Below, one piece after another: positions 1 to 64,000 of a stretch of 64,000 nucleotides of DNA. Under the pieces are notes generated by a model. That model searched no databases. It saw nothing but the letters and a program-made list of their open reading frames with translations, and was not told the DNA's origin. Position numbers and translations under genes: made by a program. Every line of letters starts with the position of its first letter. Position 1 is the stretch's first letter. The DNA comes from Sulfobacillus thermotolerans (GTDB lineage Bacteria > Bacillota > Sulfobacillia > Sulfobacillales > Sulfobacillaceae): the NCBI GenBank assembly GCA_002951815.1, contig CP019454.1, positions 1,116,001 through 1,180,000 on the forward strand, written 5' to 3'.

Positions 1-170
1 TCGAGCGCATGGAGGCGGAAGTCCAGCATCCATTTAGGCTCTTGCTTGATGCGCGAGATTTCTTCGACCGTCTCTCGACGCAAGCCGCGCGCAAATTTCA
101 AAACGCTGACATCGCCATCATTAAAGCCATACTGATACTCTTCGTTGACAATTGTTGGTTTGCTGGCCAT
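1..170 (-). CDS. sufB: Fe-S cluster assembly protein SufB, N-terminal fragment
   Basis: Only the first 56 codons lie in the window; the rest runs off the left edge. The translated start (MASKPTIVNEEYQYGFNDGD) and the following segment rich in RGL, E-I and KQEPKWML match the conserved beginning of SufB, the scaffold subunit of the cytosolic SufBCD complex that builds Fe-S clusters. The ATG at 170 is preceded by a clear AAGGAGGG ribosome site with good spacing. It is the last gene of the minus-strand sufCDSUB operon, 43 bp after sufU, a standard Firmicutes order. Identity is secure from context and N-terminus, although no catalytic residue is visible. Confidence 0.93.
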   Translation of the reverse strand, partial: MASKPTIVNEEYQYGFNDGDVSVLKFARGLRRETVEEISRIKQEPKWMLDFRLHAL

Positions 171-213
171 TATAGTCCCTCCTTAAACGTCTCAGATCTT
201 TGGGGTTAAGCGG

Positions 214-633
214 CTAAGATGGTTCGGTTAAAGCTTTTTCTAAAGCATTATGGGCCAAGGTGGCGCACTTAACACGGCTGGGAAACTGAGACACGCCGTG
301 CAACGCTTCAAGATCTCCCAGCGGGACGGTTGACGTCCCTCCTGTGATGAACGTTTTAAAATTTTGGGCAAGGGCAAGGGCTTCGCTTACAGGATGCCCG
401 ATTACCGCTTCGGTCATCATGGAGGCTGAGGCCATACTAATAGAGCAACCCTGGCCGCTAAAGCGAATATCTTCGATAAGGCCGTCGTGAATCTTTAGCT
501 CCAATTGAATTTGGTCGCCACACGTCGGATTTAGCATGCCCACGACTTGTGTCGGGTTTTCCATGTGACCGAAGTGGCGCGGAGCTTGGTTATGGTCCAG
601 TATTGTTTCCCGATACATATCGTCCAAGTTCAT
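214..633 (-). CDS. sufU: SUF system sulfur-transfer/scaffold protein SufU
   Basis: A 139-residue protein of the U-type scaffold family found with SufS in Gram-positive bacteria. It accepts persulfide sulfur from SufS and passes it to SufBCD. The three metal-binding cysteines are present at residues 38 (NPTCGD), 63 (GQGCSIS) and 123 (RVKCATL), with Asp40 as the usual fourth ligand, so it is the zinc-binding SufU type. The length is normal. The start codon overlaps the end of sufS by 4 bp, so translation is probably coupled. Next downstream is sufB. Confidence 0.95.
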   Translation of the reverse strand: MNLDDMYRETILDHNQAPRHFGHMENPTQVVGMLNPTCGDQIQLELKIHDGLIEDIRFSGQGCSISMASASMMTEAVIGHPVSEALALAQNFKTFITGGTSTVPLGDLEALHGVSQFPSRVKCATLAHNALEKALTEPS

Positions 634-1850
634 CGTGTAAAGTACCTCTTTGTCTCCTCAGTGGCTTCAATGAGCGCATCGACATCGCGACTGCTGTTAT
701 AAAGGTAAAAGCTCGCCCGCGCCGTTGCCCCTACGTCTAATAGATGCATGAGGGGTTGAGCGCAATGATGGCCAGCTCGAATGGCCACACCCCGCGAATC
801 GAAGACTTGTGCCACGTCATGAGGATGGATTCCTGTTACGTTAAAAGCCACGACACTAGTTCGGGGCGCCGGCGGACCATACACGGTAATACCCTCAATA
901 GCCGCCAAACGTCGGTATGCTTCTTCAGCCAATTGCTGGCTGTGTAGGGCAATGCGGCTCATGCCCACCTTTTGCAAATAATCGACCGCTGCGCCAAGGC
1001 CAATTGCCCCCGCGATATGGGGAGTGCCGCCTTCAAACTTCGCAGGAAGTTCTGCCCACGTTGCAGATTCGCGGTCGACGTAGGCAATCATCTCGCCGCC
1101 GAATACGACAGGATCCGCCGCATCTAGTAAACTGCTTTTGCCCCATAAAATCCCTATCCCTGTTGGCCCAAGCATTTTGTGGCCCGAGAAGGCTAAAAAG
1201 TCTGCGCCCATGGCTTGGACATCCGTGGGGAGATGCGGCACGGATTGTGCACCATCGACGACCATGATGGCACCCACTTGGTGTGCCATGTCGGCCACCT
1301 CACGAATAGGATTAAACGTCCCAAGCACGTTGGATACGGCAGATAACGTGACAATCCGTGTGCGGTCCGACAGCTGGGCTTGCACTTGGTTTAAGGCAAT
1401 GGTGCCATCAGGCTCCAGTTCGATATACCGAAGACGAGCACCGGTTCGAGCCGCTAATTGTTGCCAGGGAATAAGATTGGAATGATGCTCCATGGGTGAA
1501 AGGACGATTTCGTCACCGGTTTCCAGAAATTTGTCACCCCATGCACGGGCTATGGTGTTTAAGCTCTCCGTCGTGCCGCGTGTGAAAATCACTTCTTCTG
1601 GACCCCGTGCATTGATAAATTGCGCAATTTTAGCACGTGCGGCCTCCATGGCGACCGTCGATTCTTCGGCTAGGGTATGCACACTTCGTAGCACATTGGC
1701 ATTGGTGGTCTCATAATAGTATATGAGACTGTCAATGACGCTACGCGGTTTTTGTGATGTGGCCGCCGAATCTAAATACACAAGCCGGTGGCCATTAATG
1801 GGACGCCCAAGAATCGGAAAGTCTCCGAGGTCAACCAGAGCAGGGATCAT
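630..1850 (-). CDS. sufS: Cysteine desulfurase SufS
   Basis: A 406-residue class V PLP enzyme that removes sulfur from L-cysteine and supplies persulfide to SufU. The PLP lysine is visible at about residue 225 (SGHKMLGPTG) and the persulfide cysteine at 363 (RAGHHCAQPL), the short loop typical of group II (SufS-type) desulfurases. His122-123 (EHHSN) lies in the cofactor-stacking region. It overlaps sufD by 4 bp upstream and sufU by 4 bp downstream, placing it in the middle of the suf operon. Length and motifs are complete. Confidence 0.96.
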   Translation of the reverse strand: MIPALVDLGDFPILGRPINGHRLVYLDSAATSQKPRSVIDSLIYYYETTNANVLRSVHTLAEESTVAMEAARAKIAQFINARGPEEVIFTRGTTESLNTIARAWGDKFLETGDEIVLSPMEHHSNLIPWQQLAARTGARLRYIELEPDGTIALNQVQAQLSDRTRIVTLSAVSNVLGTFNPIREVADMAHQVGAIMVVDGAQSVPHLPTDVQAMGADFLAFSGHKMLGPTGIGILWGKSSLLDAADPVVFGGEMIAYVDRESATWAELPAKFEGGTPHIAGAIGLGAAVDYLQKVGMSRIALHSQQLAEEAYRRLAAIEGITVYGPPAPRTSVVAFNVTGIHPHDVAQVFDSRGVAIRAGHHCAQPLMHLLDVGATARASFYLYNSSRDVDALIEATEETKRYFTR

Positions 1851-3121
1851 TGATCCAACTTCCTTTCTACCGAATCCCAGACGGCGTTCCGTAAGAGGTC
1901 TGAGGGAATGGCGTCGACCACGGGAGCTAAAAAGCCATGAACAAACAACCGAATCGCTTCTTTTTCAGACAGTCCGCGCGCCATTAAATAAAATAAGGCA
2001 ACTTTGTCGATAGGGCCGGTGCTTGCGGAATGTGCTGCAAAGACATCGTTTTCGTTAATGAGTAAGGACGGAACGGCATCGGCATGGGCATCGTCGGAGA
2101 GCATGAGCGTTTGCTCTTTTTGGCGACCGTCGGATTGCACGGCCCCGGGTTTAATATCGGTCACCCCATTAAAAGCGCTACGCGCTTTGTCCTTCATGAC
2201 GCCTTTCGCAATGATGTGACTCGTGGTATGTGGGCTGCTATGGGTAATGCGTGTGTCAAAATCCTGGCGTTGTTTGTCCGCACCAAAGAAAACCATAGTA
2301 TGTGTGCTATGGGCTCCGGGATTTAATAATTCCGTATCATCGGAAGCAATCGTAATGTCTCCACCAAACTCTCCAATACTCCAGTCGATACGCGCATCGC
2401 GATATACATGACCTTGTCGCCGCATAAACACGTCACTACGCGCCGACAGATTTTGTAAGGAGCCGTAATGAACACTCGCGCCGTCCTGCGCTGAAATCTC
2501 TACGGCGCCTAAAAACAGGAGGCGTTCGTCGCTTGAGGCCGAGACGTAGCGTTCAATGATCGTCGCATGGCTGTTCACCCCCATAATAATGAGGCTGCGC
2601 GGGATCAATCGCCGCGCCTGTGAATCGGCGTAGTGCAAAATAAGAATCGGCGTCTTGAGCGTGACGTTGTCGGGAATATAGATAAAAGCTCCGTCATCCC
2701 AGAGGGCTCCATTCAGGGCATCAGCCCTTGAAGCAGGTTGGCCTATAACGTGACCAAACACGGGTTGAATCCGATTTTGGTGTTCGACAATGGCACGAGA
2801 CAGCGCCGAGACGATGATTCCTTGGCGCAAAGCTTCCGGAGGTAAGGCCTGCTCTTGTAGATGACCGTTACCAAACGCTAGGTACGCGTCGGACTGTACA
2901 GTTGCTAATACCGAGGCAGGAATGGCTGTGGGGAGTAGGGGATCTTTAAGCACACTAAGATCGGCGTGTCGGCCGCGCAGAGGCGTTTTAGAACGCTCAG
3001 GCCACGGAAGATCTTTGGCGGCTTCGAGGGCCTGCTTGCGCATCGCCACAACCCATGCAGGTTCTGACTGTCGCAACTCCTCGAGATTATCTAGCCATTC
3101 GAAATCTGTTGATGTGGTCAC
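1847..3121 (-). CDS. sufD: Fe-S cluster assembly protein SufD
   Basis: A protein of about 424 residues of the SufB/SufD family, the partner subunit of the SufBC2D scaffold. The C-terminal half carries the family's beta-helix pattern, with the conserved stretch around H-S-A-S-T-G-P-I-D-K and the final segment ending in a SufBD-type R-LFVHGF motif. The ATG at 3127 sits directly against the GGAGGG ribosome site, so the GTG six bases later (3121) has the better spacing and is chosen here. It lies 12 bp downstream of sufC and its stop overlaps sufS. SufD rather than SufB is inferred from position and from the separate sufB at the window edge. Confidence 0.93.
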   Translation of the reverse strand: MTTSTDFEWLDNLEELRQSEPAWVVAMRKQALEAAKDLPWPERSKTPLRGRHADLSVLKDPLLPTAIPASVLATVQSDAYLAFGNGHLQEQALPPEALRQGIIVSALSRAIVEHQNRIQPVFGHVIGQPASRADALNGALWDDGAFIYIPDNVTLKTPILILHYADSQARRLIPRSLIIMGVNSHATIIERYVSASSDERLLFLGAVEISAQDGASVHYGSLQNLSARSDVFMRRQGHVYRDARIDWSIGEFGGDITIASDDTELLNPGAHSTHTMVFFGADKQRQDFDTRITHSSPHTTSHIIAKGVMKDKARSAFNGVTDIKPGAVQSDGRQKEQTLMLSDDAHADAVPSLLINENDVFAAHSASTGPIDKVALFYLMARGLSEKEAIRLFVHGFLAPVVDAIPSDLLRNAVWDSVERKLDQ

Positions 3122-3133
3122 TGGCATCCCTCC

Positions 3134-3901
3134 TCACTGTACCTGGTCGAGTAAAGCGGTGCGTACCCACTCGTATCCCTTAGATTCTAACTCTTCCGCT
3201 AACTGGTAATCGCCGGATTTGACGATACGGCCGTCCATCATGATATGAACCACATCGGGTTTCACATACGATAAAATACGCTGATAATGGGTGATGAGTA
3301 ATACGCCAAAATTGGGACCAGCTAAGGAATTAACACCTTTGGAAACAACTTTGATGGCGTCAATGTCCAAACCTGAGTCAATTTCGTCAAGAATAGCAAT
3401 ACGCGGTTCCAGCATCATCATTTGAAGAATTTCATTCCGTTTCTTTTCGCCACCGGAAAATCCTTCATTAAGATACCGGTTGGCAAATTTGGTATCCATT
3501 TCGAGAAACTTCATTGCGGCATCCAGTTTGTCCCGGAATTCTTTTAAGGGAATTTGGTTGCCCTCGCCGCGGCGTGCATTAATGGCCGTCCGGAGAAAAT
3601 TTGCCGTGGTGACGCCAGAAATTTCACTAGGATACTGCATGGCTAGGAATAACCCCGCTCGTGCGCGCGCGTCAGTCTTCATGGCCAAGACGTCTTCCCC
3701 GTCTAAAAGGATTTGTCCTTGGGTCACGGTATAGTTGGGATGTCCCATTAAGGTTTGCGCTAATGACGTCTTGCCCGTGCCGTTAGGCCCCATTACGGCG
3801 TGGACTTCTCCACCTTGGACAGTTAAGTTAACCCCTTTTAAAATGGGTTTATGATCAATTTCTACATGTAAGTCTTTTATCTCTAAAACTGGCTTGGACA
3901 T
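3134..3901 (-). CDS. sufC: Fe-S cluster assembly ATPase SufC
   Basis: A 255-residue ABC-type ATPase that powers the SufBCD scaffold in the cytosol. Walker A is at residues 38-46 (GPNGTGKTS), the ABC signature at about 148-154 (FSGGEKK) and Walker B at 168-173 (AILDEID). The SufC-specific ending with [10 protein letters not shown] and GYEW is present. The frame is open a little further upstream, but the ATG at 3901 is preceded by AGGAGGGG with correct spacing and begins the standard [11 protein letters not shown]. It is the first gene of the suf operon, behind a promoter and a perfect palindrome. Confidence 0.96.
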
Positions 3902-3928
3902 GGAACCCCTCCTACGCACAACCGATTT

Positions 3929-3945
3929 CTGAGTAATTTACTCAG
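3929..3945. promoter_or_regulatory. Perfect 17-bp palindrome, probable suf operator
   Basis: CTGAGTAA-T-TTACTCAG is a perfect inverted repeat. It lies between the suf promoter and sufC, starting about 11 bp after the -10 element, so a bound protein would block early transcription. Length and symmetry resemble operators of Rrf2-family Fe-S regulators (IscR/SufR-like), but this assignment is inference and no regulator gene is next to it. Confidence 0.6.
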
Positions 3946-3956
3946 TATTCATCTTT

Positions 3957-3984
3957 AGTGTATTCCACTAACCGCAAAAGTCAA
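3957..3984 (-). promoter_or_regulatory. Promoter of the suf operon
   Basis: On the minus strand TTGACT (3984-3979) and TACACT (3962-3957) are separated by 16 bp, a good vegetative sigma-A-type promoter. The predicted transcript would begin near 3950 and carry the palindrome in its first 25 bases, followed by sufC. Confidence 0.6.
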
Positions 3985-4070
3985 CCGCTGAAAGTTTTAG
4001 GAGTCCGCCAGCAGGGGCAAATTTCCCGGCCTAATTCCGGGCGGGGAATGTCTAGATACTGCATAACCCA

Positions 4071-4079
4071 TGGTATACT
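4071..4079 (+). promoter_or_regulatory. Extended -10 element upstream of the YqeG gene
   Basis: TGGTATACT fits an extended -10 box (TG-N-TATACT), 30 bp before the GTG start. No convincing -35 is seen, so this is a tentative call. Confidence 0.35.
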
Positions 4080-4108
4080 GAAACAAAATAGAGGAAAGGA
4101 GGATCGGC

Positions 4109-4618
4109 GTGATTAAGATTTTACAACCTCGGCTTTTTCTTGCCTCTATTTTTGACTTAGATCTGGCATCACTTAAGGCGCGCGGTATGCGTGGTTTAAT
4201 CATGGATTTAGATAATACGCTTGTGGGATGGAATCGTCCGGATATGAGCCAAGAGTTAATAGCATGGCTTCAAGAAGTCCGTAATCACGGCTTTAAGATG
4301 TGCATTGTCTCTAATAACCTGACGGAACGTGTTGAAGAATTTTCGAGGAAATCCGGAATTATGTCGATTCCTAAGGCGGCGAAACCCCGTAGGCGGTCAT
4401 TTTGGCTGGCTATGAAGCGCATGGGTACCGGCCGTCACGAAACGGCTGTGATTGGTGACCAAGTCTTTACGGATATTCTTGGCGGCAATCGATTGAAGCT
4501 GTACACCATTTTGGTGCATCCGATTGACACCCATGAATATTGGACAACCAAACTTGTGCGGCGTTTAGAGGGGCATTTTGTCAGGAGACCGCGGCGTCCG
4601 CAAAGTTTTTCGCACTAA
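4109..4618 (+). CDS. yqeG: YqeG-family HAD IIIA-type phosphatase
   Basis: A 169-residue haloacid-dehalogenase-fold protein. HAD motif I is at about residues 33-38 (DLDNTL) and motif II around SNN in the CIVSNNLTERV segment. A lysine follows at KAAKPRR, and motif III/IV is the GDQVFTDILGGN stretch. These match the YqeG branch of HAD phosphatases; its physiological substrate is not established in general. The start is GTG with an AAAGGAGG ribosome site. It stands first in a plus-strand run leading to the aro genes, similar to the yqeG-yqeH-aroE neighbourhood of Bacillus, but no yqeH follows here. Confidence 0.88.
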   Translation: MIKILQPRLFLASIFDLDLASLKARGMRGLIMDLDNTLVGWNRPDMSQELIAWLQEVRNHGFKMCIVSNNLTERVEEFSRKSGIMSIPKAAKPRRRSFWLAMKRMGTGRHETAVIGDQVFTDILGGNRLKLYTILVHPIDTHEYWTTKLVRRLEGHFVRRPRRPQSFSH

Positions 4619-4686
4619 GGACAACACTCGACAGATTCTGAGGGCCCCTACCCTTTAGCATAAGGCTATATGGGAGGGAGTCGCAC

Positions 4687-5040
4687 ATGGTGGAATCTAT
4701 AGGGATTTTAACGCACAATCAGGATATGGACGAGATTCTTCGGCGTGTGTTGGCTCCGTATCGAATCGTTTGCGTAAACGACCTACGAGGGCTTCTGGCG
4801 TTGAAAGACCCCGAAGGCACAGGTCGGGTGATTGTCGATTGGCTTCAATGTTCAGCCCCAGAACGCCAAATGCTTCGGCGCTGGGAACAGAATCACCAAG
4901 TTGTACTGATCGATATTTCCGGATCTTTATTGCCGAATAAGCGTCGTATTGTCTTTATGCCACCGTTTTCGTGGAAGGGCTTTATTAGGGCATTGACTGC
5001 CACAGACCAGCGCTGGAAGCGGCAGCGTGCAACCCCATAA
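4687..5040 (+). CDS. Small receiver-like protein of unknown function
   Basis: A 117-residue cytosolic protein with a good ribosome site (GGGAGGGAG) before its ATG. The order of short hydrophobic strands (ESIGILTHN, RIVCVNDL, RVIVDWLQ, QVVLIDIS) alternating with helices is reminiscent of a CheY-like alpha/beta fold. The acidic phosphorylation pocket is not convincing, though: an Asp occurs in RVIVDW but the N-terminal acidic pair is missing. It sits 32 bp before aroE, probably in the same transcript. No family was recognised with certainty; a degenerate receiver or stand-alone regulatory domain is a guess. Confidence 0.6.
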   Translation: MVESIGILTHNQDMDEILRRVLAPYRIVCVNDLRGLLALKDPEGTGRVIVDWLQCSAPERQMLRRWEQNHQVVLIDISGSLLPNKRRIVFMPPFSWKGFIRALTATDQRWKRQRATP

Positions 5041-5072
5041 GGGAATTTTTGGGTGGAGATGTGACGGTCGTA

Positions 5073-5855
5073 ATGGAATTATACGCAGTCTTTGGACAGC
5101 CTATTCATCACTCTTTGTCGCCTCAAATGCATAATCGTGCGTTTAGTGCTACCAATCGTACAGCATTTTATCTTCCCGTGGAATGCTCTCCCAAGGAGCT
5201 ATTGCCTAAACTTGCGGCGTTTCACGACTTAGGTGGACGTGGCGTAAACCTCACGCGTCCTCTTAAAGAGACGATTATTCCCCATTTGCGTGCTCAATCC
5301 CCTTGGGTAGAAAAAACCGGCGCGGCCAATACGATTTTGTGGGAAAACGATGGATGGGTGGGCGACAATACTGACATTCAAGCATTCGTTGCCATGGTTC
5401 CTCCCGCACCCCATGCACAGAGCACGGCTTTGGTATTAGGTCAAGGTGGGGTTGCGCGCGCGTCTGTCGCGGGCTTAGAAGTGTTGGGCTATCACGTGTC
5501 GGTGATGGCTCGCCCTTCGCAGAAAGCCAGGTGGCATTCCTCGTGGATTGCTTGGCAGTGGGACACATTACATCTGCCACCGTATGACGTGATTGTCAAT
5601 GCTACGCCGCTTGGACAAGATGGAGAAGGCGAGTGGCCAGACACCGTAAAGTTTTTGCCGCATACGACCATTGTCGATTGGGTCTATCGCCCTAATACCA
5701 CCCGCCTTATTCAGCAGGCGAGACGGGTGGGCGCACATACTGTTGACGGACTATCCCTTCTAGTGAAACAAGCCTCTTTAGCATGGATGTCATGGTTTGG
5801 CACAGAGGGTCCCTTTGCCGTGATGGCGGAGGCCGTCAGAGACTATTATGATTAA
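5073..5855 (+). CDS. aroE: Shikimate dehydrogenase
   Basis: A protein of about 260 residues that reduces 3-dehydroshikimate to shikimate with NADPH. The substrate-binding SLSPQMHN is at residues 14-21, the catalytic Lys at 65 (NLTRPLKET, where the family usually has NVTxPxK), Asn86 and Asp101 (GDNTD). The nucleotide loop is GQGGVARA, a variant of GAGGAARA. In-frame TTG (5049) and GTG (5061) starts exist, but the ATG at 5073 gives the typical family N-terminus (MELYAVFGQP). The stop overlaps the following peptidase gene by 8 bp. Confidence 0.93.
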   Translation: MELYAVFGQPIHHSLSPQMHNRAFSATNRTAFYLPVECSPKELLPKLAAFHDLGGRGVNLTRPLKETIIPHLRAQSPWVEKTGAANTILWENDGWVGDNTDIQAFVAMVPPAPHAQSTALVLGQGGVARASVAGLEVLGYHVSVMARPSQKARWHSSWIAWQWDTLHLPPYDVIVNATPLGQDGEGEWPDTVKFLPHTTIVDWVYRPNTTRLIQQARRVGAHTVDGLSLLVKQASLAWMSWFGTEGPFAVMAEAVRDYYD

Positions 5856-6435
5856 GGACGTTGTGGTTGCGATCCTATGGGGAGGAATCGCTGTCGGTTC
5901 GGCCCCTTGGTGGGGCGGGACGGAAAGGGTGGGCTGGCGACACCGAATAGCCCTGGGAGCGGCGATTGCTGCCATGGATGTAGCGGCCTTGATGGGAGAT
6001 AGGCACTGGCTATGGACGGATGCGGGACTCTTAGGGATCTGGATGGTGGTTGCCGATATCGACTGGCGTGAACACATCATTCCGAATCGCCTCGTTCTGC
6101 TGACGGTTTTTTGGGGACTCATCATGACGCCGTGGACGCAAGCGGCCTTTCTGTCTCATGTGGGAATGGGGTTAGGCCTCGTTGGATTTTATCTCCTAGT
6201 GCACCTGTTTACGCGCGGAGGTTTAGGAATGGGCGACGTGAAATTTTCTGGGGCGCAGGGATTTGTTTTAGGATGGCCTCAAGGGGTATTGGCGTCGGCT
6301 ATGGGCGTGTGGGCGGCTGGGCTTTATGCTTTGATATTATTGCTCGCATTTCACCGAAAGAGGCGCCACGCTATCGCGCTTGGACCTTTTTTAGCATTTG
6401 GAGGGCTTCTTGGCTTATTAGGAATTATGCATTAA
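5848..6435 (+). CDS. A24-type prepilin peptidase, short form
   Basis: A 195-residue polytopic membrane protein with about six hydrophobic segments. The two catalytic aspartates of type IV prepilin/preflagellin peptidases are visible in ADIDWREHIIPN (about residue 70) and GMGDVK (about 130), the GxGD signature. It would cleave leader peptides of pilin-like proteins at the inner face of the membrane. The N-terminal cysteine-rich methyltransferase domain of full-length PilD/ComC is absent, so methylation is probably not performed. It overlaps aroE by 8 bp, an unexpected place; no pilin genes are in the window. Confidence 0.82.
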   Translation: MIKDVVVAILWGGIAVGSAPWWGGTERVGWRHRIALGAAIAAMDVAALMGDRHWLWTDAGLLGIWMVVADIDWREHIIPNRLVLLTVFWGLIMTPWTQAAFLSHVGMGLGLVGFYLLVHLFTRGGLGMGDVKFSGAQGFVLGWPQGVLASAMGVWAAGLYALILLLAFHRKRRHAIALGPFLAFGGLLGLLGIMH

Positions 6436-6496
6436 TTATCCAATAGATGGATCATCGAACAAAAACGTGGGTCAGAATAGTCTTTCGAAAGGACGG

Positions 6497-7660
6497 ATGA
6501 AATTGGCACGATGGCAGTGGATGACAGCAGGAGAATCTCATGGACCGGGTCTGGTTGGCATTATTGATGGGGTTCCGTCATTAGTTCCCGTTACGTCCAC
6601 CTTAATTAACGAGGATTTGGCGCGCCGCCAAAAGGGCTATGGGCGCGGCGGACGAATGGCTATTGAAAAAGACCAGGTCGAGATATTTGGCGGCGTTCGC
6701 CATGGCAAGACGCTAGGGAGCCCTGTGGCGTTATTGGTGAAAAATCGGGATTTCGCCAATTGGTCGGAATCGATGGCGCCGGACGCTGGGACTCCAGACC
6801 GGATCGTGACGCGCCCAAGGCCTGGGCACGCGGATCTGGTGGGCGGTATCAAATATCAACATCGAGATTTGCGTAACGTATTGGAGCGTGCCTCGGCGCG
6901 TGAAACGACGATGCGGGTAGCGCTTGGAGCCGTTGCGCGGTCATTCTTGAACGAATTGGGGATTGGTGTGCGTGGACATGTGATTAGCATAGGTGATATC
7001 CACGTTCCCCATCAGGATTATACCCTGGAAGAAATTCAAGAGACAGAAAATTCTCCAGTGCGCGTCGCCCATAAGGCAAGCGAAACAGCTATGCTTAGCG
7101 CCATTGACCGGGCGAAAGAGGCAGGAGACACGCTGGGTGGGACATTCGAGATTAAAGCTTTTGGATTACCCGTCGGGTTGGGCAGCTATGTTCAATGGCA
7201 CCGCCGCATTGAAGGAGCCTTAGCACAAGCGTTGTTGAGCATTCCAGCCATGAAAGCGGTAGAAGTGGGGTCAGGCTTTGCCCAAGCCGATGTGCCCGGG
7301 TCCGCGGTGCATGATGCGATTTGGTGGGACAAAGACCAAGGCTTTACCCGTTTAAGCAACCGCGCAGGAGGCATTGAAGGGGGCATTACAACTGGCATGC
7401 CGTTGGTTGTTCGTGTCGCCATGAAGCCGCTGTCGACGTTACTTTCGCCACTCGGGTCGTTTGATATAGACAGCAAGGAGCCCTTTTTAGCCCAGGTCGA
7501 GCGCTCTGATGTGACGGCGGTACCTGCGGCAGTGGTCGTGGGTGAAGCCATGGTCATGCATGTATTGGCCGACGCCATTTTGGATAAGTTTGGCGGCGAT
7601 AGTCTACCAGAAATTAGGGAACGCATTGAGCGGTGGGACGCATATGGACGCCAATACTAA
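6497..7660 (+). CDS. aroC: Chorismate synthase
   Basis: A 387-residue enzyme converting EPSP to chorismate with reduced FMN, the last step of the shared aromatic pathway. The beginning (TAGESHGPGLVGIIDGVPS) is the first family signature. The central signature lies at GHADLVGGIKYQHRDLRNVLERASARET and the final one near R-AGGIEGGIT-G. The ATG at 6497 has an AAAGGA ribosome site at proper distance; an upstream GTG frame is unlikely. Its end overlaps aroK by 17 bp. The length is typical. Confidence 0.96.
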   Translation: MKLARWQWMTAGESHGPGLVGIIDGVPSLVPVTSTLINEDLARRQKGYGRGGRMAIEKDQVEIFGGVRHGKTLGSPVALLVKNRDFANWSESMAPDAGTPDRIVTRPRPGHADLVGGIKYQHRDLRNVLERASARETTMRVALGAVARSFLNELGIGVRGHVISIGDIHVPHQDYTLEEIQETENSPVRVAHKASETAMLSAIDRAKEAGDTLGGTFEIKAFGLPVGLGSYVQWHRRIEGALAQALLSIPAMKAVEVGSGFAQADVPGSAVHDAIWWDKDQGFTRLSNRAGGIEGGITTGMPLVVRVAMKPLSTLLSPLGSFDIDSKEPFLAQVERSDVTAVPAAVVVGEAMVMHVLADAILDKFGGDSLPEIRERIERWDAYGRQY

Positions 7661-8165
7661 GCGTCATCTCTTGCTGACGGGCATGATGGGGAGTGGGAAA
7701 TCTACGGTTGGCCCAGGGGTGGCCAAGGCCTTGAAGTGGGACTTTTATGATCTCGATGCGGAAATTGAACGCACCGCTGGAAAATCTGTAGCGGAGATCT
7801 TTTCTCAGGAGGGTGAAGGATATTTTCGGCGGCTGGAATATGAGTGCTTGGAATCTCTTCTGGGATCGCCGCGCCCTTCGGTAATTTCTTTGGGAGGGGG
7901 CACTTTGCTCGATGAACGGAGCCGGGCGAAGGTTCGGGATCATTGGGTCGTGTGGCTGGATTTAGCTCCTGAGGAGTTGTGGCGCCGTGTGCAAAAGACA
8001 CAGCGCCCCCTTGCCCAGAAGGACTTTGAAGCCTTTAGAGCTCTCTATGCTGCGAGACGTCCAGTATACCGCGAAACCCAAACTTTTTATCTGCGGTGCG
8101 ATCATTTAGACCCCGACCAAATTGTTCATCGCATTCTACCCTTAGTTCAGGAGGGGGCCTCATAA
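7644..8165 (+). CDS. aroK: Shikimate kinase
   Basis: A 173-residue P-loop kinase that phosphorylates shikimate at the 3-OH. Walker A is at residues 13-21 (GMMGSGKST), the shikimate-binding DLD at 36-38, FRRLE at 61-65, and the GGG motif at 84-86. The LID arginine is in QRPLAQ. The gene begins inside the end of aroC (17-bp overlap), and its TAA shares one base with the ATG of aroB, showing translational coupling across aroC-K-B. Confidence 0.95.
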   Translation: MDANTKRHLLLTGMMGSGKSTVGPGVAKALKWDFYDLDAEIERTAGKSVAEIFSQEGEGYFRRLEYECLESLLGSPRPSVISLGGGTLLDERSRAKVRDHWVVWLDLAPEELWRRVQKTQRPLAQKDFEAFRALYAARRPVYRETQTFYLRCDHLDPDQIVHRILPLVQEGAS

Positions 8166-9250
8166 TGGCATGGCACGAGATTTCCATTGAAGCGCAAAGT
8201 CGGGCGATATCTCACGTTGTGATTGGGCACCAGACCCTAGGGGGGTGGCCTTGGACGTCGTGGATTCCCAAGGGAAGCCCCGTAATCATTGTGGCAGACG
8301 AGCGCGTGCAACCGGTGGCTCAGTCTATCCAGACACGCCTTGGCGCAGAAGACGTGAAGACTCTATTGTGGACGGTTACGATTCCAGAACAGGATAAGAA
8401 CCTTCAGACGGTAAATACTTTATACCAACGAATGGGAGAAAGTCAGGTCACCCGTGATACGGTGGTAATTGCGGTGGGGGGTGGTGTGTTAACAGACTTA
8501 GTGGGTTATGTGGCGGCTACGTATTTGCGTGGACTGCGTTGGATTGCGATTCCCACAACCCTATTGGCCCAAGTGGATGCAGCCATTGGGGGAAAAGTGG
8601 CGGTCAATACCGCCTTTGGCAAAAATCTCGTAGGCGCATTTCACTTGCCCTCAATCGTTGGGATCGACACCGCAGTTCTTGAGACATTGCCCCTGCGTGA
8701 GTGGCAAGCAGGTGTTGGGGAAGTACTCAAATCCGCACTAATTGCAGGGCCTCCCTTAAGCGATGCGTTGTCAAGCGAGCTTCCCCCATTAGGTACAATG
8801 AATGACTGGTGGGCTGCTGTTATTGGTGAGACGGCTGCTCTTAAAGCGCGGATTGTCAGTGAGGATCTCTATGAGCGCAATACCCGTATGTTTTTGAACT
8901 TTGGGCACACCGTCGCGCATGCCCTCGAAAATTATTTTGGGTACGGTACGTTGACGCATGGAGAGGCCGTTGGCTTGGGTACCTTGGTCGCCCTCGATCT
9001 TTCCGAAAAAGTGCTGAACATGCCGCGGTGGGTCGAAGAACAGGCAAGAACTTGGATGGCACGATGGACGTTGCCGAGTCGGGCCCCTGCTTTTGATTCG
9101 CAGAAATTGATGGGCATTATGGCCCAAGATAAGAAGGCACGGGCATTTGGATTGCAGTGGGTATTACTGGCTGATATCGGGAAGCCACAAGTTGTCACAT
9201 CGGTACCAACGGATGTTGTATTGGACAGTCTGCAGGTGATTCAGCCGTAG
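8165..9250 (+). CDS. aroB: 3-dehydroquinate synthase
   Basis: A 361-residue NAD- and metal-dependent cyclase that makes 3-dehydroquinate from DAHP. The NAD-binding GGGVLTDLVGYVAATYLRG region is near residues 95-115 and IPTTLLAQVDAAIGGKVAVN follows. The metal ligands are visible in GEVLKSALI (Glu) and in the two His segments NFGHTVAHALE and THGEAVGLG. The ATG sits in a TAATG junction with aroK and has a CAGGAGGGGG ribosome site. Complete length. Confidence 0.96.
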   Translation: MAWHEISIEAQSRAISHVVIGHQTLGGWPWTSWIPKGSPVIIVADERVQPVAQSIQTRLGAEDVKTLLWTVTIPEQDKNLQTVNTLYQRMGESQVTRDTVVIAVGGGVLTDLVGYVAATYLRGLRWIAIPTTLLAQVDAAIGGKVAVNTAFGKNLVGAFHLPSIVGIDTAVLETLPLREWQAGVGEVLKSALIAGPPLSDALSSELPPLGTMNDWWAAVIGETAALKARIVSEDLYERNTRMFLNFGHTVAHALENYFGYGTLTHGEAVGLGTLVALDLSEKVLNMPRWVEEQARTWMARWTLPSRAPAFDSQKLMGIMAQDKKARAFGLQWVLLADIGKPQVVTSVPTDVVLDSLQVIQP

Positions 9251-9354
9251 ATCTCTGAGAAGTTTTATGATTGCGATGCATTGCGTCTCACGGTATCATC
9301 ATACTGTTAAGCTACCACATCACCGCGCGAGCGCAGATAAAAGAGGGGACGTTG

Positions 9355-10443
9355 TTGAAACAGACGCCATTGACCGGTTGGCACCGTCAACATGGGGCGA
9401 AGATGATGGAGTTCGGGGGCTATGATATGCCCGTCGAATATACTGGCATTATCCAAGAACACGAAGCCGTGAGGACCCAGGTCGGGATGTTTGATGTGTC
9501 TCACATGGCAGAGTTTTTAGTAGAAGGGGCTGGGGCCGCGGAGTTTTTAGACAAATTGGTGACCAATCTGCCGTCCCATCTAACAGTTGGCCAGGCATTG
9601 TATACTCCGATGTGTTATCCGCATGGCGGGACCGTGGATGACTTATTAATTTACCGCAAAAGCCCCGATCATTTTATGATGGTTGTCAATGCAGGGAATT
9701 ATGCCAAGGACTGGGAATGGGTCACCCAACATGCGGCCTCCTTTACCAATGTTCGAGTGGTGGACATTTCCCAGCAAACGGCGTTGATTGCTGTTCAAGG
9801 TCCGCAAGCATTAGAGCGGCTGGCGCCGTTGACAACGATCCCTTTAGGCGACATTTCTTACTACCATGCAGTCTTTGACCAGAAGGTTGCTGGCCTTCCC
9901 GCACATATTTCACGAACAGGATATACGGGTGAGGATGGTTTAGAACTTTACGTGGATGCAGAGCATGCTTTAGCTTTGTGGGAACGTCTTGCAGAACTAG
10001 GCATTCCCCCCATCGGCTTAGGTGCGCGGGACACTTTGCGCCTAGAAGCGCGGCTACCTTTATATGGGCACGAATTGACGGAAGATATCTCCCCATTAGA
10101 GGCCGGTGTGGGAATGTTCGTGAAATGGGAAGGGCATAGTGATTTTATTGGTAAAGATGCCTTGGCCGCCCAAAAGGCTAAAGGACTTCAGCGTAAAGTG
10201 GTGGGGCTGGAGCTGAATGGAGGTATTGCGCGTTCAGGGTATCTGGTTTTTACAGCGGAACATGAGCTTGCAGGATATGTCACCTCGGGAAGTTATTCGC
10301 CTACTTTAAAAAAGCCTATTGCGTTGGCATTGCTCGATTCCTCTTATGCAACGATTGGGCAAGAGTTTCTGGTGGAAGTGCGCCATCGCAAGGTGCAGGC
10401 CAAAAGTGTTAAAACCCCTTTTTATCGGAGACCGCCGCGCTGA
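9355..10443 (+). CDS. gcvT: Aminomethyltransferase (glycine cleavage T protein)
   Basis: A protein of about 362 residues that transfers the methylene group from the lipoyl arm of GcvH to tetrahydrofolate and releases ammonia. The conserved start (KQTPLTGWHRQHGAKMMEFG-YDMPVEY) and the FDVSHMAE and SRTGYTGEDGLELY segments are intact. The start is TTG (9355, alternatively 9352) with a GAGGGG ribosome site; the frame extends further upstream but that part does not match the family. It opens the gcvT-H-PA-PB-glyA run, 104 bp after aroB. No glycine riboswitch is recognisable in that short gap. Confidence 0.94.
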   Translation: MKQTPLTGWHRQHGAKMMEFGGYDMPVEYTGIIQEHEAVRTQVGMFDVSHMAEFLVEGAGAAEFLDKLVTNLPSHLTVGQALYTPMCYPHGGTVDDLLIYRKSPDHFMMVVNAGNYAKDWEWVTQHAASFTNVRVVDISQQTALIAVQGPQALERLAPLTTIPLGDISYYHAVFDQKVAGLPAHISRTGYTGEDGLELYVDAEHALALWERLAELGIPPIGLGARDTLRLEARLPLYGHELTEDISPLEAGVGMFVKWEGHSDFIGKDALAAQKAKGLQRKVVGLELNGGIARSGYLVFTAEHELAGYVTSGSYSPTLKKPIALALLDSSYATIGQEFLVEVRHRKVQAKSVKTPFYRRPPR

Positions 10444-10488
10444 TATGAGAAAGCATCAAGTGGCTATTACACACGAGGAGGCAGAGGC

Positions 10489-10857
10489 ATGAATATTCCG
10501 GAAATTCTTAAGTACACACGGGACCACGAATGGTTAGACGACAAAGGGACGGTTGGGATTACCGATTACGCGCAAGAGTCTTTAGGGGATGTGGTGTTTG
10601 TGGAGCTGCCGGCAATCGGACAGACACTGAAGGCGGGCGAGTCGTTTGGGGTGGTAGAGTCCGTAAAATCCGTATCAGACTTATATAGTCCAGCCGATGG
10701 CACGGTGGTCGCTGTCAATGAGGCACTGAGCACGACGCCTGAGCTGATTAATCAAGATCCCTATGGCCAGGGATGGATTATCCGCATCGAGATTACCGGT
10801 CAGACCGAAGAATTATTGGACAGCCAAGCATACCAACAACAGGTTGAAGGAGAATAA
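10489..10857 (+). CDS. gcvH: Glycine cleavage system H protein
   Basis: A 122-residue lipoyl carrier that shuttles the aminomethyl group between the P and T proteins. The lipoylated lysine is residue 60 in [14 protein letters not shown], and the preceding [12 protein letters not shown] strand is standard. The length is close to the usual 125-130. An ACGAGGAGGC ribosome site precedes the ATG. It lies 45 bp after gcvT and 5 bp before gcvPA. Confidence 0.96.
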
Positions 10858-10862
10858 TTTCA

Positions 10863-12194
10863 TTGCGCTATATTCCCCACACGGATGCTGACAAAGAAGT
10901 CATGCTTAAAGCGCTCGGAATTGACAGTGTTGACCCGCTGTTTGAGGATATTCCCGAGGCAGCGCGCTTAGATAGACCGCTGCAATTGCCTGACGCTCTC
11001 TCCGAAATGGAATTGCAGCAACATTTGTTCCAATTAGCGTCACAAAATTTGAGCGTTGATCAAGCTGTTTCCTATTTAGGGGGAGGCTTTTACGACCGGT
11101 TCATTCCCGCCGCCATTGCCCAGCTTGTTGAACGCGGGGAATTTCTGACGGCTTATACTCCTTATCAACCGGAACTATCGCAGGGTACACTCGCCTCGAT
11201 TTTTGAATTCCAGACGATGATCGCGAGTCTCACCGGTATGTATGCCGCACAAGCCTCCATGTATGACGGGGCTTCGTCCGTAGGCGAGGCAGCCTTTTTA
11301 GCCATGGCGCATACACGGCGATCGACTCTGATTGTATCAAAGACGCTAATGCCTGACAGCCAACAGGTGGTGCGTACGTATGTAGCGGCGCGCCAGGGCG
11401 CAGTGCTCGAAGCAGAGACGCTCGAAGACCTTGAGCAGTTATTGGCGTCACATGATGTCGCGGGTGTGATTTGGCAATATCCCGATGTGTTTGGACACAT
11501 TTCCAATCTTCCAGCCGTCATCGATTTAGCTCACCAGTATGGGGCTTTGGCAATCGTGTCTTCCGATCCCGTCGCACTGGCGCTTTTGCGTCCTCCGGGG
11601 GAATTTGGGGCGGATGTGGTCGTTGGTGAAGGTCAACCGTTAGGAAACCGATTAAATTATGGGGGCCCGGCTTTTGGTTATTTTGCGGTGACGGAACCAT
11701 TGGTGCGTAAAATACCTGGGCGCTTAGTGGGAAAGACGGTCGATCATCAGGGCCGACGTGGTTTTGTCTTGACCCTTCAAGCACGCGAGCAGCATATACG
11801 CCGCGAAAAGGCGACATCGAATATCTGCTCCAATCATTCCCTTAATGCTCTGCAGGCGACGATTTATATGGCATTGTTAGGACCCGAAGGGTTGCGCGAC
11901 GTGGCGTCGTTAAGTGTTAACAAGGCGCACTACTTGGCAAATAAATTGGAACAGTTGGGACTAGCGCTGGTGAATCCCCATGAACCTTTCTTATATGAAT
12001 TTGCCGTAAAGGTGCCAAAATCTATTAGCGATCTTAATCAACACCTCTTATCCCGTGGCATTATCGGCGGTTTTGATATGGGTCAATGGTCGGCTCAATG
12101 GCAAGGCTATTGGCAGCTCGCGGTGACCGAAAAGCGTAGCAAAGGCGAGATGGATCAGTTTGTAGAAGAGGTGAAACAATGGATGTCCCGGTGA
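10863..12194 (+). CDS. gcvPA: Glycine dehydrogenase (decarboxylating) subunit 1
   Basis: A 443-residue N-terminal half of the split P protein, which decarboxylates glycine with PLP in complex with GcvPB. Typical landmarks are the starting [14 protein letters not shown], the [14 protein letters not shown] and [12 protein letters not shown] segments, and [13 protein letters not shown] near residue 320. The start is TTG, with AGGAGAA upstream. The PLP lysine is not in this subunit, as expected for the two-subunit form. It overlaps gcvPB by 16 bp. Confidence 0.95.
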
Positions 12195-13660
12195 TCTTTG
12201 AAAAATCCGTGCCGCATCGCCGCGGGGTTCGTCTACCCGAGTCTGACGTGCCGCCTGTAAAGATCGATGAAGTAGTGGGAGAGAATTTTGTCCGCACGTC
12301 ACCCTTGCATTTGCCAGAGGTGTCTGAGCTAGATGTAGTGCGGCACTATACCCACTTGTCGACGTTAAATTATGGTGTGGATACCGGCTTTTATCCCTTG
12401 GGGTCTTGTACGATGAAATATAATCCGAAAGTCAACGAGGCCGTTGCGGCTTTGCCGGGATTTGCGGATATTCATCCGTTGCAACCCGAATCGACCGTCC
12501 AGGGCATGTTGTACCTCATGAAGGCGTTGGAAGAGGCCCTTGCCGAAATATCAGGGATGGATGCGGTCACCCTGCAACCTGCTGCAGGAGCTCATGGGGA
12601 ACTTACAGGAATTCTGATTATTCGTGCTTATCTCGAAGCGCAAGGACAGCATCGTACTACAGTGATTGTTCCCGATTCGGCTCACGGGACCAATCCGGCG
12701 ACAGCGGCCATGGCAGGGTTTCATGTCAAAATTGTCCCCTCCAATGCGCGCGGCGGGGTGGACGTGCAAAAGCTTCGCCAGATGGTTAATGAAGAGACTG
12801 CCGGGTTAATGTTGACCAATCCGAATACCTTGGGCTTGTTTGAAGAAGATATCTTGGAAATTGCGGACATTGTCCATGCCGCAGGGGGCCTGCTTTATTA
12901 TGACGGGGCTAACGCCAATGCGATTATGGGAAAAGTGCGCCCAGGCGACATGGGCTTTGACGTTGTGCATTTAAATCTTCACAAGACGTTTTCTACGCCG
13001 CATGGTGGGGGAGGCCCAGGCGCGGGACCGGTGGGTGTCAAGGCCCAGCTAGAACCGTTCTTGCCGGTGCCGCGGATTGTGGGCCAGGAGGGTCATTATC
13101 GTTGGAATTACGATCGCCCTCAGTCAATCGGCAAAGTACGATCTTTTTATGGGAATCCCGGAGTCTTGGTGCGGGCCTACGCGTATCTGAGGAGCCACGG
13201 AAGCAGCGGCTTAAAAGCTGTCTCGGAGACGGCCGTATTAAACGCCAATTACTTGTTGCATCTGCTCAAAGACGCCTATCAAACGCCTTACAACCGGACT
13301 GTCAAACATGAATTTGTGTTGACTTTGAAGAATCAGAAGAAACGTGGAGCGCGCGCACTCGATGTGGCCAAGAGGTTGATTGATTATGGCGTTTATCCGC
13401 CAACCGTGTATTTCCCGCTTGTGATCGAAGAAGCCATGATGGTAGAACCGACGGAAACCGAAAGCAAAGAAACACTGGATTCTTTCGCCCAGTCTATGCT
13501 GCAAATCAATCAGGAGATTGACTCAGCACCGGAACTCCTTCACGAGGCACCGCATCATACAGTGGTGGGGCGGTTGGACGAAACTCTTGCCGCGCGTCAC
13601 CCCATCTTAACCTATTTTCAGGAAAATCCATCACAAAATGAGCAGGAGGCGAATCAATGA
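12179..13660 (+). CDS. gcvPB: Glycine dehydrogenase (decarboxylating) subunit 2
   Basis: A 493-residue C-terminal half of the P protein. The PLP lysine is residue 269 ([16 protein letters not shown]). Also visible are [15 protein letters not shown] near residues 70-83 and [14 protein letters not shown] near 165-178. With GcvPA it releases CO2 from glycine and loads the aminomethyl group on GcvH. The start codon is inside gcvPA, and its TGA overlaps the ATG of glyA, so glycine cleavage and serine synthesis are translationally linked. Confidence 0.96.
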
Positions 13661-14910
13661 GAGAGGACTTGAAAGCATTAGCCCAGGTGGATCCCGCGGT
13701 CTACCAGGCCATCGTAGACGAAGAGCAACGTCAGGCTCACCATTTAGAACTGATTGCATCGGAGAACTGGACTTCTAAGGCTGTGCGCGAAGCCGTTGGG
13801 TCTGTGATGACGGACAAATATGCTGAAGGCTACCCTGGGCATCGGTATTATGGGGGCTGTGAATACGTGGATGTCGTGGAACGCTTGGCTCAGGAACGGG
13901 TCAAGCAGTTGTTCTCTGCCGAGTACGCCAATGTACAGCCTCATGCTGGGGCACCAGCGAACTTGGCTGTATATTTTACCGCTTTGAAACCGGGAGACCG
14001 GTTATTAGGAATGAACTTGTCTCACGGAGGCCATTTAACCCACGGGAGTGCTGTCAATGTGTCGGGGCAGCTCTACCAGGTGCAAAGCTATGGTGTGGAC
14101 CCGGAATCCGAGCGTCTGAATATGGATGAGGTGCGGCGGTTAGCCAAAGAATTTCAGCCCCATATTATTGTCGCCGGGGCTTCGGCGTATCCGCGCATTC
14201 TTGATTTCGCAGCGTTCCGCGACATTGCTCAAGAGGTCGGAGCCTTGCTCATGGTGGACATGGCTCATATCGCTGGTCTGGTCGCCGCGGGCCTTCATCC
14301 CAATCCTGTAGGCTTTGCTGATTTCGTCACGTCGACGACTCACAAAACCTTACGTGGTCCCCGAGGGGGCTTTATTCTCACGACGCCTGAATGGGGCAAA
14401 AAGATTGACAAGACAATTTTTCCCGGGATGCAAGGAGGGCCTTTAATGAACCTCATTGCGGGAAAGGCCGTCGCGTTTGGCGAAGCGCTCACGCCCGCAT
14501 TTCGTCAGTATCAAACGCGAGTGGTGGAAAATGCGCGCCATTTAGCGGAACAATTGATGGCGCGGGGATTACGCTTGGTGTCTGGGGGCACGGACAACCA
14601 TTTGATGTTAGTGGATACGAAACACAGTGGTATTACCGGGCTCGAAGCCCAAAATCGCTTAGCGCTAGCCGGGATTACCGTCAATAAAAATACCATCCCC
14701 TTTGAAAAGGAAAAGCCTACGGTCACGTCGGGCATTCGGATTGGTACACCTCAAGTGACAACACGGGGATTTGGACGCGAACAAATTGAGGAATTAGCGG
14801 CCATCATTGCAGAGGCTATCACGGCACCGCATGATTTTGACTTTACGTCTTTACGCGGCCGGGTGGAGACACTGGCGAATGATTTTCCGCTGCCGGGATT
14901 GGAAGACTAA
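13657..14910 (+). CDS. glyA: Serine hydroxymethyltransferase
   Basis: A 417-residue PLP enzyme interconverting serine and glycine with tetrahydrofolate. The PLP lysine is residue 230 in the signature [14 protein letters not shown]. The beginning ([13 protein letters not shown]) and the tetrahydrofolate region near residues 120-130 (SHGGHLTHG) are standard. It follows gcvPB with an ATGA overlap and precedes aroQ with a TAATG junction. Combined with gcv it allows two glycines to be converted to serine, CO2 and ammonia. Confidence 0.97.
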
Positions 14911-15338
14911 TGAAAATCGCGATCATCAACGGTCCTAATCTGGGGACCTTAGGCAAACGTCAGCCCCAAATTTATGGGCACCGCACGTGGGAAGAGGTGT
15001 TTGCCGATCTCCAACAGCAGTTTCCCCAGTGTGAACTGGCGGCCTTTCAATCGAATCATGAAGGAGCCGTCATTGATTTTATCGAGACATTGACCTCGAA
15101 CGGAACGCAAGGGATTGTCATCAACCCGGGGGCTTGGACGCATCAGAGCTACGCGTTACGCGATGCTTTAGCAGCGGTGGACATGCCGATTATCGAAGTG
15201 CATATCAGCAATATCTATGCGCGTGAAGACTTTCGTGCTCACTCCCTGACGGCCCCGGCTGTGACCGGTCAAATTTCGGGCCTCGGGGTTGAAGGATATG
15301 AGCTGGCCGTAGCCTTTCTGTGTCGTTCGGTACGCTAA
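14910..15338 (+). CDS. aroQ: Type II 3-dehydroquinate dehydratase
   Basis: A 142-residue dodecameric-type dehydratase. The family signature NGPNLGTLGKRQPQIYG has the catalytic Tyr at its end and Gly-Thr in place of the usual Asn-Leu. Further conserved pieces are FQSNHEGAVIDFIE (about residues 49-62), NPGAWTHQSYALRDAL (about 73-88) with the catalytic His region, and HISN. The gene shares bases with the stop of glyA. It is the aro gene that is separated from aroB by the gcv-glyA block. Confidence 0.93.
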   Translation: MKIAIINGPNLGTLGKRQPQIYGHRTWEEVFADLQQQFPQCELAAFQSNHEGAVIDFIETLTSNGTQGIVINPGAWTHQSYALRDALAAVDMPIIEVHISNIYAREDFRAHSLTAPAVTGQISGLGVEGYELAVAFLCRSVR

Positions 15339-15352
15339 GGGGGGGAACGTTC

Positions 15353-16444
15353 TTGGTGAGCATGTCAGTCTATGCACGGCGCATTGCCAAACTATGGGAG
15401 CGACCAAACGCCTTGGTCGATGCTTATCTCATTGTTTCTCCTGAAAATCGCTTTTATCTCAGCGGGTTTACAGGTTCTGCGGGATGGCTATTAATTGGCA
15501 AGCACAGCCGGGTGTTGCTCACGGATTTTCGTTATGCCGAACAAGCGGCGGCTCAAGCGCCTGATTACGAAGTGGTAGTAGTTCCGCGCCTTACGCAAGG
15601 CTTAGCCGGGCGTGTGGGGGATAGCGGGTGGAAAACAATCGGCATTGAAACGCACCGCGTGACCGTGCAGATGTTGGATCAGTGGCGCAATGCCTTACCC
15701 GGGATTGAATGGGTAGCGGCCGCAGGGCATGTGGAATCTCTTCGTCTTGTCAAAGATGCAAACGAGGTTGCTCGTATTCATAAGGCGTCTGACATTGCAG
15801 ACCAAGCCCTCAAAAGTATTACGCCCCTTATCCGTCCCGGAATCTCCGAGCGCGCAATAGCCGTGGCGTTGGAGCATGCCATGCGGGAACTAGGAGCGGA
15901 CGCCTTATCCTTTCCAACCATTGTTGCCTCCGGGCCTCGCGGTTCATTGCCCCATGCTGAGCCCTCTACGCGTTTGCTAGAAGCCCAAGATTTAGTGACC
16001 ATCGATTTTGGCGCGGTATTTGACCACTACCATTCCGACGAAACGGTGACGTGGCCCGTATCGGATTCGCAGGCAAACGGGCGGCAACGGGAAATTTATG
16101 ATATTGTGAAACAGGCGCAAACAGCGGGGCTGCAGGTTCTGAAACCGGGGATACGGGTTTCGGCGGTTGATCAGGCGACCCGGAACGTGATTGCTCAAGC
16201 GGGACTGGGCGACTATTTTGGCCATGGCACTGGTCATGGGGTTGGCTTGGAAGTGCATGAGGACCCATTTATTGGGCCTCATCCGCTGGTTGATTTTGAG
16301 TTAACGGTCGGCATGGTCATCACGGTAGAGCCCGGTGTTTACATTCCGGATGTCTTAGGCGTAAGGTTGGAAGATACCGTAGTCATTACGGCAACCGGAT
16401 ATGAACGACTGACTCACTGGGATAAACAGTGGGGAGCGCTATAA
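15353..16444 (+). CDS. Xaa-Pro aminopeptidase (M24 family)
   Basis: A protein of about 363 residues with the N-terminal creatinase-like domain ([15 protein letters not shown]) and C-terminal pita-bread metalloprotease fold. The five metal ligands are recognisable: Asp in [20 protein letters not shown] (two Asp), His in [16 protein letters not shown], Glu in VEPGVYIP and Glu in VRLEDTVVI. It should remove N-terminal residues before proline in the cytosol. The start is a TTG at 15353 (or GTG at 15356) after a long purine-rich SD (AAGGGGGGGAA). aroQ-pepQ-efp is a common Firmicutes order. Confidence 0.92.
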
Positions 16445-16479
16445 CAAATTATACGAGGACGACGGGAGAGTGGGAGTCG

Positions 16480-17043
16480 GTGATTTCTTCAAACGATTTT
16501 CGTAACGGTGTGACTATTGAACTCGATGGGGTACTTTATCAGGTCATTGAGTTTCAGCATGTAAAGCCTGGGAAAGGATCCGCTTTTGTACGAACCAAAC
16601 TAAAAAATCTGCAAACCGGTGGGGTTGTGGACCGCACCTTTAATGCGGGCGAGAGGGTCCCAGCAGCAAAAGTGGAAAAGCATGAAATGCAGTTTTTGTA
16701 CAGCAGCGGGGACGAGTATACGTTCATGGACACCGAGAGCTTCGAGCAAATGACTCTGAGCGCTGCCGACATTGGTGATGGGGTCAAATTTCTGAAGGAA
16801 AATATGATCTGCTATGTAGTGCTGTTCAAAGGAGCCAGTATTGGGGTTGAACTTCCTAATAGCGTGACGTTAGAAATTGTGGAAACCGAACCAGGATTTA
16901 AGGGCGATACCGCAACCGGAGCTACGAAACTGGCTAAGCTCGAGACGGGCGCAACAGTCAAAGTGCCTCTCTTTGTGGAACAAGGAGAGAAAATCAATGT
17001 CGATACACGAACGGGATTGTATTTAGGACGGGCAAACTCCTAA
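16480..17043 (+). CDS. efp: Elongation factor P
   Basis: A 187-residue, three-domain tRNA-mimic protein that relieves ribosome stalling at polyproline. The tip lysine is residue 32 ([12 protein letters not shown]), the Bacillus-type position that can be modified. The frame runs about 17 codons upstream into the peptidase gene, but a GTG at 16480 gives the normal length and N-terminus. A perfect 10-bp hairpin follows the stop. Confidence 0.96.
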
Positions 17044-17062
17044 TCCTCAGAGGGTGCATTCC

Positions 17063-17096
17063 AGCTCAGTGGAAATCCACTGAGCTCTTTCGTTTT
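17063..17096 (+). terminator. Terminator after efp
   Basis: AGCTCAGTGG and CCACTGAGCT form a perfect 10-bp stem with an AAAT loop, followed by CTTTCGTTTT. The U-tract is interrupted, so some read-through into the next gene is possible. Confidence 0.75.
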
Positions 17097-17161
17097 GCGT
17101 TTGTATGAAATCCTTTGGAGATGGAGAAGGTAGAGCTGTAACGGCTAAGGAGGTGTGGTCT

Positions 17162-17656
17162 ATGGCAGATCTTCGACGCAGGGTTTCACATTTGGTGGGC
17201 ATGGCCCAGCGGTATGACGTGGGTTCACGTAGCCGCGAAGGCAAGATTATCGAGGAAATCATTGATGTTTTACGGGATCTGACTTTGGATGTCGAGGAAG
17301 TGACCGCCAATCAAGTAGAGATCGAGGATTTCCTTGACGAGCTTGATGAGGACTTACTCGACGTCGAACAGGAACTGTATGACGATGGTGATGACGATAT
17401 TGAATTCGATGACGACGATACCTTAGATGACGAAGGGCTCGTTGGCAACGGATTTGACGAAGAACCCTCGTATATCGCGCTGGAATGCCCCGTGTGTCAC
17501 CGAGAATCGTCCTATAATGGAGAACTGTTTGACCGTGACGACATTCAACTCAGTTGTCCTCACTGTGGCAACGTCATCTACGACAGCGAGGAAGACTGCA
17601 TCATCATGGATGATGCGGATGAGGATGACGGTCCCGGTTATACGGCCTACCATTAA
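17162..17656 (+). CDS. CD1247-like acidic zinc-ribbon protein
   Basis: A 164-residue protein. The N-terminal helical part (residues 1-70, ADLRRRVSHLVGMAQRYD) resembles the CD1247 N-terminal domain found next to efp and spoIIIAA in many Clostridia. An extremely acidic linker follows (residues 58-100), then a zinc ribbon with CPVC (109-112) and CPHC (132-135). Its function is unknown; a nucleic-acid-associated or transcription-linked role is only a guess. The ATG at 17162 has a perfect AAGGAGGTG ribosome site. It is flanked by terminators, so it may be a single-gene unit. Confidence 0.82.
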   Translation: MADLRRRVSHLVGMAQRYDVGSRSREGKIIEEIIDVLRDLTLDVEEVTANQVEIEDFLDELDEDLLDVEQELYDDGDDDIEFDDDDTLDDEGLVGNGFDEEPSYIALECPVCHRESSYNGELFDRDDIQLSCPHCGNVIYDSEEDCIIMDDADEDDGPGYTAYH

Positions 17657-17688
17657 ACCATTAGCCTTACAGCCTGTTATAGGCAAGA

Positions 17689-17716
17689 CCCGCGGTCGCC
17701 AGCCGCGGGCTTTTTT
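17689..17716 (+). terminator. Terminator after the CD1247-like gene
   Basis: CCCGCGG and CCGCGGG form a 7-bp GC stem around a 7-base loop, followed by C and six T. This is a classic intrinsic terminator separating this gene from spoIIIAA. Confidence 0.85.
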
Positions 17717-17761
17717 ATGCATAGGAGTGATGCAAACTTTTTTGGTATAACTTGTCAGCCC

Positions 17762-17827
17762 TGTCCATAGATATCAAGTAACTGGGATGGACATCCCGGC
17801 CGGACGTTGGAGATCAATGCAACGTCC
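17762..17827 (+). other. Nested inverted repeats in the spoIIIA leader
   Basis: Three inverted repeats lie just before spoIIIAA. TGTCCAT (17762-17768) pairs with ATGGACA (17787-17793). GGGAT/ATCCC (17784-17797 region) overlaps and competes with the first. GGACGTTG (17802-17809) pairs perfectly with CAACGTCC (17820-17827), ending 1-2 bases before the AAGGAG ribosome site. They could be mRNA structure or operators; no known riboswitch class was recognised. Confidence 0.45.
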
Positions 17828-17844
17828 AGGAAGGAGTGAAAAGG

Positions 17845-18756
17845 ATGGAGCCATGGGATTTTCTTCCGCGGCGTTGGAAAGAGAAAGTGCAGCAGCTTGG
17901 GCCTAAGCACTTGGCAAACGTGGAAGAAGTGCGCTTTCGTCTGGATCGTCCTGTCCTGTGTTACGGGCCAAACTGGTCGAAGGCACTTGGTGATCCCGAA
18001 CACGATGTTTTGCGTCAACAAGATCTTGATGAATTGGTGTCGATCCTAGCAGACCATTCACTATACGCCCGGGTCGAAGAATTGCGCCACGCCTATTTGA
18101 CGTTGCCGGGGGGACACCGTGTGGGCATTGCGGGTCGCGCGGTATGGCGCGACGGCGTGCTTTCCACCATGACTGACATCACGGGGTTGAATTTTCGCCG
18201 TGCCCAAGATGTTTATGGGGCGGCCCAAAAGGTCCTCAATCTATTCGATACAACCCAGCCTATCCCTTCGCTCTTGATTGCGGCTCCTCCACGGTGTGGG
18301 AAAACGACTTTGTTGAGAGACTTAGCGCGCCACCTCAGTGATGGTGGGGAGCGGGTGGCCGTCGTGGATGAGCGATCGGAGTTGGCAGGATTTTATCGCG
18401 GTCACTACGGGTTTTGGCTAGGCATGCATACCGATGTCTTAGATGCTTGGCCGAAGGCTGAAGGTATCATGGCAGCCATCCGAACATTAGGCCCGGACTG
18501 GGTTGTTGTAGACGAAATCGGGGGACCGGAAGATCTGCAAGCCGTCGCCCGGGCCTTGCAAGCGGGTGTCGGCGTATTAGCGAGTATTCACGCGGGAAGT
18601 TACCAACAACTTGAAGCCATTGCCGATCCGGACCTTAAAGGGATTCGGGTATCCGCTCTCTTTCCTGCAGTCGCGGTCATTAGCCGGCGTTTTGGGCCTG
18701 GAACTGTGGAAGAACTGTGGCAAGGCCATCAACAGGTATGGCGATTGGCCTCATGA
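17845..18756 (+). CDS. spoIIIAA: Stage III sporulation protein AA (engulfment/feeding-tube ATPase)
   Basis: A 303-residue cytoplasmic ATPase related to secretion ATPases (GspE/PilT-like). It energises the SpoIIIA-SpoIIQ channel between mother cell and forespore. Walker A is at about residues 147-155 (APPRCGKTT) and Walker B at 219-225 (WVVVDEIG). The arginine/His elements of the family (HRVGIAGR) are also visible. The ATG at 17845 has better SD spacing than the GTG at 17836. It is the first of eight consecutive spoIIIA genes. Confidence 0.95.
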   Translation: MEPWDFLPRRWKEKVQQLGPKHLANVEEVRFRLDRPVLCYGPNWSKALGDPEHDVLRQQDLDELVSILADHSLYARVEELRHAYLTLPGGHRVGIAGRAVWRDGVLSTMTDITGLNFRRAQDVYGAAQKVLNLFDTTQPIPSLLIAAPPRCGKTTLLRDLARHLSDGGERVAVVDERSELAGFYRGHYGFWLGMHTDVLDAWPKAEGIMAAIRTLGPDWVVVDEIGGPEDLQAVARALQAGVGVLASIHAGSYQQLEAIADPDLKGIRVSALFPAVAVISRRFGPGTVEELWQGHQQVWRLAS

Positions 18757-19253
18757 AGCTGTTTGGGGCGGTATTAACGGTTTTAAGCGCTTGGTATTTG
18801 GGCCATTTAATGGCTAAACCGTATCGGCTGCGTATTACCGCGCTCGAACAGGGTATTGGTATTCTTGGCCAACTGCGGCCGGAGATTGGATGGCACCACC
18901 GCATTTTAGCCACCGCTTTCGAACGCGCGAGCCGTCCATTTCCCGCCTGGCAGTCTATGGCCCATAGTCTTGCCGAAAGGATTGGCGAGCATGATACCGA
19001 CTTTGCAAGCGCCTTTCGTCAAGCATTGCAATGCGTACCGGGATTGTGGGAACAAGACCTCGTCGTGTGGAACGAATTGGGCCATGTCTTGGGTCAATCT
19101 GCCGCAGAATTTCAGTTGAACCATCTGCAGGCCGCAGAAATGGAGCTCACTAGGCTTTTGCACGAAGCTCGCAGTCAGGGACTGAAAACGGCACGCCTTA
19201 CGGAAACCCTCGTATCGCTGGCGGGATTGGCCCTCGTTATCGTTCTCATCTGA
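18753..19253 (+). CDS. spoIIIAB: Stage III sporulation protein AB
   Basis: A 166-residue protein with an N-terminal membrane segment (residues 2-20), a helical soluble domain and a C-terminal hydrophobic helix ending in LAGLALVIVLI. This is the layout of SpoIIIAB, which resembles GspF-type secretion proteins. The ATG at 18753 overlaps the spoIIIAA stop (ATGA) and gives the typical start MKLFGAVL; upstream in-frame starts also exist. Sequence conservation in this family is modest, so identity leans on gene order. Confidence 0.9.
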   Translation: MKLFGAVLTVLSAWYLGHLMAKPYRLRITALEQGIGILGQLRPEIGWHHRILATAFERASRPFPAWQSMAHSLAERIGEHDTDFASAFRQALQCVPGLWEQDLVVWNELGHVLGQSAAEFQLNHLQAAEMELTRLLHEARSQGLKTARLTETLVSLAGLALVIVLI

Positions 19254-19269
19254 CAAACGGAGTGAGGAT

Positions 19270-19470
19270 ATGGGGAATAACATTGACTTAATTGTACGTT
19301 TGGCAGGAATTGGAATACTGGTAACCGTGGCCTATAGTGTGCTGGAGCGACTCGATCGCAAGGAATGGGGGCAGTTGGTGGCGCTGGCCGGGGTAGCTAT
19401 CGGGTTCTTGTTAGTGCTCCGGGAAGTGCAGCAACTCTTTAACGCGGTCCGCACCATGTTCAACCTGTAG
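19270..19470 (+). CDS. spoIIIAC: Stage III sporulation protein AC
   Basis: A 66-residue protein with two transmembrane helices (about 7-24 and 35-52). It matches the short, highly conserved SpoIIIAC (LIVRLAGIGILVTV, FLLVLREVQQLF). It is an integral membrane component of the mother-cell side of the SpoIIIA channel. Normal length, placed 16 bp after spoIIIAB and 16 bp before spoIIIAD. Confidence 0.95.
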   Translation: MGNNIDLIVRLAGIGILVTVAYSVLERLDRKEWGQLVALAGVAIGFLLVLREVQQLFNAVRTMFNL

Positions 19471-19486
19471 GTGAAGGAGGCCTCCT

Positions 19487-19879
19487 GTGCACACCATCTT
19501 GCGCCTAGTTTCTGTGGGCATCATTGGGACGCTGTTGCTCGTCGTGGTGCGTGATGAGCGAAAAGAACTCGGTGTGGTTCTGCGATTGGCCTTAGGAGCC
19601 GCCTTATTGCTGGTGCTCATTACGCCGCTTGCAGAGGTGCTTTCGGGATTTCTGAAATTAGTCGACCAAGCTCGCATTCGAGGACTCTATCTCGGTCTCC
19701 TGCTGAAGGTCATCGGCATTGCCTATCTAGCAACATTTGCTGCCCATATTGCCTATGATTCGGGGGAAGCCGGCGTCGGTTGGCGCATAGAGGTGGGAGC
19801 GAAAATCGTGATTTTGGCCTTGGCACTTCCGCTGGTCAGTGCCATATTGCAGACCGTTTTGAAAATGATACCGTCCTGA
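19487..19879 (+). CDS. spoIIIAD: Stage III sporulation protein AD
   Basis: A 130-residue membrane protein with four hydrophobic segments, of the same family as SpoIIIAC but with an added C-terminal half containing LGLLLKVIGIAYLATFAAHI. The start is GTG with a strong GAAGGAGG ribosome site. The usual length is about 130. It lies inside the spoIIIA operon. Confidence 0.95.
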   Translation: MHTILRLVSVGIIGTLLLVVVRDERKELGVVLRLALGAALLLVLITPLAEVLSGFLKLVDQARIRGLYLGLLLKVIGIAYLATFAAHIAYDSGEAGVGWRIEVGAKIVILALALPLVSAILQTVLKMIPS

Positions 19880-19891
19880 GGAGCGATGGCA

Positions 19892-21052
19892 ATGAAAAGG
19901 CTGTGGATTTGGCTTGCGGCGATGGCCATGGTGTGGGGCTTTTCTCCCGTCGTGCATGCCCAAACGGTGGATGCTCTTATCACCAAACAGGCCCAAAGTG
20001 TCAATACCGAGTCCTTAGACCATCAAGTCTCGCAACTGGTTAATCCGTATCCTCAGGTGCATATCCCAACAGTCTCGCAAATGGCCTCGGACCTCTTGCA
20101 CCGCAAAAATCCTTTTTCCCTCCAGGAACTGCTCGATGCCCTGACGCAAGCGATTGCAGGGGATTTGGAGACGGAAGGACGGGTGTTAGGCGTCATCTTT
20201 TTGTTATCGGTTTTGGCGGCCATTCTCTCTCGTCTTACAGAGTCTATTGATGGGTCGGGGCGGGTGGCTGAAGTCTCCCAGATGGTGGTCGTGTCGGCGT
20301 TGATTCTGATTGCCCTCCACTCCTTTGGGTTGGCACTGTCGATGGTCAATCAACTCCTCACAGATGTGGTTCATCTCATGGAGTCCTTGATTCCCTTGTT
20401 GGTGGTGTTGATGGCCGGCAGCGGGGCGGTAGCCTCAGCTGGGATCTTTCATCCCGTTATGATGCTGACCGTGAACTTTGTCGCGATGTTGACGCGGAGT
20501 TGGGTGTTGCCCTTGGTGCTATTGGCTACCATCTTGGACTTGGTGAGTCATTGGATGCCGAATTTTTCGTTGAAAAACTTGGCGCTGCTTCTTCGGCAGA
20601 CGGGGTTAACGCTGCTGGGAGGATTGATGACCTTGTTCTTAGGAGTGATGGCCGTAGAAGGGGCTGCCGGATCCGTGGCCGATGGTGTGACCTTGCGCAC
20701 GGGGAAATTTCTGGCCAATACCTTTGTTCCTGTAGTGGGTAAGGCATTCTCCGACGCGATGGAAGCGGTCTTAGGCTCATCGATGCTATTGAAAAATGCG
20801 GTATCGGTGGTTGGAGCCCTCACCATCATCGTGCTGGTAGCGTTTCCCGTGCTCAAACTGTTTGTCATGATGGTGCTTTACCGATTGGGGGCTGCAGCGA
20901 CTGAGCCGCTTGGGGTTAGTGGGGTACACCGGACCTTAGAAACTATGGCCACAGCCGTGGGATGGTTGTTGGCCATTACGGGCTCTGTGGCGCTGATGTT
21001 CTTCCTGATGATTACGGTTGTGGTAACCGTATCGAACGGAGTGGGATTGTAA
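19892..21052 (+). CDS. spoIIIAE: Stage III sporulation protein AE
   Basis: A 386-residue polytopic membrane protein. It starts with a signal peptide (residues 1-22, ending AHA-QT), then an extracytoplasmic domain to about residue 85 and around eight transmembrane helices. It is the largest membrane subunit of the SpoIIIA complex. The ATG at 19892 is preferred over 19886 because of distance from GAGGAG. The TAA shares a base with the ATG of spoIIIAF. Confidence 0.95.
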   Translation: MKRLWIWLAAMAMVWGFSPVVHAQTVDALITKQAQSVNTESLDHQVSQLVNPYPQVHIPTVSQMASDLLHRKNPFSLQELLDALTQAIAGDLETEGRVLGVIFLLSVLAAILSRLTESIDGSGRVAEVSQMVVVSALILIALHSFGLALSMVNQLLTDVVHLMESLIPLLVVLMAGSGAVASAGIFHPVMMLTVNFVAMLTRSWVLPLVLLATILDLVSHWMPNFSLKNLALLLRQTGLTLLGGLMTLFLGVMAVEGAAGSVADGVTLRTGKFLANTFVPVVGKAFSDAMEAVLGSSMLLKNAVSVVGALTIIVLVAFPVLKLFVMMVLYRLGAAATEPLGVSGVHRTLETMATAVGWLLAITGSVALMFFLMITVVVTVSNGVGL

Positions 21053-21546
21053 TGATAGCGCTGATTGGACACTGGGTGCGTTCCCTCATCATTATTGTGC
21101 TCTTGGGCAACTTGGCCGACTTTGTTTTGCCGAAAGGAGACCTCAAAAAATATGCGGGTCTTGTTGTCGGTTTAGTGCTCTTGTTAGCGATGGTGAGTCC
21201 CGTTTGGAGTCTGATTCACCAGGTTGGCAAGTCGCCTCAGTCTAACGCCTGGATTGGGGCAGGAACGGGACAAAATCTTTCGTCTTTAGTCCACGCCGAG
21301 CAGATTGACCAAGCGGAAGCGATGGTACTCAGCTACAAAAATGTGCAAGCATGCACCATTTCAGCAGACACCCAAGGAGGATATAGCGCCGTGGTGCGAG
21401 TCTCAGGAACGACCAACACCGCAACGCTGAGACAATACATTGAAGATGCCTTGGCGGTCACGACCGGCGAAACTCCCAAAGTTCATCTCATCGTGCAATC
21501 AGACCAACCCAAGCACTCTATCACACGGTACCGGGTAGAACCGTAG
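21052..21546 (+). CDS. spoIIIAF: Stage III sporulation protein AF
   Basis: A 164-residue protein with two N-terminal transmembrane helices (about 5-25 and 33-53, with FVLPKGDLKKYAGLVVGLVLLL between and in them) and a soluble domain of about 100 residues that resembles the ring-building fold of SpoIIIAG/AH. The ATG overlaps the spoIIIAE stop (TAATG). The motif GD-KKYAG is a family hallmark. Confidence 0.94.
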   Translation: MIALIGHWVRSLIIIVLLGNLADFVLPKGDLKKYAGLVVGLVLLLAMVSPVWSLIHQVGKSPQSNAWIGAGTGQNLSSLVHAEQIDQAEAMVLSYKNVQACTISADTQGGYSAVVRVSGTTNTATLRQYIEDALAVTTGETPKVHLIVQSDQPKHSITRYRVEP

Positions 21547-21584
21547 CCTCAAAGGAGTACGGCGGAAGGAGAAGGAGTGTCCAT

Positions 21585-22103
21585 ATGGCTAGTAATTTCC
21601 AAGAGTGGTGGAAGAAATTTGCTAAAGAAGACCGTACGAAATTGTATCGGCTGGCGGGAGTGGGGATTTTAGGCCTTGTATTGTTAGGATTTGGAAGTTT
21701 CGGTCCTTCCGTGCCCTCACCTCCCCATACCCAAAAAGCGGTCACGACGACACATAGTGGCCCCTTGGCTGAACAGGAACAAGAAGTATCGGCGCAATTG
21801 ACACAAATTCTTGATGATATTCCGCAAGTGCACCGAGTGTCCGTGGCGGTCACCCTGACGAAAAGCATGACCTCCCAGTACGTCGATACGAACCAAAGTG
21901 GGCAAGGGTCTTCTCCCGTCGTGATAACGACGAACTCTGGGCAGGCCGTGGTCCCGTTGGATGAACTCGGTCCGTCTGTGGCTGGCGTTGTCGTCGTGGC
22001 GGCGAGCGCCCGCAATCCCCTCATTAGGGCCGAGCTTGCTCAAGCTGTAGAAACGTTGCTTCAGGTCCAACCTTACCAAGTATTGATTTTGCCTACCAAT
22101 TAA
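21585..22103 (+). CDS. spoIIIAG: Stage III sporulation protein AG
   Basis: A 172-residue bitopic protein with one transmembrane helix (about 22-40) and a C-terminal ring-building domain. SpoIIIAG forms a large ring in the intermembrane space between mother cell and forespore. Landmarks are the LTQILDDIPQVHRVSVAVTL strand-helix part and the GVVVVAASARNPLIRAELAQAVETLL helix. The loop between them is rather short. The start at 21585 has an AAGGAG SD. Confidence 0.94.
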   Translation: MASNFQEWWKKFAKEDRTKLYRLAGVGILGLVLLGFGSFGPSVPSPPHTQKAVTTTHSGPLAEQEQEVSAQLTQILDDIPQVHRVSVAVTLTKSMTSQYVDTNQSGQGSSPVVITTNSGQAVVPLDELGPSVAGVVVVAASARNPLIRAELAQAVETLLQVQPYQVLILPTN

Positions 22104-22129
22104 TGAGCATTGTGAGAGGAGAGATTGCC

Positions 22130-22630
22130 ATGAAACGTCCCCAAATCGTCCGCTTTGCTGCCTTTGTAACTGTGCTCGCTGTCTTGTTAGGGTATGTGGT
22201 CTACCACCGTACAGCCCCTAATACCGCCTTGTCCGCCTCGGTGACTCCGCAACAACACCAGGCCAATACCGTATCGAATTTAGAAAACTATTTCGTGAAT
22301 TACCGTATGCATCGTGACCGGGTGATGAGCGAAGAAATTGCGACGCTGAAAGCTTTGACCGAAAATCCATCGATTGGTCAATCGGCGAAAGATCAAGCCT
22401 CGGCCACCATGGTGCAAGATACCCAAGAACTTAAAGAGGAGACGCAGGCGGAGGGGCTCTTATCCGCTCGAGGATTTCCGCTGAGTGCCGTGACGGTCAC
22501 GCAAAATAAAGCGATTGTCGTGGTCGGAGGAGCGTCCTTGACGAGCGAGCAGATTGGGCGTATCGCGGACACCATTACCGAAGTGACCTCATTGCCGCCA
22601 CAAGACGTGGTGATCCTGCCCAAGTCCTGA
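22130..22630 (+). CDS. spoIIIAH: Stage III sporulation protein AH
   Basis: A 166-residue bitopic protein with an N-terminal membrane helix (about 7-24), a coiled helical linker (residues 50-110) and a ring-building domain (about 115-166). It partners the forespore protein SpoIIQ across the double membrane. The ATG at 22130 follows GAGAGGAGAG, whereas the ATG at 22103 overlapping spoIIIAG has no SD. It is the last gene of the cluster and is followed by a hairpin. Confidence 0.93.
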   Translation: MKRPQIVRFAAFVTVLAVLLGYVVYHRTAPNTALSASVTPQQHQANTVSNLENYFVNYRMHRDRVMSEEIATLKALTENPSIGQSAKDQASATMVQDTQELKEETQAEGLLSARGFPLSAVTVTQNKAIVVVGGASLTSEQIGRIADTITEVTSLPPQDVVILPKS

Positions 22631-22658
22631 ATAAATAGAAGCTCGCACCTGCATGAAA

Positions 22659-22688
22659 GAAGACCCGCGGCCACTGGTCCGGGTCTTC
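22659..22688. terminator. Hairpin after spoIIIAH
   Basis: GAAGACCCG and CGGGTCTTC form a perfect 9-bp stem with a 12-base loop between convergent spoIIIAH and the DsrE-like gene. There is no T-run on the plus side; on the minus side CTTCTTTC follows. It is a likely weak bidirectional terminator. Confidence 0.6.
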
Positions 22689-22779
22689 CTCATAGGGGCC
22701 TCTTTGGATACAGTATTTTACAAAAGAGGAGCTAACCTGAATAATGGGGTCAGAGTGCGGCGCCCCGTCAGATATTTGT

Positions 22780-23136
22780 TTAGAAGGTTAAGACGTGATA
22801 GCCTTCTCCTAGACGTTGTGCGACTTCCTGACCACCACGGACAATTTGGGCTTCAAACATTTGATCGGCTGTTAATCCCAGATTTTGCATGGACTGTTCG
22901 CAAACGCTGATGGTGATGCCAGCATCGCGCATGGCTTGTAATTGCTGACCGAATTGTGGAGAGTTCTTTTGATTCGATTTTAGAATTTCTATTCCGGGAC
23001 CTAAGGCGAGGAACTCCACGGCCATATCGGGCCGAAATTTTTTCAACATCAAAGTCATTTGTAAAATCGCATTGGCTCGCACAAAAGCTTCTTTGCCTGT
23101 AGTCAACACCACTAAAGTCGGCTGATTGTTCTCCAT
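22780..23136 (-). CDS. DsrE/DsrF-like family protein
   Basis: A 118-residue cytosolic protein of the DsrE fold, a family linked with persulfide handling in sulfur metabolism and tRNA thiolation. It has the first beta strand TLVVLTTGKEAF, a central EFLALGPGIEIL, and a conserved-looking cysteine in ITISVCEQSMQNLGL (about residue 78), the position where DsrE-type proteins carry their reactive cysteine. The start ATG (23136) has GGAGGTG upstream. It is on the strand opposite to its neighbours and occupies the spot between spoIIIAH and accC. Its substrate cannot be told from sequence. Confidence 0.82.
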   Translation of the reverse strand: MENNQPTLVVLTTGKEAFVRANAILQMTLMLKKFRPDMAVEFLALGPGIEILKSNQKNSPQFGQQLQAMRDAGITISVCEQSMQNLGLTADQMFEAQIVRGGQEVAQRLGEGYHVLTF

Positions 23137-23220
23137 GATCAACACCTCCAAACGTCTTCTTGGTGCTCTAGGCCATCATATCACATTGCAGAAATGGCCG
23201 TACGAGATGGACTGGCTTCT

Positions 23221-23253
23221 AAATTTAAGGGTCCCCCAATCAGACCCAAATTT
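23221..23253. repeat. Inverted repeat between the DsrE-like gene and accC
   Basis: AAATTT-AA-GGGTC (23221-23233) pairs with GACCC-AAATTT (23243-23253), with a 2-base bulge. It lies in the divergent intergenic gap of about 220 bp, where it could be an operator or a transcript hairpin. No other gene is seen in this gap. Confidence 0.4.
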
Positions 23254-23357
23254 CTGTGCATGATTCTTTCTTGTGAGGCGTTGTTCATGGGTGAGGGACA
23301 TCTAGACATTCTTGTCTGATTGTGGTCTAGTAGGAAGGTAGAACCGGAGGTGTCGAG

Positions 23358-24704
23358 GTGTTTAAGAAAATCTTGATTGCAAACCGGGGAGAAATCGCAA
23401 TTCGGGTGATGCGGGCAGCGCGGGAGCTGGGCATCAAGACGGTTGCGGTCTATTCCGATGCGGACAAAGATGCATTGCATGTGAAATATGCGGATGAAGC
23501 GTTCCCCATTGGCCCTGCTCCTTCTAATCTTAGTTATCTTCATATCCCCAATATTATCAATGCGGCGATTCAAACGGGCGCAGAGGCTATTCATCCAGGG
23601 TATGGTTTTTTGTCCGAAAATCATCATTTCGCCGCCGTGTGTCAGACATGGGGGCTAAAGTTTATCGGTCCGCCGGCGGATGCCATTGAAAAAATGGGGA
23701 TTAAAGCGCAAGCGCGACAAATGATGATTCAAGCCGGGGTGCCAGTTGTGCCCGGGACGGTGGGCGCTGTGGATGATATTGCCGCTGCCCAGAAAGTTGC
23801 AGAAGAAATTGGATATCCTATTATGGTGAAGGCTTCTTTTGGTGGTGGAGGTCGCGGCATCCGGGTTGTCGATTCCCCAGAAGAATTGGCCAATGCTCTA
23901 GAAAGTGCAAGTCGTGAGGCCAAATCGGCTTTCGGTCAAGGGGATGTTTATATTGAGAAATTCTTGCGTAAGCCCCGTCATATTGAAATTCAAGTGATTG
24001 CCGATAGCCAGGGCAATGTCGTGACGCTGGGAGAACGAGAATCGTCCTTACAGCGCCGGAGGCAAAAGGTGATGGAAGAAGCCCCATCATGTGCGATGAC
24101 GCCAGCCCTACGCGAACAAATGAGTGAGGCGGCTCGTCGCGCGGCGCAGGCGGTCCACTATACGAGCGCTGGTACCTTAGAATTCCTTTTAGATGATGAC
24201 GGTCACTTTTACTTCATGGAGATGAATACGCGAGTCCAGGTTGAACATGCCTGCACTGAGATGATTACCGGTGTGGATATTGTGAAAGAACAAATTCGGG
24301 TCGCGGCGGGTTTGCCGTTGTCGATTCGTCAAGAAGACGTCGTGCTGTCTGGTTGGAGTATTGAGTGCCGTCTGAACGCCGAGGATCCCGAACACCTATT
24401 TCGCCCGAGCCCCGGAAAAATTACCTTATGGAAAGAGGCCAGTGGTCCATGGGTACGGGTTGATTCAGGGGCAGAAACTGGCGACCAAGTTCAACCTTTT
24501 TATGACTCGCTTCTCGCTAAGGTTGTGACGTGGGGGCGGACACGAGATGAGGCCATCGAACGCATGCGGCGCGCGTTGAGTGAGTTTCAGATTGAAGGGG
24601 TTAAGACCACGTTGGAACTGCATCGTCAGCTCATGGACGACGAAGAGTTTTGTGCAGGGCGAATTCACACGACGTTTTTGGCGGAGCGCATTAAAGGAGC
24701 TTGA
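23358..24704 (+). CDS. accC: Biotin carboxylase subunit of acetyl-CoA carboxylase
   Basis: A 448-residue ATP-grasp enzyme that carboxylates biotin on the carrier protein with bicarbonate and ATP. The N-terminal KILIANRGEIAIRVMRA and the glycine-rich lid (SFGGGGRGIRVV) are standard. So are the catalytic Glu/Asn/Arg cluster EMNTRVQVEHACTEM (usual form HPVTE) and the C-terminal biotin carboxylase domain. The start is GTG at 23358. In most Firmicutes accB precedes it directly; here it does not, so the carrier must be encoded elsewhere or another carboxylase uses this subunit. Confidence 0.93.
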   Translation: MFKKILIANRGEIAIRVMRAARELGIKTVAVYSDADKDALHVKYADEAFPIGPAPSNLSYLHIPNIINAAIQTGAEAIHPGYGFLSENHHFAAVCQTWGLKFIGPPADAIEKMGIKAQARQMMIQAGVPVVPGTVGAVDDIAAAQKVAEEIGYPIMVKASFGGGGRGIRVVDSPEELANALESASREAKSAFGQGDVYIEKFLRKPRHIEIQVIADSQGNVVTLGERESSLQRRRQKVMEEAPSCAMTPALREQMSEAARRAAQAVHYTSAGTLEFLLDDDGHFYFMEMNTRVQVEHACTEMITGVDIVKEQIRVAAGLPLSIRQEDVVLSGWSIECRLNAEDPEHLFRPSPGKITLWKEASGPWVRVDSGAETGDQVQPFYDSLLAKVVTWGRTRDEAIERMRRALSEFQIEGVKTTLELHRQLMDDEEFCAGRIHTTFLAERIKGA

Positions 24705-24716
24705 TGAAAGGAGCGC

Positions 24717-25139
24717 ATGATGTCAGAAGGAACGCTGCTACCAGTCAAGACGCTACCAACGGTACAGATCGCCAATGAGGTTATTGCTGTGATTGCGGGC
24801 ATTGCGGCCAGCGAAGTGGATGGTGTTGCGGCGATGAGTGGCGGTTTGGCAGGCGGCTTGACCGAAATGTTGGGAAAGAAAACGGCAAGTCGCGGCGTCA
24901 AGATTGACGTGAAAGAGAATCACGTAAGTCTTGATTTATTTGTGGTTGTGCGGTATGGTGCGAAGATTCCTGAGGTCGCATCCCGAATTCAAGATCAGGT
25001 GAAAGAACAGGTCGAGCGGATGACGGGATTAACGGTATCGGATGTCAATATTCACGTTCAAGGAGTGTCATTTGCGACAGAGCCAGACCATGAATGGAAT
25101 AATGAACAGCACTCTGAGAACCCAACAGATGTGACCTAA
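24717..25139 (+). CDS. Asp23/Gls24 family envelope-stress protein (YqhY-like)
   Basis: A 140-residue Asp23 (DUF322) protein. The core runs from IANEVIAVIAGIAASEVDGVAAM to the C-terminal VSDVNIHVQGVSF, including DLFVVVRYGAKIPEVA. It lies between accC and nusB exactly where B. subtilis has yqhY, a gene connected with acetyl-CoA carboxylase activity. It begins with ATG at 24717 or 24720 after GAAAGGAG. Confidence 0.92.
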   Translation: MMSEGTLLPVKTLPTVQIANEVIAVIAGIAASEVDGVAAMSGGLAGGLTEMLGKKTASRGVKIDVKENHVSLDLFVVVRYGAKIPEVASRIQDQVKEQVERMTGLTVSDVNIHVQGVSFATEPDHEWNNEQHSENPTDVT

Positions 25140-25167
25140 GTGACAGGAGTATGGAGGAGGTAGAACC

Positions 25168-25629
25168 GTGGCAAGGCATCATGCCCGGGAAGAGGCGTTA
25201 AAAATTTTGTTTGAGCATGATCTCGCGCAAACGGGGATCGAAATTTTATTGAAGGGGTTACATGAACCCGATACCGCTGACCGGGAATTTGCACAATCCC
25301 TTGTCCAAGGCGTTGTGCAGCAACAAGCGGAGCTGGATGCGGTGATCGCGCAAGCAGCTGTGGACTGGAAAATTCAGCGCATGCCTACCATCGACCGCAA
25401 TGTTCTGCGCATGGCGGTGTATGAACTCTATAATGACCATAACACGCCCATTTCTGTGATTATTTCGGAAGCGTTGGAATTGGCGGGGGAGTATAGCACC
25501 GACGACGCCAAGCGTTTTGTCAATGGGGTGCTGTCGGCTGTGGCGAAACAGATACGCCCTGAAGGGGACCTTGACCGGATCGTGTCAGAGCCTGCGGATG
25601 CTGGGACGTCGGCGGAGCCTCCCGCATAG
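25168..25629 (+). CDS. nusB: Transcription antitermination factor NusB
   Basis: A 153-residue all-helical protein that binds boxA RNA with ribosomal protein S10 during rRNA transcription. The arginine-rich N-terminus (ARHHAREEALKILFEHDL), the central RMPTIDRNVLRMAVYEL and TPISVIISEALELAGEYSTDDAKRFVNG are all signature segments. The start is GTG with GGAGGTAGAA upstream. A short acidic/Pro-rich tail follows residue 135. Confidence 0.95.
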   Translation: MARHHAREEALKILFEHDLAQTGIEILLKGLHEPDTADREFAQSLVQGVVQQQAELDAVIAQAAVDWKIQRMPTIDRNVLRMAVYELYNDHNTPISVIISEALELAGEYSTDDAKRFVNGVLSAVAKQIRPEGDLDRIVSEPADAGTSAEPPA

Positions 25630-25789
25630 GAGTTGGGTCATGGACGATTTCGGAACGGGCGGACGTTTCTACGGCATGAACAAACATCTCCTCCACCAAA
25701 CAGCGTCGAGAGCGCAAGTTCTTTGACGCTATTTTCCTGAAAGTTAGGTAGCATAAGGTGGATATCAAGAACGTAAGAAAGGGTGATTC

Positions 25790-26653
25790 GTGGTGATGTC
25801 CAAGGCCCAACTGCTAGACGGCAAGGCGACTGCTGACCAAATTCGGGCAGAACTTGCGGTCAAAGTTGGCGAACATTATGCGAGAACGGGACGGCGGCCT
25901 GGGCTTGCGGTGGTGATGGTCGGTGACGACCCGGCTTCAGCGGTTTATGTGCGCAATAAACATCGTGCGAGCACGCAGGCTGGAATGGATTCCAGACAAG
26001 TCCTTTTACCCGCGTCGGCTACGACTGGACAGGTGCTGGAAATGATTGAAATGCTCAATCAAGACCCCAGCATCCATGGCATTTTGCTGCAGTTGCCAGT
26101 GCCTCCCCATATTGATGCTCAAGTGATTATTAAGCATTTGGACCCTCGCAAAGATGTCGATGGGTTGACCCCTACAAATATGGGCCGTCTGATGACAGGA
26201 CAACCCGGACTGAGGCCTTGTACGCCGCTAGGTATTATGGAATTATTGTCCCGTTATCATGTGCCCATAGCGGGCAAAAAGGCCGTGATTGTGGGACGCT
26301 CTCAGTTGGTTGGGAAGCCGTTAGCGCTGCTTTTGCTCGAAAAAGATGCGACGGTTTGTGTATTGCATTCGAAAACCCCCAATCCCAGTATTATGGCTCA
26401 AGACGCCGATATTGTGGTTGCAGCCGTTGGCCGACCGCATTTGGTCCAAACAGACTGGATTAAACCCGGCGCGGTCGTGATTGATGTTGGGATTAATCGC
26501 ACGGCCCAAGGACTTGTTGGCGACGTCGATTTTCCTGCGGTGCTGACCCGTGCGGGCTACATTACACCTGTCCCCGGGGGGATTGGCCCGATGACGATCG
26601 CCATGCTGCTGAGTAATACCTGGCAGGCCTTTCAAGGAGAATTGAACGCATGA
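25790..26653 (+). CDS. folD: Bifunctional methylenetetrahydrofolate dehydrogenase/cyclohydrolase FolD
   Basis: A 287-residue NADP enzyme of one-carbon metabolism, interconverting methylene-, methenyl- and formyl-tetrahydrofolate. The catalytic Lys is in YVRNKHRAS (about residue 56), with GILLQLPVPPH and DVDGLTPTNMGRL as signatures, and VIVGRSQLVGKPLALLLL forms the NADP site. The start GTG has AAAGGG six bases upstream; an ATG six bases later is an alternative. It overlaps xseA by 4 bp and functionally complements glyA and gcv upstream. Confidence 0.95.
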   Translation: MVMSKAQLLDGKATADQIRAELAVKVGEHYARTGRRPGLAVVMVGDDPASAVYVRNKHRASTQAGMDSRQVLLPASATTGQVLEMIEMLNQDPSIHGILLQLPVPPHIDAQVIIKHLDPRKDVDGLTPTNMGRLMTGQPGLRPCTPLGIMELLSRYHVPIAGKKAVIVGRSQLVGKPLALLLLEKDATVCVLHSKTPNPSIMAQDADIVVAAVGRPHLVQTDWIKPGAVVIDVGINRTAQGLVGDVDFPAVLTRAGYITPVPGGIGPMTIAMLLSNTWQAFQGELNA

Positions 26654-27855
26654 CGCCAGCTACCGTCACCGTTCATGAACTGGTGCAGAGCATCCGTCAA
26701 CTTGTGGAAGGGGTGCCCCAATGGCAAAGGGTGTGGGTAAAAGGTGAGTTGTCAGGCGTCAAGCACCACAGCTCCGGCCATTGGTATTTCATTTTGAAGG
26801 ATGACCAAGCCCAATTGCGGGGGGTCATGTTTCGGCGCGATGCTGCCTCGTTAACAGCTCCCTTGCGCGATGGTTTGTCGGTTTTGGCTTTTGGACGCGT
26901 GGGGGTCTTCGAGCGGGACGGACAAACGCAGTTCTATGTCGCGATAGTCCAAGAAGCAGGCGATGGAGACCAATTTCAGAAACTTGAGGCCTTAAAAAAG
27001 AAGCTAGCCATGGAAGGCCTCTTTTCGTCGCCCAAACGTGCCTTGCCCCGATTGCCGCGTGCTGTTGGGGTGATTACATCAGGAACTGGAGCGGCGCGCT
27101 TCGATATTGAAACGGTGATTCGCCGACGATTTCCGTCGATGCCAGTGCGCTTATTTCCGGTATTAGTGCAAGGCCCGGAAGCGCCTAGGGCAATTGTGCG
27201 TGCTTTGCAAGAGGCGTATCAAGATCGCATTGATGTGTTGATTGTTGGTCGAGGTGGCGGATCAAAAGAGGACTTAATGGCTTTTAATGATGAGGCGGTA
27301 GTACGCATGGTAGCGGCCTCGCCTGTTCCTGTCATTTCCGCTGTGGGACATGAAATTGATACGACGCTGGTGGACCTAGTCGCCGACATGCGGGCTCCGA
27401 CCCCGTCAGCGGCGGCAGAACTTGCTGTACCGGAGCGTGCGAGTTTGATCCAAGGCTTAAATTTACTAAGCCAACGCATTCACGGCGCGATGCGCCACCG
27501 CATCGAGTGGGAACGTTCCCGGTTGGCAGGGTGGACGGCACACGGAATCTTAACAGACTCTGGTCGTATCGTGGGGCGTCGCCGCGATGTGCTTGATCGG
27601 CTGGAAGAGCGGCGGGACCGTGCGATGGAACGCCGGGTACAAATCAGCCGAGCCCGTCTGGATCGTCTGACGGCGGGGCTTGATGCGTTAAATCCCTCGG
27701 CGGTCTTGGCGCGTGGTTACACCTATCTCACCGACACACAGGGGAAGGCTCGGGACCTGGCCGATATTCGGCCAGGTGAACACTATGAGATACACTGGTA
27801 TAATGGGAGCTATTGGATGATATCCGAAAAGCCGGGGAAAGAGGACGAGGCATGA
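26650..27855 (+). CDS. xseA: Exodeoxyribonuclease VII large subunit
   Basis: A 401-residue nuclease subunit that, with XseB, degrades single-stranded DNA from both ends. It has an N-terminal OB fold (about 5-100: VWVKGELSGVKHHSSGHWYFILKD), the catalytic core with GVITSGTGAARFDI, GRGGGSKEDLMAFNDE and SAVGHEIDTTLVDLVADMRAPTPSAAAEL, and a helical C-terminus. The ATGA overlap with folD and with xseB shows tight coupling. Confidence 0.96.
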   Translation: MTPATVTVHELVQSIRQLVEGVPQWQRVWVKGELSGVKHHSSGHWYFILKDDQAQLRGVMFRRDAASLTAPLRDGLSVLAFGRVGVFERDGQTQFYVAIVQEAGDGDQFQKLEALKKKLAMEGLFSSPKRALPRLPRAVGVITSGTGAARFDIETVIRRRFPSMPVRLFPVLVQGPEAPRAIVRALQEAYQDRIDVLIVGRGGGSKEDLMAFNDEAVVRMVAASPVPVISAVGHEIDTTLVDLVADMRAPTPSAAAELAVPERASLIQGLNLLSQRIHGAMRHRIEWERSRLAGWTAHGILTDSGRIVGRRRDVLDRLEERRDRAMERRVQISRARLDRLTAGLDALNPSAVLARGYTYLTDTQGKARDLADIRPGEHYEIHWYNGSYWMISEKPGKEDEA

Positions 27856-28049
27856 CGCAAGATAATGACTTGGAGCGATTCGAGGATCTAATTATCCGGC
27901 TTGAGGAGATTGTGCGTCAGCTGGAGAGTGGGAATTTGTCGCTTAAAGAGAGCTTGACGATTTTTCAAGAAGCTCGTCAACTGAGTGAAAAGGCAAATCT
28001 GTTGCTCAATCAAGCGGAAGACTTGTTAAATGCGGAAAATGAGGCCTAA
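27852..28049 (+). CDS. xseB: Exodeoxyribonuclease VII small subunit
   Basis: A 65-residue two-helix protein. FEDLIIRLEEIVRQLESGNLSLKESLTIFQEA is the family signature (ExoVII small subunit binds the helical C-terminus of XseA). The ATG overlaps the xseA stop. It is slightly shorter than the usual 75-80 residues but complete. Confidence 0.94.
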   Translation: MTQDNDLERFEDLIIRLEEIVRQLESGNLSLKESLTIFQEARQLSEKANLLLNQAEDLLNAENEA

Positions 28050-28050
28050 T

Positions 28051-28926
28051 GTGGACATTCAACAATGGCTCCAAGAGACTCGTGAAATAATTGAGCAATG
28101 GATTAACGAGGACAGCGTGTGCCGCGTTGCCCAACCGGGCGCGGTAGAAGAAGCGATGCGCTATTCTTTGCTTGCGGGGGGTAAGCGTCTTCGTCCGCAA
28201 TTAGTGATGGCCAGCACTTTGTATTTGGGGTTGCCGGCCGATACTTTTCGAGACGCAGCATTAGCGGTGGAGTACATTCATACCTACTCGCTCATTCATG
28301 ATGATTTGCCTGCTATGGATAATGACGATTTACGCAGAGGCCGTCCCACCGCGCACAAAATGTTTCCCGAAGCGATGGCCATCTTATCCGGCGATGCGTT
28401 GCTTACAGAAGCCTTTGTCAAAATGGGGACTATCCAAACGGCGAAAGCTGAAGATGTTTTGCGAGCGACGGTATACTTAGCCCGTGCCGCGGGCCGTGAA
28501 GGGTTGATTCGAGGGCAAGTGCTCGATTTAGCGGCCGAGCGCCAGGATGTTGAGCTAGGAGAGCTGCAAAATATTCACCGCCATAAAACGGGGGCCTTGT
28601 TTAAAGCGGCTTTGGTCATCCCGGCTATCTTGTCGGGCAACGAACGGGAACAACAGGCACTATTAGATTTTGGCGAACATTTTGGCTTAGCCTTTCAAAT
28701 TGTTGATGATATTTTGAATGTCGTAGGCGATCCGGCGGCCATGGGTAAAAACATCGGGACGGATAGCGCGTTGGGCAAGGCGACGTATCCAAGTTTGGTG
28801 GGGTTAGATCAGGCTAGGCGTTTGGCGGACGACCACCGCATACGCGCAAAAATTGCCATTGGGTCGGGGCCACAATCAGACATCTTGCGACGTTTGGTGG
28901 ATTTTGCTGTGGACCGTCAGTGGTAA
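28051..28926 (+). CDS. ispA: Geranyl/farnesyl diphosphate synthase (IspA-type)
   Basis: A protein of about 291 residues, a prenyltransferase that condenses IPP with DMAPP/GPP. The first aspartate-rich motif is DDLPAMDNDDLRRG at about residues 86-99 and the second is DDILN near 228. KRLRPQL and the LAGGKRLRP region bind IPP. The two-residue insertion in the first motif (DDxxxxD) is typical of bacterial FPP synthases. The GTG at 28051 has GAGG at proper distance just after the xseB stop; an ATG at 28030 inside xseB is an alternative. Confidence 0.93.
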   Translation: MDIQQWLQETREIIEQWINEDSVCRVAQPGAVEEAMRYSLLAGGKRLRPQLVMASTLYLGLPADTFRDAALAVEYIHTYSLIHDDLPAMDNDDLRRGRPTAHKMFPEAMAILSGDALLTEAFVKMGTIQTAKAEDVLRATVYLARAAGREGLIRGQVLDLAAERQDVELGELQNIHRHKTGALFKAALVIPAILSGNEREQQALLDFGEHFGLAFQIVDDILNVVGDPAAMGKNIGTDSALGKATYPSLVGLDQARRLADDHRIRAKIAIGSGPQSDILRRLVDFAVDRQW

Positions 28927-28991
28927 ACATGGCCCCACCTATGCCAAGTTGTCGTACGTGTTGTTGTAAAGTTTAGGGGGCAGAAGAAGCG

Positions 28992-30884
28992 ATGGAAGAG
29001 AATATCCTGGAACTGGTTCGCTCGCCTGAGGATATCCGCGGATGGTCGGTGTTGCAGCTGGAAAAGTTGGCGGCAGCATTGCGTCAAGTGATTATTGAAA
29101 CAACGGCGCAAACAGGAGGCCATATTGGGGCAAGTTTAGGCACAGTGGAATTGGCCATTGCGCTGCATTATGCGTATAACACCCCAACTGATCAGCTCAT
29201 TTGGGATATCGGTCATCAAGCCTATGCGCACAAGCTTCTAACAGGACGTTATCATGCGTTTGGTACCTTACGGCAACTCAATGGGCTGTCGGGATTTCTT
29301 AAGCGGCGTGAAAGCGAATATGACGTCTGGGAAGCAGGTCATGCCTCGACGGCATTGTCGGCGGCGATGGGCATGGCCATGGCGCGGGATTTACGTAAAC
29401 AGCGCTATCAGGTCGTAGCCGTTATTGGTGATGGGGCCTTAACGGCGGGGATGGCGTGGGAGGCGATGAACCAGATTGGCCAGTCCAAAACGAATTTGGT
29501 GATGGTGGTCAACGACAACTCCATGTCCATTGCTCCTAACGTGGGCGCGTTTTCGCATTATCTCACCGAATTGCGTTCTGCGCCCGCCTATACGCGCATG
29601 AAGCAGGAAGTGGAGCAGCTCTTAGATTCTGTGCCAGTCTTCGGAGGGTCAATTCGCAAGACGTTGGAGAAGACCAAAGATGTCTTGCATCATGCGGTGT
29701 TGCCGCGCAATGTTTTTGAAGAATTGGGCTTTAAATATTACGGTCCCATTGACGGACATAACTTAAGCGATTTGATTTCTGTGTTACGCAATGCCCAGAG
29801 CGTCGAGGGTCCTGTAGTGGTGCACGTGATTACCCAAAAAGGTCACGGATATCTTCCTGCTGAACAACGGCCCGGGGAATTTCATGGGCCGGGACCTTTT
29901 GAAATCCAATCGGGACAGTTTATTAAAAAACGGCAACCCCCTTCTTACAGCGAGGTATTTAGTCAAACCTTGATTGATATGGCTCGCGTGCATCCTGAGA
30001 TTGTGGCGATCACGGCGGCTATGCCTGACGGGACGAAGTTGGACATGTTCCAAAAAGTGTTTCCGGACCGATTTTTTGACGTAGGGATTGCTGAACAGCA
30101 CGCGGTGACATTTGCAGCGGGATTAGCGGTAGGCGGTATGCGGCCTGTCTTTGCGGTCTATAGCACGTTTTTACAAAGGGGCTATGACCAGGTGATACAT
30201 GATGTCTGCCATCAAGATTTGCCCGTGATTTTTGGTATAGACCGGGCCGGGCTAGTGGGTGCCGATGGTGCGACGCATCAAGGGGTGTATGACATCAGCT
30301 TTCTGCGCACGGTTCCTCATATCGAGATCGCAATGGGGAAAGATGAGGTCGAATTACAGCAACTGTTACAAGGGGCATGGGATAGACCGCATCCCGTGGC
30401 CTTACGTTATCCTCGAGGAGCGACACGAGGGCTCGATCTCAAACAGCCCCCCTCGCCTTTGGTGTGGGGGACGGGGGAATGGCTCGCTCATGGACGCGAT
30501 GTCACCATTGTTGCTTTAGGGCCACTAGTGTATCAGGCTTTGGCTGCCCGTGAGATGTTGCAAGGTGAGGGGTATGACGTTGGCGTTGTCAACGCGCGCT
30601 TTGTGAAGCCATTGGATACAGCTCTTATGACGGCGGTGATGGCAGAAACCCAGGCGGTTTTGACCTTAGAGGAACATGCCATAGCTGGCGGCTTCGGGTC
30701 TGCCATTAATGAGTGGGCTAATCAGGCACAGGTGACCGTACCGATTTTTAATGCCGGATTGCCAGATGAATTTATTGATCATGGCTCCGTCGACTACTAT
30801 TTAAACCTTTACGAATTGAACGCTGATGGCGTGGCGCGGAGGGTGAGAGAGTGGCTTCCTCTAAAGAAGACCGCCGAAAAGTAG
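28992..30884 (+). CDS. dxs: 1-deoxy-D-xylulose-5-phosphate synthase
   Basis: A 630-residue thiamine-diphosphate enzyme starting the MEP isoprenoid pathway. The TPP motif GDGALTAGMAWEAMNQ is near residue 148, with the HxGxSLG-like GGHIGASLGTVEL at 36-48. The transketolase C-terminal pyrimidine domain has AEQHAVTFAAGLA and GADGATHQG. xseAB-ispA-dxs-tlyA is the classic Firmicutes order. Its last 34 bp overlap tlyA. Confidence 0.96.
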   Translation: MEENILELVRSPEDIRGWSVLQLEKLAAALRQVIIETTAQTGGHIGASLGTVELAIALHYAYNTPTDQLIWDIGHQAYAHKLLTGRYHAFGTLRQLNGLSGFLKRRESEYDVWEAGHASTALSAAMGMAMARDLRKQRYQVVAVIGDGALTAGMAWEAMNQIGQSKTNLVMVVNDNSMSIAPNVGAFSHYLTELRSAPAYTRMKQEVEQLLDSVPVFGGSIRKTLEKTKDVLHHAVLPRNVFEELGFKYYGPIDGHNLSDLISVLRNAQSVEGPVVVHVITQKGHGYLPAEQRPGEFHGPGPFEIQSGQFIKKRQPPSYSEVFSQTLIDMARVHPEIVAITAAMPDGTKLDMFQKVFPDRFFDVGIAEQHAVTFAAGLAVGGMRPVFAVYSTFLQRGYDQVIHDVCHQDLPVIFGIDRAGLVGADGATHQGVYDISFLRTVPHIEIAMGKDEVELQQLLQGAWDRPHPVALRYPRGATRGLDLKQPPSPLVWGTGEWLAHGRDVTIVALGPLVYQALAAREMLQGEGYDVGVVNARFVKPLDTALMTAVMAETQAVLTLEEHAIAGGFGSAINEWANQAQVTVPIFNAGLPDEFIDHGSVDYYLNLYELNADGVARRVREWLPLKKTAEK

Positions 30885-31702
30885 GCCACGGGGATTCGCG
30901 TCTTGACCGCGTTTTGGTCGAGAGAGGATTGGCACCCACGCGAACGCAAGCTCAGGCTTTGGTTATGGCGGGGCAGGTGCGTGTGAACGGTTCGGTTATG
31001 ACGAAGGCGGGTCATCTGGTCAAGGCGGACGATCAGCTGGCAGTTGATGGGATGGCGCATCCCTATGTCAGTCGGGGTGGTCTAAAGTTGGAAGAAGCCC
31101 TAAAAGTTTTTGACATTCAGCCAGACGGGTGGGACGTCGTGGACGTTGGCGCCTCGACCGGCGGGTTTACGGATTGTTGGCTGAAGCACGGGGCACGTCA
31201 TGTGTGGGCGGTTGATGTGGGTTATGGCCAGCTTGACTGGCGTTTGCGAACAGACCCACGGGTGACAGTGCTGGAGCGGACGAATGCGCGCTGGTTAACA
31301 GCAGATATGCTGCCTGGCGTTGACCGGGTGGATGCTGCCTCCATCGATGCCTCTTTTATTGGGATAACCCTCTTGTTAAAACCTCTGTTATCGATCGTGA
31401 AGCCATCGGGCCGGGTTGTCGGGCTAGTGAAACCCCAATTCGAAGCAGGGCGGGAACACGTAGGCAAAAATGGCGTTGTGCGAGATCGCCGTGTTCACGA
31501 AGCGGTATTGTCGCGTTTTGTGGAACAAGCCAAGGAGCAAGGCTGGACGGTTTTGGGGCTGGCCCCTTCGCCCATTCGCGGCCCAGAAGGCAATATTGAA
31601 TTTCTGAGCCTATTGGCTGGTCAGGCACCTGGCGATGCCGTGTACGTTCCACCGATCAGTCACATTGTGGATCAGGCCTGGGAAGGGGATGAACAGCGGT
31701 GA
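30851..31702 (+). CDS. tlyA: TlyA-family rRNA 2'-O-methyltransferase
   Basis: A 283-residue protein with an N-terminal S4 RNA-binding domain (RLDRVLVERGLAPTRTQAQALVMAGQVRVNG) and a FtsJ-type methyltransferase domain. The SAM motif is VVDVGASTGGFTDC (about 97-110), with Asp in VWAVDVGYGQLDWRL, and the K-D-K-E-type catalytic lysine is in LVKPQFEAGREHVGK. It is expected to methylate 16S/23S rRNA cytidines. The GTG start lies inside dxs with a GGAGGGTGAGA ribosome site; its stop overlaps nadK (GTGA). Confidence 0.92.
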   Translation: MASSKEDRRKVGHGDSRLDRVLVERGLAPTRTQAQALVMAGQVRVNGSVMTKAGHLVKADDQLAVDGMAHPYVSRGGLKLEEALKVFDIQPDGWDVVDVGASTGGFTDCWLKHGARHVWAVDVGYGQLDWRLRTDPRVTVLERTNARWLTADMLPGVDRVDAASIDASFIGITLLLKPLLSIVKPSGRVVGLVKPQFEAGREHVGKNGVVRDRRVHEAVLSRFVEQAKEQGWTVLGLAPSPIRGPEGNIEFLSLLAGQAPGDAVYVPPISHIVDQAWEGDEQR

Positions 31703-32553
31703 AACATCTGATGATTTGGCCCAATCCCGACAAGGACCAAGTGCGCGGCCTTACGGGCAAAATCCGTCATTGGGCGACTCAACGTGAGATAACCGTAACG
31801 ATCCCTCAGTCGCTAGCCGAGGAGACGGGGTTCCCAGAACTAGGAAGGGCTTTGGAGACCTTGGAAGCGGGGATGATCGATGGTGTCGTGGTGTTAGGGG
31901 GGGACGGCACACTGCTTCATGCCGCCAAGGCTTTGTCTCGGCTTAACTGTCCGATACTTGGCGTGAATCTTGGACATTTGGGATTTTTAACCGAAGTTGA
32001 GGTGCCCGACTTATTGCCTGCGTTGACTGCAATGGTCAATAATCAATATGAGATCGATCAACGTCGGTTGTTGTCCGCGAAGGTTATGCGGGGCTCAAAA
32101 GAACTAGCGCGATTTGAGGCAATGAATGATGTGGTCGTCACGAAAGGTCCATTTGCGCGCTTGATTAACTTGGAAACCTTTGTCGATGACGGCTATGTGA
32201 CAACGTATCCTGCGGACGGCTTGATTGTTGCGTCGCCAACAGGGTCAACGGCCTACTCACTCTCAGCAGGCGGGCCGATTTTAAGTCCGGCCTTGAGTGT
32301 GATGGTCGTGACACCGATTTGTCCTCACTCGTTTTTTGATCGATCAATTGTGATAAACGGCGGCCAGCAAGTCAAAATACGCGTGCGAGCCATGCACCGG
32401 GATACGCTGGTGACCGTGGACGGGCAAGAAACACATCCTTTGGAGGATGGTGATGAGGTGCTTGTTGAAACCAGTTCGACGACGATTCGGCTTCTTCGTC
32501 GCCCTGGTTGGAGCTTTTTTCAAGTTCTGCGGGGCTGGCGAAAGGGGCATTAA
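31699..32553 (+). CDS. nadK: NAD kinase
   Basis: A 284-residue kinase making NADP from NAD. The GGDGT motif (VVLGGDGTLLHAAK) is at about residue 71, then LGHLGFLTEVE, NDVVVTKG, and the substrate segment DGLIVASPTGSTAYSLSAGGPI. Its position between tlyA and argR is conserved in Firmicutes and its start overlaps the tlyA stop. NADPH supply fits the neighbouring isoprenoid and folate enzymes. Confidence 0.95.
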   Translation: MKHLMIWPNPDKDQVRGLTGKIRHWATQREITVTIPQSLAEETGFPELGRALETLEAGMIDGVVVLGGDGTLLHAAKALSRLNCPILGVNLGHLGFLTEVEVPDLLPALTAMVNNQYEIDQRRLLSAKVMRGSKELARFEAMNDVVVTKGPFARLINLETFVDDGYVTTYPADGLIVASPTGSTAYSLSAGGPILSPALSVMVVTPICPHSFFDRSIVINGGQQVKIRVRAMHRDTLVTVDGQETHPLEDGDEVLVETSSTTIRLLRRPGWSFFQVLRGWRKGH

Positions 32554-32558
32554 GAGTT

Positions 32559-33014
32559 ATGCGGCACGATAAGCGTTCGCGTCAGTCATTAATCCAGGAG
32601 ATTATTACCCAACAGGCGGTTCAGACTCAAGAGGAATTGTCCGAAATTTTGGCAGCCAAAGGGATGCCGGCCACTCAAGCGACGATTTCTCGAGATATTA
32701 AGGAATTGGGACTGATTAAAGTCCCTTATCAGGATACGCATCGCTATGCATTGCCTGATGACCATGTGTTGGGGGCTACACGGGACCGATTGCGTCGGTT
32801 GTTGCGCGAAGTGTTAACGGGTTACACCGTCAGCGAGAATCTGGTGGTGGTCAAAACGCTTACGGCGGGGGCAGAAGTCGTATCGGAGGCCATTGACAAA
32901 ATGGATTGGCCTGAGGTGGTTGGAACGTTGGCGGGTGAAAACACCGTGTTAGTTGTTGCACGCTCCAAAGACGATGCACCGCGGTTGGCATCTCGTTTGG
33001 ATGAACTGCGATGA
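32559..33014 (+). CDS. argR: Arginine repressor ArgR/AhrC
   Basis: A 151-residue hexameric repressor. The winged-helix DNA-binding domain (1-70) contains the signature ATQATISRDIKELGLIKVP. The C-terminal arginine-binding oligomerisation domain ends with DMDWPEVVGTLAGENTVLVVAR-type sequence. It would regulate arginine metabolism, which is not encoded in the window. The ATG at 32559 is chosen; the frame extends into nadK without a plausible start there. Confidence 0.95.
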   Translation: MRHDKRSRQSLIQEIITQQAVQTQEELSEILAAKGMPATQATISRDIKELGLIKVPYQDTHRYALPDDHVLGATRDRLRRLLREVLTGYTVSENLVVVKTLTAGAEVVSEAIDKMDWPEVVGTLAGENTVLVVARSKDDAPRLASRLDELR

Positions 33015-33027
33015 ATGGGGTGCGGTT

Positions 33028-34689
33028 ATGCTAAGCGCTCTAAGGGTGGAGAACTTTGGCATTATCCAACAGGCAGAAATTTCCTTGACCGCGGGGTTTA
33101 CCGCGGTTACTGGTGAATCTGGGGCAGGAAAGTCGTTGTTATTGACCGCCGTCCCCGCTGTGCTGGGATTGGCGGGAACTGCAGACCACGTCGGGCCCTT
33201 TGCCGGAAGTTTTCGCCTTCGTGCGGCTTTCTCGGTAGCCTCTAGCCATCCCTTGTGGACTGCATTGAGACAGTGGGGCATTGAAGAAGATGACGTGTTA
33301 ATCGTGCAGCGCGATATGTCCCGTGAAGGGCGGTCTATTTATCGTATCCAAGGCCAAATTGTGCCCCGTCAAGCCGTGCGGGATTTGGCCACGGAGCTTA
33401 TTGACTATAGCGGTCAGCATCATGCGCTGCGACTATTCGAGCCGACGACCTTGTTAACATGGCTCGATCACTATGCACAGCTTAACGATCTTCGTGATGC
33501 CGTTGAGGCAGCCTATCAACAATGGCGGACGGCGAAAACCGCTTGGCAGGAATTGTTGCAAGGGTCGGCTAAGGCCGAGGTTATGGCGGAGAAGGCCCAG
33601 GAATACGCCAGTTTGAAAGCTTTAGGTCTTTCCGTGGATGAAGAGAGCCAACTGACTAAAGACTTAGGGCGGTTGCGGTCGCGGCAACAGTTACTGGAAG
33701 GATCCCAAGCTTTAAGCCAAATTGTTGATGGTGCTGAGGGAACTAGCATTATAGCGCAACTTGACCAAGCACGACGGCAAGTGGAGGGGTTAGTACGGCT
33801 AGATCCGTCGGCCGTTACGATGGAAGGACTCATTCAACAAGCCCAAGATGTGATTGACGAGTTGCGTTTGGCCTTGAGTGAGTGGGCCAGTGGTTTAGAG
33901 CAAGGGCCGGATCGTCTTGAGGAGCTCGAAGCCCGCGCCAATGATTTGGCGCGGGTGAAACGTCGGTATGGCATGACCATTCCCGAAGTGTTGCAGTACA
34001 TGCAAGCCTTGCATAGGGATCTGCAAGGATGGGAAAATTTGGAGTGGGATTTACGTGTGGCCGAACGGCAAGCAATGGAGGCGGAGGAGGCATACCGGAA
34101 GGTGGCCGAAGAACTCTCGCGGATCAGGAAGGAAGCGGCCCTCTCAGTAAGCCGCCGTGTGAGCGATTTGGTGCACGAGATGGAAATGCCTCATGCCGTG
34201 GTGACGTTGCGGCTAGAAGCATCCGAACCCAGTGCGACGGGGCTCGACCGGGCAAGTGTTGTATTTGCATCGTCGGCTCAACAAGAATTGCGTTTAGCCA
34301 ATAAGGTCGCATCGGGCGGGGAGTTGGCGCGCATTGCACTCGCTATGGCGGTGCTTAGTGGAGGCCGCACCGATGTTACCCTTATTTTTGATGAACTCGA
34401 TGCCGGCCTTGGCGGGGAGAGTGCGGCACGGGTTGGGAGCTTATTGCAGCAATTAGGTAAAGACCACCAAGTTGTAGCGATTAGCCATCAGCCGTCCGTC
34501 GCGGCTCGTGCCGCTGATCAGTGGGTAGTGGCACGCACCGCTGAGGATACGATAGTGCGCGCGCTTGTCAAACGGGTTCAAGGTGTCGAGAGGGAACGAG
34601 AGATCGCGCGTATGCTCAGCGGCCAGGTAGATTCCGTGGCCATGGGCCATGCACGCCATCTTTTGGGCGAGGGGGAAGAGGTTGACTAG
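33028..34689 (+). CDS. recN: DNA repair protein RecN
   Basis: A 553-residue SMC-like ATPase involved in double-strand break repair. The N-terminal LRVENFGIIQQAEISL is diagnostic and Walker A follows (GESGAGKS, where most RecN have GETGAGKS). The central coiled coil spans about 150-370. The signature VASGGELARIALAM and Walker B TLIFDELDAGLGG are at about 430-465. It starts with ATG at 33028; the frame continues upstream into argR but is not convincing. Its end overlaps the PAP2 gene by 8 bp. Confidence 0.94.
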   Translation: MLSALRVENFGIIQQAEISLTAGFTAVTGESGAGKSLLLTAVPAVLGLAGTADHVGPFAGSFRLRAAFSVASSHPLWTALRQWGIEEDDVLIVQRDMSREGRSIYRIQGQIVPRQAVRDLATELIDYSGQHHALRLFEPTTLLTWLDHYAQLNDLRDAVEAAYQQWRTAKTAWQELLQGSAKAEVMAEKAQEYASLKALGLSVDEESQLTKDLGRLRSRQQLLEGSQALSQIVDGAEGTSIIAQLDQARRQVEGLVRLDPSAVTMEGLIQQAQDVIDELRLALSEWASGLEQGPDRLEELEARANDLARVKRRYGMTIPEVLQYMQALHRDLQGWENLEWDLRVAERQAMEAEEAYRKVAEELSRIRKEAALSVSRRVSDLVHEMEMPHAVVTLRLEASEPSATGLDRASVVFASSAQQELRLANKVASGGELARIALAMAVLSGGRTDVTLIFDELDAGLGGESAARVGSLLQQLGKDHQVVAISHQPSVAARAADQWVVARTAEDTIVRALVKRVQGVEREREIARMLSGQVDSVAMGHARHLLGEGEEVD

Positions 34690-35116
34690 TTGGTTGGCTC
34701 ATGGTAACCGCATCCTCATAAGTGCTCTGACAGCAGCGTTAAGCGCGCAGCTGCTCAAATTTGTGTTGTATGCGATAGGACGACGCAAGGCGCAATATGA
34801 AAGGCTTTTTGGGGCTGGAGGCATGCCATCGTCACACTCGGCAATGGTTGCGGCACTTGTGTTTTCCATTGCGTTCCGTTATGGTTGGAAATCACCAGAT
34901 TTCGCGATTAGCAGTGTCTTTGGATTAATCGTCTTATATGATGCGCTCAGTGTTCGCCGTACTGTTGGTTTGCAATCGCGGTACCTTAATCGGTTGGCGC
35001 GCTCCGATGATTATCCCGACGGGGATAAATCATTGCCAGAGTTTGTGGGTCATACCCCAATGGAAGTTATTGCGGGGACGTTATGGGGCTTACTGATTAG
35101 CCGCCTTTTTTATTAA
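34682..35116 (+). CDS. Divergent PAP2 family membrane protein (YuiD-like)
   Basis: A protein of about 144 residues of the DUF212/acid-phosphatase-like family. The phosphatase-type signature GGMPSSHSAMVAAL is at about residues 45-58 and GHTPMEVIAGTLWG near the C-terminus provides the second His. There are around four hydrophobic segments. It probably acts on a lipid or polyprenyl phosphate in the membrane, although the substrate is unknown. The start is TTG (34682) after GAAGAGG within recN; an earlier in-frame ATG at 34649 would lengthen it by 11 residues. Confidence 0.88.
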   Translation: MTSWLAHGNRILISALTAALSAQLLKFVLYAIGRRKAQYERLFGAGGMPSSHSAMVAALVFSIAFRYGWKSPDFAISSVFGLIVLYDALSVRRTVGLQSRYLNRLARSDDYPDGDKSLPEFVGHTPMEVIAGTLWGLLISRLFY

Positions 35117-35135
35117 ATGACTAGGCAAGGAGCGT

Positions 35136-36194
35136 ATGATGAGGGTACTCATTGCAAGTCTACCCATTGGCACAGGCCACGATATTGCCGCGCGTGCGTT
35201 AGCTGAGGCGTGTTTGCAACGCGGAATGGCCGTAGAATTTTCTGAGCACTTGGTGGGACGGGCTCGGATTGAAACGGGACTCTATTTTTGGGCCTTAAAA
35301 TATCTTCCTAAGCAATATGGTGGGGTGTTTCGTTGGGAAGATCGTACGGGTTACCATTGGGAAGGTCATCGCCGCCATTGGATGCAGACGGGAAAGGAAG
35401 TCCTGTCGCACGTATATGATATTTATCATCCGGATGTTATTTTGGCCACCCATCCCTTTGCGCTCAATGCATGGGCCGGGGTCAAAAGCAAAAAGCGACC
35501 ATTTAAACTGGTGGGCGTTCTTACCGATTTGTCCGTGCACCGTTTCTGGTACGAGCCTATGGCCGATGCCTATACAGTCTGGTTCCCCGAACAAGTCGCA
35601 GACTTAACACGATTTGGCGTGGATGCCAACAGAGTTTGGCAGACGGGAATTCCCATTCGCTCGTCGTTTCGGGATCCGGCTTGGGAACTGCCACTTTACG
35701 CCAAAGATCCCATTGTGTTGTTAGGGGGAGGCTTAGGCATGGGACCTTATTACCGGATTTTAAGAAAATTATCGGAAATTGATTATCCCGTTGTGGCCGT
35801 CTGCGGTCATAATGAGAAGCTCCATTGGCACTTAGATCAAAAAACGTGGCCCGACACCGTCAGCATTGTGGGCTATGTGGAAAAAATGCCCCTTTTGTTG
35901 AGGCATTCCCGATTGGTCGTGGGAAAACCGGGCGGTGTTACAGCGGCTGAAGTCGCTCAATCACGCGTACCTTGGATTTTAACGCATTGGATTGCGGGCC
36001 AGGAAGAGGCCAACCGCGACCGCCTCGTCGGTCACAATATGGCCGTACGTGGTGATAAAGGTCAACTCGCTGCACGAGTCAAAGAACTTCTACCAGAAGA
36101 CTCTCCTAAACGGCAAGAAATTATTCATGCTCAAGAAAAATGGGCCCGGCCGCATGCGGCGCAAGCCATCGCGTTACGTCTGCAAGAACTCTAA
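35136..36194 (+). CDS. MGDG synthase/UgtP-type diacylglycerol glycosyltransferase
   Basis: A 352-residue GT-B fold glycosyltransferase. The N-terminal MGDG-synthase domain shows IASLPIGTGHDIAARALAEAC and YHPDVILATHPFALNAWAG. The C-terminal GT28 domain contains LLGGGLGMGPYYRILRKL and the nucleotide-sugar segment RLVVGKPGGVTAAEVAQSRVP. It should add a hexose to diacylglycerol at the inner membrane face, giving glycolipids. The ATG has GCAAGGAGCG upstream. It is the last gene of the run that began with accC. Confidence 0.88.
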   Translation: MMRVLIASLPIGTGHDIAARALAEACLQRGMAVEFSEHLVGRARIETGLYFWALKYLPKQYGGVFRWEDRTGYHWEGHRRHWMQTGKEVLSHVYDIYHPDVILATHPFALNAWAGVKSKKRPFKLVGVLTDLSVHRFWYEPMADAYTVWFPEQVADLTRFGVDANRVWQTGIPIRSSFRDPAWELPLYAKDPIVLLGGGLGMGPYYRILRKLSEIDYPVVAVCGHNEKLHWHLDQKTWPDTVSIVGYVEKMPLLLRHSRLVVGKPGGVTAAEVAQSRVPWILTHWIAGQEEANRDRLVGHNMAVRGDKGQLAARVKELLPEDSPKRQEIIHAQEKWARPHAAQAIALRLQEL

Positions 36195-36298
36195 ATCGGC
36201 CGGGCATTGTCTCGTTATCCCTTTCCAAATGGCACACGTCGTCTTCACGTTTTCTGGAAAATGGTCCTAAACAATGTAATGTCCTCTAACAATGTCGC

Positions 36299-36331
36299 TG
36301 ACTGCGGGTTTTTCTTAAGAAACCGCGGTCA
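36299..36331 (+). terminator. Probable terminator after the glycosyltransferase gene
   Basis: TGACTGCGGGTTT (36299-36311) pairs with AAACCGCGGTCA (36320-36331) apart from one bulged G and one G-T pair. AGTCGTTTTGCG follows, a weak T-tract. The remaining 36195-36438 gap has no gene; a spore-specific promoter for spoIVB would be expected there but none could be called with confidence. Confidence 0.5.
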
Positions 36332-36438
36332 AGTCGTTTTGCGTTGGATGCAAAGACAGGCCTTGGGCATATTACCGGGCATGAAGTGACCGCATTTCCG
36401 GGACCTTATAAACGCGAAAGGAACGGGAGGTGAAAGAC

Positions 36439-37692
36439 GTGCGGCAACATTTTTGGACGAAAAGGCGAATTGTGGGATTAATCGCGGCCGGGATTACCGT
36501 GGGGATTGGATTATCCAGGCCTGTGCAAAACATGGCGGCGTTACCCGATGCGGTGATGGTTCCTCAAGGTCAAAAAGTTGTCTTGCCTTGGAGCTCATGG
36601 CTGTCGTTGTCTTCGGCGTCCGTGGGCCCGGTGAATATCTCGGGTAATGTTGCCCAAGTCAGGGGGATGACGCCGGGCCGATTTCTCTTGCAAACGAAAT
36701 TGTTTGGATGGCTTCCATGGAGGCAAGTGCCCGTGGAGGTCACGAAGCCCATCTATGAGGTGCCTGGGGGAGAATCTATGGGGGTATTGGTTAATACCGA
36801 AGGGTTGGTGGTGACCCAATATGCCCCTGTGTGGAGTCATGGACGCTTTGAGGATCCGGCCGAGCAGGCAGGAATTGATAAGGGGGATGTGATTGTTCAG
36901 GTTAATCATCGCCCCGTTTATTCAGATCGAGCCTTAGCGCAAGCTGTGCAACAAGCGGGGCGGCGTCATCAAGCGGTGATGCTAGGAGTTCAAGGCAGTC
37001 GGAGTTTTCACCTTCGTTCCGTTCGTGCGCTGTGGTCTTCTCAGCATCATCGGTGGCAAATTGGGATTCTCGTACAAGACGGCGCGAGTGGTGTCGGGAC
37101 CTTAACGTTTTATAATCCGCATTCTTTGCAATATGCAGCACTGGGACACAGTATTACGGATGGCTTAACGCGTTCCCCTGTCGAAGTGCATAGTGGTCGT
37201 GTAACGGGCGCTGATATTGTCGGGATTATCGCTGGGACTGCCAATGCTCCGGGACAAAAAATTGGTGTTCTGACAGGGGGGCAAGATATTCAAGGGAATG
37301 TTCGCCATAACGGAATATTTGGGATTACTGGGACGTTATGGCATCGACCTTACGGCCCGGCTAAGCCTTTGCCTGTAGCGTTGCCCGATCAAGTCACACC
37401 GGGTCCAGCACATATTATCACGGTATTGCATGGACAACGCACCCATGCCTATGCGGTGCGCATTTTGAAAACGTATCCCCAATGGGCACCCCATACCAAG
37501 GGGTTGTTGTTTGAGGTGGATGATCCGCGGTTGTTAAGTCAAACGGGGGGAGTTATTCAGGGAATGAGTGGCAGCCCTATTATTCAAAACGGTCGCATTG
37601 TAGGAGCAGTCACTCATGTGTTAGTGAGCCGTCCTAGCTTGGGTTATGGGTGTTATGCGTATTGGATGGTCAAACAAAAATCTTTGACATAA
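36439..37692 (+). CDS. spoIVB: SpoIVB serine peptidase (S55)
   Basis: A 417-residue forespore-secreted protease that triggers pro-sigma-K processing. It has an N-terminal membrane anchor (about 12-30), a PDZ domain (about 110-195: GVLVNTEGLVV, AGIDKGDVIVQVNHRPV) and the S55 catalytic domain. The nucleophile Ser is in GGVIQGMSGSPIIQNGRIVGAVTH and the His in ALGHSITDG. The GTG at 36439 has GGGAGGTG at proper distance; the GTG at 36430 is too close. Spo0A follows, the canonical pair. Confidence 0.95.
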   Translation: MRQHFWTKRRIVGLIAAGITVGIGLSRPVQNMAALPDAVMVPQGQKVVLPWSSWLSLSSASVGPVNISGNVAQVRGMTPGRFLLQTKLFGWLPWRQVPVEVTKPIYEVPGGESMGVLVNTEGLVVTQYAPVWSHGRFEDPAEQAGIDKGDVIVQVNHRPVYSDRALAQAVQQAGRRHQAVMLGVQGSRSFHLRSVRALWSSQHHRWQIGILVQDGASGVGTLTFYNPHSLQYAALGHSITDGLTRSPVEVHSGRVTGADIVGIIAGTANAPGQKIGVLTGGQDIQGNVRHNGIFGITGTLWHRPYGPAKPLPVALPDQVTPGPAHIITVLHGQRTHAYAVRILKTYPQWAPHTKGLLFEVDDPRLLSQTGGVIQGMSGSPIIQNGRIVGAVTHVLVSRPSLGYGCYAYWMVKQKSLT

Positions 37693-37705
37693 CCGATCTT
37701 TAGCA

Positions 37706-37747
37706 GGAAATATGGCGGGCGATCACGAATTCGTTCGTCATATTTCC
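37706..37747 (+). repeat. 17-bp hairpin after spoIVB
   Basis: GGAAATATGGCGGGCGA (37706-37722) and TCGTTCGTCATATTTCC (37731-37747) pair along 17 positions with three G-U pairs in RNA and an 8-base loop. No T-tract follows, so it may act as an mRNA stabiliser, processing site or inefficient terminator between spoIVB and the downstream small gene/spo0A. Confidence 0.55.
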
Positions 37748-37779
37748 CTAAACGGAAGCGCTGAGAGGTGGTGGGATCC

Positions 37780-38013
37780 ATGGTTGATCATCCGCGAGCA
37801 GCCCTTTTTTTATGGCTTTTTTTTAGCGTTATCTTAGGCATTTTATGGATTATGAGTCAGTATGCACGGTCTTTGTGGCTGAAAACCAAAACCACGTATC
37901 TCCGTTTGGCGTGGATGCAAGAACAGGGATTGGTGTCGAAAAACAGAGAAATATGGAAGAATGAGAATGAAAAAGAGACTTCGCAAGACGGCAAAGATCA
38001 GGCAAAATCATAG
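37780..38013 (+). CDS. Small membrane protein between spoIVB and spo0A
   Basis: A 77-residue protein with one N-terminal transmembrane helix (about 8-28: ALFLWLFFSVILGILWIM), a basic amphipathic stretch (YARSLWLKTKTTYLRLAWMQ) and a hydrophilic, Lys/Glu-rich tail. The ATG at 37780 is preceded by GAGGTGG. It lies 48 bp upstream of spo0A and is probably cotranscribed with it. No family was recognised; an accessory sporulation role is suggested only by position. Confidence 0.6.
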   Translation: MVDHPRAALFLWLFFSVILGILWIMSQYARSLWLKTKTTYLRLAWMQEQGLVSKNREIWKNENEKETSQDGKDQAKS

Positions 38014-38061
38014 AAGAACGGTCTGTGGCAAATATCGAGTGCAAATGCGGGAGGATGGGAA

Positions 38062-38847
38062 ATGGCAATAAAGGTTTTGATTGCAGATGACAATCGTGAT
38101 TTTTGCGAATTGCTCCAGAACGCTATTGACAAACAAGATGGGCTGGAAGTCGTTGGAGTGGCGAATCATGGGGTGGAAGTGCTTGACATATTGAGTCAAC
38201 GCCCGGTAGACGTGATTGTTCTAGATATTATTATGCCTCATTTGGACGGAATAGGTGTGATGGAGCGGCTATCCGAAATGAATATGCCCAATCCGCCCCG
38301 CGTGATTATTCTCACGGCTTTTGGTCAAGAGACGATGACCCAACGAGCCTTAGAGTTAGGCGCAGATTATTACATCTTAAAACCTTTCAACCTCAAAGTA
38401 CTTGCGGAGCGGGTTAAGCAGCTTGGCGGGGCCTCGACAGCAGAACGTAAGGCGCCGGCGGCAAGTAGTGGCAAGGTGACGGTAGCACCTGTAAAGAATT
38501 TGGATGTCGAAGTTACGAATGTTATCCACGAAATTGGAATTCCCGCCCATATTAAAGGCTATTTATACCTCCGTGAAGCGATTGTCATGGTGATTGATCG
38601 CGTTGATTTACTGTCCGGAGTGACGAAGGAGTTGTATCCAGCCATTGCGCAGACGTATAAGACGACACCTTCTCGGGTGGAGCGCGCTATTCGTCATGCC
38701 ATTGAGGTGGCGTGGTCTCGGGGTAATGTCGATGTCATCAACGGGATTTTCGGCCACACTGTGAATCGTGATCGCGGGAAACCCACCAATTCGGAATTTA
38801 TTGCGATGGTTGCTGACAAATTGAGAATGCAGATTAAAGCCAGCTAG
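38062..38847 (+). CDS. spo0A: Sporulation master regulator Spo0A
   Basis: A 261-residue response regulator. The receiver domain (1-120) has the acidic pair Asp9-Asp10, phosphoacceptor Asp55 ([11 protein letters not shown]), the Thr in ILTAFGQ and the Lys in YILKPF. A short linker (125-145) precedes the Spo0A-specific DNA-binding domain with [21 protein letters not shown] and the C-terminal [15 protein letters not shown]. Phosphorylated Spo0A controls entry into sporulation. A strong terminator follows immediately. Confidence 0.97.
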
Positions 38848-38871
38848 GCCCCCATTTTTGGGGGCTTTTTT
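38848..38871 (+). terminator. Terminator after spo0A
   Basis: GCCCCCA and TGGGGGC form a 7-bp GC-rich stem with a TTTT loop, followed by six T. It begins at the base after the spo0A stop codon. Confidence 0.92.
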
Positions 38872-38984
38872 CTTGTCACACGGCTAGCCGGTTCCGAGTA
38901 TATTTTCGGTATCCGGGTAGTTTACCATTGAGAAGGTTTGTGACATGATGAGGAACGGAGTGCGAACAGACCTCCATAGGACAG

Positions 38985-39011
38985 AAAGGAAGTGACTCCC
39001 GCGCTGGCGGG
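38985..39011 (+). promoter_or_regulatory. Ribosome site separated from its start by a hairpin (leucine dehydrogenase)
   Basis: The only good SD (AAAGGAAG, 38985-38992) lies about 27 bases before the ATG at 39018. Between them CCCGC (38998-39002) and GCGGG (39007-39011) form a GC stem with a 4-base loop. Folding would bring SD and ATG to near-normal distance. No alternative in-frame start codon is nearer the SD. Confidence 0.5.
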
Positions 39012-39017
39012 TTAACG

Positions 39018-40085
39018 ATGAACATATTTGAGGCGATGGAGCAGTACGGACATGAAGAGCTTGTGTTTTGGTATGATCAAGCGGCGGGGCTGAAGGCCAT
39101 TGTGGCTATCCATGATACGACTTTGGGTCCTGCACTGGGCGGCTTGCGCATGTGGCCATACGACTCCGAAGATGACGCGATTACCGACGTCATGCGATTA
39201 TCTCGCGGCATGACCTACAAGAATGCGGCGATGGGATTGGACCTCGGTGGAGGTAAGTCTGTTATATGGGCTGACTCGCGGCACGATAAAACCGAAGCAC
39301 GATTGCGTTCATTTGGCCGGCTGATTCAAAGTCTTGGAGGCCGCTATATTACGGCGGAAGATGTTGGTGTCAACGCGGACGATATGGCGGTTGTGGCACG
39401 GGAAACCGAGTTTGTCGGCGGATTAAAGGAAACAAGTGGGGATCCCTCCCCAGCAACAGCTTTGGGTGTGCTAGAAGGCATGAAAGCGGCGATGATGTTG
39501 GCGTTTGGCAGTGCTGACTTTCATGGTCGTCGGATTGCGATTCAAGGGCTCGGTCACGTCGGGACGTTGTTGGGCGAAATGTTGAAGAATGAGGGTGCTA
39601 CGCTCATTGTCACAGACATTCATGAAGACGAGGGCCGGGTTGTGGCGGACCGATTAGGCGCGCAATGGGTGGCTCCGGATGCTATCTATGGGGTTGACGC
39701 GGATGTCTTTGCTCCTTGTGCGTTGGGTGCTATCATCAACGATCGCACGATTGATCAGTTTAAATGCCGAGTTATTGCTGGATCGGCCAACAATCAGCTC
39801 CAAGAACCGCGCCATGGCTTAGAGTTGATGAAACGTGGGATCGTGTATGTTCCAGATTATGTCATTAACGGGGGTGGAGTGGTGAATGTTGCCGACGAAT
39901 TCCACCGTGATGGTTATAATCAAGAGCGAGCCTATGCGCGGGTTCGCGGGATAGGCAAGCAGGTCCAAGAAATCTTGCAACATGCCCAACAAGCCCAAAT
40001 CCCTACCCAGGAAGCCGCCGACCAAGTGGCGGAAGCTCGGATTCATATTTTGGGGAGGGTAGATTCGACTTATATTCCGGAATAA
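39018..40085 (+). CDS. bcd: Leucine (branched-chain amino acid) dehydrogenase
   Basis: A 355-residue enzyme of the Glu/Leu/Phe/Val dehydrogenase family, deaminating branched-chain amino acids with NAD. The start MNIFEAMEQYGHEELVFWYD and the segment IHDTTLGPALGGLRMW are typical of leucine dehydrogenase. The catalytic Lys is in LDLGGGKSVI, and the NAD loop is IQGLGHVGTLLGEM. SANNQL and NGGGVVNVADE near the C-terminus are diagnostic. It is a single-gene unit here, not followed by bkd genes; a hairpin terminator lies behind it. Confidence 0.93.
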   Translation: MNIFEAMEQYGHEELVFWYDQAAGLKAIVAIHDTTLGPALGGLRMWPYDSEDDAITDVMRLSRGMTYKNAAMGLDLGGGKSVIWADSRHDKTEARLRSFGRLIQSLGGRYITAEDVGVNADDMAVVARETEFVGGLKETSGDPSPATALGVLEGMKAAMMLAFGSADFHGRRIAIQGLGHVGTLLGEMLKNEGATLIVTDIHEDEGRVVADRLGAQWVAPDAIYGVDADVFAPCALGAIINDRTIDQFKCRVIAGSANNQLQEPRHGLELMKRGIVYVPDYVINGGGVVNVADEFHRDGYNQERAYARVRGIGKQVQEILQHAQQAQIPTQEAADQVAEARIHILGRVDSTYIPE

Positions 40086-40104
40086 CAAAAATAGAGGAAT
40101 TTGC

Positions 40105-40139
40105 AAAGAGGATATCGAATGTTATGATGTCCTCTTTTT
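40105..40139 (+). terminator. Terminator after leucine dehydrogenase
   Basis: AAAGAGGATATC (40105-40116) pairs with GATGTCCTCTTT (40126-40137), one G-T pair, a 9-base loop, and a T-run continuing from the stem. Likely intrinsic terminator. Confidence 0.8.
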
Positions 40140-40183
40140 CATAATGCAAAAAATACCAGTCTAATAAAGGAGTTTCCGCCCGA

Positions 40184-40906
40184 ATGAGTCAAGAATTTGA
40201 CCATGTACCTGTCGCTGAGCTTGAGGCCTTGATTAAACGTCTGCCTACCGTTTTGCGTTCGCATGTTGCCGTTAACGAATGGGGAGCCATTGAAGAAATT
40301 CACGTGTTAACGACGTTGGATCGTTCGCCCAAGCAGATCGTACGTGATGTGGAAAGTGCCTTGTTGGCTCAGTGGGGCCTACGCGTAGACCATAAAAAAG
40401 TTTCTGTCGCGCAGATTATGGATGACCGGGCGACGCGGCCTTTAGCCCGGCTTACGGTAGTAGAATTTCGGATTGATTTGGATACGGTGCATCAAAATGC
40501 CCAGGGATATGTGCGGTTGCAGCCAGCGGATGATACGACGACGGCTTTTGAGGGTCGTTGGCACGGACGCTATGTACCTAGTCAGTATCACAATATTATG
40601 GCCTGGGCGACAGTTGACGCTGTGAATCAAATTCCCGAACTGGCGCAGCCAGTGGTATTAACAGAATTGCGAACGTTTCAGATGGCAGGGCGCACCATTG
40701 TAGCCGTTGCGCTCAGTTATGTGACGAATAAACGCAAAGAAGAAGTCTTAATTGGCGCAGCTCCGGAACGTGGCGACGGGCAGGGTGCGGCAGTTCGGGC
40801 TGTTCTCGATGCGGTCAATCGCCGGTTAGGTCAAATCGAGAGACCTGTGCCGAAAAAAGTATTAGGAAGCTCGGAAGAGTTGGATGAGCGAAAGGATGAA
40901 GAGTAG
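40184..40906 (+). CDS. Conserved protein of unknown function
   Basis: A 240-residue soluble protein without signal peptide or membrane segment. The first 80 residues contain an alternating strand-helix pattern (VAVNEWGAIEEIHVLTTLDRSP, KQIVRDVESALLAQWGLRVDHKKVSVAQI) that looks like a small ferredoxin-like regulatory domain. The second half (RLTVVEFRIDL onward) repeats an alpha/beta pattern with GRTIVAVALSYVTNKRKEEVLIGAAPE and looks like a conserved catalytic or binding core. No named family was recognised. The start ATG follows TAAAGGAG. Its stop shares a base with the start of the Hfq-like gene, so the two are translationally coupled. Confidence 0.7.
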   Translation: MSQEFDHVPVAELEALIKRLPTVLRSHVAVNEWGAIEEIHVLTTLDRSPKQIVRDVESALLAQWGLRVDHKKVSVAQIMDDRATRPLARLTVVEFRIDLDTVHQNAQGYVRLQPADDTTTAFEGRWHGRYVPSQYHNIMAWATVDAVNQIPELAQPVVLTELRTFQMAGRTIVAVALSYVTNKRKEEVLIGAAPERGDGQGAAVRAVLDAVNRRLGQIERPVPKKVLGSSEELDERKDEE

Positions 40907-41250
40907 TGTCAGGAGATAAATGGATTGAAATCCCCCACACCCAGCGTAGCGCGCGAGCCCGGGTGTCTAAGCCTCAGGTGCCTTCGAAACCCGAGCCTAG
41001 CAAAGCTGCGAGTACTCCGGGAAGCCGTACCAGCTATGTGCAAGACGCTTTTTATCAGCATCTCATTACAGGACGGATTCCGGTTGAAGTCACATTTTTA
41101 GACGGCACGACACTGGTTGGGACGATAGATGGGTTTGATACCTATGCCATCCTCGTGGTGTCTGGTGATGAAGAGGTGCTATTATTTAAATCGGCGATTC
41201 GTGCGATTCGTCGCTACGTGGGAGCTTTTGACGGTGATCCAACGCTGTAA
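40906..41250 (+). CDS. Hfq-like Sm-fold protein with N-terminal extension
   Basis: A 114-residue protein. Residues 45-105 match the bacterial Sm fold of Hfq: VQDAFYQHLITGRIPVEVTFLDGTTLVGTIDGFDTYAILV (helix plus Sm1) and EEVLLFKSAIRAI (Sm2). The usual Sm2 signature YKHAIS is altered to FKSAIR, losing the proximal-face His. The first 44 residues are a Pro/Ser/basic extension absent from ordinary Hfq. A role as an RNA-binding protein is likely by fold but unproven. It starts at a GTG overlapping the previous stop (TAGTG). Confidence 0.72.
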   Translation: MSGDKWIEIPHTQRSARARVSKPQVPSKPEPSKAASTPGSRTSYVQDAFYQHLITGRIPVEVTFLDGTTLVGTIDGFDTYAILVVSGDEEVLLFKSAIRAIRRYVGAFDGDPTL

Positions 41251-41354
41251 GATAGTTGGTGACGGGTAACGCGAGTAGCCATAATTGGCGCCAATCCTTA
41301 AATTCTTGTATTGTTCCGTAAAACAGAAGTTTCTGGACTTTATACATTATCTAT

Positions 41355-41393
41355 ACCTCCTCTTGCTAAAAGGATAGTCTAATATAAGGAGGT
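41355..41393 (+). promoter_or_regulatory. Anti-SD/SD inverted repeat before nudF
   Basis: ACCTCCT (41355-41361) is the exact complement of AGGAGGT (41387-41393), the strong ribosome site of nudF, with a 25-base loop. Both copies are next to TATACC/TTATACC. Pairing would hide the ribosome site. The rest of the 150-bp gap (41251-41400) holds no gene. Confidence 0.45.
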
Positions 41394-41400
41394 TTATACC

Positions 41401-41928
41401 TTGGAAGAACGGTCAGGAATGCCACGGTGGGTCTATCGAGGCCGTACGTTGTCTGTGAGGGTGGATCCCGTCAGGGTCGGCCGCTTAGATACCACGCGTG
41501 AAGTGGTCGTCCGCGTTCCTGCCGTGGCGGTCATTGCTGAAACTCAAGAGGGCACGGTGGTTGTCATTAAACAATATCGTTGGGCGGTACAGGATTTTCT
41601 TTGGGAGTTGCCCGCTGGTAAAGTTGACCCCGGAGAAAGCGCTTTGGAGGCCGCTCAACGGGAGCTCCGGGAAGAAACGGGGTACCGTGCAAAGTCATGG
41701 GAGTTTGTCGCAGACATTTATCCGTCTCCTGGGTATACCGATGAAAAACTTTCTCTCTATTTTGCAACGGATCTGAGCCTTGGGGCGCCTGCTTTAGAGG
41801 CTGATGAAGAGATTAGCACGGAACTTTGGACCCGACGCCAAGTCATCGAGTTTTTTAACCGCTCCACACCGCTGAATGGCATTGCCTATGCAGGGTTGCA
41901 GTGGTGGGTAAATCGTTCGGGCCGTTAA
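41401..41928 (+). CDS. nudF: ADP-ribose pyrophosphatase (Nudix)
   Basis: A 175-residue Nudix hydrolase. The Nudix box spans residues 73-95 (G-x5-E-x7-REL-x-EETGY pattern, complete), preceded by the VVVIKQYRWAVQDFLWELPAGKVDPG segment typical of ADP-ribose pyrophosphatases. It would split ADP-ribose to AMP and ribose-5-phosphate. The TTG start has an optimal AAGGAGG ribosome site. nudF near spoIIM is also seen in Bacillus. Confidence 0.92.
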   Translation: MEERSGMPRWVYRGRTLSVRVDPVRVGRLDTTREVVVRVPAVAVIAETQEGTVVVIKQYRWAVQDFLWELPAGKVDPGESALEAAQRELREETGYRAKSWEFVADIYPSPGYTDEKLSLYFATDLSLGAPALEADEEISTELWTRRQVIEFFNRSTPLNGIAYAGLQWWVNRSGR

Positions 41929-41944
41929 CGGGTCGTCTTAGGGT

Positions 41945-42727
41945 GTGAAGGCCGTGCTGACCAAAAGGGGGCATTCGGCAGTGGAGTCCTTGCCACACAT
42001 CAAACAAATTCATCAAAGTTTGTTGGACGCCAAGCACCATGATGGAGGTCTTCTCAAGCGTTTCGGCGCGTGGCTGCGCCAAGAACGCGAGCAGCACGGT
42101 CTGACCGCAACGGAATTGGCTCGGCGCATTGGTGTATCGCAAGTCCTCATTACTCGGGTTGAGCATGCGAATGCGGTGCTTAGTGAGGATAAACTGTCCA
42201 AAGTTTTTGAAGTGTTGCAGTTAGGGGCCAACGCTTGGCATCAGTTTATGGAAAGCGGTCAAGAACCCACGTTGCAAGAATTGGCTCAGTTTCTTCATGC
42301 CCAACTACAGGCGGCGCGTGTCGGTTGTCCTAGTCTGATTGGTGAATTTGGGCAACATGTTCGCTATCATCGCTGCGAAAGACATTGGACCGAAGGAGAG
42401 TTGGCGTTGCGTGTGGGTGTCACCAAACAAACCATTTGTGGCGTAGAGCAAGGTAGAATGGTCCCCAGTGCAGCGCTGATTGGACATTTAGCAGAAGAGT
42501 TAGACTTGTCATTACGACAATGGCATATGCCGTCGGACAGCTCAACGAGCACGGATTTAATTGCACAAGCGTTAAATCGCCTATGGGGCGGGTTATCGGA
42601 TGGTGACAAAATGCTGTTATTAGGCATGACGGAACGTTTAAGCGGCACACGGCCACTGTGGGAACCGAAGCGAGATAGTTGGGATGTTCCGTCGCCGCTT
42701 CCCGATCTTATGGGTCTCGATTCCTGA
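41945..42727 (+). CDS. Regulator with two XRE-type helix-turn-helix domains
   Basis: A 260-residue cytosolic protein. Two Cro/C1-type HTH domains are visible: about 44-97 (LRQEREQHGLTATELARRIGVSQVLITRVEH) and about 132-188 (VRYHRCERHWTEGELALRVGVTKQTICGVEQG). The region between is a helical linker, and a C-terminal segment of about 70 residues has no recognisable motif. It probably binds DNA as a tandem reader; targets are unknown. The start is GTG at 41945 or 41954, neither with a strong SD. It lies 16 bp after nudF and just before spoIIM. Confidence 0.75.
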   Translation: MKAVLTKRGHSAVESLPHIKQIHQSLLDAKHHDGGLLKRFGAWLRQEREQHGLTATELARRIGVSQVLITRVEHANAVLSEDKLSKVFEVLQLGANAWHQFMESGQEPTLQELAQFLHAQLQAARVGCPSLIGEFGQHVRYHRCERHWTEGELALRVGVTKQTICGVEQGRMVPSAALIGHLAEELDLSLRQWHMPSDSSTSTDLIAQALNRLWGGLSDGDKMLLLGMTERLSGTRPLWEPKRDSWDVPSPLPDLMGLDS

Positions 42728-42761
42728 GTGGATGCATAGGCTGTATGAGGAGGGACAGCCT

Positions 42762-43394
42762 ATGCATTCTGAGGCACCAACCAGCATCCTAGAAGATTAT
42801 TTGGCGCAGTATCTTACGCCCGTATATATTGCTGTTGCCACGATGGCGGTCGGGATATTATTTGGTGTTTTGGCCGTGGGTACGTTAACTCCAGCGGACA
42901 AATTATCACTGGTTGGTTATCTTCGGCATTTTATCGATATTCAGACGTCGACGCCCACGTATCATGGGGTCTTTCGCCAAGCGTTGACGGCGAATCTCAA
43001 ATTGTTGGGTTTGTTGTATCTGCTAGGGGTATCCGTCGCAGGCATGCCTTTGGTCATGGTGGCTCTTTTTTTTCGAGGCTTCGTGCTGGGGTTTTCTGCC
43101 GCTTTTGTTTTGATGTCTTTTCACTGGCAAGGTGCCGGATTGGCTGCTATCACCATGGGCTTGCAAAATGTTTTTATTGTTCCCGCCATCGTTATCGTAG
43201 GCGGAGTCGCCTTAGGATTTTCGTGGCAGTTGATTTCCACAAAAGGACGAGCGGCTCGCAGCACATTGTCTCAACGGTTTGCGGCATTTACGACGTTAGT
43301 GGTGGCCATGAGCTTTGTCGTGTTGGTGGGAACAGCGCTAGAGGCCTATGCGGCTCCTTTCTTAATGCATTTGTTGAGTGGATGGGGCATTTAA
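42762..43394 (+). CDS. spoIIM: Stage II sporulation protein M
   Basis: A 210-residue polytopic membrane protein with five hydrophobic segments, the SpoIIM layout; together with SpoIID and SpoIIP it drives engulfment in sporulation. Landmarks are FGVLAVGTL in the first helix, NLKLLGLLYLLGVSVAGMPLVMVALFFRGFVLGF, and ALEAYAAPFLMHLL at the end. The ATG at 42762 has GAGGAGGGA upstream; the earlier in-frame start overlaps the HTH gene and is less likely. A terminator follows. Confidence 0.93.
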   Translation: MHSEAPTSILEDYLAQYLTPVYIAVATMAVGILFGVLAVGTLTPADKLSLVGYLRHFIDIQTSTPTYHGVFRQALTANLKLLGLLYLLGVSVAGMPLVMVALFFRGFVLGFSAAFVLMSFHWQGAGLAAITMGLQNVFIVPAIVIVGGVALGFSWQLISTKGRAARSTLSQRFAAFTTLVVAMSFVVLVGTALEAYAAPFLMHLLSGWGI

Positions 43395-43420
43395 ACAAGG
43401 ATGTTAATGGAGAAACAATG

Positions 43421-43444
43421 CTGGCCTGAAAAGGCTGGTTTTTT
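43421..43444 (+). terminator. Terminator after spoIIM
   Basis: CTGGCCT and AGGCTGG pair over seven positions (two G-U) with a GAAA tetraloop, followed by six T. Good intrinsic terminator. Confidence 0.8.
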
Positions 43445-43565
43445 GTTGGTCACTGACTTTGAATCGAAACACTTCTCAGGCTTGTGCGCGTATGCTATTG
43501 TGCGGGGAGACCCAGTGAGTGCGCTGCGGTTGGATAAAAATACAATCGCCTTAGGAGAGGTAAAT

Positions 43566-43841
43566 ATGACGAATTTATATGTCGCATGGTTGACCATTGT
43601 CGACGAGGCTTTGAATCAAAAGAATCGTCCAGCGCATTTAGCGTACCTAGGTAATCTCTTCCGAGAGGGTCGTGTTGCTTGGGGCGGGCCCTTTGGTGAT
43701 CGTTCAGGGGGGATGGTCGTGTACCGAGCAAATTCATTGGAGGATGCCGTAACCATGGCAGAAGCCGACCCCGCTGTCTCATCTGGTGCGCGTACGGTTG
43801 TTGTAAAGCAATGGGAATTGTTAGACTTAGAGAAGTTTTAA
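43566..43841 (+). CDS. YciI-family protein
   Basis: A 91-residue ferredoxin-like dimeric fold protein. YVAWLTIVDEALNQKNRPAHLAYLGNLFREGRVAWGGPF with the conserved His and Gly-Pro-Phe, and DAVTMAEADPAV near residue 65, are YciI hallmarks. The biochemical role is undefined; some relatives are dehydrochlorinase- or muconolactone-isomerase-like. The ATG at 43566 has a TTAGGAGAGG ribosome site; the frame open upstream to 43401 has no SD and crosses the terminator. Confidence 0.85.
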   Translation: MTNLYVAWLTIVDEALNQKNRPAHLAYLGNLFREGRVAWGGPFGDRSGGMVVYRANSLEDAVTMAEADPAVSSGARTVVVKQWELLDLEKF

Positions 43842-43900
43842 CCATCGGCGTTGGTGGGAGGCTGGCCATAAGAGATGTGGCTGTCTCCCTATTCGTTCTA

Positions 43901-44779
43901 TTAAAGGGGCGACGTATGCTTCAGGCGTTTGAGTGGCACGCTGCCTATGAGGATCCCTGCTAAAATGATAGCAACCCCTATCCAACGCCAAATGCTCACC
44001 GTTTCGTTCAACCACACCGCGGACAGTATGACCGCCACGGGTAGCTCCGACGATGCTAACATCCCGGTCAGGGCAGGAGGCAATTGGGGCGCGCTAATAT
44101 ACGTAAAAAGAAGGGGAATGGCTTGACTAAACAGGCCCATCAAGCTTCCCCATACCCAGGTCGAGGGGTCTATGGCCCACTGGAGATTGTGCCAGGGCTG
44201 ATAGGCAATGGCGATAAGAAGGAGTCCAGACGCGAGGGATATTTCAGATCGGTACCAGGGAGAAATTGCGGCGTTTATACGCCCTGAGAGAAGCAAAGTG
44301 AGCGCATACAGCAAGGCGGAAGCCAATCCTAACGCAAAGCCTTCTAAGGATAGGCTTCCCCGGACTATCCCGCCCGCCAAGAATGTGCCAGCGAGAACGG
44401 CTGCAATTCCGTAACGTTGGCACCGGGTGGGCCAGTGATGATGCAAAAGCCCTGATAGCAGTGGGAGCATCCAGGTAAATTGAAAAAGCAGTACAATACC
44501 GATGGATCCCGGAAGAAATGTCAAACTGCGGTAGTAAGTTAACGATACGCCAGCCCCTAATGCGCCAATCGCAATCATCGTGAGATGATCTTGCCAGCGC
44601 GGGATGACCTTGGATGACGTCATGGTCTTTCCAAAATGAAAAATAATAAGGCTGATAGGGTATTGGGCGAGGGTAAGCCATGCGACAGGAACGTCATGGA
44701 CAATCCCTAGTTTAGCTAGGGGCGTGACGAGCCCGTAAGAGATTCCGGCCATCAGCATTAAAATAATATACAAGGGCAT
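43901..44779 (-). CDS. EamA-family drug/metabolite transporter
   Basis: A protein of about 292 residues with ten predicted transmembrane helices arranged as two EamA repeats (about 1-135 and 145-285). Visible landmarks are TPLAKLGIVHDVPVAWLTLAQYPISL, YRSLTFLPGSIGIVLLFQFTWMLPLL and TYISAPQLPPALTGMLASSELPVAVI, the last being the typical second-repeat helix 3-4 region. The substrate cannot be told. The start at 44779 (MPLYIILMLMAG) has AAGGAG 11 bases upstream; an earlier ATG at 44833 adds 18 non-hydrophobic residues. Confidence 0.88.
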   Translation of the reverse strand: MPLYIILMLMAGISYGLVTPLAKLGIVHDVPVAWLTLAQYPISLIIFHFGKTMTSSKVIPRWQDHLTMIAIGALGAGVSLTYYRSLTFLPGSIGIVLLFQFTWMLPLLSGLLHHHWPTRCQRYGIAAVLAGTFLAGGIVRGSLSLEGFALGLASALLYALTLLLSGRINAAISPWYRSEISLASGLLLIAIAYQPWHNLQWAIDPSTWVWGSLMGLFSQAIPLLFTYISAPQLPPALTGMLASSELPVAVILSAVWLNETVSIWRWIGVAIILAGILIGSVPLKRLKHTSPL

Positions 44780-44964
44780 TCCGAACGGGTCTCCTTGGCA
44801 GTGTGCGTAACGGGTTTTCGTGAACCCTAACATTCAGTGCAATCATCTTTGCTGTATTGTATCAGGCTTGTCAACGGGGATGAAGCTTTGACCCCTTTTA
44901 ACGTGCTGTGGCTCTCCGATTCCTTGTTATAATGGAAGGGAATACGAAAGGACGGGAGCGGACA

Positions 44965-46929
44965 ATGGACGGATTAGAACGGGGGCGAGTCCTGTGGACC
45001 CCCTCACCTAACCAAATAGAAAAAGCAAAAGTCACGCAATTCGAAGAATGGTTGAGGGTGCACAAAAATCTCACCTTTTCTCAATACCAAGATTTATGGC
45101 AATGGTCCGTCGACCATTTGGAGGAGTTTTGGGCAGCGGTCTGGGAGTATTTCGGCGTGTTATCCAAGACCCCTTTTTCAAAAATTCTGGAGGGCACGCA
45201 AATGCCCGATATCCAGTGGTTTCCCGGTGCTTACTTGAATTACGCCGAACATAGTTTAAGGCGCCAAGGCGAAGAGCCAGCGATTTTCTATGAAGCGGAA
45301 AATGGTGACCAGCTGACGTGGTCGTGGGATCAATTGCGCACCGAGGTCAGCCGCATTCGCGGTGCCCTAAAGGCTATGGATGTGAGGGTAGGCGACCGCG
45401 TTGCCGGTTACTTGCCAAACATTCCCCAGACGGTGGCCGCTTTTCTGGCATGCGCGAGTTTAGGAGCGATCTGGTCGAGCTGTTCGCCGGATTTTGGTTC
45501 CCAAGCTGTTTTAGATCGCTTTCAGCAAATTGAGCCGAAAATCCTTTTTGCCGTGGATGGATATCGCTATAACGGAAAGGTCCATGACCGGCGTGCGGTG
45601 GTGCGCGCCTTGCAGACGGGATTGCCTACGGTTACCCATACGATTATGGTGCGGCAGACTTTTCGCGACCAATCCTTAGACCATGGTTTGGAGGATTATG
45701 ATCTGCTGGAGTCGTCCGAACCATTGGATTTTGAAGCCGTTGAGGCCAGCAATCCGCTGTGGATTCTTTACTCTTCGGGGACGACAGGATTGCCAAAGCC
45801 CATCGTGCAAGGCCATGGAGGGATCTTGCTCACGCATTTGGCGGCATTGACCTTTCATCTAGACCTTGGACCCGATGATCGATTTATGTGGTTTACCACG
45901 ACAGGATGGATGATGTGGAATATTGTGGTTTCCGGGTTGTTAGTCGGGGCTAGCATTGTTCTGTATGATGGGAATCCGGCGTATCCCCAGGTTGGAAGAT
46001 TATGGCAGATAGCTTCCGAGAAACGCATAACGTTTTTAGGCACGAGCGCCGCCTATATTGGTTTGTGCCAAAAACAAGAGGTCGATGTTCGGTCCTTAGA
46101 CTTATCCATGCTGAGAGCCGTTGGTTCGACCGGGTCTCCTCTGACGCCTGAGATGTTTGAATGGGTTTACCAAAAAGTCTCGACAGACCTGTGGTTAACC
46201 TCGCTCAGTGGAGGAACCGACATCTGCAGTGCGGTGGTGGGTGGGGTGCCGACATTGCCAGTGCGCAGTGGGGAAATCCAGTGTCGCTATTTAGGGGCCC
46301 AAGTCGAAGCGTTTGATGAAGAGGGGCATGCGGTTTATAACGCGGTTGGCGAACTGGTGATAACCCAGCCGCTGCCGTCCATGCCCTTGTTCCTTTGGGG
46401 CGATGATGCCGCAAAAACGCGTTACCGTGCCAGTTATTTTGACATGTTTGCAGGTGTTTGGCGCCATGGTGATTGGATATTGGTGCATGACGATGGTAGC
46501 GTGGTTATTTACGGTCGTTCTGACGCGACGATAAATCGGGGCGGTATCCGCATGGGCACCAGTGAGTTTTATCGCGTGGTAGAGGATGATGACAGGATCT
46601 TAGATAGCCTGGTCGTGGACTTGTCAGCCATGGGGATCGCGAAGGGCTTGATATTAATGGTTGTCGTGCGCCCTGGCGAGCAAGCCAACGAGTCGTTAGC
46701 AGGTGAGATCACGCGACGTTTGCGCGATGCGTTGTCTCCGCGCCATGTGCCGGACCGAATCTTCTTTGTGCCTGCCATTCCTAAAACGCTTAATGGCAAG
46801 AAGATGGAGATTCCTGTTAAGAAGCTGTTGTTGGGCGCTGAGCCCCAAGTAGCATTTAATCCAGGGGCCATGGAGAATCCGTCGATCATCACATATCTGG
46901 TCGAACAAGTCCGGCCGCAGATTGGATAA
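44965..46929 (+). CDS. Acetoacetyl-CoA synthetase
   Basis: A 654-residue AMP-forming ligase activating acetoacetate. The P-loop YSSGTTGLPKPIVQGHGG is near residue 270, TTGWMMWN near 312, and TSLSGGTDICSAVVGG near 412-427, the variant typical of acetoacetate-CoA ligases. The acylation lysine is in PKTLNGKKMEIPVKKL. The N-terminal ACAS domain (YQDLWQWSVDHLEEFWAAVWEYF) is complete. The ATG at 44965 follows AAAGGACGGGAG. Closely related acetyl/propionyl ligases cannot be excluded, but length and motifs favour acetoacetate. Confidence 0.88.
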   Translation: MDGLERGRVLWTPSPNQIEKAKVTQFEEWLRVHKNLTFSQYQDLWQWSVDHLEEFWAAVWEYFGVLSKTPFSKILEGTQMPDIQWFPGAYLNYAEHSLRRQGEEPAIFYEAENGDQLTWSWDQLRTEVSRIRGALKAMDVRVGDRVAGYLPNIPQTVAAFLACASLGAIWSSCSPDFGSQAVLDRFQQIEPKILFAVDGYRYNGKVHDRRAVVRALQTGLPTVTHTIMVRQTFRDQSLDHGLEDYDLLESSEPLDFEAVEASNPLWILYSSGTTGLPKPIVQGHGGILLTHLAALTFHLDLGPDDRFMWFTTTGWMMWNIVVSGLLVGASIVLYDGNPAYPQVGRLWQIASEKRITFLGTSAAYIGLCQKQEVDVRSLDLSMLRAVGSTGSPLTPEMFEWVYQKVSTDLWLTSLSGGTDICSAVVGGVPTLPVRSGEIQCRYLGAQVEAFDEEGHAVYNAVGELVITQPLPSMPLFLWGDDAAKTRYRASYFDMFAGVWRHGDWILVHDDGSVVIYGRSDATINRGGIRMGTSEFYRVVEDDDRILDSLVVDLSAMGIAKGLILMVVVRPGEQANESLAGEITRRLRDALSPRHVPDRIFFVPAIPKTLNGKKMEIPVKKLLLGAEPQVAFNPGAMENPSIITYLVEQVRPQIG

Positions 46930-47107
46930 TTTAAGAATTGCCGGGAATGGCTGCATAGAGTGATAGACAAATGGCAAAGATACCCTGCGATAACAAGAGG
47001 TCCTAAGTGGCACAAGATTTGACGCCAATTTTCGAGCCGTTTTGTGATAGACTGGCGGAAGTGAAGTGCTGCGTCTACTGGCTTATCGTAAGGAGTGATT
47101 GGCACAA

Positions 47108-48124
47108 ATGTCAGCGAAGCAATATCAATTCATCCCCCCTTCACGGTCGATAAAGTGGTTGGGTGTCATTGCGACTATTGGGATGTATATCGTGAACATG
47201 GTCGGATTTCTGGACACGCAGACAGGATCGGCATTGGGATGTGGGCCAGATTGGCCACTATGTAATGGACAAGTCATCCCGAATCTACGTAACATTCATG
47301 TGCTGATCGAGTTTGGCCACCGCGTACTCGTAGGGGGATTTGCTCTGATCGCGACAATTTTTATGATCTGGGCGCTGGTGCGGTATGGAAAGTGGATCGA
47401 GGTTAAAGTTTTTGCGTTAGTGGGAATTGGATTCATCGTCGTTCAATCGGCACTCGGGGCGCTTGCAGTGGTGTTTGTGAATCCACCACCTGTGCTGGCT
47501 TTACATCTTGGTTTCGGGTTGTTGGCCATGGTGGGAGTTGGGTTGCTGACGGTATTTCTCTTTCAATTGGATGCCCAAATAAAAGGGCGCAATGCGGGTA
47601 TTGCTTTTCGGCGCCACACATCGTCAGCGACAAAGAAATGGGTTTGGGGTACGTGGATTTATACCTATTTGGCGATCTATTGGGGTTCATATGTGGCATT
47701 TCGTGGAGCGGGAGAAGCCTGCCCGTCATGGCCGTTGTGTAATGGAAAAGTTTTCCCAGGATTTTCTGGATTGGTGGGACTGGATTTTATTCACCGGTTA
47801 GCAGCGGTAGGCTTGGCGATATTAAGTGCTGGGTTACTGTGGCATTTGCGACAGTATAAAACGTCACGCCCAGATCTTTATCGTGGTGCGTTTTGGCTGT
47901 TTTGGGCGGTTATAGCTCAAATTGTGACGGGAGCGAACTTAGCGCTAAGTCATGTAGCGACGGGACCGTATCTTTTGCATATCGCAACGCTCATGTTGTT
48001 GTTTGCCGATATTAGTTATTTGGTCCTACAAGTGGTTCCCGCGGAGCCGTTAGACGAACCGGCCAAAAAGCAGAGTTCTGACGTGCCGTGGCCACAAGCC
48101 CAGGCGCATAACCCGCAAGCCTAA
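47108..48124 (+). CDS. ctaA: Heme A synthase (CtaA/COX15 family)
   Basis: A protein of about 338 residues with eight transmembrane helices. It converts heme O to heme A for aa3-type oxidases. The extracytoplasmic cysteine pair is in the first half (CGPDWPLCNG), and a second CPSWPLCNG pair lies in the second half. The conserved His residues follow in IEFGHRVLVGG and LDFIHRLAAVG, the paired-repeat layout of CtaA. The ATG at 47108 or a TTG nine bases upstream serves as start, with AAGGAG nearby. No cox/ctaB gene is in the window. Its TAA overlaps the stop of the convergent sigma gene. Confidence 0.9.
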   Translation: MSAKQYQFIPPSRSIKWLGVIATIGMYIVNMVGFLDTQTGSALGCGPDWPLCNGQVIPNLRNIHVLIEFGHRVLVGGFALIATIFMIWALVRYGKWIEVKVFALVGIGFIVVQSALGALAVVFVNPPPVLALHLGFGLLAMVGVGLLTVFLFQLDAQIKGRNAGIAFRRHTSSATKKWVWGTWIYTYLAIYWGSYVAFRGAGEACPSWPLCNGKVFPGFSGLVGLDFIHRLAAVGLAILSAGLLWHLRQYKTSRPDLYRGAFWLFWAVIAQIVTGANLALSHVATGPYLLHIATLMLLFADISYLVLQVVPAEPLDEPAKKQSSDVPWPQAQAHNPQA

Positions 48125-48145
48125 ACATGGCTGCGGGTTATTTTT
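48109..48145. terminator. Shared terminator spanning the ctaA and sigma-factor stop codons
   Basis: TAACCCGCAAGCC (48109-48121) pairs with GGCTGCGGGTTA (48129-48140) with one bulged A, then TTTTT. Both convergent stop codons fall in the stem-loop: the end of ctaA forms the left arm and the end of the sigma gene the right arm. Confidence 0.75.
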
Positions 48146-48729
48146 AATTTGCGGCGGATGCGCTGCAGCGCATTGTCGATAGTTTTGCGTGGTCGCCGCA
48201 CGGATTGGCTGATCTCTTCATAACTTTTGCCTTGCCGTCTCGCATTAAAGACAGCGTTTTCGAGGGGCGAGAGCTTCTTACCCAGTTCATCCACCAATTG
48301 TCGGGATGCCTCACGGTCGATGACGTCGGCTTCAGGTGATGGATGGGGATGGGCTGCCAACACATCCCACCACGTGTTGTCGTGCAGGGGTTGGTCTAAC
48401 GACCATGCGCCATTAAGGATTTGATGTTTGGCCCGCGTCGCTCCTACGACTGCCGACACGATTTGTCGACTAACACACAGCTTTGCAAATCCGGCAAAAT
48501 AGCCATGACGCTCATCGTCGAAGTGCTGGATAGCGCGCCAAAAGCCGATCCACCCCTCTTGGATAACGTCCTCAGGCTCGGCTCCGGGTAGGAAATAGCG
48601 ACTAGCTGTAGCTTTTATTAATGAGGCGTAGCGACTCATGAGTTGGGCGATAGCTTCTTCTTGGCCATCTTTGGCGCGGGCGATTAACCAAAACTCATCA
48701 TGATGTTCGTCTGTATGCTGAACCGAAAT
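48121..48729 (-). CDS. SigH-like RNA polymerase sigma factor with an ATT start
   Basis: A sigma-70-type protein of about 202 residues. Region 2 reads ARAKDGQEEAIAQLMSRY, then FLPGAEPEDVIQEGWIGFWRAIQHF and FAKLCVSRQIVSAV. Region 4 is LSPLENAVFNARRQGKSYEEISQSVRR with KTIDNALQRIRRKL, the SigH/SigI-like type. The first in-frame ATG (48639) would cut away the first helix of region 2. In-frame codons continue upstream to 48799 without ATG, GTG or TTG. The best start is ATT at 48729-48727, six bases after GGGAGGAG. No anti-sigma gene is adjacent. It is convergent with ctaA. Confidence 0.8.
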   Translation of the reverse strand: MSVQHTDEHHDEFWLIARAKDGQEEAIAQLMSRYASLIKATASRYFLPGAEPEDVIQEGWIGFWRAIQHFDDERHGYFAGFAKLCVSRQIVSAVVGATRAKHQILNGAWSLDQPLHDNTWWDVLAAHPHPSPEADVIDREASRQLVDELGKKLSPLENAVFNARRQGKSYEEISQSVRRPRKTIDNALQRIRRKLKITRSHV

Positions 48730-48774
48730 CCGGATCTCCTCCCTAATCGTGCTGTGCGAAGATCTCCTTTGGTG

Positions 48775-48780
48775 ATTATA
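48775..48780 (-). promoter_or_regulatory. -10 element of the sigma-factor gene
   Basis: A perfect TATAAT (minus strand) sits 46 bp upstream of the proposed ATT start. The -35 is weak (TTTAAG at 17 bp). The predicted 5' leader of about 40 bases contains the GGGAGGAG ribosome site. Confidence 0.45.
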
Positions 48781-48942
48781 CCGTCCAATGGATGGCGCTT
48801 AAACTGTGGTTTTTCGGGTTCTGGGAGAAATGCGGCGCGCATTCAAGCTGATCGTCGGCTTTTCGAGCATCTTCTCGTTTTACGACGTGCTATGATAGAC
48901 GGAGTAAACAACGAAAGCCTTGAGGCGCAGGGGGATAGGAAT

Positions 48943-50358
48943 GTGGTTCAAAATGGTGTGCAGTATATCATTCGCTTAATCATGCAACGAGATGGTTTGC
49001 CATTCCGGCACGTGGTCGAACTTGTCGACGATTTAGGTGGAGACATCATCGCATGGGACTTAGTTCGAGCGGAAGACCAAAAAACGATCCGTGATTTGAC
49101 TGTGTTGATGCCGACAGCGGCACAGCTAAAAGGTCTCACTGAACAGTTATCCCAGCTAGAGGGTGTCGCGGTAGAGAATGTCTCAGACCGTACATTTTTA
49201 ATGCATTTGGGTGGAAAAATTGAGATCAAGCCACGTGTGCAAATCAAGACGCGCGCTGATTTGTCACATGTCTATACGCCCGGTGTGGCGCGTGTGGTTG
49301 AAGCCATCGCCGAAGATCCCAGTAAAGCGTTTCAGTTGACAATGAAGCGCAACACGGTGGCCATTGTGACAGACGGTTCGGCCATTTTGGGCCTGGGTAA
49401 TTTGGGCCCGAAAGCCGCTTTGCCCGTCATGGAAGGAAAATCGGTGCTCTTTAAGTGGCTGGGGAACGTCGATGCCGTGCCCATTTGCTTGGACACGACC
49501 GATACGGATGCCATTGTGGAGACAGTTGTGCGCATTGCTCCCGCCTTTGGGGGGATCAACCTTGAAGACATCTCGGCTCCGCGGTGTTTTGAAATTGAAC
49601 GGCGATTGCAGGAACGCTTGGACATTCCGGTCTTTCATGACGACCAGCACGGAACGGCTACGGTTATTTTAGCGGGTTTAATCAATGCTGCGAAGGTTGT
49701 TAATAAACCTTTGACGTCGATGCGGGTTGTGATTGCGGGGATTGGCGCGGCGGGTACAGCGACTACGGAATTGCTGTTACATATGGGGGTGAAGGATATT
49801 GTAGGGTACGACAAGGAAGGTGCAATTGTTGCCGGTCAGTCGTATCCCAATCATCCTCAATGGCAAGAATATGCGCGCAAAACCAATCCCCATAAACGCA
49901 CGGGGACCTTGCGTGAACTCTTGCGGGGTGCCGATGTGTTTATTGGGGTGTCGGCGGGAAATTTGCTGACTCCGGATGATATTAAAGAAATGGCGCGCGA
50001 TGCTATTTTATTTGTGATGGCTAATCCCACGCCAGAGATTCAACCCGAGGTGGCCCAAGCGTATGCTCGGGTGGTCGCTACGGGACGCTCAGATTACCCC
50101 AATCAGATTAATAATGTGCTATGTTTTCCTGGCCTGTTTCGGGGTGTTTTAGATTCTCGGGCGCGAACTGTGACCATGGGAATGAAGGTTGCGGCGGCCG
50201 AAGCGTTAGCCGCGGTGGTGAAACCGGAAGAACTGGGACCCGAATATATTATTCCCAGCGTGTTCAACCGCAACGTGGTGGACAAAATTGCCGAAGCAGT
50301 CAGTTTAGCCGCTGAAAAGGATAATGTGGCGCGGCGTTCGTCAGGAGCTCGCATCTAA
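48943..50358 (+). CDS. Malic enzyme with N-terminal ACT domain
   Basis: A 471-residue oxidative decarboxylase turning malate into pyruvate and CO2. An ACT regulatory domain occupies about residues 5-80 (VQYIIRLIMQRDGLPFRHVVELVDDLGGDI). The malic core has YTPGVARV, SAILGLGNLGPKAALPVMEGKSVLFK, the metal-binding EDISAPRCFEIERRL and HDDQHGTA, and the NAD(P) loop IAGIGAAGTAT. The GTG at 48943 has AGGGGGATAGGA upstream and starts at the ACT domain; the open frame back to 48700 covers the divergent sigma promoter and is not coding. Its end overlaps the HD gene by 18 bp. Confidence 0.92.
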   Translation: MVQNGVQYIIRLIMQRDGLPFRHVVELVDDLGGDIIAWDLVRAEDQKTIRDLTVLMPTAAQLKGLTEQLSQLEGVAVENVSDRTFLMHLGGKIEIKPRVQIKTRADLSHVYTPGVARVVEAIAEDPSKAFQLTMKRNTVAIVTDGSAILGLGNLGPKAALPVMEGKSVLFKWLGNVDAVPICLDTTDTDAIVETVVRIAPAFGGINLEDISAPRCFEIERRLQERLDIPVFHDDQHGTATVILAGLINAAKVVNKPLTSMRVVIAGIGAAGTATTELLLHMGVKDIVGYDKEGAIVAGQSYPNHPQWQEYARKTNPHKRTGTLRELLRGADVFIGVSAGNLLTPDDIKEMARDAILFVMANPTPEIQPEVAQAYARVVATGRSDYPNQINNVLCFPGLFRGVLDSRARTVTMGMKVAAAEALAAVVKPEELGPEYIIPSVFNRNVVDKIAEAVSLAAEKDNVARRSSGARI

Positions 50359-50889
50359 GCGCTTGATTTTTAGAGAACGGTGAAAAGCGTGCCGGAAACC
50401 GTCAGCCTTTTTCTCCATGAGATGGCTGTAATCCGCATCTTCTAAATGCCGGACTGTAATCACGACATTTTTATCAGAGCACGTTACCTGTTCAATGGTC
50501 ACCAATTGTTGGTGGGCGCGGTCAAGGCCGTCGGCGATTCGGAGAATTGATACAAGGGGTCCAAGGCCTGGAATGCTTGCCAGGTATTGGGCCTTTTTGT
50601 TCGTTAAGGGTTTGCGGTGAAAATACGCGAGGTCGCTCACCCACTGGCGGCTTATAGGCCGCCACGATTGGGTCTCATACGTATAGGTTAGGATCCACCG
50701 GCTATGTCGATGGTGCTTGGGTTTGGCAATGAAATACCCGATATCGTGCAAAAGCGCTGCCGTTTCAAGATAGTCTCGCCATGGTTCCGTGGGCGGCAAG
50801 TCTAGGCATGTTTGTAGATGGTCAAATAGCGTCAACGACAATTGGGCGACGTGTATCGCGTGCGGCACGCCAACTGCATAACGTTTCAT
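50341..50889 (-). CDS. Stand-alone HD-domain protein of the Ppx/GppA C-terminal type
   Basis: A 182-residue metal-dependent phosphohydrolase-like domain. The HD motif is at about residues 49-50 (ALLHDIGYFI), with His preceding in HAIHVAQLSLTLFD. HHRHSRWIL, YFHRK and ILRIADGLDRAHQQLV follow. This order is that of the HD domain fused to exopolyphosphatases, here as a separate protein. Metal ligands look intact, so it may hydrolyse phosphate esters or a nucleotide signal. It is the last gene of a minus-strand group after two kinase-like genes and the Ppx/GppA gene. Start ATG 50889 has GGAAG upstream. Confidence 0.75.
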   Translation of the reverse strand: MKRYAVGVPHAIHVAQLSLTLFDHLQTCLDLPPTEPWRDYLETAALLHDIGYFIAKPKHHRHSRWILTYTYETQSWRPISRQWVSDLAYFHRKPLTNKKAQYLASIPGLGPLVSILRIADGLDRAHQQLVTIEQVTCSDKNVVITVRHLEDADYSHLMEKKADGFRHAFHRSLKIKRLDASS

Positions 50890-50906
50890 CAGGGCTTCCG
50901 TATGCT

Positions 50907-51590
50907 CTAAGATGGCAATCCCTCACTTTCGGCTTCAATGCGGTGGATGATGCGAGCCATCTGATCCAAATTTTTAATGTCCTCGACCACATGCCAGGGC
51001 AGTTGTTGCCGCAACGGGGCTAAGAGGATTTGGATCTGTTCTTGAAACGCGATAAATCCGGAGAGTTGACTTCGACCTCCTACAGATTCCAATGGGTCTA
51101 ACGCTTCGGCCCCCGCGAGCTTTCGCCGCGCAGCGGTTAACGGGGTAGCAGCAGGTTCTATGACCAGATCGGGTTGTAAAGCAAACCCGAGGCTGGTCGT
51201 CACCCAATTTTTATCGAGGCCTTGAGCGGTAGCTCGGGCGTAAAGACTAATCCAAGACCTGTCAGAGATGACGATATATCCCGCCCGCAGATGCGGCAAA
51301 ATGACTTCATGCATCACGATGGCAAGAAAACTGGCATAGAGCAAATGGCGGCTAGTGTCCCCAACGCGTCGATCATGTTTATTCAAGGTATTTTGAGTCT
51401 GCGACTTTTTGCTGGGAAAAGGTCCTGTTACCACAGAGGGGTAGCCATGGGACTGCAATTGGCGATGGAGTTCATTAGCCAAGGTGGTACGTCCCGAACC
51501 GTCTAAACCATCCACCCCAACATATAAGCCCGGGTAATATGTGTCAACATATGGCCATTGAGGTGCTACAGTGCGTACCGGTCTACCCAT
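50907..51590 (-). CDS. Thymidylate kinase-like protein B
   Basis: A 227-residue P-loop nucleotide/nucleoside kinase-like protein. Walker A is GLDGSGRTTLANEL (about 27-40), with Arg in place of the usual Lys in GKT. The DR motif of thymidylate kinases is present as VISDRSWISLYARATAQGLD, but the usual AYQGxGR substrate segment is degenerate. It is about 20 residues longer than TMK. The SD (AAGGAG) lies inside the end of the upstream paralog, 10 bases before the ATG, so the two are coupled. The Lys-to-Arg change raises doubt about catalysis. Confidence 0.75.
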   Translation of the reverse strand: MGRPVRTVAPQWPYVDTYYPGLYVGVDGLDGSGRTTLANELHRQLQSHGYPSVVTGPFPSKKSQTQNTLNKHDRRVGDTSRHLLYASFLAIVMHEVILPHLRAGYIVISDRSWISLYARATAQGLDKNWVTTSLGFALQPDLVIEPAATPLTAARRKLAGAEALDPLESVGGRSQLSGFIAFQEQIQILLAPLRQQLPWHVVEDIKNLDQMARIIHRIEAESEGLPS

Positions 51591-51592
51591 GT

Positions 51593-52330
51593 TTAAAAAT
51601 CTCCTTTTTTAATTGAGGTGATAGACGACGTGGTGTCATCGGCTGGGGCTTGAAAGAAATCAGACTGTTGCCAATAGGATTCGAGAATAGGCCGCAACCA
51701 CTGTCGTAACACTTTCTGTTGATCGGTAATCGATAAGGTGGCATCAAACAATTGAAGAATACCTTGGTCCGCCAAGGCGAGATATGCTTGCCGCATTTTT
51801 TCTTGGAACCACAAAAAGCTGGCCCATCTATCATGCAACCCGCTAATATCTTGGCCGCTCTCGTAATATTTCAATTCGCGGGCGGCGTGTTTGATGCGTG
51901 AAATGGCCACATCAGGAGGGGCCGAAAAATAAATCGCCAAGTCGGGCTCGCGAACACCTTGGTACAGGGATTGGACCCAAGGCAAGTCAAGCCCTCGAAC
52001 GGTATCACGGACCCATGCCGTATAGACCCAGCGGTCCGCTAGGACCACATAGCCGGCCTCAAGACGGGGAAGGATGAGGCGATGATATCGGTCATAAAAG
52101 TCGCTCGCGTGGAGGAGACTGAACGCTGCAGGACTTAACCACTCTTTCTTTTTGACATGGCGCATGATGGGTTTGATAAAGGATGAACTATTCCAAGCAG
52201 TACGGTAAACGGGGATGCCTTGAGCAGTCAGCCAACTATCTAGGAGGCTCATTGCTGTGCTTTTTCCTGACCCATCGGTACCTTCCGCGACAATTAAGTG
52301 GCCGCGAAAGGCATTGTGATCCATTGTCAA
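51593..52330 (-). CDS. Thymidylate kinase-like protein A
   Basis: A 245-residue P-loop protein. Walker A is intact (GTDGSGKST, about 17-25), with the DR motif VLADRWVYTAWVRDTVRGLD near 95-113, and a C-terminal helical part with RIKHAARELKYYESG acting as a LID-like arginine segment. It resembles bacterial dTMP kinases but lacks the typical DRYxxSS-AYQG substrate motif, so the substrate may differ. The start is TTG at 52330 with AGGAG 10 bases upstream, or an ATG six bases later. It precedes paralog B by 2 bp. Confidence 0.78.
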   Translation of the reverse strand: MTMDHNAFRGHLIVAEGTDGSGKSTAMSLLDSWLTAQGIPVYRTAWNSSSFIKPIMRHVKKKEWLSPAAFSLLHASDFYDRYHRLILPRLEAGYVVLADRWVYTAWVRDTVRGLDLPWVQSLYQGVREPDLAIYFSAPPDVAISRIKHAARELKYYESGQDISGLHDRWASFLWFQEKMRQAYLALADQGILQLFDATLSITDQQKVLRQWLRPILESYWQQSDFFQAPADDTTSSITSIKKGDF

Positions 52331-52543
52331 CGTGCTGTCACTCCTACCTCAATGTTTTGTCTTGTTTTCTTACCGTCGTACCGTATTTCAAGGTCTTTCA
52401 CTTCGGTTCCCTCTTAAGCGGTCTTCCTTTGCCGTTATCACGTGAGCAAACCCTATCATGTCTCTCAGGGTCTAGGTCCGGCCAATCCTTCGTTCCGCTT
52501 GACATGCGGTATGGAAGACGTGGGAGCCGGATTTAATTGAGGG

Positions 52544-52799
52544 TCATTTCACTGAGTGAAAGCCCAAGAGGAGTAACACGACTTCCCACACCTGAGACAG
52601 AACCGAAGCCAATCCATCTTTACGCGGCGGCCGACACCATACCGATGCGCACGGCCTTGCATTCCGCTCGAGTGTTGGCAAACTGAAAGGGTTTGCCCGC
52701 GGGCCGCTCGTTTGTGTCCAGCCATTGCACATAATGCGAGTCCTTCGCTGTGTCGATGCCACCCACCCCCAGTAGTTGATGTCCCCGCTTAGCCATCAT
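52544..52799 (-). pseudogene. Decayed IS110-type transposase N-terminus
   Basis: Reading the minus strand from an ATG at 52799, the frame gives a RuvC-like beginning of IS110-family transposases (GIDTAKDSHYVQWLD, then KPFQFANTRAECKAV and IGM), ended by TAA after about 60 codons. In a shifted frame the expected continuation (EVVLLLLGFHSVK, compare the family's EVVLVNP-HVK) carries on to 52544. A frameshift and loss of everything downstream make it a remnant. It lies between the Ppx/GppA gene and the kinase-like pair. The adjoining 52331-52543 holds no gene that could be recognised. Confidence 0.6.
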
Positions 52800-52909
52800 C
52801 TGTGCCGCCCTGAATGTGGTTGTTGTCTCTTCACTCCAACCCTATCAGAGAAGCCTTTCTTTATTCAAACCCTAAATCGCTCCGGACACTTTATTACAGG
52901 ATCTTAACT

Positions 52910-54475
52910 TTAGGAAATTAATCCGGGAACGACCAATTTTAATTGCCAACTTTTTTTAACATCCTTGGCAACGTCAGCAAGATCCTTTGAGGGATTAGAG
53001 ATGCCCGTACCAGACACCGTAATGGTGAGTTGTTTATTGGATTGTTGGACATTAAGGCGTTCTACTCCGGTCATTAAGGGTGGAGCAAACAGTTCGGCTA
53101 AACGGACCAAAACCCCAAGTTGCCGCACGGTGACCAATTCGGCTCTGCTTAAAATGCTGGAGTAGGGATTCCAATATTTTTGCAGACGCTTCACGGAACG
53201 ATATGAGGCAATTAAGGCGACCTCTACCCACTCCTTATGACTGAGGCCCACAAGGGGAGCCGATAAGGCATAGTAGAATGTGTGTTGGTCCCAATGATAC
53301 ATGTTAATATTACGGCCCGTATAGCGGAGCAAAGCCGCTGTCCGGGCCAATTCCACGGCGCGGGGAGTCCATCCTAATATCGACTGCACAGCCTGTCCCA
53401 ATTCGGCCACCCGTTCTTGAAGATGCATGGCCAAATGCAAGGGCCATTCATTGCGCAATGCTACGGTCAAGGCGCTATTCAAGGCGATTGATGAAAAAGC
53501 GGGCGCCGGCTCGGATCCCAAATAATCTAAGAGTAGACCATTGCGGAGTCCAAATCCACTGATGGTTAACTGATCCGTTTGAGTGATTTGGAGCAAGGCC
53601 AAAATAATAGCGATTCCTGGAACAATAATATCAACGCGGTCTTTGGGGATATGCGCCACTTTTCTTCTTTGATCGGGAGTCATGGTGGCAATGTTGTTTA
53701 ACCATGTTTCAATCACTACCGACGGCACCGAGAAGTGATGCACTTGCCTCAGAGGATAATCCATCTCTTCTTGGAGTGCTCGGGCTAGAACCCGGGCACT
53801 TCCCCCTAAAGCGATGCCCTGTAAGGGCATTCGGGGCAACCATTTGGCAGATGCGAATTGCTGGTGAATCCAGGCTTGGAGATCTTTATACACCGGAAAA
53901 CGAGAGGCAAGGGACACGGCGCCAAATGGAAACGATTCTTGATGGACCAGTCTCCCCTCATTGAACGTTACAACTTCGGTGCTTCCACCTCCGACATCCA
54001 CGGTCCAGCCTTGTGTTAAGCAAATGCTAGACTGAACCGCTCGGAAACCAATTTGGGCTTCATCTTCTCCCGATAGCACGACGACTTCTAAGCCTGTTTG
54101 ACGTTGAATCTCTTGGATCACTTGTTGTTGATTTGCCAGATTACGCAACGAGGCGGTAGCTCGCACGATGATGGGGTCGGCGTGATAGGATTGGGCGATG
54201 TCCCGGAAATACTGTAAGGATTGCACGAGGCGCGAAAAACCATCCAGCGTGAGGAAGCCATCTGCATCTTTAGCTAAAGCCAGCCGTGGCGTGGCTTTTT
54301 GCTCATCAATAATTGCGGCTAGGTTTGGCCCAAAGCGCCGAACAACCATAAGACGCACAGAATTTGAACCAATGTCGATAATGGCGAGTAAAGATTCGTC
54401 GATGGCTAAAGCCCCCCCATCATGGATAGCATACTGACCTATATTATAAGCGAAAGAGGCGCAGGACTTGCACAT
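52910..54475 (-). CDS. Ppx/GppA family exopolyphosphatase/guanosine pentaphosphatase
   Basis: A protein of about 521 residues. The ASKHA-fold N-terminal half shows IIDIGSNSVRLMVV (about 32-45), ATASLRNLANQQ, the LSGEDEAQIGFRAV segment with the catalytic Glu, and the phosphate-binding DVGGGSTEVV. A C-terminal HD-like helical domain (about 330-521) follows. It would degrade polyphosphate or pppGpp. The ATG at 54475 has AAGGGGG 11 bases upstream. A TATAAT at 54448-54443 lies after this start, so transcription from there would require a non-standard start codon further down. It is followed downstream by the IS110 remnant and the kinase/HD genes. Confidence 0.88.
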   Translation of the reverse strand: MCKSCASFAYNIGQYAIHDGGALAIDESLLAIIDIGSNSVRLMVVRRFGPNLAAIIDEQKATPRLALAKDADGFLTLDGFSRLVQSLQYFRDIAQSYHADPIIVRATASLRNLANQQQVIQEIQRQTGLEVVVLSGEDEAQIGFRAVQSSICLTQGWTVDVGGGSTEVVTFNEGRLVHQESFPFGAVSLASRFPVYKDLQAWIHQQFASAKWLPRMPLQGIALGGSARVLARALQEEMDYPLRQVHHFSVPSVVIETWLNNIATMTPDQRRKVAHIPKDRVDIIVPGIAIILALLQITQTDQLTISGFGLRNGLLLDYLGSEPAPAFSSIALNSALTVALRNEWPLHLAMHLQERVAELGQAVQSILGWTPRAVELARTAALLRYTGRNINMYHWDQHTFYYALSAPLVGLSHKEWVEVALIASYRSVKRLQKYWNPYSSILSRAELVTVRQLGVLVRLAELFAPPLMTGVERLNVQQSNKQLTITVSGTGISNPSKDLADVAKDVKKSWQLKLVVPGLIS

Positions 54476-54638
54476 ATGAGCCGTTACCCCCTTAAATTTT
54501 GGAGACGGCTGGATAACGCAGGGCAGTGACATGGTTATCCAAAAGGGTAGCCCAATGCCCGATATCGACCCTTAGGCTCTTCCCATGAGCAATGGGATAT
54601 AATAAGCAAGCAACGGTAGGAAAGGCAGGAGACGATAC

Positions 54639-54926
54639 ATGAATCATAGGCAGCAACAGTATATCGACATGCTCAAAGAAGCAGCCCCTTATTCGAAAAA
54701 GACCATATGGTGGTTTCGGGCAGCGGGCCTTATTACTCTGGTGGTATTGGGTGGCGGATATTGGGCATTGTTTATGGCCATTGGGGGGCGTCTGTCTTTG
54801 TGGATGGTGATGGTAGCGGAACTGGTGGGGGTTGCAGTGATGGTGGCGGCTCTTGCAGCCTCTTTACGTAGTCGCCGACAGGATATCGAGCGTTACCGGG
54901 CATCACAAATGCAAGGAGGGGAATGA
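54639..54926 (+). CDS. Small two-helix membrane protein
   Basis: A 95-residue protein with a basic, helical N-terminus (RQQQYIDMLKEAAPYSKK) and two transmembrane helices (about 26-48 and 53-76), ending in a charged tail. A TATAAT lies at 54598-54603. It resembles hypothetical membrane proteins in related spore-formers but no family name can be given. Its last 24 bp overlap the convergent gene. Confidence 0.6.
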   Translation: MNHRQQQYIDMLKEAAPYSKKTIWWFRAAGLITLVVLGGGYWALFMAIGGRLSLWMVMVAELVGVAVMVAALAASLRSRRQDIERYRASQMQGGE

Positions 54927-55517
54927 GACCCCTAGGGGGTCCCTGCCGTGGACAATAAAAAATCCTAGGGCAGCAATGATGCCCACCCACAGCACTAACC
55001 CTACGAGTTCATGGGTCCAGTGATGATGAGAGGCGGGGCGACGGCTTGGAATAACAGAATCACGAGACTCTTCGGGCATCGACATATGGGAGGGAACATG
55101 GCGACGATTTCGCTTGTACCGCAATCCGGTAACGAGAAAACTTCCTGTGACGATCCCACTTAGATACCACGCCCATTGAGGGACGAAGACCGACCAGATG
55201 AGAGGGGAGTTCCAGTGGCCCGTTTGCCATTCATGCAATACGCCTAAAGCCTCGGCTTGTTTATGGAGTTGAGTTTTTTCCTGAGCCACTTGTTGTAGCT
55301 GTTGGTGTAAACTTGAGAGCAGGGTATGCGCATGAGAGACGGTCGTTAGCATTCCAGCAAAATACGATGCCGCCATTAATGCGACTACAGCTAAAGATAG
55401 TAATACCCACCATGGCCAATACCATTGGGGCCATGAGATTCTCAGACCCTTCGGTGTCGCCTCTTTTTGCGGTGCTTCGGTCAACGCGCGGCTGCCGGGT
55501 TCTATTTCAGACATCAT
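54903..55517 (-). CDS. Membrane protein with three transmembrane helices and a coiled coil
   Basis: A protein of about 204 residues. A charged N-terminus is followed by a first helix (about 35-57, WWVLLSLAVVALMAASYFAGM), a heptad-like coiled coil (about 62-95, LLSSLHQQLQQVAQEKTQLHKQAEAL), a second helix (about 113-133), a basic, His-rich loop, and a third helix near the end (LVGLVLWVGIIAALGFFI). The ATG at 55517 has GAGGAGG five bases away. The function is unknown. Confidence 0.6.
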   Translation of the reverse strand: MMSEIEPGSRALTEAPQKEATPKGLRISWPQWYWPWWVLLSLAVVALMAASYFAGMLTTVSHAHTLLSSLHQQLQQVAQEKTQLHKQAEALGVLHEWQTGHWNSPLIWSVFVPQWAWYLSGIVTGSFLVTGLRYKRNRRHVPSHMSMPEESRDSVIPSRRPASHHHWTHELVGLVLWVGIIAALGFFIVHGRDPLGVSFPSLHL

Positions 55518-55660
55518 CCTAACCTCCTCGTGGCCCACTGTTCATTTGACCGGTAACATCATACACTGTTCAACCCCATTCGTGGTGATTCGCCTTGTGT
55601 TAATTATATCCATTTGTCGTGGGCGAGAAACCATGGCTGCTTCTTTGTTATCTACTGGGC

Positions 55661-55689
55661 TTGACGCAAACGTCGGACTATTGCATATT
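55661..55689 (+). promoter_or_regulatory. Promoter of the GntR-like gene
   Basis: TTGACG and CATATT are separated by 17 bp, giving a leader of about 100 bases before the ATG at 55795. The rest of the 55518-55794 gap shows no gene. Confidence 0.5.
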
Positions 55690-55794
55690 TAATGGAACCC
55701 ACGGCGCTTGGACTCGAACTCATTATGATGTCATATGGGAAGATTGATGATCGACTGATGGATATCTTTTTAACTAACGAAAGGACGAATTCCT

Positions 55795-56061
55795 ATGAGC
55801 CTTGTTGATAACCCGAGTACTGTGGCGTCTCGGTATCGGGACGCCATTATCACCAAACGTCTGCCGGTTGGGGCCACCATCGAGTTAGATCGAGAAGCGA
55901 AAGAATTAGGTATTTCGCTTAAGGTTTTAAAGCAAGCCATGCGGATATTAACGACAATGGGATTGGTATCCTGGCCGACTCCCGACACGGTTCAAGTGAG
56001 GGCTTTAACGACGCAGACGTTACAGGACTTGGAATATAGTCTGACCCGCCGGCGTTTGTAA
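55795..56061 (+). CDS. GntR-type winged-helix protein without effector domain
   Basis: An 88-residue protein consisting almost only of a GntR-like winged helix: SRYRDAIITKRLPVGATIELDREAKELGISLKVLKQAMRILTTMGLVSW follows the family order (helix 1, the P-G turn, recognition helix, wing). No ligand-binding domain follows, so it may be a minimal DNA-binding protein or a partner of another regulator. The start is ATG with an AAAGGACG ribosome site. A 20-bp hairpin follows. Confidence 0.72.
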   Translation: MSLVDNPSTVASRYRDAIITKRLPVGATIELDREAKELGISLKVLKQAMRILTTMGLVSWPTPDTVQVRALTTQTLQDLEYSLTRRRL

Positions 56062-56091
56062 CGGTGTGTAATTGCGACAATTAGGACGACT

Positions 56092-56142
56092 GCCCGACGA
56101 GAAGGTTGCCTAACATGTACCAAGGCAGCCTTCTCGTCGGGC
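56092..56142. repeat. 20-bp hairpin between convergent genes
   Basis: GCCCGACGAGAAGGTTGCCT (56092-56111) pairs with AGGCAGCCTTCTCGTCGGGC (56123-56142) over all 20 positions with one G-T, loop of 11. It lies between the GntR-like gene and the ECF sigma gene, whose stop is four bases away. No T-run on either side, so factor-dependent or bidirectional termination is the simplest reading. Confidence 0.65.
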
Positions 56143-56145
56143 GAT

Positions 56146-56739
56146 TTATTGCAAGAATCCCTGGTATGTCAATCGTGCGGTGCCAACGGCTTCTTGACCG
56201 GGAATGCGTTGATCTTGGGAAGCAATGCGTTTAAAAGCCTGACGGGCGCGGCGTAGGCGCGACTTGACGGCGCTTAGGGGAATATCTAGCGCCGAGGCCA
56301 TTTCCTTTAGAGGCATGTTTTCGAGATCGCGCATAATAATGAGCATCCGTTGTGCCGGAGAAAGTTGGCCCAAAGCATGATGTACCAGCGCGCTTTGAAA
56401 CCTCTTCTCACAATGGAGGTCGGGGTCTTCGGAGCTAGGGATTCGCATCTCGGAGTTGATGTAAAGCAGGGAGTCGCGAACCCGTTTCCGAGACGTGTCA
56501 ATAAGGTAATTGATGGCCAGCCGGTAGAGCCATGTACTAAATTGTGCGTCGTGTCGATATTGCGGTATGTGCTTCATGACACGCATCCAAATTTCTGATA
56601 CGGCATCCTCTGCCTCATCGGCATTGCCCAGCATCCGCTGGGCCAGCCGGTACAGTTGCCCTTGGTGTCGGTCAAAGAGCTCTCCCAGGGCATTGGTAGT
56701 GCCCTCGCGATATTGTTGAATGAGTTCCCAATCGGTCAT
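56146..56739 (-). CDS. ECF-type RNA polymerase sigma factor
   Basis: A 197-residue extracytoplasmic-function sigma factor. Region 2 has LGELFDRHQGQLYRLAQRMLGNADEAEDAVSEIWMRVMKHIPQY and FSTWLYRLAINYLIDTSRKR; region 4 has QLSPAQRMLIIMRDLENMPLKEMASALDIPLSAVKSRLRRARQAF. The ATG at 56739 has GGAGG eight bases upstream. A C-terminal tail of about 25 residues (QEAVGTARLTYQGFLQ) goes beyond region 4. No anti-sigma gene is next to it: downstream are the hairpin and a convergent gene. Confidence 0.9.
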   Translation of the reverse strand: MTDWELIQQYREGTTNALGELFDRHQGQLYRLAQRMLGNADEAEDAVSEIWMRVMKHIPQYRHDAQFSTWLYRLAINYLIDTSRKRVRDSLLYINSEMRIPSSEDPDLHCEKRFQSALVHHALGQLSPAQRMLIIMRDLENMPLKEMASALDIPLSAVKSRLRRARQAFKRIASQDQRIPGQEAVGTARLTYQGFLQ

Positions 56740-56787
56740 GTAAGGGGCCTCCATCATCAGTGCCTGAAACTTTACGTTACTATACAT

Positions 56788-56815
56788 TCTATAATATCTG
56801 GCGGCAACAGTACAA
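56788..56815 (-). promoter_or_regulatory. Promoter of the ECF sigma gene
   Basis: On the minus strand TTGTAC (56815-56810) and TATAGA (56793-56788) have a 16-bp spacer, about 50 bp before the ATG at 56739. This is a housekeeping-type promoter, not an ECF-type one. Confidence 0.5.
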
Positions 56816-56974
56816 TCTTCGCATATTCTTCATTTCACGAGCTTGAGGATTAAAAAGAAACTTTTTAGCACAAGATGAGAGGGTATCTTTTTACGGGCAA
56901 ATTCGTCTAACGTATGTAGACGTTATTCAGGCGTCTTAATAACTCTCATCACGATACGAAAGGATTGTGACCAC

Positions 56975-57571
56975 TTGAAAATTAGCGTGATTTATTACTC
57001 AATGACAGGGTCTGTGTATCACTTGGCGCAAGCCGTGGCCGAAGGCGCGCGGCAAGCAGGGGCCGAGGTGCGCCTGCGGCGCGTTCCTGATCTTCTGCCT
57101 CTGGAAGTCATTGAATCCAACGAGAACATTAAACAAGCGTTAGAGGCCCAAAAAGATGTTCCAGTTGCAGTATTAGAGGATTTGACTTGGGCAGACGGAA
57201 TTGCCTTTGGATCTCCAACACGTTATGGGAATATGGCGGCGCAGCTGAAAAACTTTTTAGATCAAACCGGCCCGTTGTGGGCTCAAGGGCAATTAGCGGG
57301 GAAAGCGGCAGGGTTTTTCACCGGAGCTGCAACCATGCATGGAGGCCATGAAAGCACAATTCTCACGATGTCAACTTTTGCGTACCATCACGGGATGGTG
57401 ATTGTGCCGACGGGATACCTTAGCCCAGCGGTCCATGGCACCCAGACAGGCGGCAGTCCTTATGGTCCCACGGAACTAGGCAACAAACCAGAACTGTCCG
57501 ACGATGAGCGCTCTGTCGGTTTGCTTTTGGGTGAACGGCTCGCCATGGTGGCGGGAAAACTGATCAGCTAA
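56975..57571 (+). CDS. wrbA: WrbA-type NAD(P)H:quinone oxidoreductase
   Basis: A 198-residue flavodoxin-like protein. The FMN loop ISVIYYSMTGSVYHLAQAVAEGA is at the N-terminus, FGSPTRYGNMAAQLKNFLDQTGPLW in the centre, and FTGAATMHGGHESTIL plus GGSPYGPT near the C-terminus are WrbA signatures. It reduces quinones by two electrons, protecting against radicals. The start is TTG after GAAAGGATTG. It is convergent with an FAD oxidoreductase, sharing a 17-bp terminator. Confidence 0.93.
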   Translation: MKISVIYYSMTGSVYHLAQAVAEGARQAGAEVRLRRVPDLLPLEVIESNENIKQALEAQKDVPVAVLEDLTWADGIAFGSPTRYGNMAAQLKNFLDQTGPLWAQGQLAGKAAGFFTGAATMHGGHESTILTMSTFAYHHGMVIVPTGYLSPAVHGTQTGGSPYGPTELGNKPELSDDERSVGLLLGERLAMVAGKLIS

Positions 57572-57583
57572 CATCATGGAAAG

Positions 57584-57626
57584 TTAGCAAAAAACTCCTC
57601 GAGATTACTGAGGAGTTTTTTGCTAA
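57584..57626. terminator. Bidirectional terminator between wrbA and the FAD oxidoreductase
   Basis: A perfect 17-bp stem (TTAGCAAAAAACTCCTC with GAGGAGTTTTTTGCTAA) and a 9-base loop. T-runs lie within both arms, giving each direction a U-tract. Confidence 0.9.
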
Positions 57627-57654
57627 TCCGTCGAGCAACATGGGTGACACGACA

Positions 57655-58851
57655 TCAAGGTGTGTTGCGAAGAATGCCCCGTAATTGGGAGGGTGTTGCA
57701 TAGAGCGCTTGGGATGTGATGATCTCACGCGCTTGGGGTATTTGATTCCAGACGTTCCAATTGAGTATGCCAACGACACGGTGGTCGTGCAGGTAATACA
57801 AAACACCTTCTTCGCCAAACGTGACCCAGTCGGCAAAGATTTCTAACGTTGAGTCGAGACGGCCAATGGCTTCATATCCCATATGGAACATATCTGAGTA
57901 GAAAAAGGGGAGGTGCGTATAGGGCTTTTCAGCTCCAGCCATATTCAACCCCGCGGCCTTACCCTGAGCTAGAGCGTTATCCTCGTGTTCGACGCGGCGC
58001 TTTTGGTGGGGATAAGGATAAGGAAATTCGCAAACGTCCCCTGCGGCGTAAATGTTAGGGTCCGATGTTTGGAGAAATTCATTCACAACAATACCGTCCT
58101 GAACAGTGAGACCTGCCTTTTCAGCCAACGCGGTGTTGGGACTAAACCCGACTCCTGCGACAACCGCATCCACAAGGCACGAACGCCCGCTAGTATCTGT
58201 GACCACGATTCCCTGCGCATTTCGGGTAAGGCTTGCAATATGGCTTTGACTCCAAAGCGAAATATGATGTTGGCGGTATTGCGTGTCGATATAGTTTTTA
58301 AGGTCTTCGGGAAATAGTCGGTCGACCAAGTGCGATTCAGGGAATATCATCGTGACCGTTTTGTCGAGGAGAGATAAAGCGGCTGCGATTTCGGTGCCGA
58401 TAAAGCCGCCCCCAATGATTAAAAAGCGATTAGCAGAGCGTGTGAGGCGATAAAGCTGAAAATAGTCGTCTAGCGTATGAAAATAGAGAATAGGGACATC
58501 GGGGAATGGTAAGGTCTTAGGTGTTCCGCCTACAGCCAAAAGCAATTTGCCATAATGATACGTATGCCCGTATTGATCGTGAATGGTTTGTGTGTCGCGA
58601 TCCACGGTCTCAATAACGGTGGCGAGATGTTCATCGGCGTGTAGTGCTTGCGCGTCAGGCCGCATCCAAATATTCTCAATCCGTTCGTCTGTCCAAAGCC
58701 TTTTGGATAGAGGTGGGCGGCTATACATAGGATAGCGTTCTGCAGAAAAAATTCCGACTGTGCCTCTCTTATCACGTCGTCGAATGCCCGCCGCAGCCGC
58801 TGCTGAAGCCATGCCGCCTCCGACAATTATGTAGTCATAGTGTTTCACCAT
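57655..58851 (-). CDS. FAD-dependent NAD(P)H oxidoreductase (ferredoxin-reductase-like)
   Basis: A 398-residue two-dinucleotide-domain flavoprotein. The FAD loop YIIVGGGMASAAAAAGIR is at residues 6-23 (usual GGGxAG), the RPPLSK segment near 45, the NAD loop FLIIGGGFIGTEIAAALSLL near 145, and the second FAD motif NIYAAGDVCEF near 268. A C-terminal domain shared with ferredoxin/rubredoxin reductases and AIF-like proteins ends the chain. The electron acceptor is unknown. The ATG at 58851 has AAAGGTAGG upstream. Confidence 0.88.
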   Translation of the reverse strand: MVKHYDYIIVGGGMASAAAAAGIRRRDKRGTVGIFSAERYPMYSRPPLSKRLWTDERIENIWMRPDAQALHADEHLATVIETVDRDTQTIHDQYGHTYHYGKLLLAVGGTPKTLPFPDVPILYFHTLDDYFQLYRLTRSANRFLIIGGGFIGTEIAAALSLLDKTVTMIFPESHLVDRLFPEDLKNYIDTQYRQHHISLWSQSHIASLTRNAQGIVVTDTSGRSCLVDAVVAGVGFSPNTALAEKAGLTVQDGIVVNEFLQTSDPNIYAAGDVCEFPYPYPHQKRRVEHEDNALAQGKAAGLNMAGAEKPYTHLPFFYSDMFHMGYEAIGRLDSTLEIFADWVTFGEEGVLYYLHDHRVVGILNWNVWNQIPQAREIITSQALYATPSQLRGILRNTP

Positions 58852-59026
58852 AAGGCCTACCTTTCTTTTTCTTCATCGGGGCACTTCATTGGCCAAACGA
58901 TAGTAAGGTCTTACATAAAGTCTCCCTTCTAAAGAGTATAGATCGTTAGCAGATGCTTACCGTATAATGAATCAACATCAATGGGTTTTTTATAGTGATA
59001 TGAATAAAAGGGAGGTATGGCTAGAC

Positions 59027-59656
59027 ATGGTAATCCCGTCAGTAAATCGTGAGGTGACGGACGATACGTTACTGGCTTTAGAACGGGAAGGGGATTCCTA
59101 TGCGCTGGACCAACTTATCCTGCGCTATCAGTCATTGGTTACGGCGAAAGCGCGGACATACTATGTGGTCGGTTTGGAACATGAGGACCTGCAGCAGGAA
59201 GGGTTATTGGGATTATTTTATGCCATTCGGCATTTTCGTCCGGAACAAGGGGTTCCATTTCAAGCCTTCGCTGATTTATGCGTTAGCCGACGGATTGTAA
59301 GTGCGGTGATTCGTGCAACACGTAAAAAGCAGCAACCCTTGAATACAGCGTTTTCTCTCTATCAATCGAGTTCAGACGAACAAGATGGTCAGCCTTTTAT
59401 TGGGCGCCTTGTCGATCATGGGGCGATAAATCCTGAAAATTGGGTGATGGAACAGGAATCCACCGAAAAATGGACGGCACTTTTAAATCGAAGGCTGACC
59501 GCGCTGGAACGCGATGTGCTAGCTCTCTATCTTTCTGGGTTCACCTATCATCAAATTGCCGCTCAACTTGGGCGTAGTGCCAAATCGATCGATAACGCAC
59601 TGCAGCGGGTAAGGGCTAAGGCGAGTAACGAATTGGACCTTCGCATGTTGTCGTAA
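59027..59656 (+). CDS. SigH-like RNA polymerase sigma factor
   Basis: A protein of about 209 residues. Region 2 shows LALEREGDSYALDQLILRYQSLV, EDLQQEGLLGLFYAIRHF and FADLCVSRRIVSAV; region 4 shows LTALERDVLALYLSGFTYHQIAAQLGRSAKSIDNALQRVRAKA. It is similar to the sigma factor at 48 kb (shared CVSR-IVSAV and KTIDNALQR-type endings). The start is ATG at 59027 after AAAGGGAGG; an ATG at 58967 would add about 20 residues. No anti-sigma gene is adjacent. Confidence 0.87.
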   Translation: MVIPSVNREVTDDTLLALEREGDSYALDQLILRYQSLVTAKARTYYVVGLEHEDLQQEGLLGLFYAIRHFRPEQGVPFQAFADLCVSRRIVSAVIRATRKKQQPLNTAFSLYQSSSDEQDGQPFIGRLVDHGAINPENWVMEQESTEKWTALLNRRLTALERDVLALYLSGFTYHQIAAQLGRSAKSIDNALQRVRAKASNELDLRMLS

Positions 59657-59823
59657 AAAATTAATTGTGCATTCCCAAAAGCAAAGCCAATGGCACAGAA
59701 ATCGCGGGACAAAAAGAACCCAATAGTGAGGACGGCTGCCAGATATTAATTCAGGTTGCAACGACCACTCGGCCTGCATCTATTCCACATGGTTTGGCTG
59801 AGGCCGACGATGGGCTGAGCGAC

Positions 59824-59845
59824 CGCCTAGGTATCTAACTAGGCG
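59824..59845. repeat. Perfect 7-bp inverted repeat before the SDR gene
   Basis: CGCCTAG and CTAGGCG flank an 8-base spacer, ending 30 bp before the SDR start. It could be an operator or leader hairpin. The rest of 59657-59874 has no gene. Confidence 0.35.
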
Positions 59846-59874
59846 ATGTGGAGAAAGGTAGGGAGTATGGTGTC

Positions 59875-60624
59875 ATGGATTTGCAACTGACCAACAAAAA
59901 CATCGTGGTGGTAGGAGGTTCTCGTGGACTGGGCAGGGCTGTCGCTGAAGTCTTGGCCACTGAAGGCGCAAATGTCATTATCGCTTCTCGCCATCAATCG
60001 GAGAACATAGGGAATCCCGCCGTGGAGTGGCGTTTCCTCGACATGCAAGATATGACGAGTCTAGAAGAGTTTGGGGAACATCTTCCTTGGGGCACTGTCG
60101 ATGGGATTTTTTTAAATACCGGCGGGCCCAAGCCGGGGCAATTTTTCGACGTAAGCGACGAAGATTGGCAAGCAGCGTTTCTTAGCTTAGTCAGGTCCCC
60201 AGTGTTTTTGATTCGCGTTCTATCACAAAAATTCACGCCCGGGTCTAGTATTTTATTCAACACCTCTTCGTCTCTGAAAGTTCCAATTGATGGGCTTATT
60301 CTATCTAATGTGTTGCGTCCAGCTGTCGCGGCATTGGCGAAGTCCCTGTCTTTAGAGATGGCAGATCGTCAAATACGGGTCAATGTCATTGCCCCTGGGC
60401 GTATTGATACCGAACGCGTTCGGGAGTTGGATGCCTATCGAGCTAGTGTGACGGGAATGGATATTGGCGCGATTTACCAGAATGCCGCGTCTCGAATTCC
60501 TTTGGGGAGATATGGCCAACCGCGAGAATTTGCACAGGCGGCAGCTTTTTTGTTATCACCTGCGAGTCAATATATTACGGGAAGCACGTTATTTGTGGAT
60601 GGAGGGCAAACTCGTGCCTTGTAA
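59875..60624 (+). CDS. Atypical SDR-family oxidoreductase
   Basis: A 249-residue Rossmann protein. The cofactor loop VVVGGSRGLGRAVAEVLA is at residues 11-28, with IASRHQ ending strand 2, and the C-terminus ITGSTLFVDGGQTRAL is typical for FabG-like SDRs. The catalytic Tyr-x3-Lys is not at its usual place: after SSSLKVPIDGLI comes LSNVLRPAVAALAKSL, where the Tyr would be replaced by Leu and the Lys by Leu/Arg. It may be a non-catalytic or mechanistically different member. The ATG at 59875 has GGGAG upstream. Confidence 0.85.
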   Translation: MDLQLTNKNIVVVGGSRGLGRAVAEVLATEGANVIIASRHQSENIGNPAVEWRFLDMQDMTSLEEFGEHLPWGTVDGIFLNTGGPKPGQFFDVSDEDWQAAFLSLVRSPVFLIRVLSQKFTPGSSILFNTSSSLKVPIDGLILSNVLRPAVAALAKSLSLEMADRQIRVNVIAPGRIDTERVRELDAYRASVTGMDIGAIYQNAASRIPLGRYGQPREFAQAAAFLLSPASQYITGSTLFVDGGQTRAL

Positions 60625-61137
60625 GTAGGCGTGGGCTATTTAACCGTGTCTTGAAATGTCACCAGGTTATTTCTTTGTGTATATTATATTACCATCTGCA
60701 AACGACGCAGGATTCGATCTGAACGATGTCACCGCTTTAGCTATTGTCGCTAAATTACCATCCCTATGACATCATCAACAAGACAGGTTCGAATAAAAAG
60801 AGTTCGGCACACGGATTTCAGATGCCTGGGCTAGGGCTCTTTGCGTTGCTGCGTTTCCTAGATGGCTCCGCTGTCCAGAGCGTGCTCTGGGGCGTTCAAA
60901 TGTGGTTATGGTTTTGGATGAGTTCAGGAGATAAGAGCCAGCGCGGGCGTATCATGATGCATGGCGGGAATCCCCCAAGGCGCGCGGTTTTGGGTCGGGG
61001 GCAACGGTGCGAAGAAAATTTTGAGGTCAAAACCGTGGTCTGAGTTCGGGGTCCAACGGAGGGCTAATCATTTCTGTGCTACTCACCGCAATGTTAAAGC
61101 ATTTCACATTTATTATCTGATTATTCGTCTAAAAAAC
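60625..61137. other. Long gap with no recognisable gene
   Basis: About 510 bp between the SDR gene and the fba promoter. A weak frame at 60744-61043 (99 codons) has a TTG start, no ribosome site and no family resemblance. A 16-bp palindrome CCAGAGC-GT-GCTCTGG sits at 60875-60890. It may be remnant sequence. Confidence 0.4.
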
Positions 61138-61167
61138 TTGTGATGTGGTTCACAAAACAGTTATAAT
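61138..61167 (+). promoter_or_regulatory. fba-prk promoter overlapped by a Rex/Crp-type palindrome
   Basis: TTGTGA-N6-TCACAA (61138-61155) is an exact palindrome matching the Rex consensus and, equally, the core TGTGA-N6-TCACA of Crp/Fnr regulators. Its left half TTGTGA is also the -35 box, 18 bp from TATAAT (61162-61167). The leader to the GTG of fba is about 160 bases. A protein bound here would block polymerase. Confidence 0.6.
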
Positions 61168-61331
61168 AACTCTCGATGAGCCACACCATTTATCGGTATC
61201 GGCCCTCATCTCTTTTATAGGGTGAAATTGCTGAAAATTTGTAATACCTGAAATCATGAAGCCGATTGCGAAATTCCATTCCGTGGGTTCGCAAAAATGG
61301 CCATAGCAGGGACAAAAAAGGAGGGTCACGC

Positions 61332-62186
61332 GTGGGATTTGGATCATTTAATAGCTGGCTGCACGACGGACTAAATAAGGGATATGCCGTAGCGCAAATC
61401 AATATCAACAATCTGGAATTTGTCCAGGCAATTATTGAAGCGGCGGAGGAGGAGAAAGCCCCCGTTATTTTAGGAGCTAGTGAAGGCGCCCTTAAATACA
61501 TGGGGATCGACTACGCGGTGGCCATCTGCCGTACGGCGGCTGAGCGCGCGACAGTGCCTGTTATGTTGCATTTGGATCATGGACCTAATTTGGAATGGGT
61601 GCTCAAGGCGATTCGCTATGGATTTTCTTCTGTAATGATTGATGCGTCGCATCTGCCTTTGGAGGACAATATTGCATTAACCAAGAAAGTGGTCGATTTG
61701 TGCCATCCCCTTGGAATTGAAGTGGAGGCCGAGCTCGGACGGATTACCGGAACGGATGACGACTTAACTGTGGACGAACGACTCGCCACATTATGCCGCC
61801 CCGACGATGCTATGCGTTTTGTGGAGGAAACCCATGTCGACGCATTAGCTGCCGCTATTGGATCCGCGCATGGTCATTATCACGGCACGCCCCAACTTGA
61901 TTTCGAGCGACTGGCGGCCATTCGGGAAGCGACACAAATTCCGTTGGTGCTCCACGGTGGTTCAGGGATTCCTGACGAGGATGTGAAAAAGGCTATTAGT
62001 CTTGGCATTGCAAAAATGAACATTAATACCGACAACCAAGAAGTTTTCACCAAAAAGGTGCGTCAAATTTTGGCAAGCAACGAAACCCTTTATGATCCCA
62101 GAAAATATTTGGGCCCAGGCCGGGATGCTATCAAGGAAATGGTGAAGAGTAAATTGCGACTGACCGGCTCTGTCAATCGCGTCTGA
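61332..62186 (+). CDS. fba: Class II fructose-bisphosphate aldolase
   Basis: A 284-residue zinc-dependent aldolase cleaving or forming fructose-1,6-bisphosphate (sedoheptulose bisphosphate possible). The zinc/catalytic segment is HLDHGPNLEWV (Asp82-His83), with EVEAELGRITGTDDD carrying Glu, then AIGSAHGHYHGTPQLDFERL and LVLHGGSGIPDEDV with the second His, and the NINTDNQ phosphate site. The GTG at 61332 has an ideal AAAAAAGGAGG ribosome site. It is paired with prk, which suggests use in the Calvin cycle. Confidence 0.94.
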   Translation: MGFGSFNSWLHDGLNKGYAVAQININNLEFVQAIIEAAEEEKAPVILGASEGALKYMGIDYAVAICRTAAERATVPVMLHLDHGPNLEWVLKAIRYGFSSVMIDASHLPLEDNIALTKKVVDLCHPLGIEVEAELGRITGTDDDLTVDERLATLCRPDDAMRFVEETHVDALAAAIGSAHGHYHGTPQLDFERLAAIREATQIPLVLHGGSGIPDEDVKKAISLGIAKMNINTDNQEVFTKKVRQILASNETLYDPRKYLGPGRDAIKEMVKSKLRLTGSVNRV

Positions 62187-62245
62187 TAGCGACGAATTAG
62201 GAGGAGAGCATAGACGGGGTGTCTGGACAGATAGGAGGGACTAAA

Positions 62246-63193
62246 ATGGTACCAAAACGTCACCGCATTACAATGATTGGCATCGCGGGAGACAGCGGTG
62301 CAGGCAAGTCAACTTATGCCACGGCTCTACAAGAATTGCTAGGGCCAGACCGCGTAACGGTTTTGACACTAGATGACTATCATTCATTGGACCGTGATGA
62401 GCGTAATGCCATCGGCATTACGGCGTTGAACCCATGGAAGGCGAATAACCTTGGCCTTCTAGTGGATCATGTTTGGGCCTTGAGGCATGGTCGTCCCATT
62501 GTCAAACCGACATATGATCACGCGACCGGACGATTTGGCCCCATGGAAGAAATAGTTCCGAAGGATATTATCATTTTGGAAGGTTTGCATACCCTCTACC
62601 TGGAGCGTCTCCGCGAAGCCTTGGACCTGCGCATGTATTTTGACACGGACAATGAGTTGCGTGTCCGTTGGAAAGTGCGCCGTGATTCTGGGGCCCGTGG
62701 TTATACTCCCCAGGAAGTTTTGGCGGAAATTGAACGGCGACGTCCTGACGTCATGCGCTACATTGAACCGCAGAAAGCGTTTGCAGATCTGGTGATTCAC
62801 TACATGCCTGACGATTCGCAAGAACCCAGTCCCGAATACCCAGAGCCGGTGCGTGTGGTATTTGCTGAGAGACTACGGCGTAACAAGCGCATTTTGGTTA
62901 AATGGTTAGCCTTAGGAGCTCGCCTGGGGTTGGTGCATGCCGAACATGTACATGACATTGTGGAAGGCGAAGAAATGGAAGTGGCGGCACTTTGGGGAAC
63001 GACTCAGCAAACCGCGTTGCAGTCTCTAGTGGAAATGGTGTCTGACAGTCAGTTGTTTCATGAACACATAACCCGATTGGGGAAGACATTGGATTATGAT
63101 CCGATTGGTGTTTCGCGGATTTTAGTGGCTAGTATGATTTTGTTGTTGGACCGTAATTTTCGGCACGATGAACAAAGTCTGCGCCAAATGTAA
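62246..63193 (+). CDS. prk: Phosphoribulokinase
   Basis: A 315-residue P-loop kinase making ribulose-1,5-bisphosphate, the CO2 acceptor of RuBisCO. Walker A is GIAGDSGAGKST (about 12-23), with LTLDDYHSLDRDERN near 45-60, PTYDHATGRF near 90, and the catalytic/Walker B IILEGLHTLY near 110. The RxxRR-type RVRWKVRRDSGARGYTPQEV follows. The C-terminal domain is that of the PRK class II type. The ATG at 62246 has GGAGGGACTAAA before it. It probably shares the fba promoter. Confidence 0.94.
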   Translation: MVPKRHRITMIGIAGDSGAGKSTYATALQELLGPDRVTVLTLDDYHSLDRDERNAIGITALNPWKANNLGLLVDHVWALRHGRPIVKPTYDHATGRFGPMEEIVPKDIIILEGLHTLYLERLREALDLRMYFDTDNELRVRWKVRRDSGARGYTPQEVLAEIERRRPDVMRYIEPQKAFADLVIHYMPDDSQEPSPEYPEPVRVVFAERLRRNKRILVKWLALGARLGLVHAEHVHDIVEGEEMEVAALWGTTQQTALQSLVEMVSDSQLFHEHITRLGKTLDYDPIGVSRILVASMILLLDRNFRHDEQSLRQM

Positions 63194-63219
63194 GGCGAAG
63201 ACCATAGGAACGGTACTAC

Positions 63220-63254
63220 AAAGAAACCCGAAGAGTTACTCTTCGGGTTTCTTT
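63220..63254. terminator. Terminator shared by prk and the methyltransferase gene
   Basis: A perfect 16-bp stem (AAAGAAACCCGAAGAG with CTCTTCGGGTTTCTTT, loop TTA) with runs of T in both arms. The methyltransferase stop codon (63236) falls in the loop, so its last codons form one arm. Confidence 0.88.
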
Positions 63255-63823
63255 GCGGACATTTGGTACCATGGGCTGGGAGCCGGGATAAACTGGACCT
63301 CGCGGAAGTGGTGGGACAGCAGCAAGTGCTCAAGTTCATTCGGTGCAAAACGAATATCAATAGGCGGCCCAAATGCGGTATCCACTTTGTCCCATTCCAC
63401 TAAAAAGTAGGTACCTCCGGGTTTAAGAATGCGAAGGACTTCATTGAGAATCGCAGGATAATCAGGGAGATCGTGAAGCACGTTGGCCATAAGGACCACA
63501 TCGACTGAAGCGTCGGCTATAGGAATATCGTGGGCCATGGCTTGAATCGGGGACAAATTTGTTAGCTTGGCTTCTGTCGCGCGCTTAGCAGTCCATTCCA
63601 ACATATCTTGCTGTCTGTCGATCGCTAATACACGGCCTTGAGGCAATCGCTTGGCCGCAGGGATTGCATAAAAACCCGGCCCACACCCAATATCTGCCAT
63701 AATTAGGTCGGGCCGGGTCAAAAAGTGATCTAAAGTTTCGTCAGGCGGAAAAACTTGCTGGCGGCTAGCCTCCATTTGCGCTAATCGTTCGGGATCGAAA
63801 TGATGACCATCGTGCGGCAACAA
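63236..63823 (-). CDS. Class I SAM-dependent methyltransferase
   Basis: A 195-residue methyltransferase of the UbiE/Arsenite-type fold. Motif I is MADIGCGPGFYAIPAAKRLP (about 42-61), with the acidic end of strand 2 in LAIDRQQDMLEW, and post-I/II features in ANVLHDLPDYPAILNEVLRILKPGG. The substrate is unknown. The start is TTG with GGGAGG upstream. It follows the SHOCT gene by 43 bp on the same strand. Confidence 0.85.
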   Translation of the reverse strand: MLPHDGHHFDPERLAQMEASRQQVFPPDETLDHFLTRPDLIMADIGCGPGFYAIPAAKRLPQGRVLAIDRQQDMLEWTAKRATEAKLTNLSPIQAMAHDIPIADASVDVVLMANVLHDLPDYPAILNEVLRILKPGGTYFLVEWDKVDTAFGPPIDIRFAPNELEHLLLSHHFREVQFIPAPSPWYQMSAKKPEE

Positions 63824-63866
63824 AAAACCTCCCTCAGACTGAATTAGTGAACGTCTAGACCCGGTG

Positions 63867-64000
63867 TTACCATTTTTGCCAGGTCTGTCGCGATTGATTC
63901 AAGCGGCCAATAATCTGATCAAATTCTTCGTGCCCTAGTTCACCCCGGGCATAGCGTTCTTGAGCAATTTCTAGGGGAGTTTGGGTAGGAAGTGATGGTG
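63867..64000 (-). CDS. SHOCT-domain protein, C-terminal fragment
   Basis: Only the last 44 codons are in the window. They read PLEIAQERYARGELGHEEFD followed by IIGRL, the SHOCT (short C-terminal) motif that ends many small membrane or regulatory proteins. The rest lies beyond the right edge. It is upstream of the methyltransferase gene, probably the same transcript. Confidence 0.72.
   Translation of the reverse strand, partial: PSLPTQTPLEIAQERYARGELGHEEFDQIIGRLNQSRQTWQKW

Follow-up and report, generated by a model that had tools for sequence, protein, structure and literature searches.

The binding of promoters by the redox-sensing repressor Rex is well known, and cydA is a textbook target. 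Operons for CO2 fixation are usually expected to be under CbbR-type control, and Calvin-cycle regulation in Firmicutes-type autotrophs has been little studied. Rex operators (ROP) are described from Staphylococcus aureus (TTGTGAA-W4-TTCACAA), Bacillus subtilis and Streptomyces coelicolor, and S. aureus sites confirmed by gel shift often deviate from the consensus at positions 1 and 7, the deviating sites usually being the weaker ones (PMC2883068). In Streptococcus pneumoniae, Rex represses fba, and the promoter was de-repressed once its operator had been mutated (PMC6018154). A Calvin-cycle target for Rex appears to be new, this extension being unreported in the literature that we searched: we found there no link between Rex and phosphoribulokinase in Sulfobacillus, nor between Rex and the Calvin cycle (the Rex-regulon comparison of Ravcheev et al., 2012, lay outside the scope of the search), and the Sulfobacillus genome literature examined mentions neither Rex nor a Calvin-cycle regulator. 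Here we describe a predicted operator of this kind in the acidophile Sulfobacillus thermotolerans, in a window of 64 kb (the whole stretch of DNA analysed), where a Rex-type palindrome overlaps the promoter of the genes encoding aldolase and phosphoribulokinase.

A palindrome on the fba-prk promoter

The features of the locus are, in window coordinates:

61100 to 61109, no strand assigned: second conserved block CATTTCACAT, in which TCACAT is invariant in six members of the genus
61138 to 61155, no strand assigned: candidate Rex-type operator TTGTGATGTGGTTCACAA, an exact TTGTGA-N6-TCACAA with conserved half-sites and counterparts in two further genera
61138 to 61143, forward strand: -35 hexamer TTGTGA, which is the left half of the operator (promoter scan)
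61162 to 61167, forward strand: -10 hexamer TATAAT (promoter scan)
61332 to 62186, forward strand: fba, class II fructose-1,6-bisphosphate aldolase (TIGR01859, 373 bits, cut-off 343; Pfam PF01116)
62246 to 63193, forward strand: prk, phosphoribulokinase (NF005655, 270.9 bits, cut-off 236; Pfam PF00485)

The exact match to TTGTGA-N6-TCACAA claimed in the original prediction was recovered by pattern search without mismatch, all 12 half-site bases agreeing, and is the sole match in the window at up to two mismatches. Exact copies are expected from base composition at about 0.003 per window and 0.17 per 3.3-Mb genome, versus three found in the genome (3,317,203 bp); at up to one mismatch the palindrome occurs at 18 places in the genome, versus four for a reversed control pattern. 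The description of the site as an exact Rex consensus holds for this shorter form but not for the strict one (TTGTGAA-N4-TTCACAA), as position 7 is a T instead of an A, while the T at position 12 agrees with it. The left half does serve as a -35 box, as had been proposed, in a predicted promoter TTGTGA-N18-TATAAT that spans exactly 61138-61167 and matches 10 of 12 hexamer bases. We place the transcription start of fba-prk near 61174, which would put the centre of the operator near -28. An RNA hairpin was discarded as a reading of the palindrome, which lies upstream of this inferred start and so would not be transcribed. The GlnR-type motif is TGTNA-N7-TNACA, and a site of this type was likewise rejected, the spacing of the palindrome being 6 and not 7. 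The CATTTCACAT block farther upstream is possibly the site of a further regulator, either a half-site or a LysR-type box.

The two genes downstream are indeed the predicted class II aldolase and phosphoribulokinase, both scoring above curated cut-offs; fba starts with GTG, with AAAGGAGG just before it. Within the genus, this fba and prk are present in the same six genomes as RuBisCO and absent from the two genomes that lack it (one of these only 61% complete), which connects the operon with the Calvin cycle. Across 398 sampled genomes of the phylum, prk was found in only some members of the family; at the cut-off applied, no genome beyond the family gave a hit.

Conservation of the site among relatives

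Absence of the palindrome before fba in relatives had been named as evidence that would speak against the prediction; it is present in all relatives with this fba-prk operon, that is in six of six genus members having these genes and upstream of all eight fba-prk operons recovered, which belong to three genera; its half-sites hardly vary, in contrast to its centre. In the six-member alignment of the genus, 11 of the 12 half-site columns are invariant, compared with 78 of the 278 other columns, and variation is seen at the four bases in the centre. Such invariant half-sites around a variable centre are the pattern of a site for a dimeric protein. All six members of the genus carry T at position 7, whereas the sister genera g9 and g10, whose fba-prk operons carry TAGTGAACGTGTTCACAT and TCGTGAACCCATTCACAA, have A and the GTGAA-N4-TTCAC form. 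When the upstream sequences were shuffled 2000 times, the observed score was reached 0-5 times in the genus, once in g10 and 27 times in g9, making the g9 site the weakest link. A -10-like hexamer follows the left half by 17-20 bp in all eight homologous promoters; such hexamers have a background rate of about one in three and so count as supporting evidence only. The three nearest relatives (loci L030-L032) carry the palindrome, more distant aldolase loci being uninformative. Operons led by prk in genera g4, g6 and g11 and in one g10 genome yielded no convincing palindrome, and a search of plasmids gave no match.

Other sites and a candidate regulon

Across the eight genomes of the genus, WTGTGA-N6-TCACAW occurs 47 times, versus two control matches. 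The scan for further copies near respiratory and cbb genes suggested by the original prediction was successful at cydA and gave a near-match at rpe-cbbX, but cbbLS has no palindrome. Upstream of cydA the motif is present in all eight genus genomes, mostly as the canonical TTGTGAA-N4-TTCACAA, and also in one sister-genus genome in the canonical TTGTGAA form. The cydA site does not overlap the apparent promoter but sits well upstream of it, and its mode of action may differ from that at fba. A canonical Rex-type palindrome was also found in six Sulfobacillus genomes between a TATAAT-like -10 box and the Shine-Dalgarno sequence of a small gene, located between acuC and ilvD, that encodes a zinc-ribbon protein of about 59-69 amino acids (CPVC...CENYPEC). 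This gene is a candidate for an undescribed Rex target. Its loci are:

L189 (genome positions 919000-925000, with the site at genome positions 921955-921972), L091, L094, L100, L176 and L184

We infer that cydA and the zinc-ribbon gene belong to the same Rex regulon as fba-prk. The same is probably true of rpe-cbbX, rpe being followed by the RuBisCO activase gene cbbX in the S. thermotolerans genome. A near-match TAGTGAGAAAATTCACAA lies upstream of rpe, identical in seven of seven genomes and, where inspected, just past a TTGACA-N17-GATAAT promoter; in loci L133-L139 the site TAATTAGTGAGAAAATTCACAAGGTT stands at the transcript start, 59-66 bp upstream of rpe, the distance in L134 being 208 bp. 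The identity of this site in the seven genomes includes its centre, which would not normally be expected of a simple dyad; the invariant centre may have a second function. The genome pattern search gave no strong site around the nuo-rex region.

Several further sites were observed. TTGTGAATGAAATCACAA (L003:1501-1518 and L093:1501-1518) overlaps the -10 region of a short gene encoding 117 amino acids; the two species share 22 bp at this place and encode similar proteins. TTGTGAAGTGGGTCACAA and TTGTGAAGTGAGTCACAA (L001:1501-1518 and L179) precede, in two species, a gene for a four-helix membrane protein of about 154 amino acids, for which no Pfam match was found. TGGTGAAATGACTCACAA (L005:1501-1518) lies between divergent genes resembling those of sulfur oxidation (Hdr-like, DsrE-like and lipoate-binding-like), where redox control of sulfur oxidation is possible.

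Rex or a Crp-family protein

The lack of a rex or Crp/Fnr gene would, according to the original prediction, have spoken against it, but the genome encodes one of each. The single canonical Rex (L027:3880-4512; NF003995, 222.9 bits, cut-off 126) is encoded downstream of nuoMN and a prenyl-synthase-like gene, and a rex gene is present in all eight genus genomes and in every near-complete genome of the family. The protein retains QVRKD and GTRGVGY for DNA reading as well as the NAD loop GAGHLG, the operator-reading and NAD-binding residues having been taken from Rex structures (PMC8836258). The single full-length Crp-family protein (L028:4587-5297) has the recognition helix RRETVTR; its gene, which lies beside a membrane-protein gene, occurs in seven of the eight genus genomes. 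In L028:3034-5297, L202 and L208, this neighbour is a multi-helix membrane protein without clear family, the relative in L208 having a weak match to COX1.

Binding of the fba-prk palindrome by this Crp-family protein, as repressor or activator, would be in line with the conserved presence of its gene, with the TGTGA-N6-TCACA core of the site, and with its left half TGTGAT, a classic CRP half-site whose T at position 7 is the invariant one described above. Yet next to the crp genes of the genus the sites take the form GTGATCA-N-STCACAA, GTGATCA-N2-STCACA or the like, in which position 8 is C and position 12 is G or C, both of which the fba sites lack; in this genus the genuine Crp-type site is probably GTGATC-N4-TCACAA, as present upstream of the Crp-family gene. 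The fba sites do not show this GTGATC pattern, and for all of them a Rex matrix gives higher scores than a Crp matrix, the margin being 5.1-6.6 bits (symmetric) or 6.1-7.9 bits (asymmetric), where the Rex matrix is partly circular, being built from cydA, zinc-ribbon and related sites assigned by motif and cydA context, and the small Crp matrix is provisional, resting on six sites picked for their nearness to crp. With the Rex matrix the fba sites reach 15-22 bits, versus 21-28 bits for most of the training sites, the lower scores being due to the T at position 7. The GTGAA-N4-TTCAC form at fba in the sister genera also speaks against a Crp-family reader, as does the predicted position of the operator, since a centre near -28 suits repression and is unsuited to class I or class II activation by Crp. 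Moreover, fba, rpe, the zinc-ribbon gene and the L003 gene each have a candidate operator that overlaps the start site or the core promoter, as is expected of a repressor. We therefore regard a Crp-family protein as an unlikely reader of this site, and the choice between Rex and Crp that the original prediction had left open is now tipped towards Rex by the matrix scores, the repressor-like position, and the bases found at positions 7 (A) and 12 (T) in two sister genera.

It is more doubtful still that Rex and the Crp-family protein both read the site and compete for it: their consensus motifs share TGTGA-N6-TCACA, and the half-sites invariant in the genus are hybrid in appearance (a left TGTGAT paired with a right TTCACAA), but the sister-genus sites have no Crp-like half. 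A chance palindrome, or a mere -35 box without regulator, for which TTGTGA would be a fair hexamer, is the least credible reading and one that conservation in sequence already appears to refute, as TTCACAA, the right half, does not vary even though the promoter spacer in which it lies requires no particular sequence, shuffled sequences hardly ever reach the observed scores, and the motif is enriched throughout the genus.

A predicted redox switch on the Calvin cycle

We thus consider it likely that the fba-prk palindrome is an operator for Rex, a prediction drawn from sequence comparison. At a low NADH/NAD+ ratio, a Rex dimer in its NAD+-favoured DNA-binding form would sit on the -35 box and spacer and block RNA polymerase; at a high ratio Rex would be released, aldolase and phosphoribulokinase would be made, and excess reducing power would be spent on CO2 fixation. 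CO2 fixation would then probably be switched by cellular reducing power. If true, a direct NADH-sensing switch on phosphoribulokinase would explain in a single step how a mixotroph restricts CO2 fixation to times of surplus reducing power.

RuBisCO itself is probably under other control, of LysR type. The palindrome was absent from the cbbLS promoters searched, and a LysR-type gene adjoins cbbLS in the genomes inspected, in agreement with the earlier remark that CbbR-type control is the usual expectation for such operons. An invariant block AATCCATATTTCACAAATA lies upstream of cbbL in six genomes (L220 and L222-L226); it contains TATTTCACAAATA, a T-N11-A dyad and candidate LysR/CbbR box. The cbbL block and the fba CATTTCACAT block have ATTTCACA in common (window 61101-61108), which suggests that dual control of fba-prk by a LysR-type regulator and Rex may exist; we regard this as a lead and not as a result. 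On balance, we lean slightly towards a wider model for Sulfobacillus and the two sister genera, in which Rex would directly gate both cytochrome bd and the regenerating half of the Calvin cycle (fba-prk, and likely rpe-cbbX in the same regulon); CO2 fixation would then act as an electron sink set by NADH/NAD+, RuBisCO being controlled separately by a LysR-type regulator.

Comparison with known systems

Compared with CbbR systems, the locus shares the LysR-type gene beside cbbLS and a conserved cbbL block that is partly similar at fba. Unlike the sites of those systems, the palindrome at 61138-61155 does not form a T-N11-A box, the 18-mer being a TTGTGA dyad, and it is absent from the cbbL promoters inspected. 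The operators of E. coli CRP and of the Fnr family share the TGTGA-N6-TCACA core with the fba site; yet in this family it is the crp-adjacent sites that carry GTGATC, which is lacking at fba, where the position suits repression. The half-sites and spacing are the same as in the ROP of S. aureus, B. subtilis and S. coelicolor, and as in these Gram-positive systems the site lies near or on the core promoter, cydA is among the motif-bearing genes and Rex is encoded. The differences from them are the T at position 7 in the genus and the target, a Calvin-cycle operon in a facultative autotroph. Closest in target is S. pneumoniae, which has a Rex operator at a class II aldolase gene; there, however, the aldolase serves glycolysis, whereas in Sulfobacillus it is joined to phosphoribulokinase and, within the genus, occurs only together with RuBisCO.
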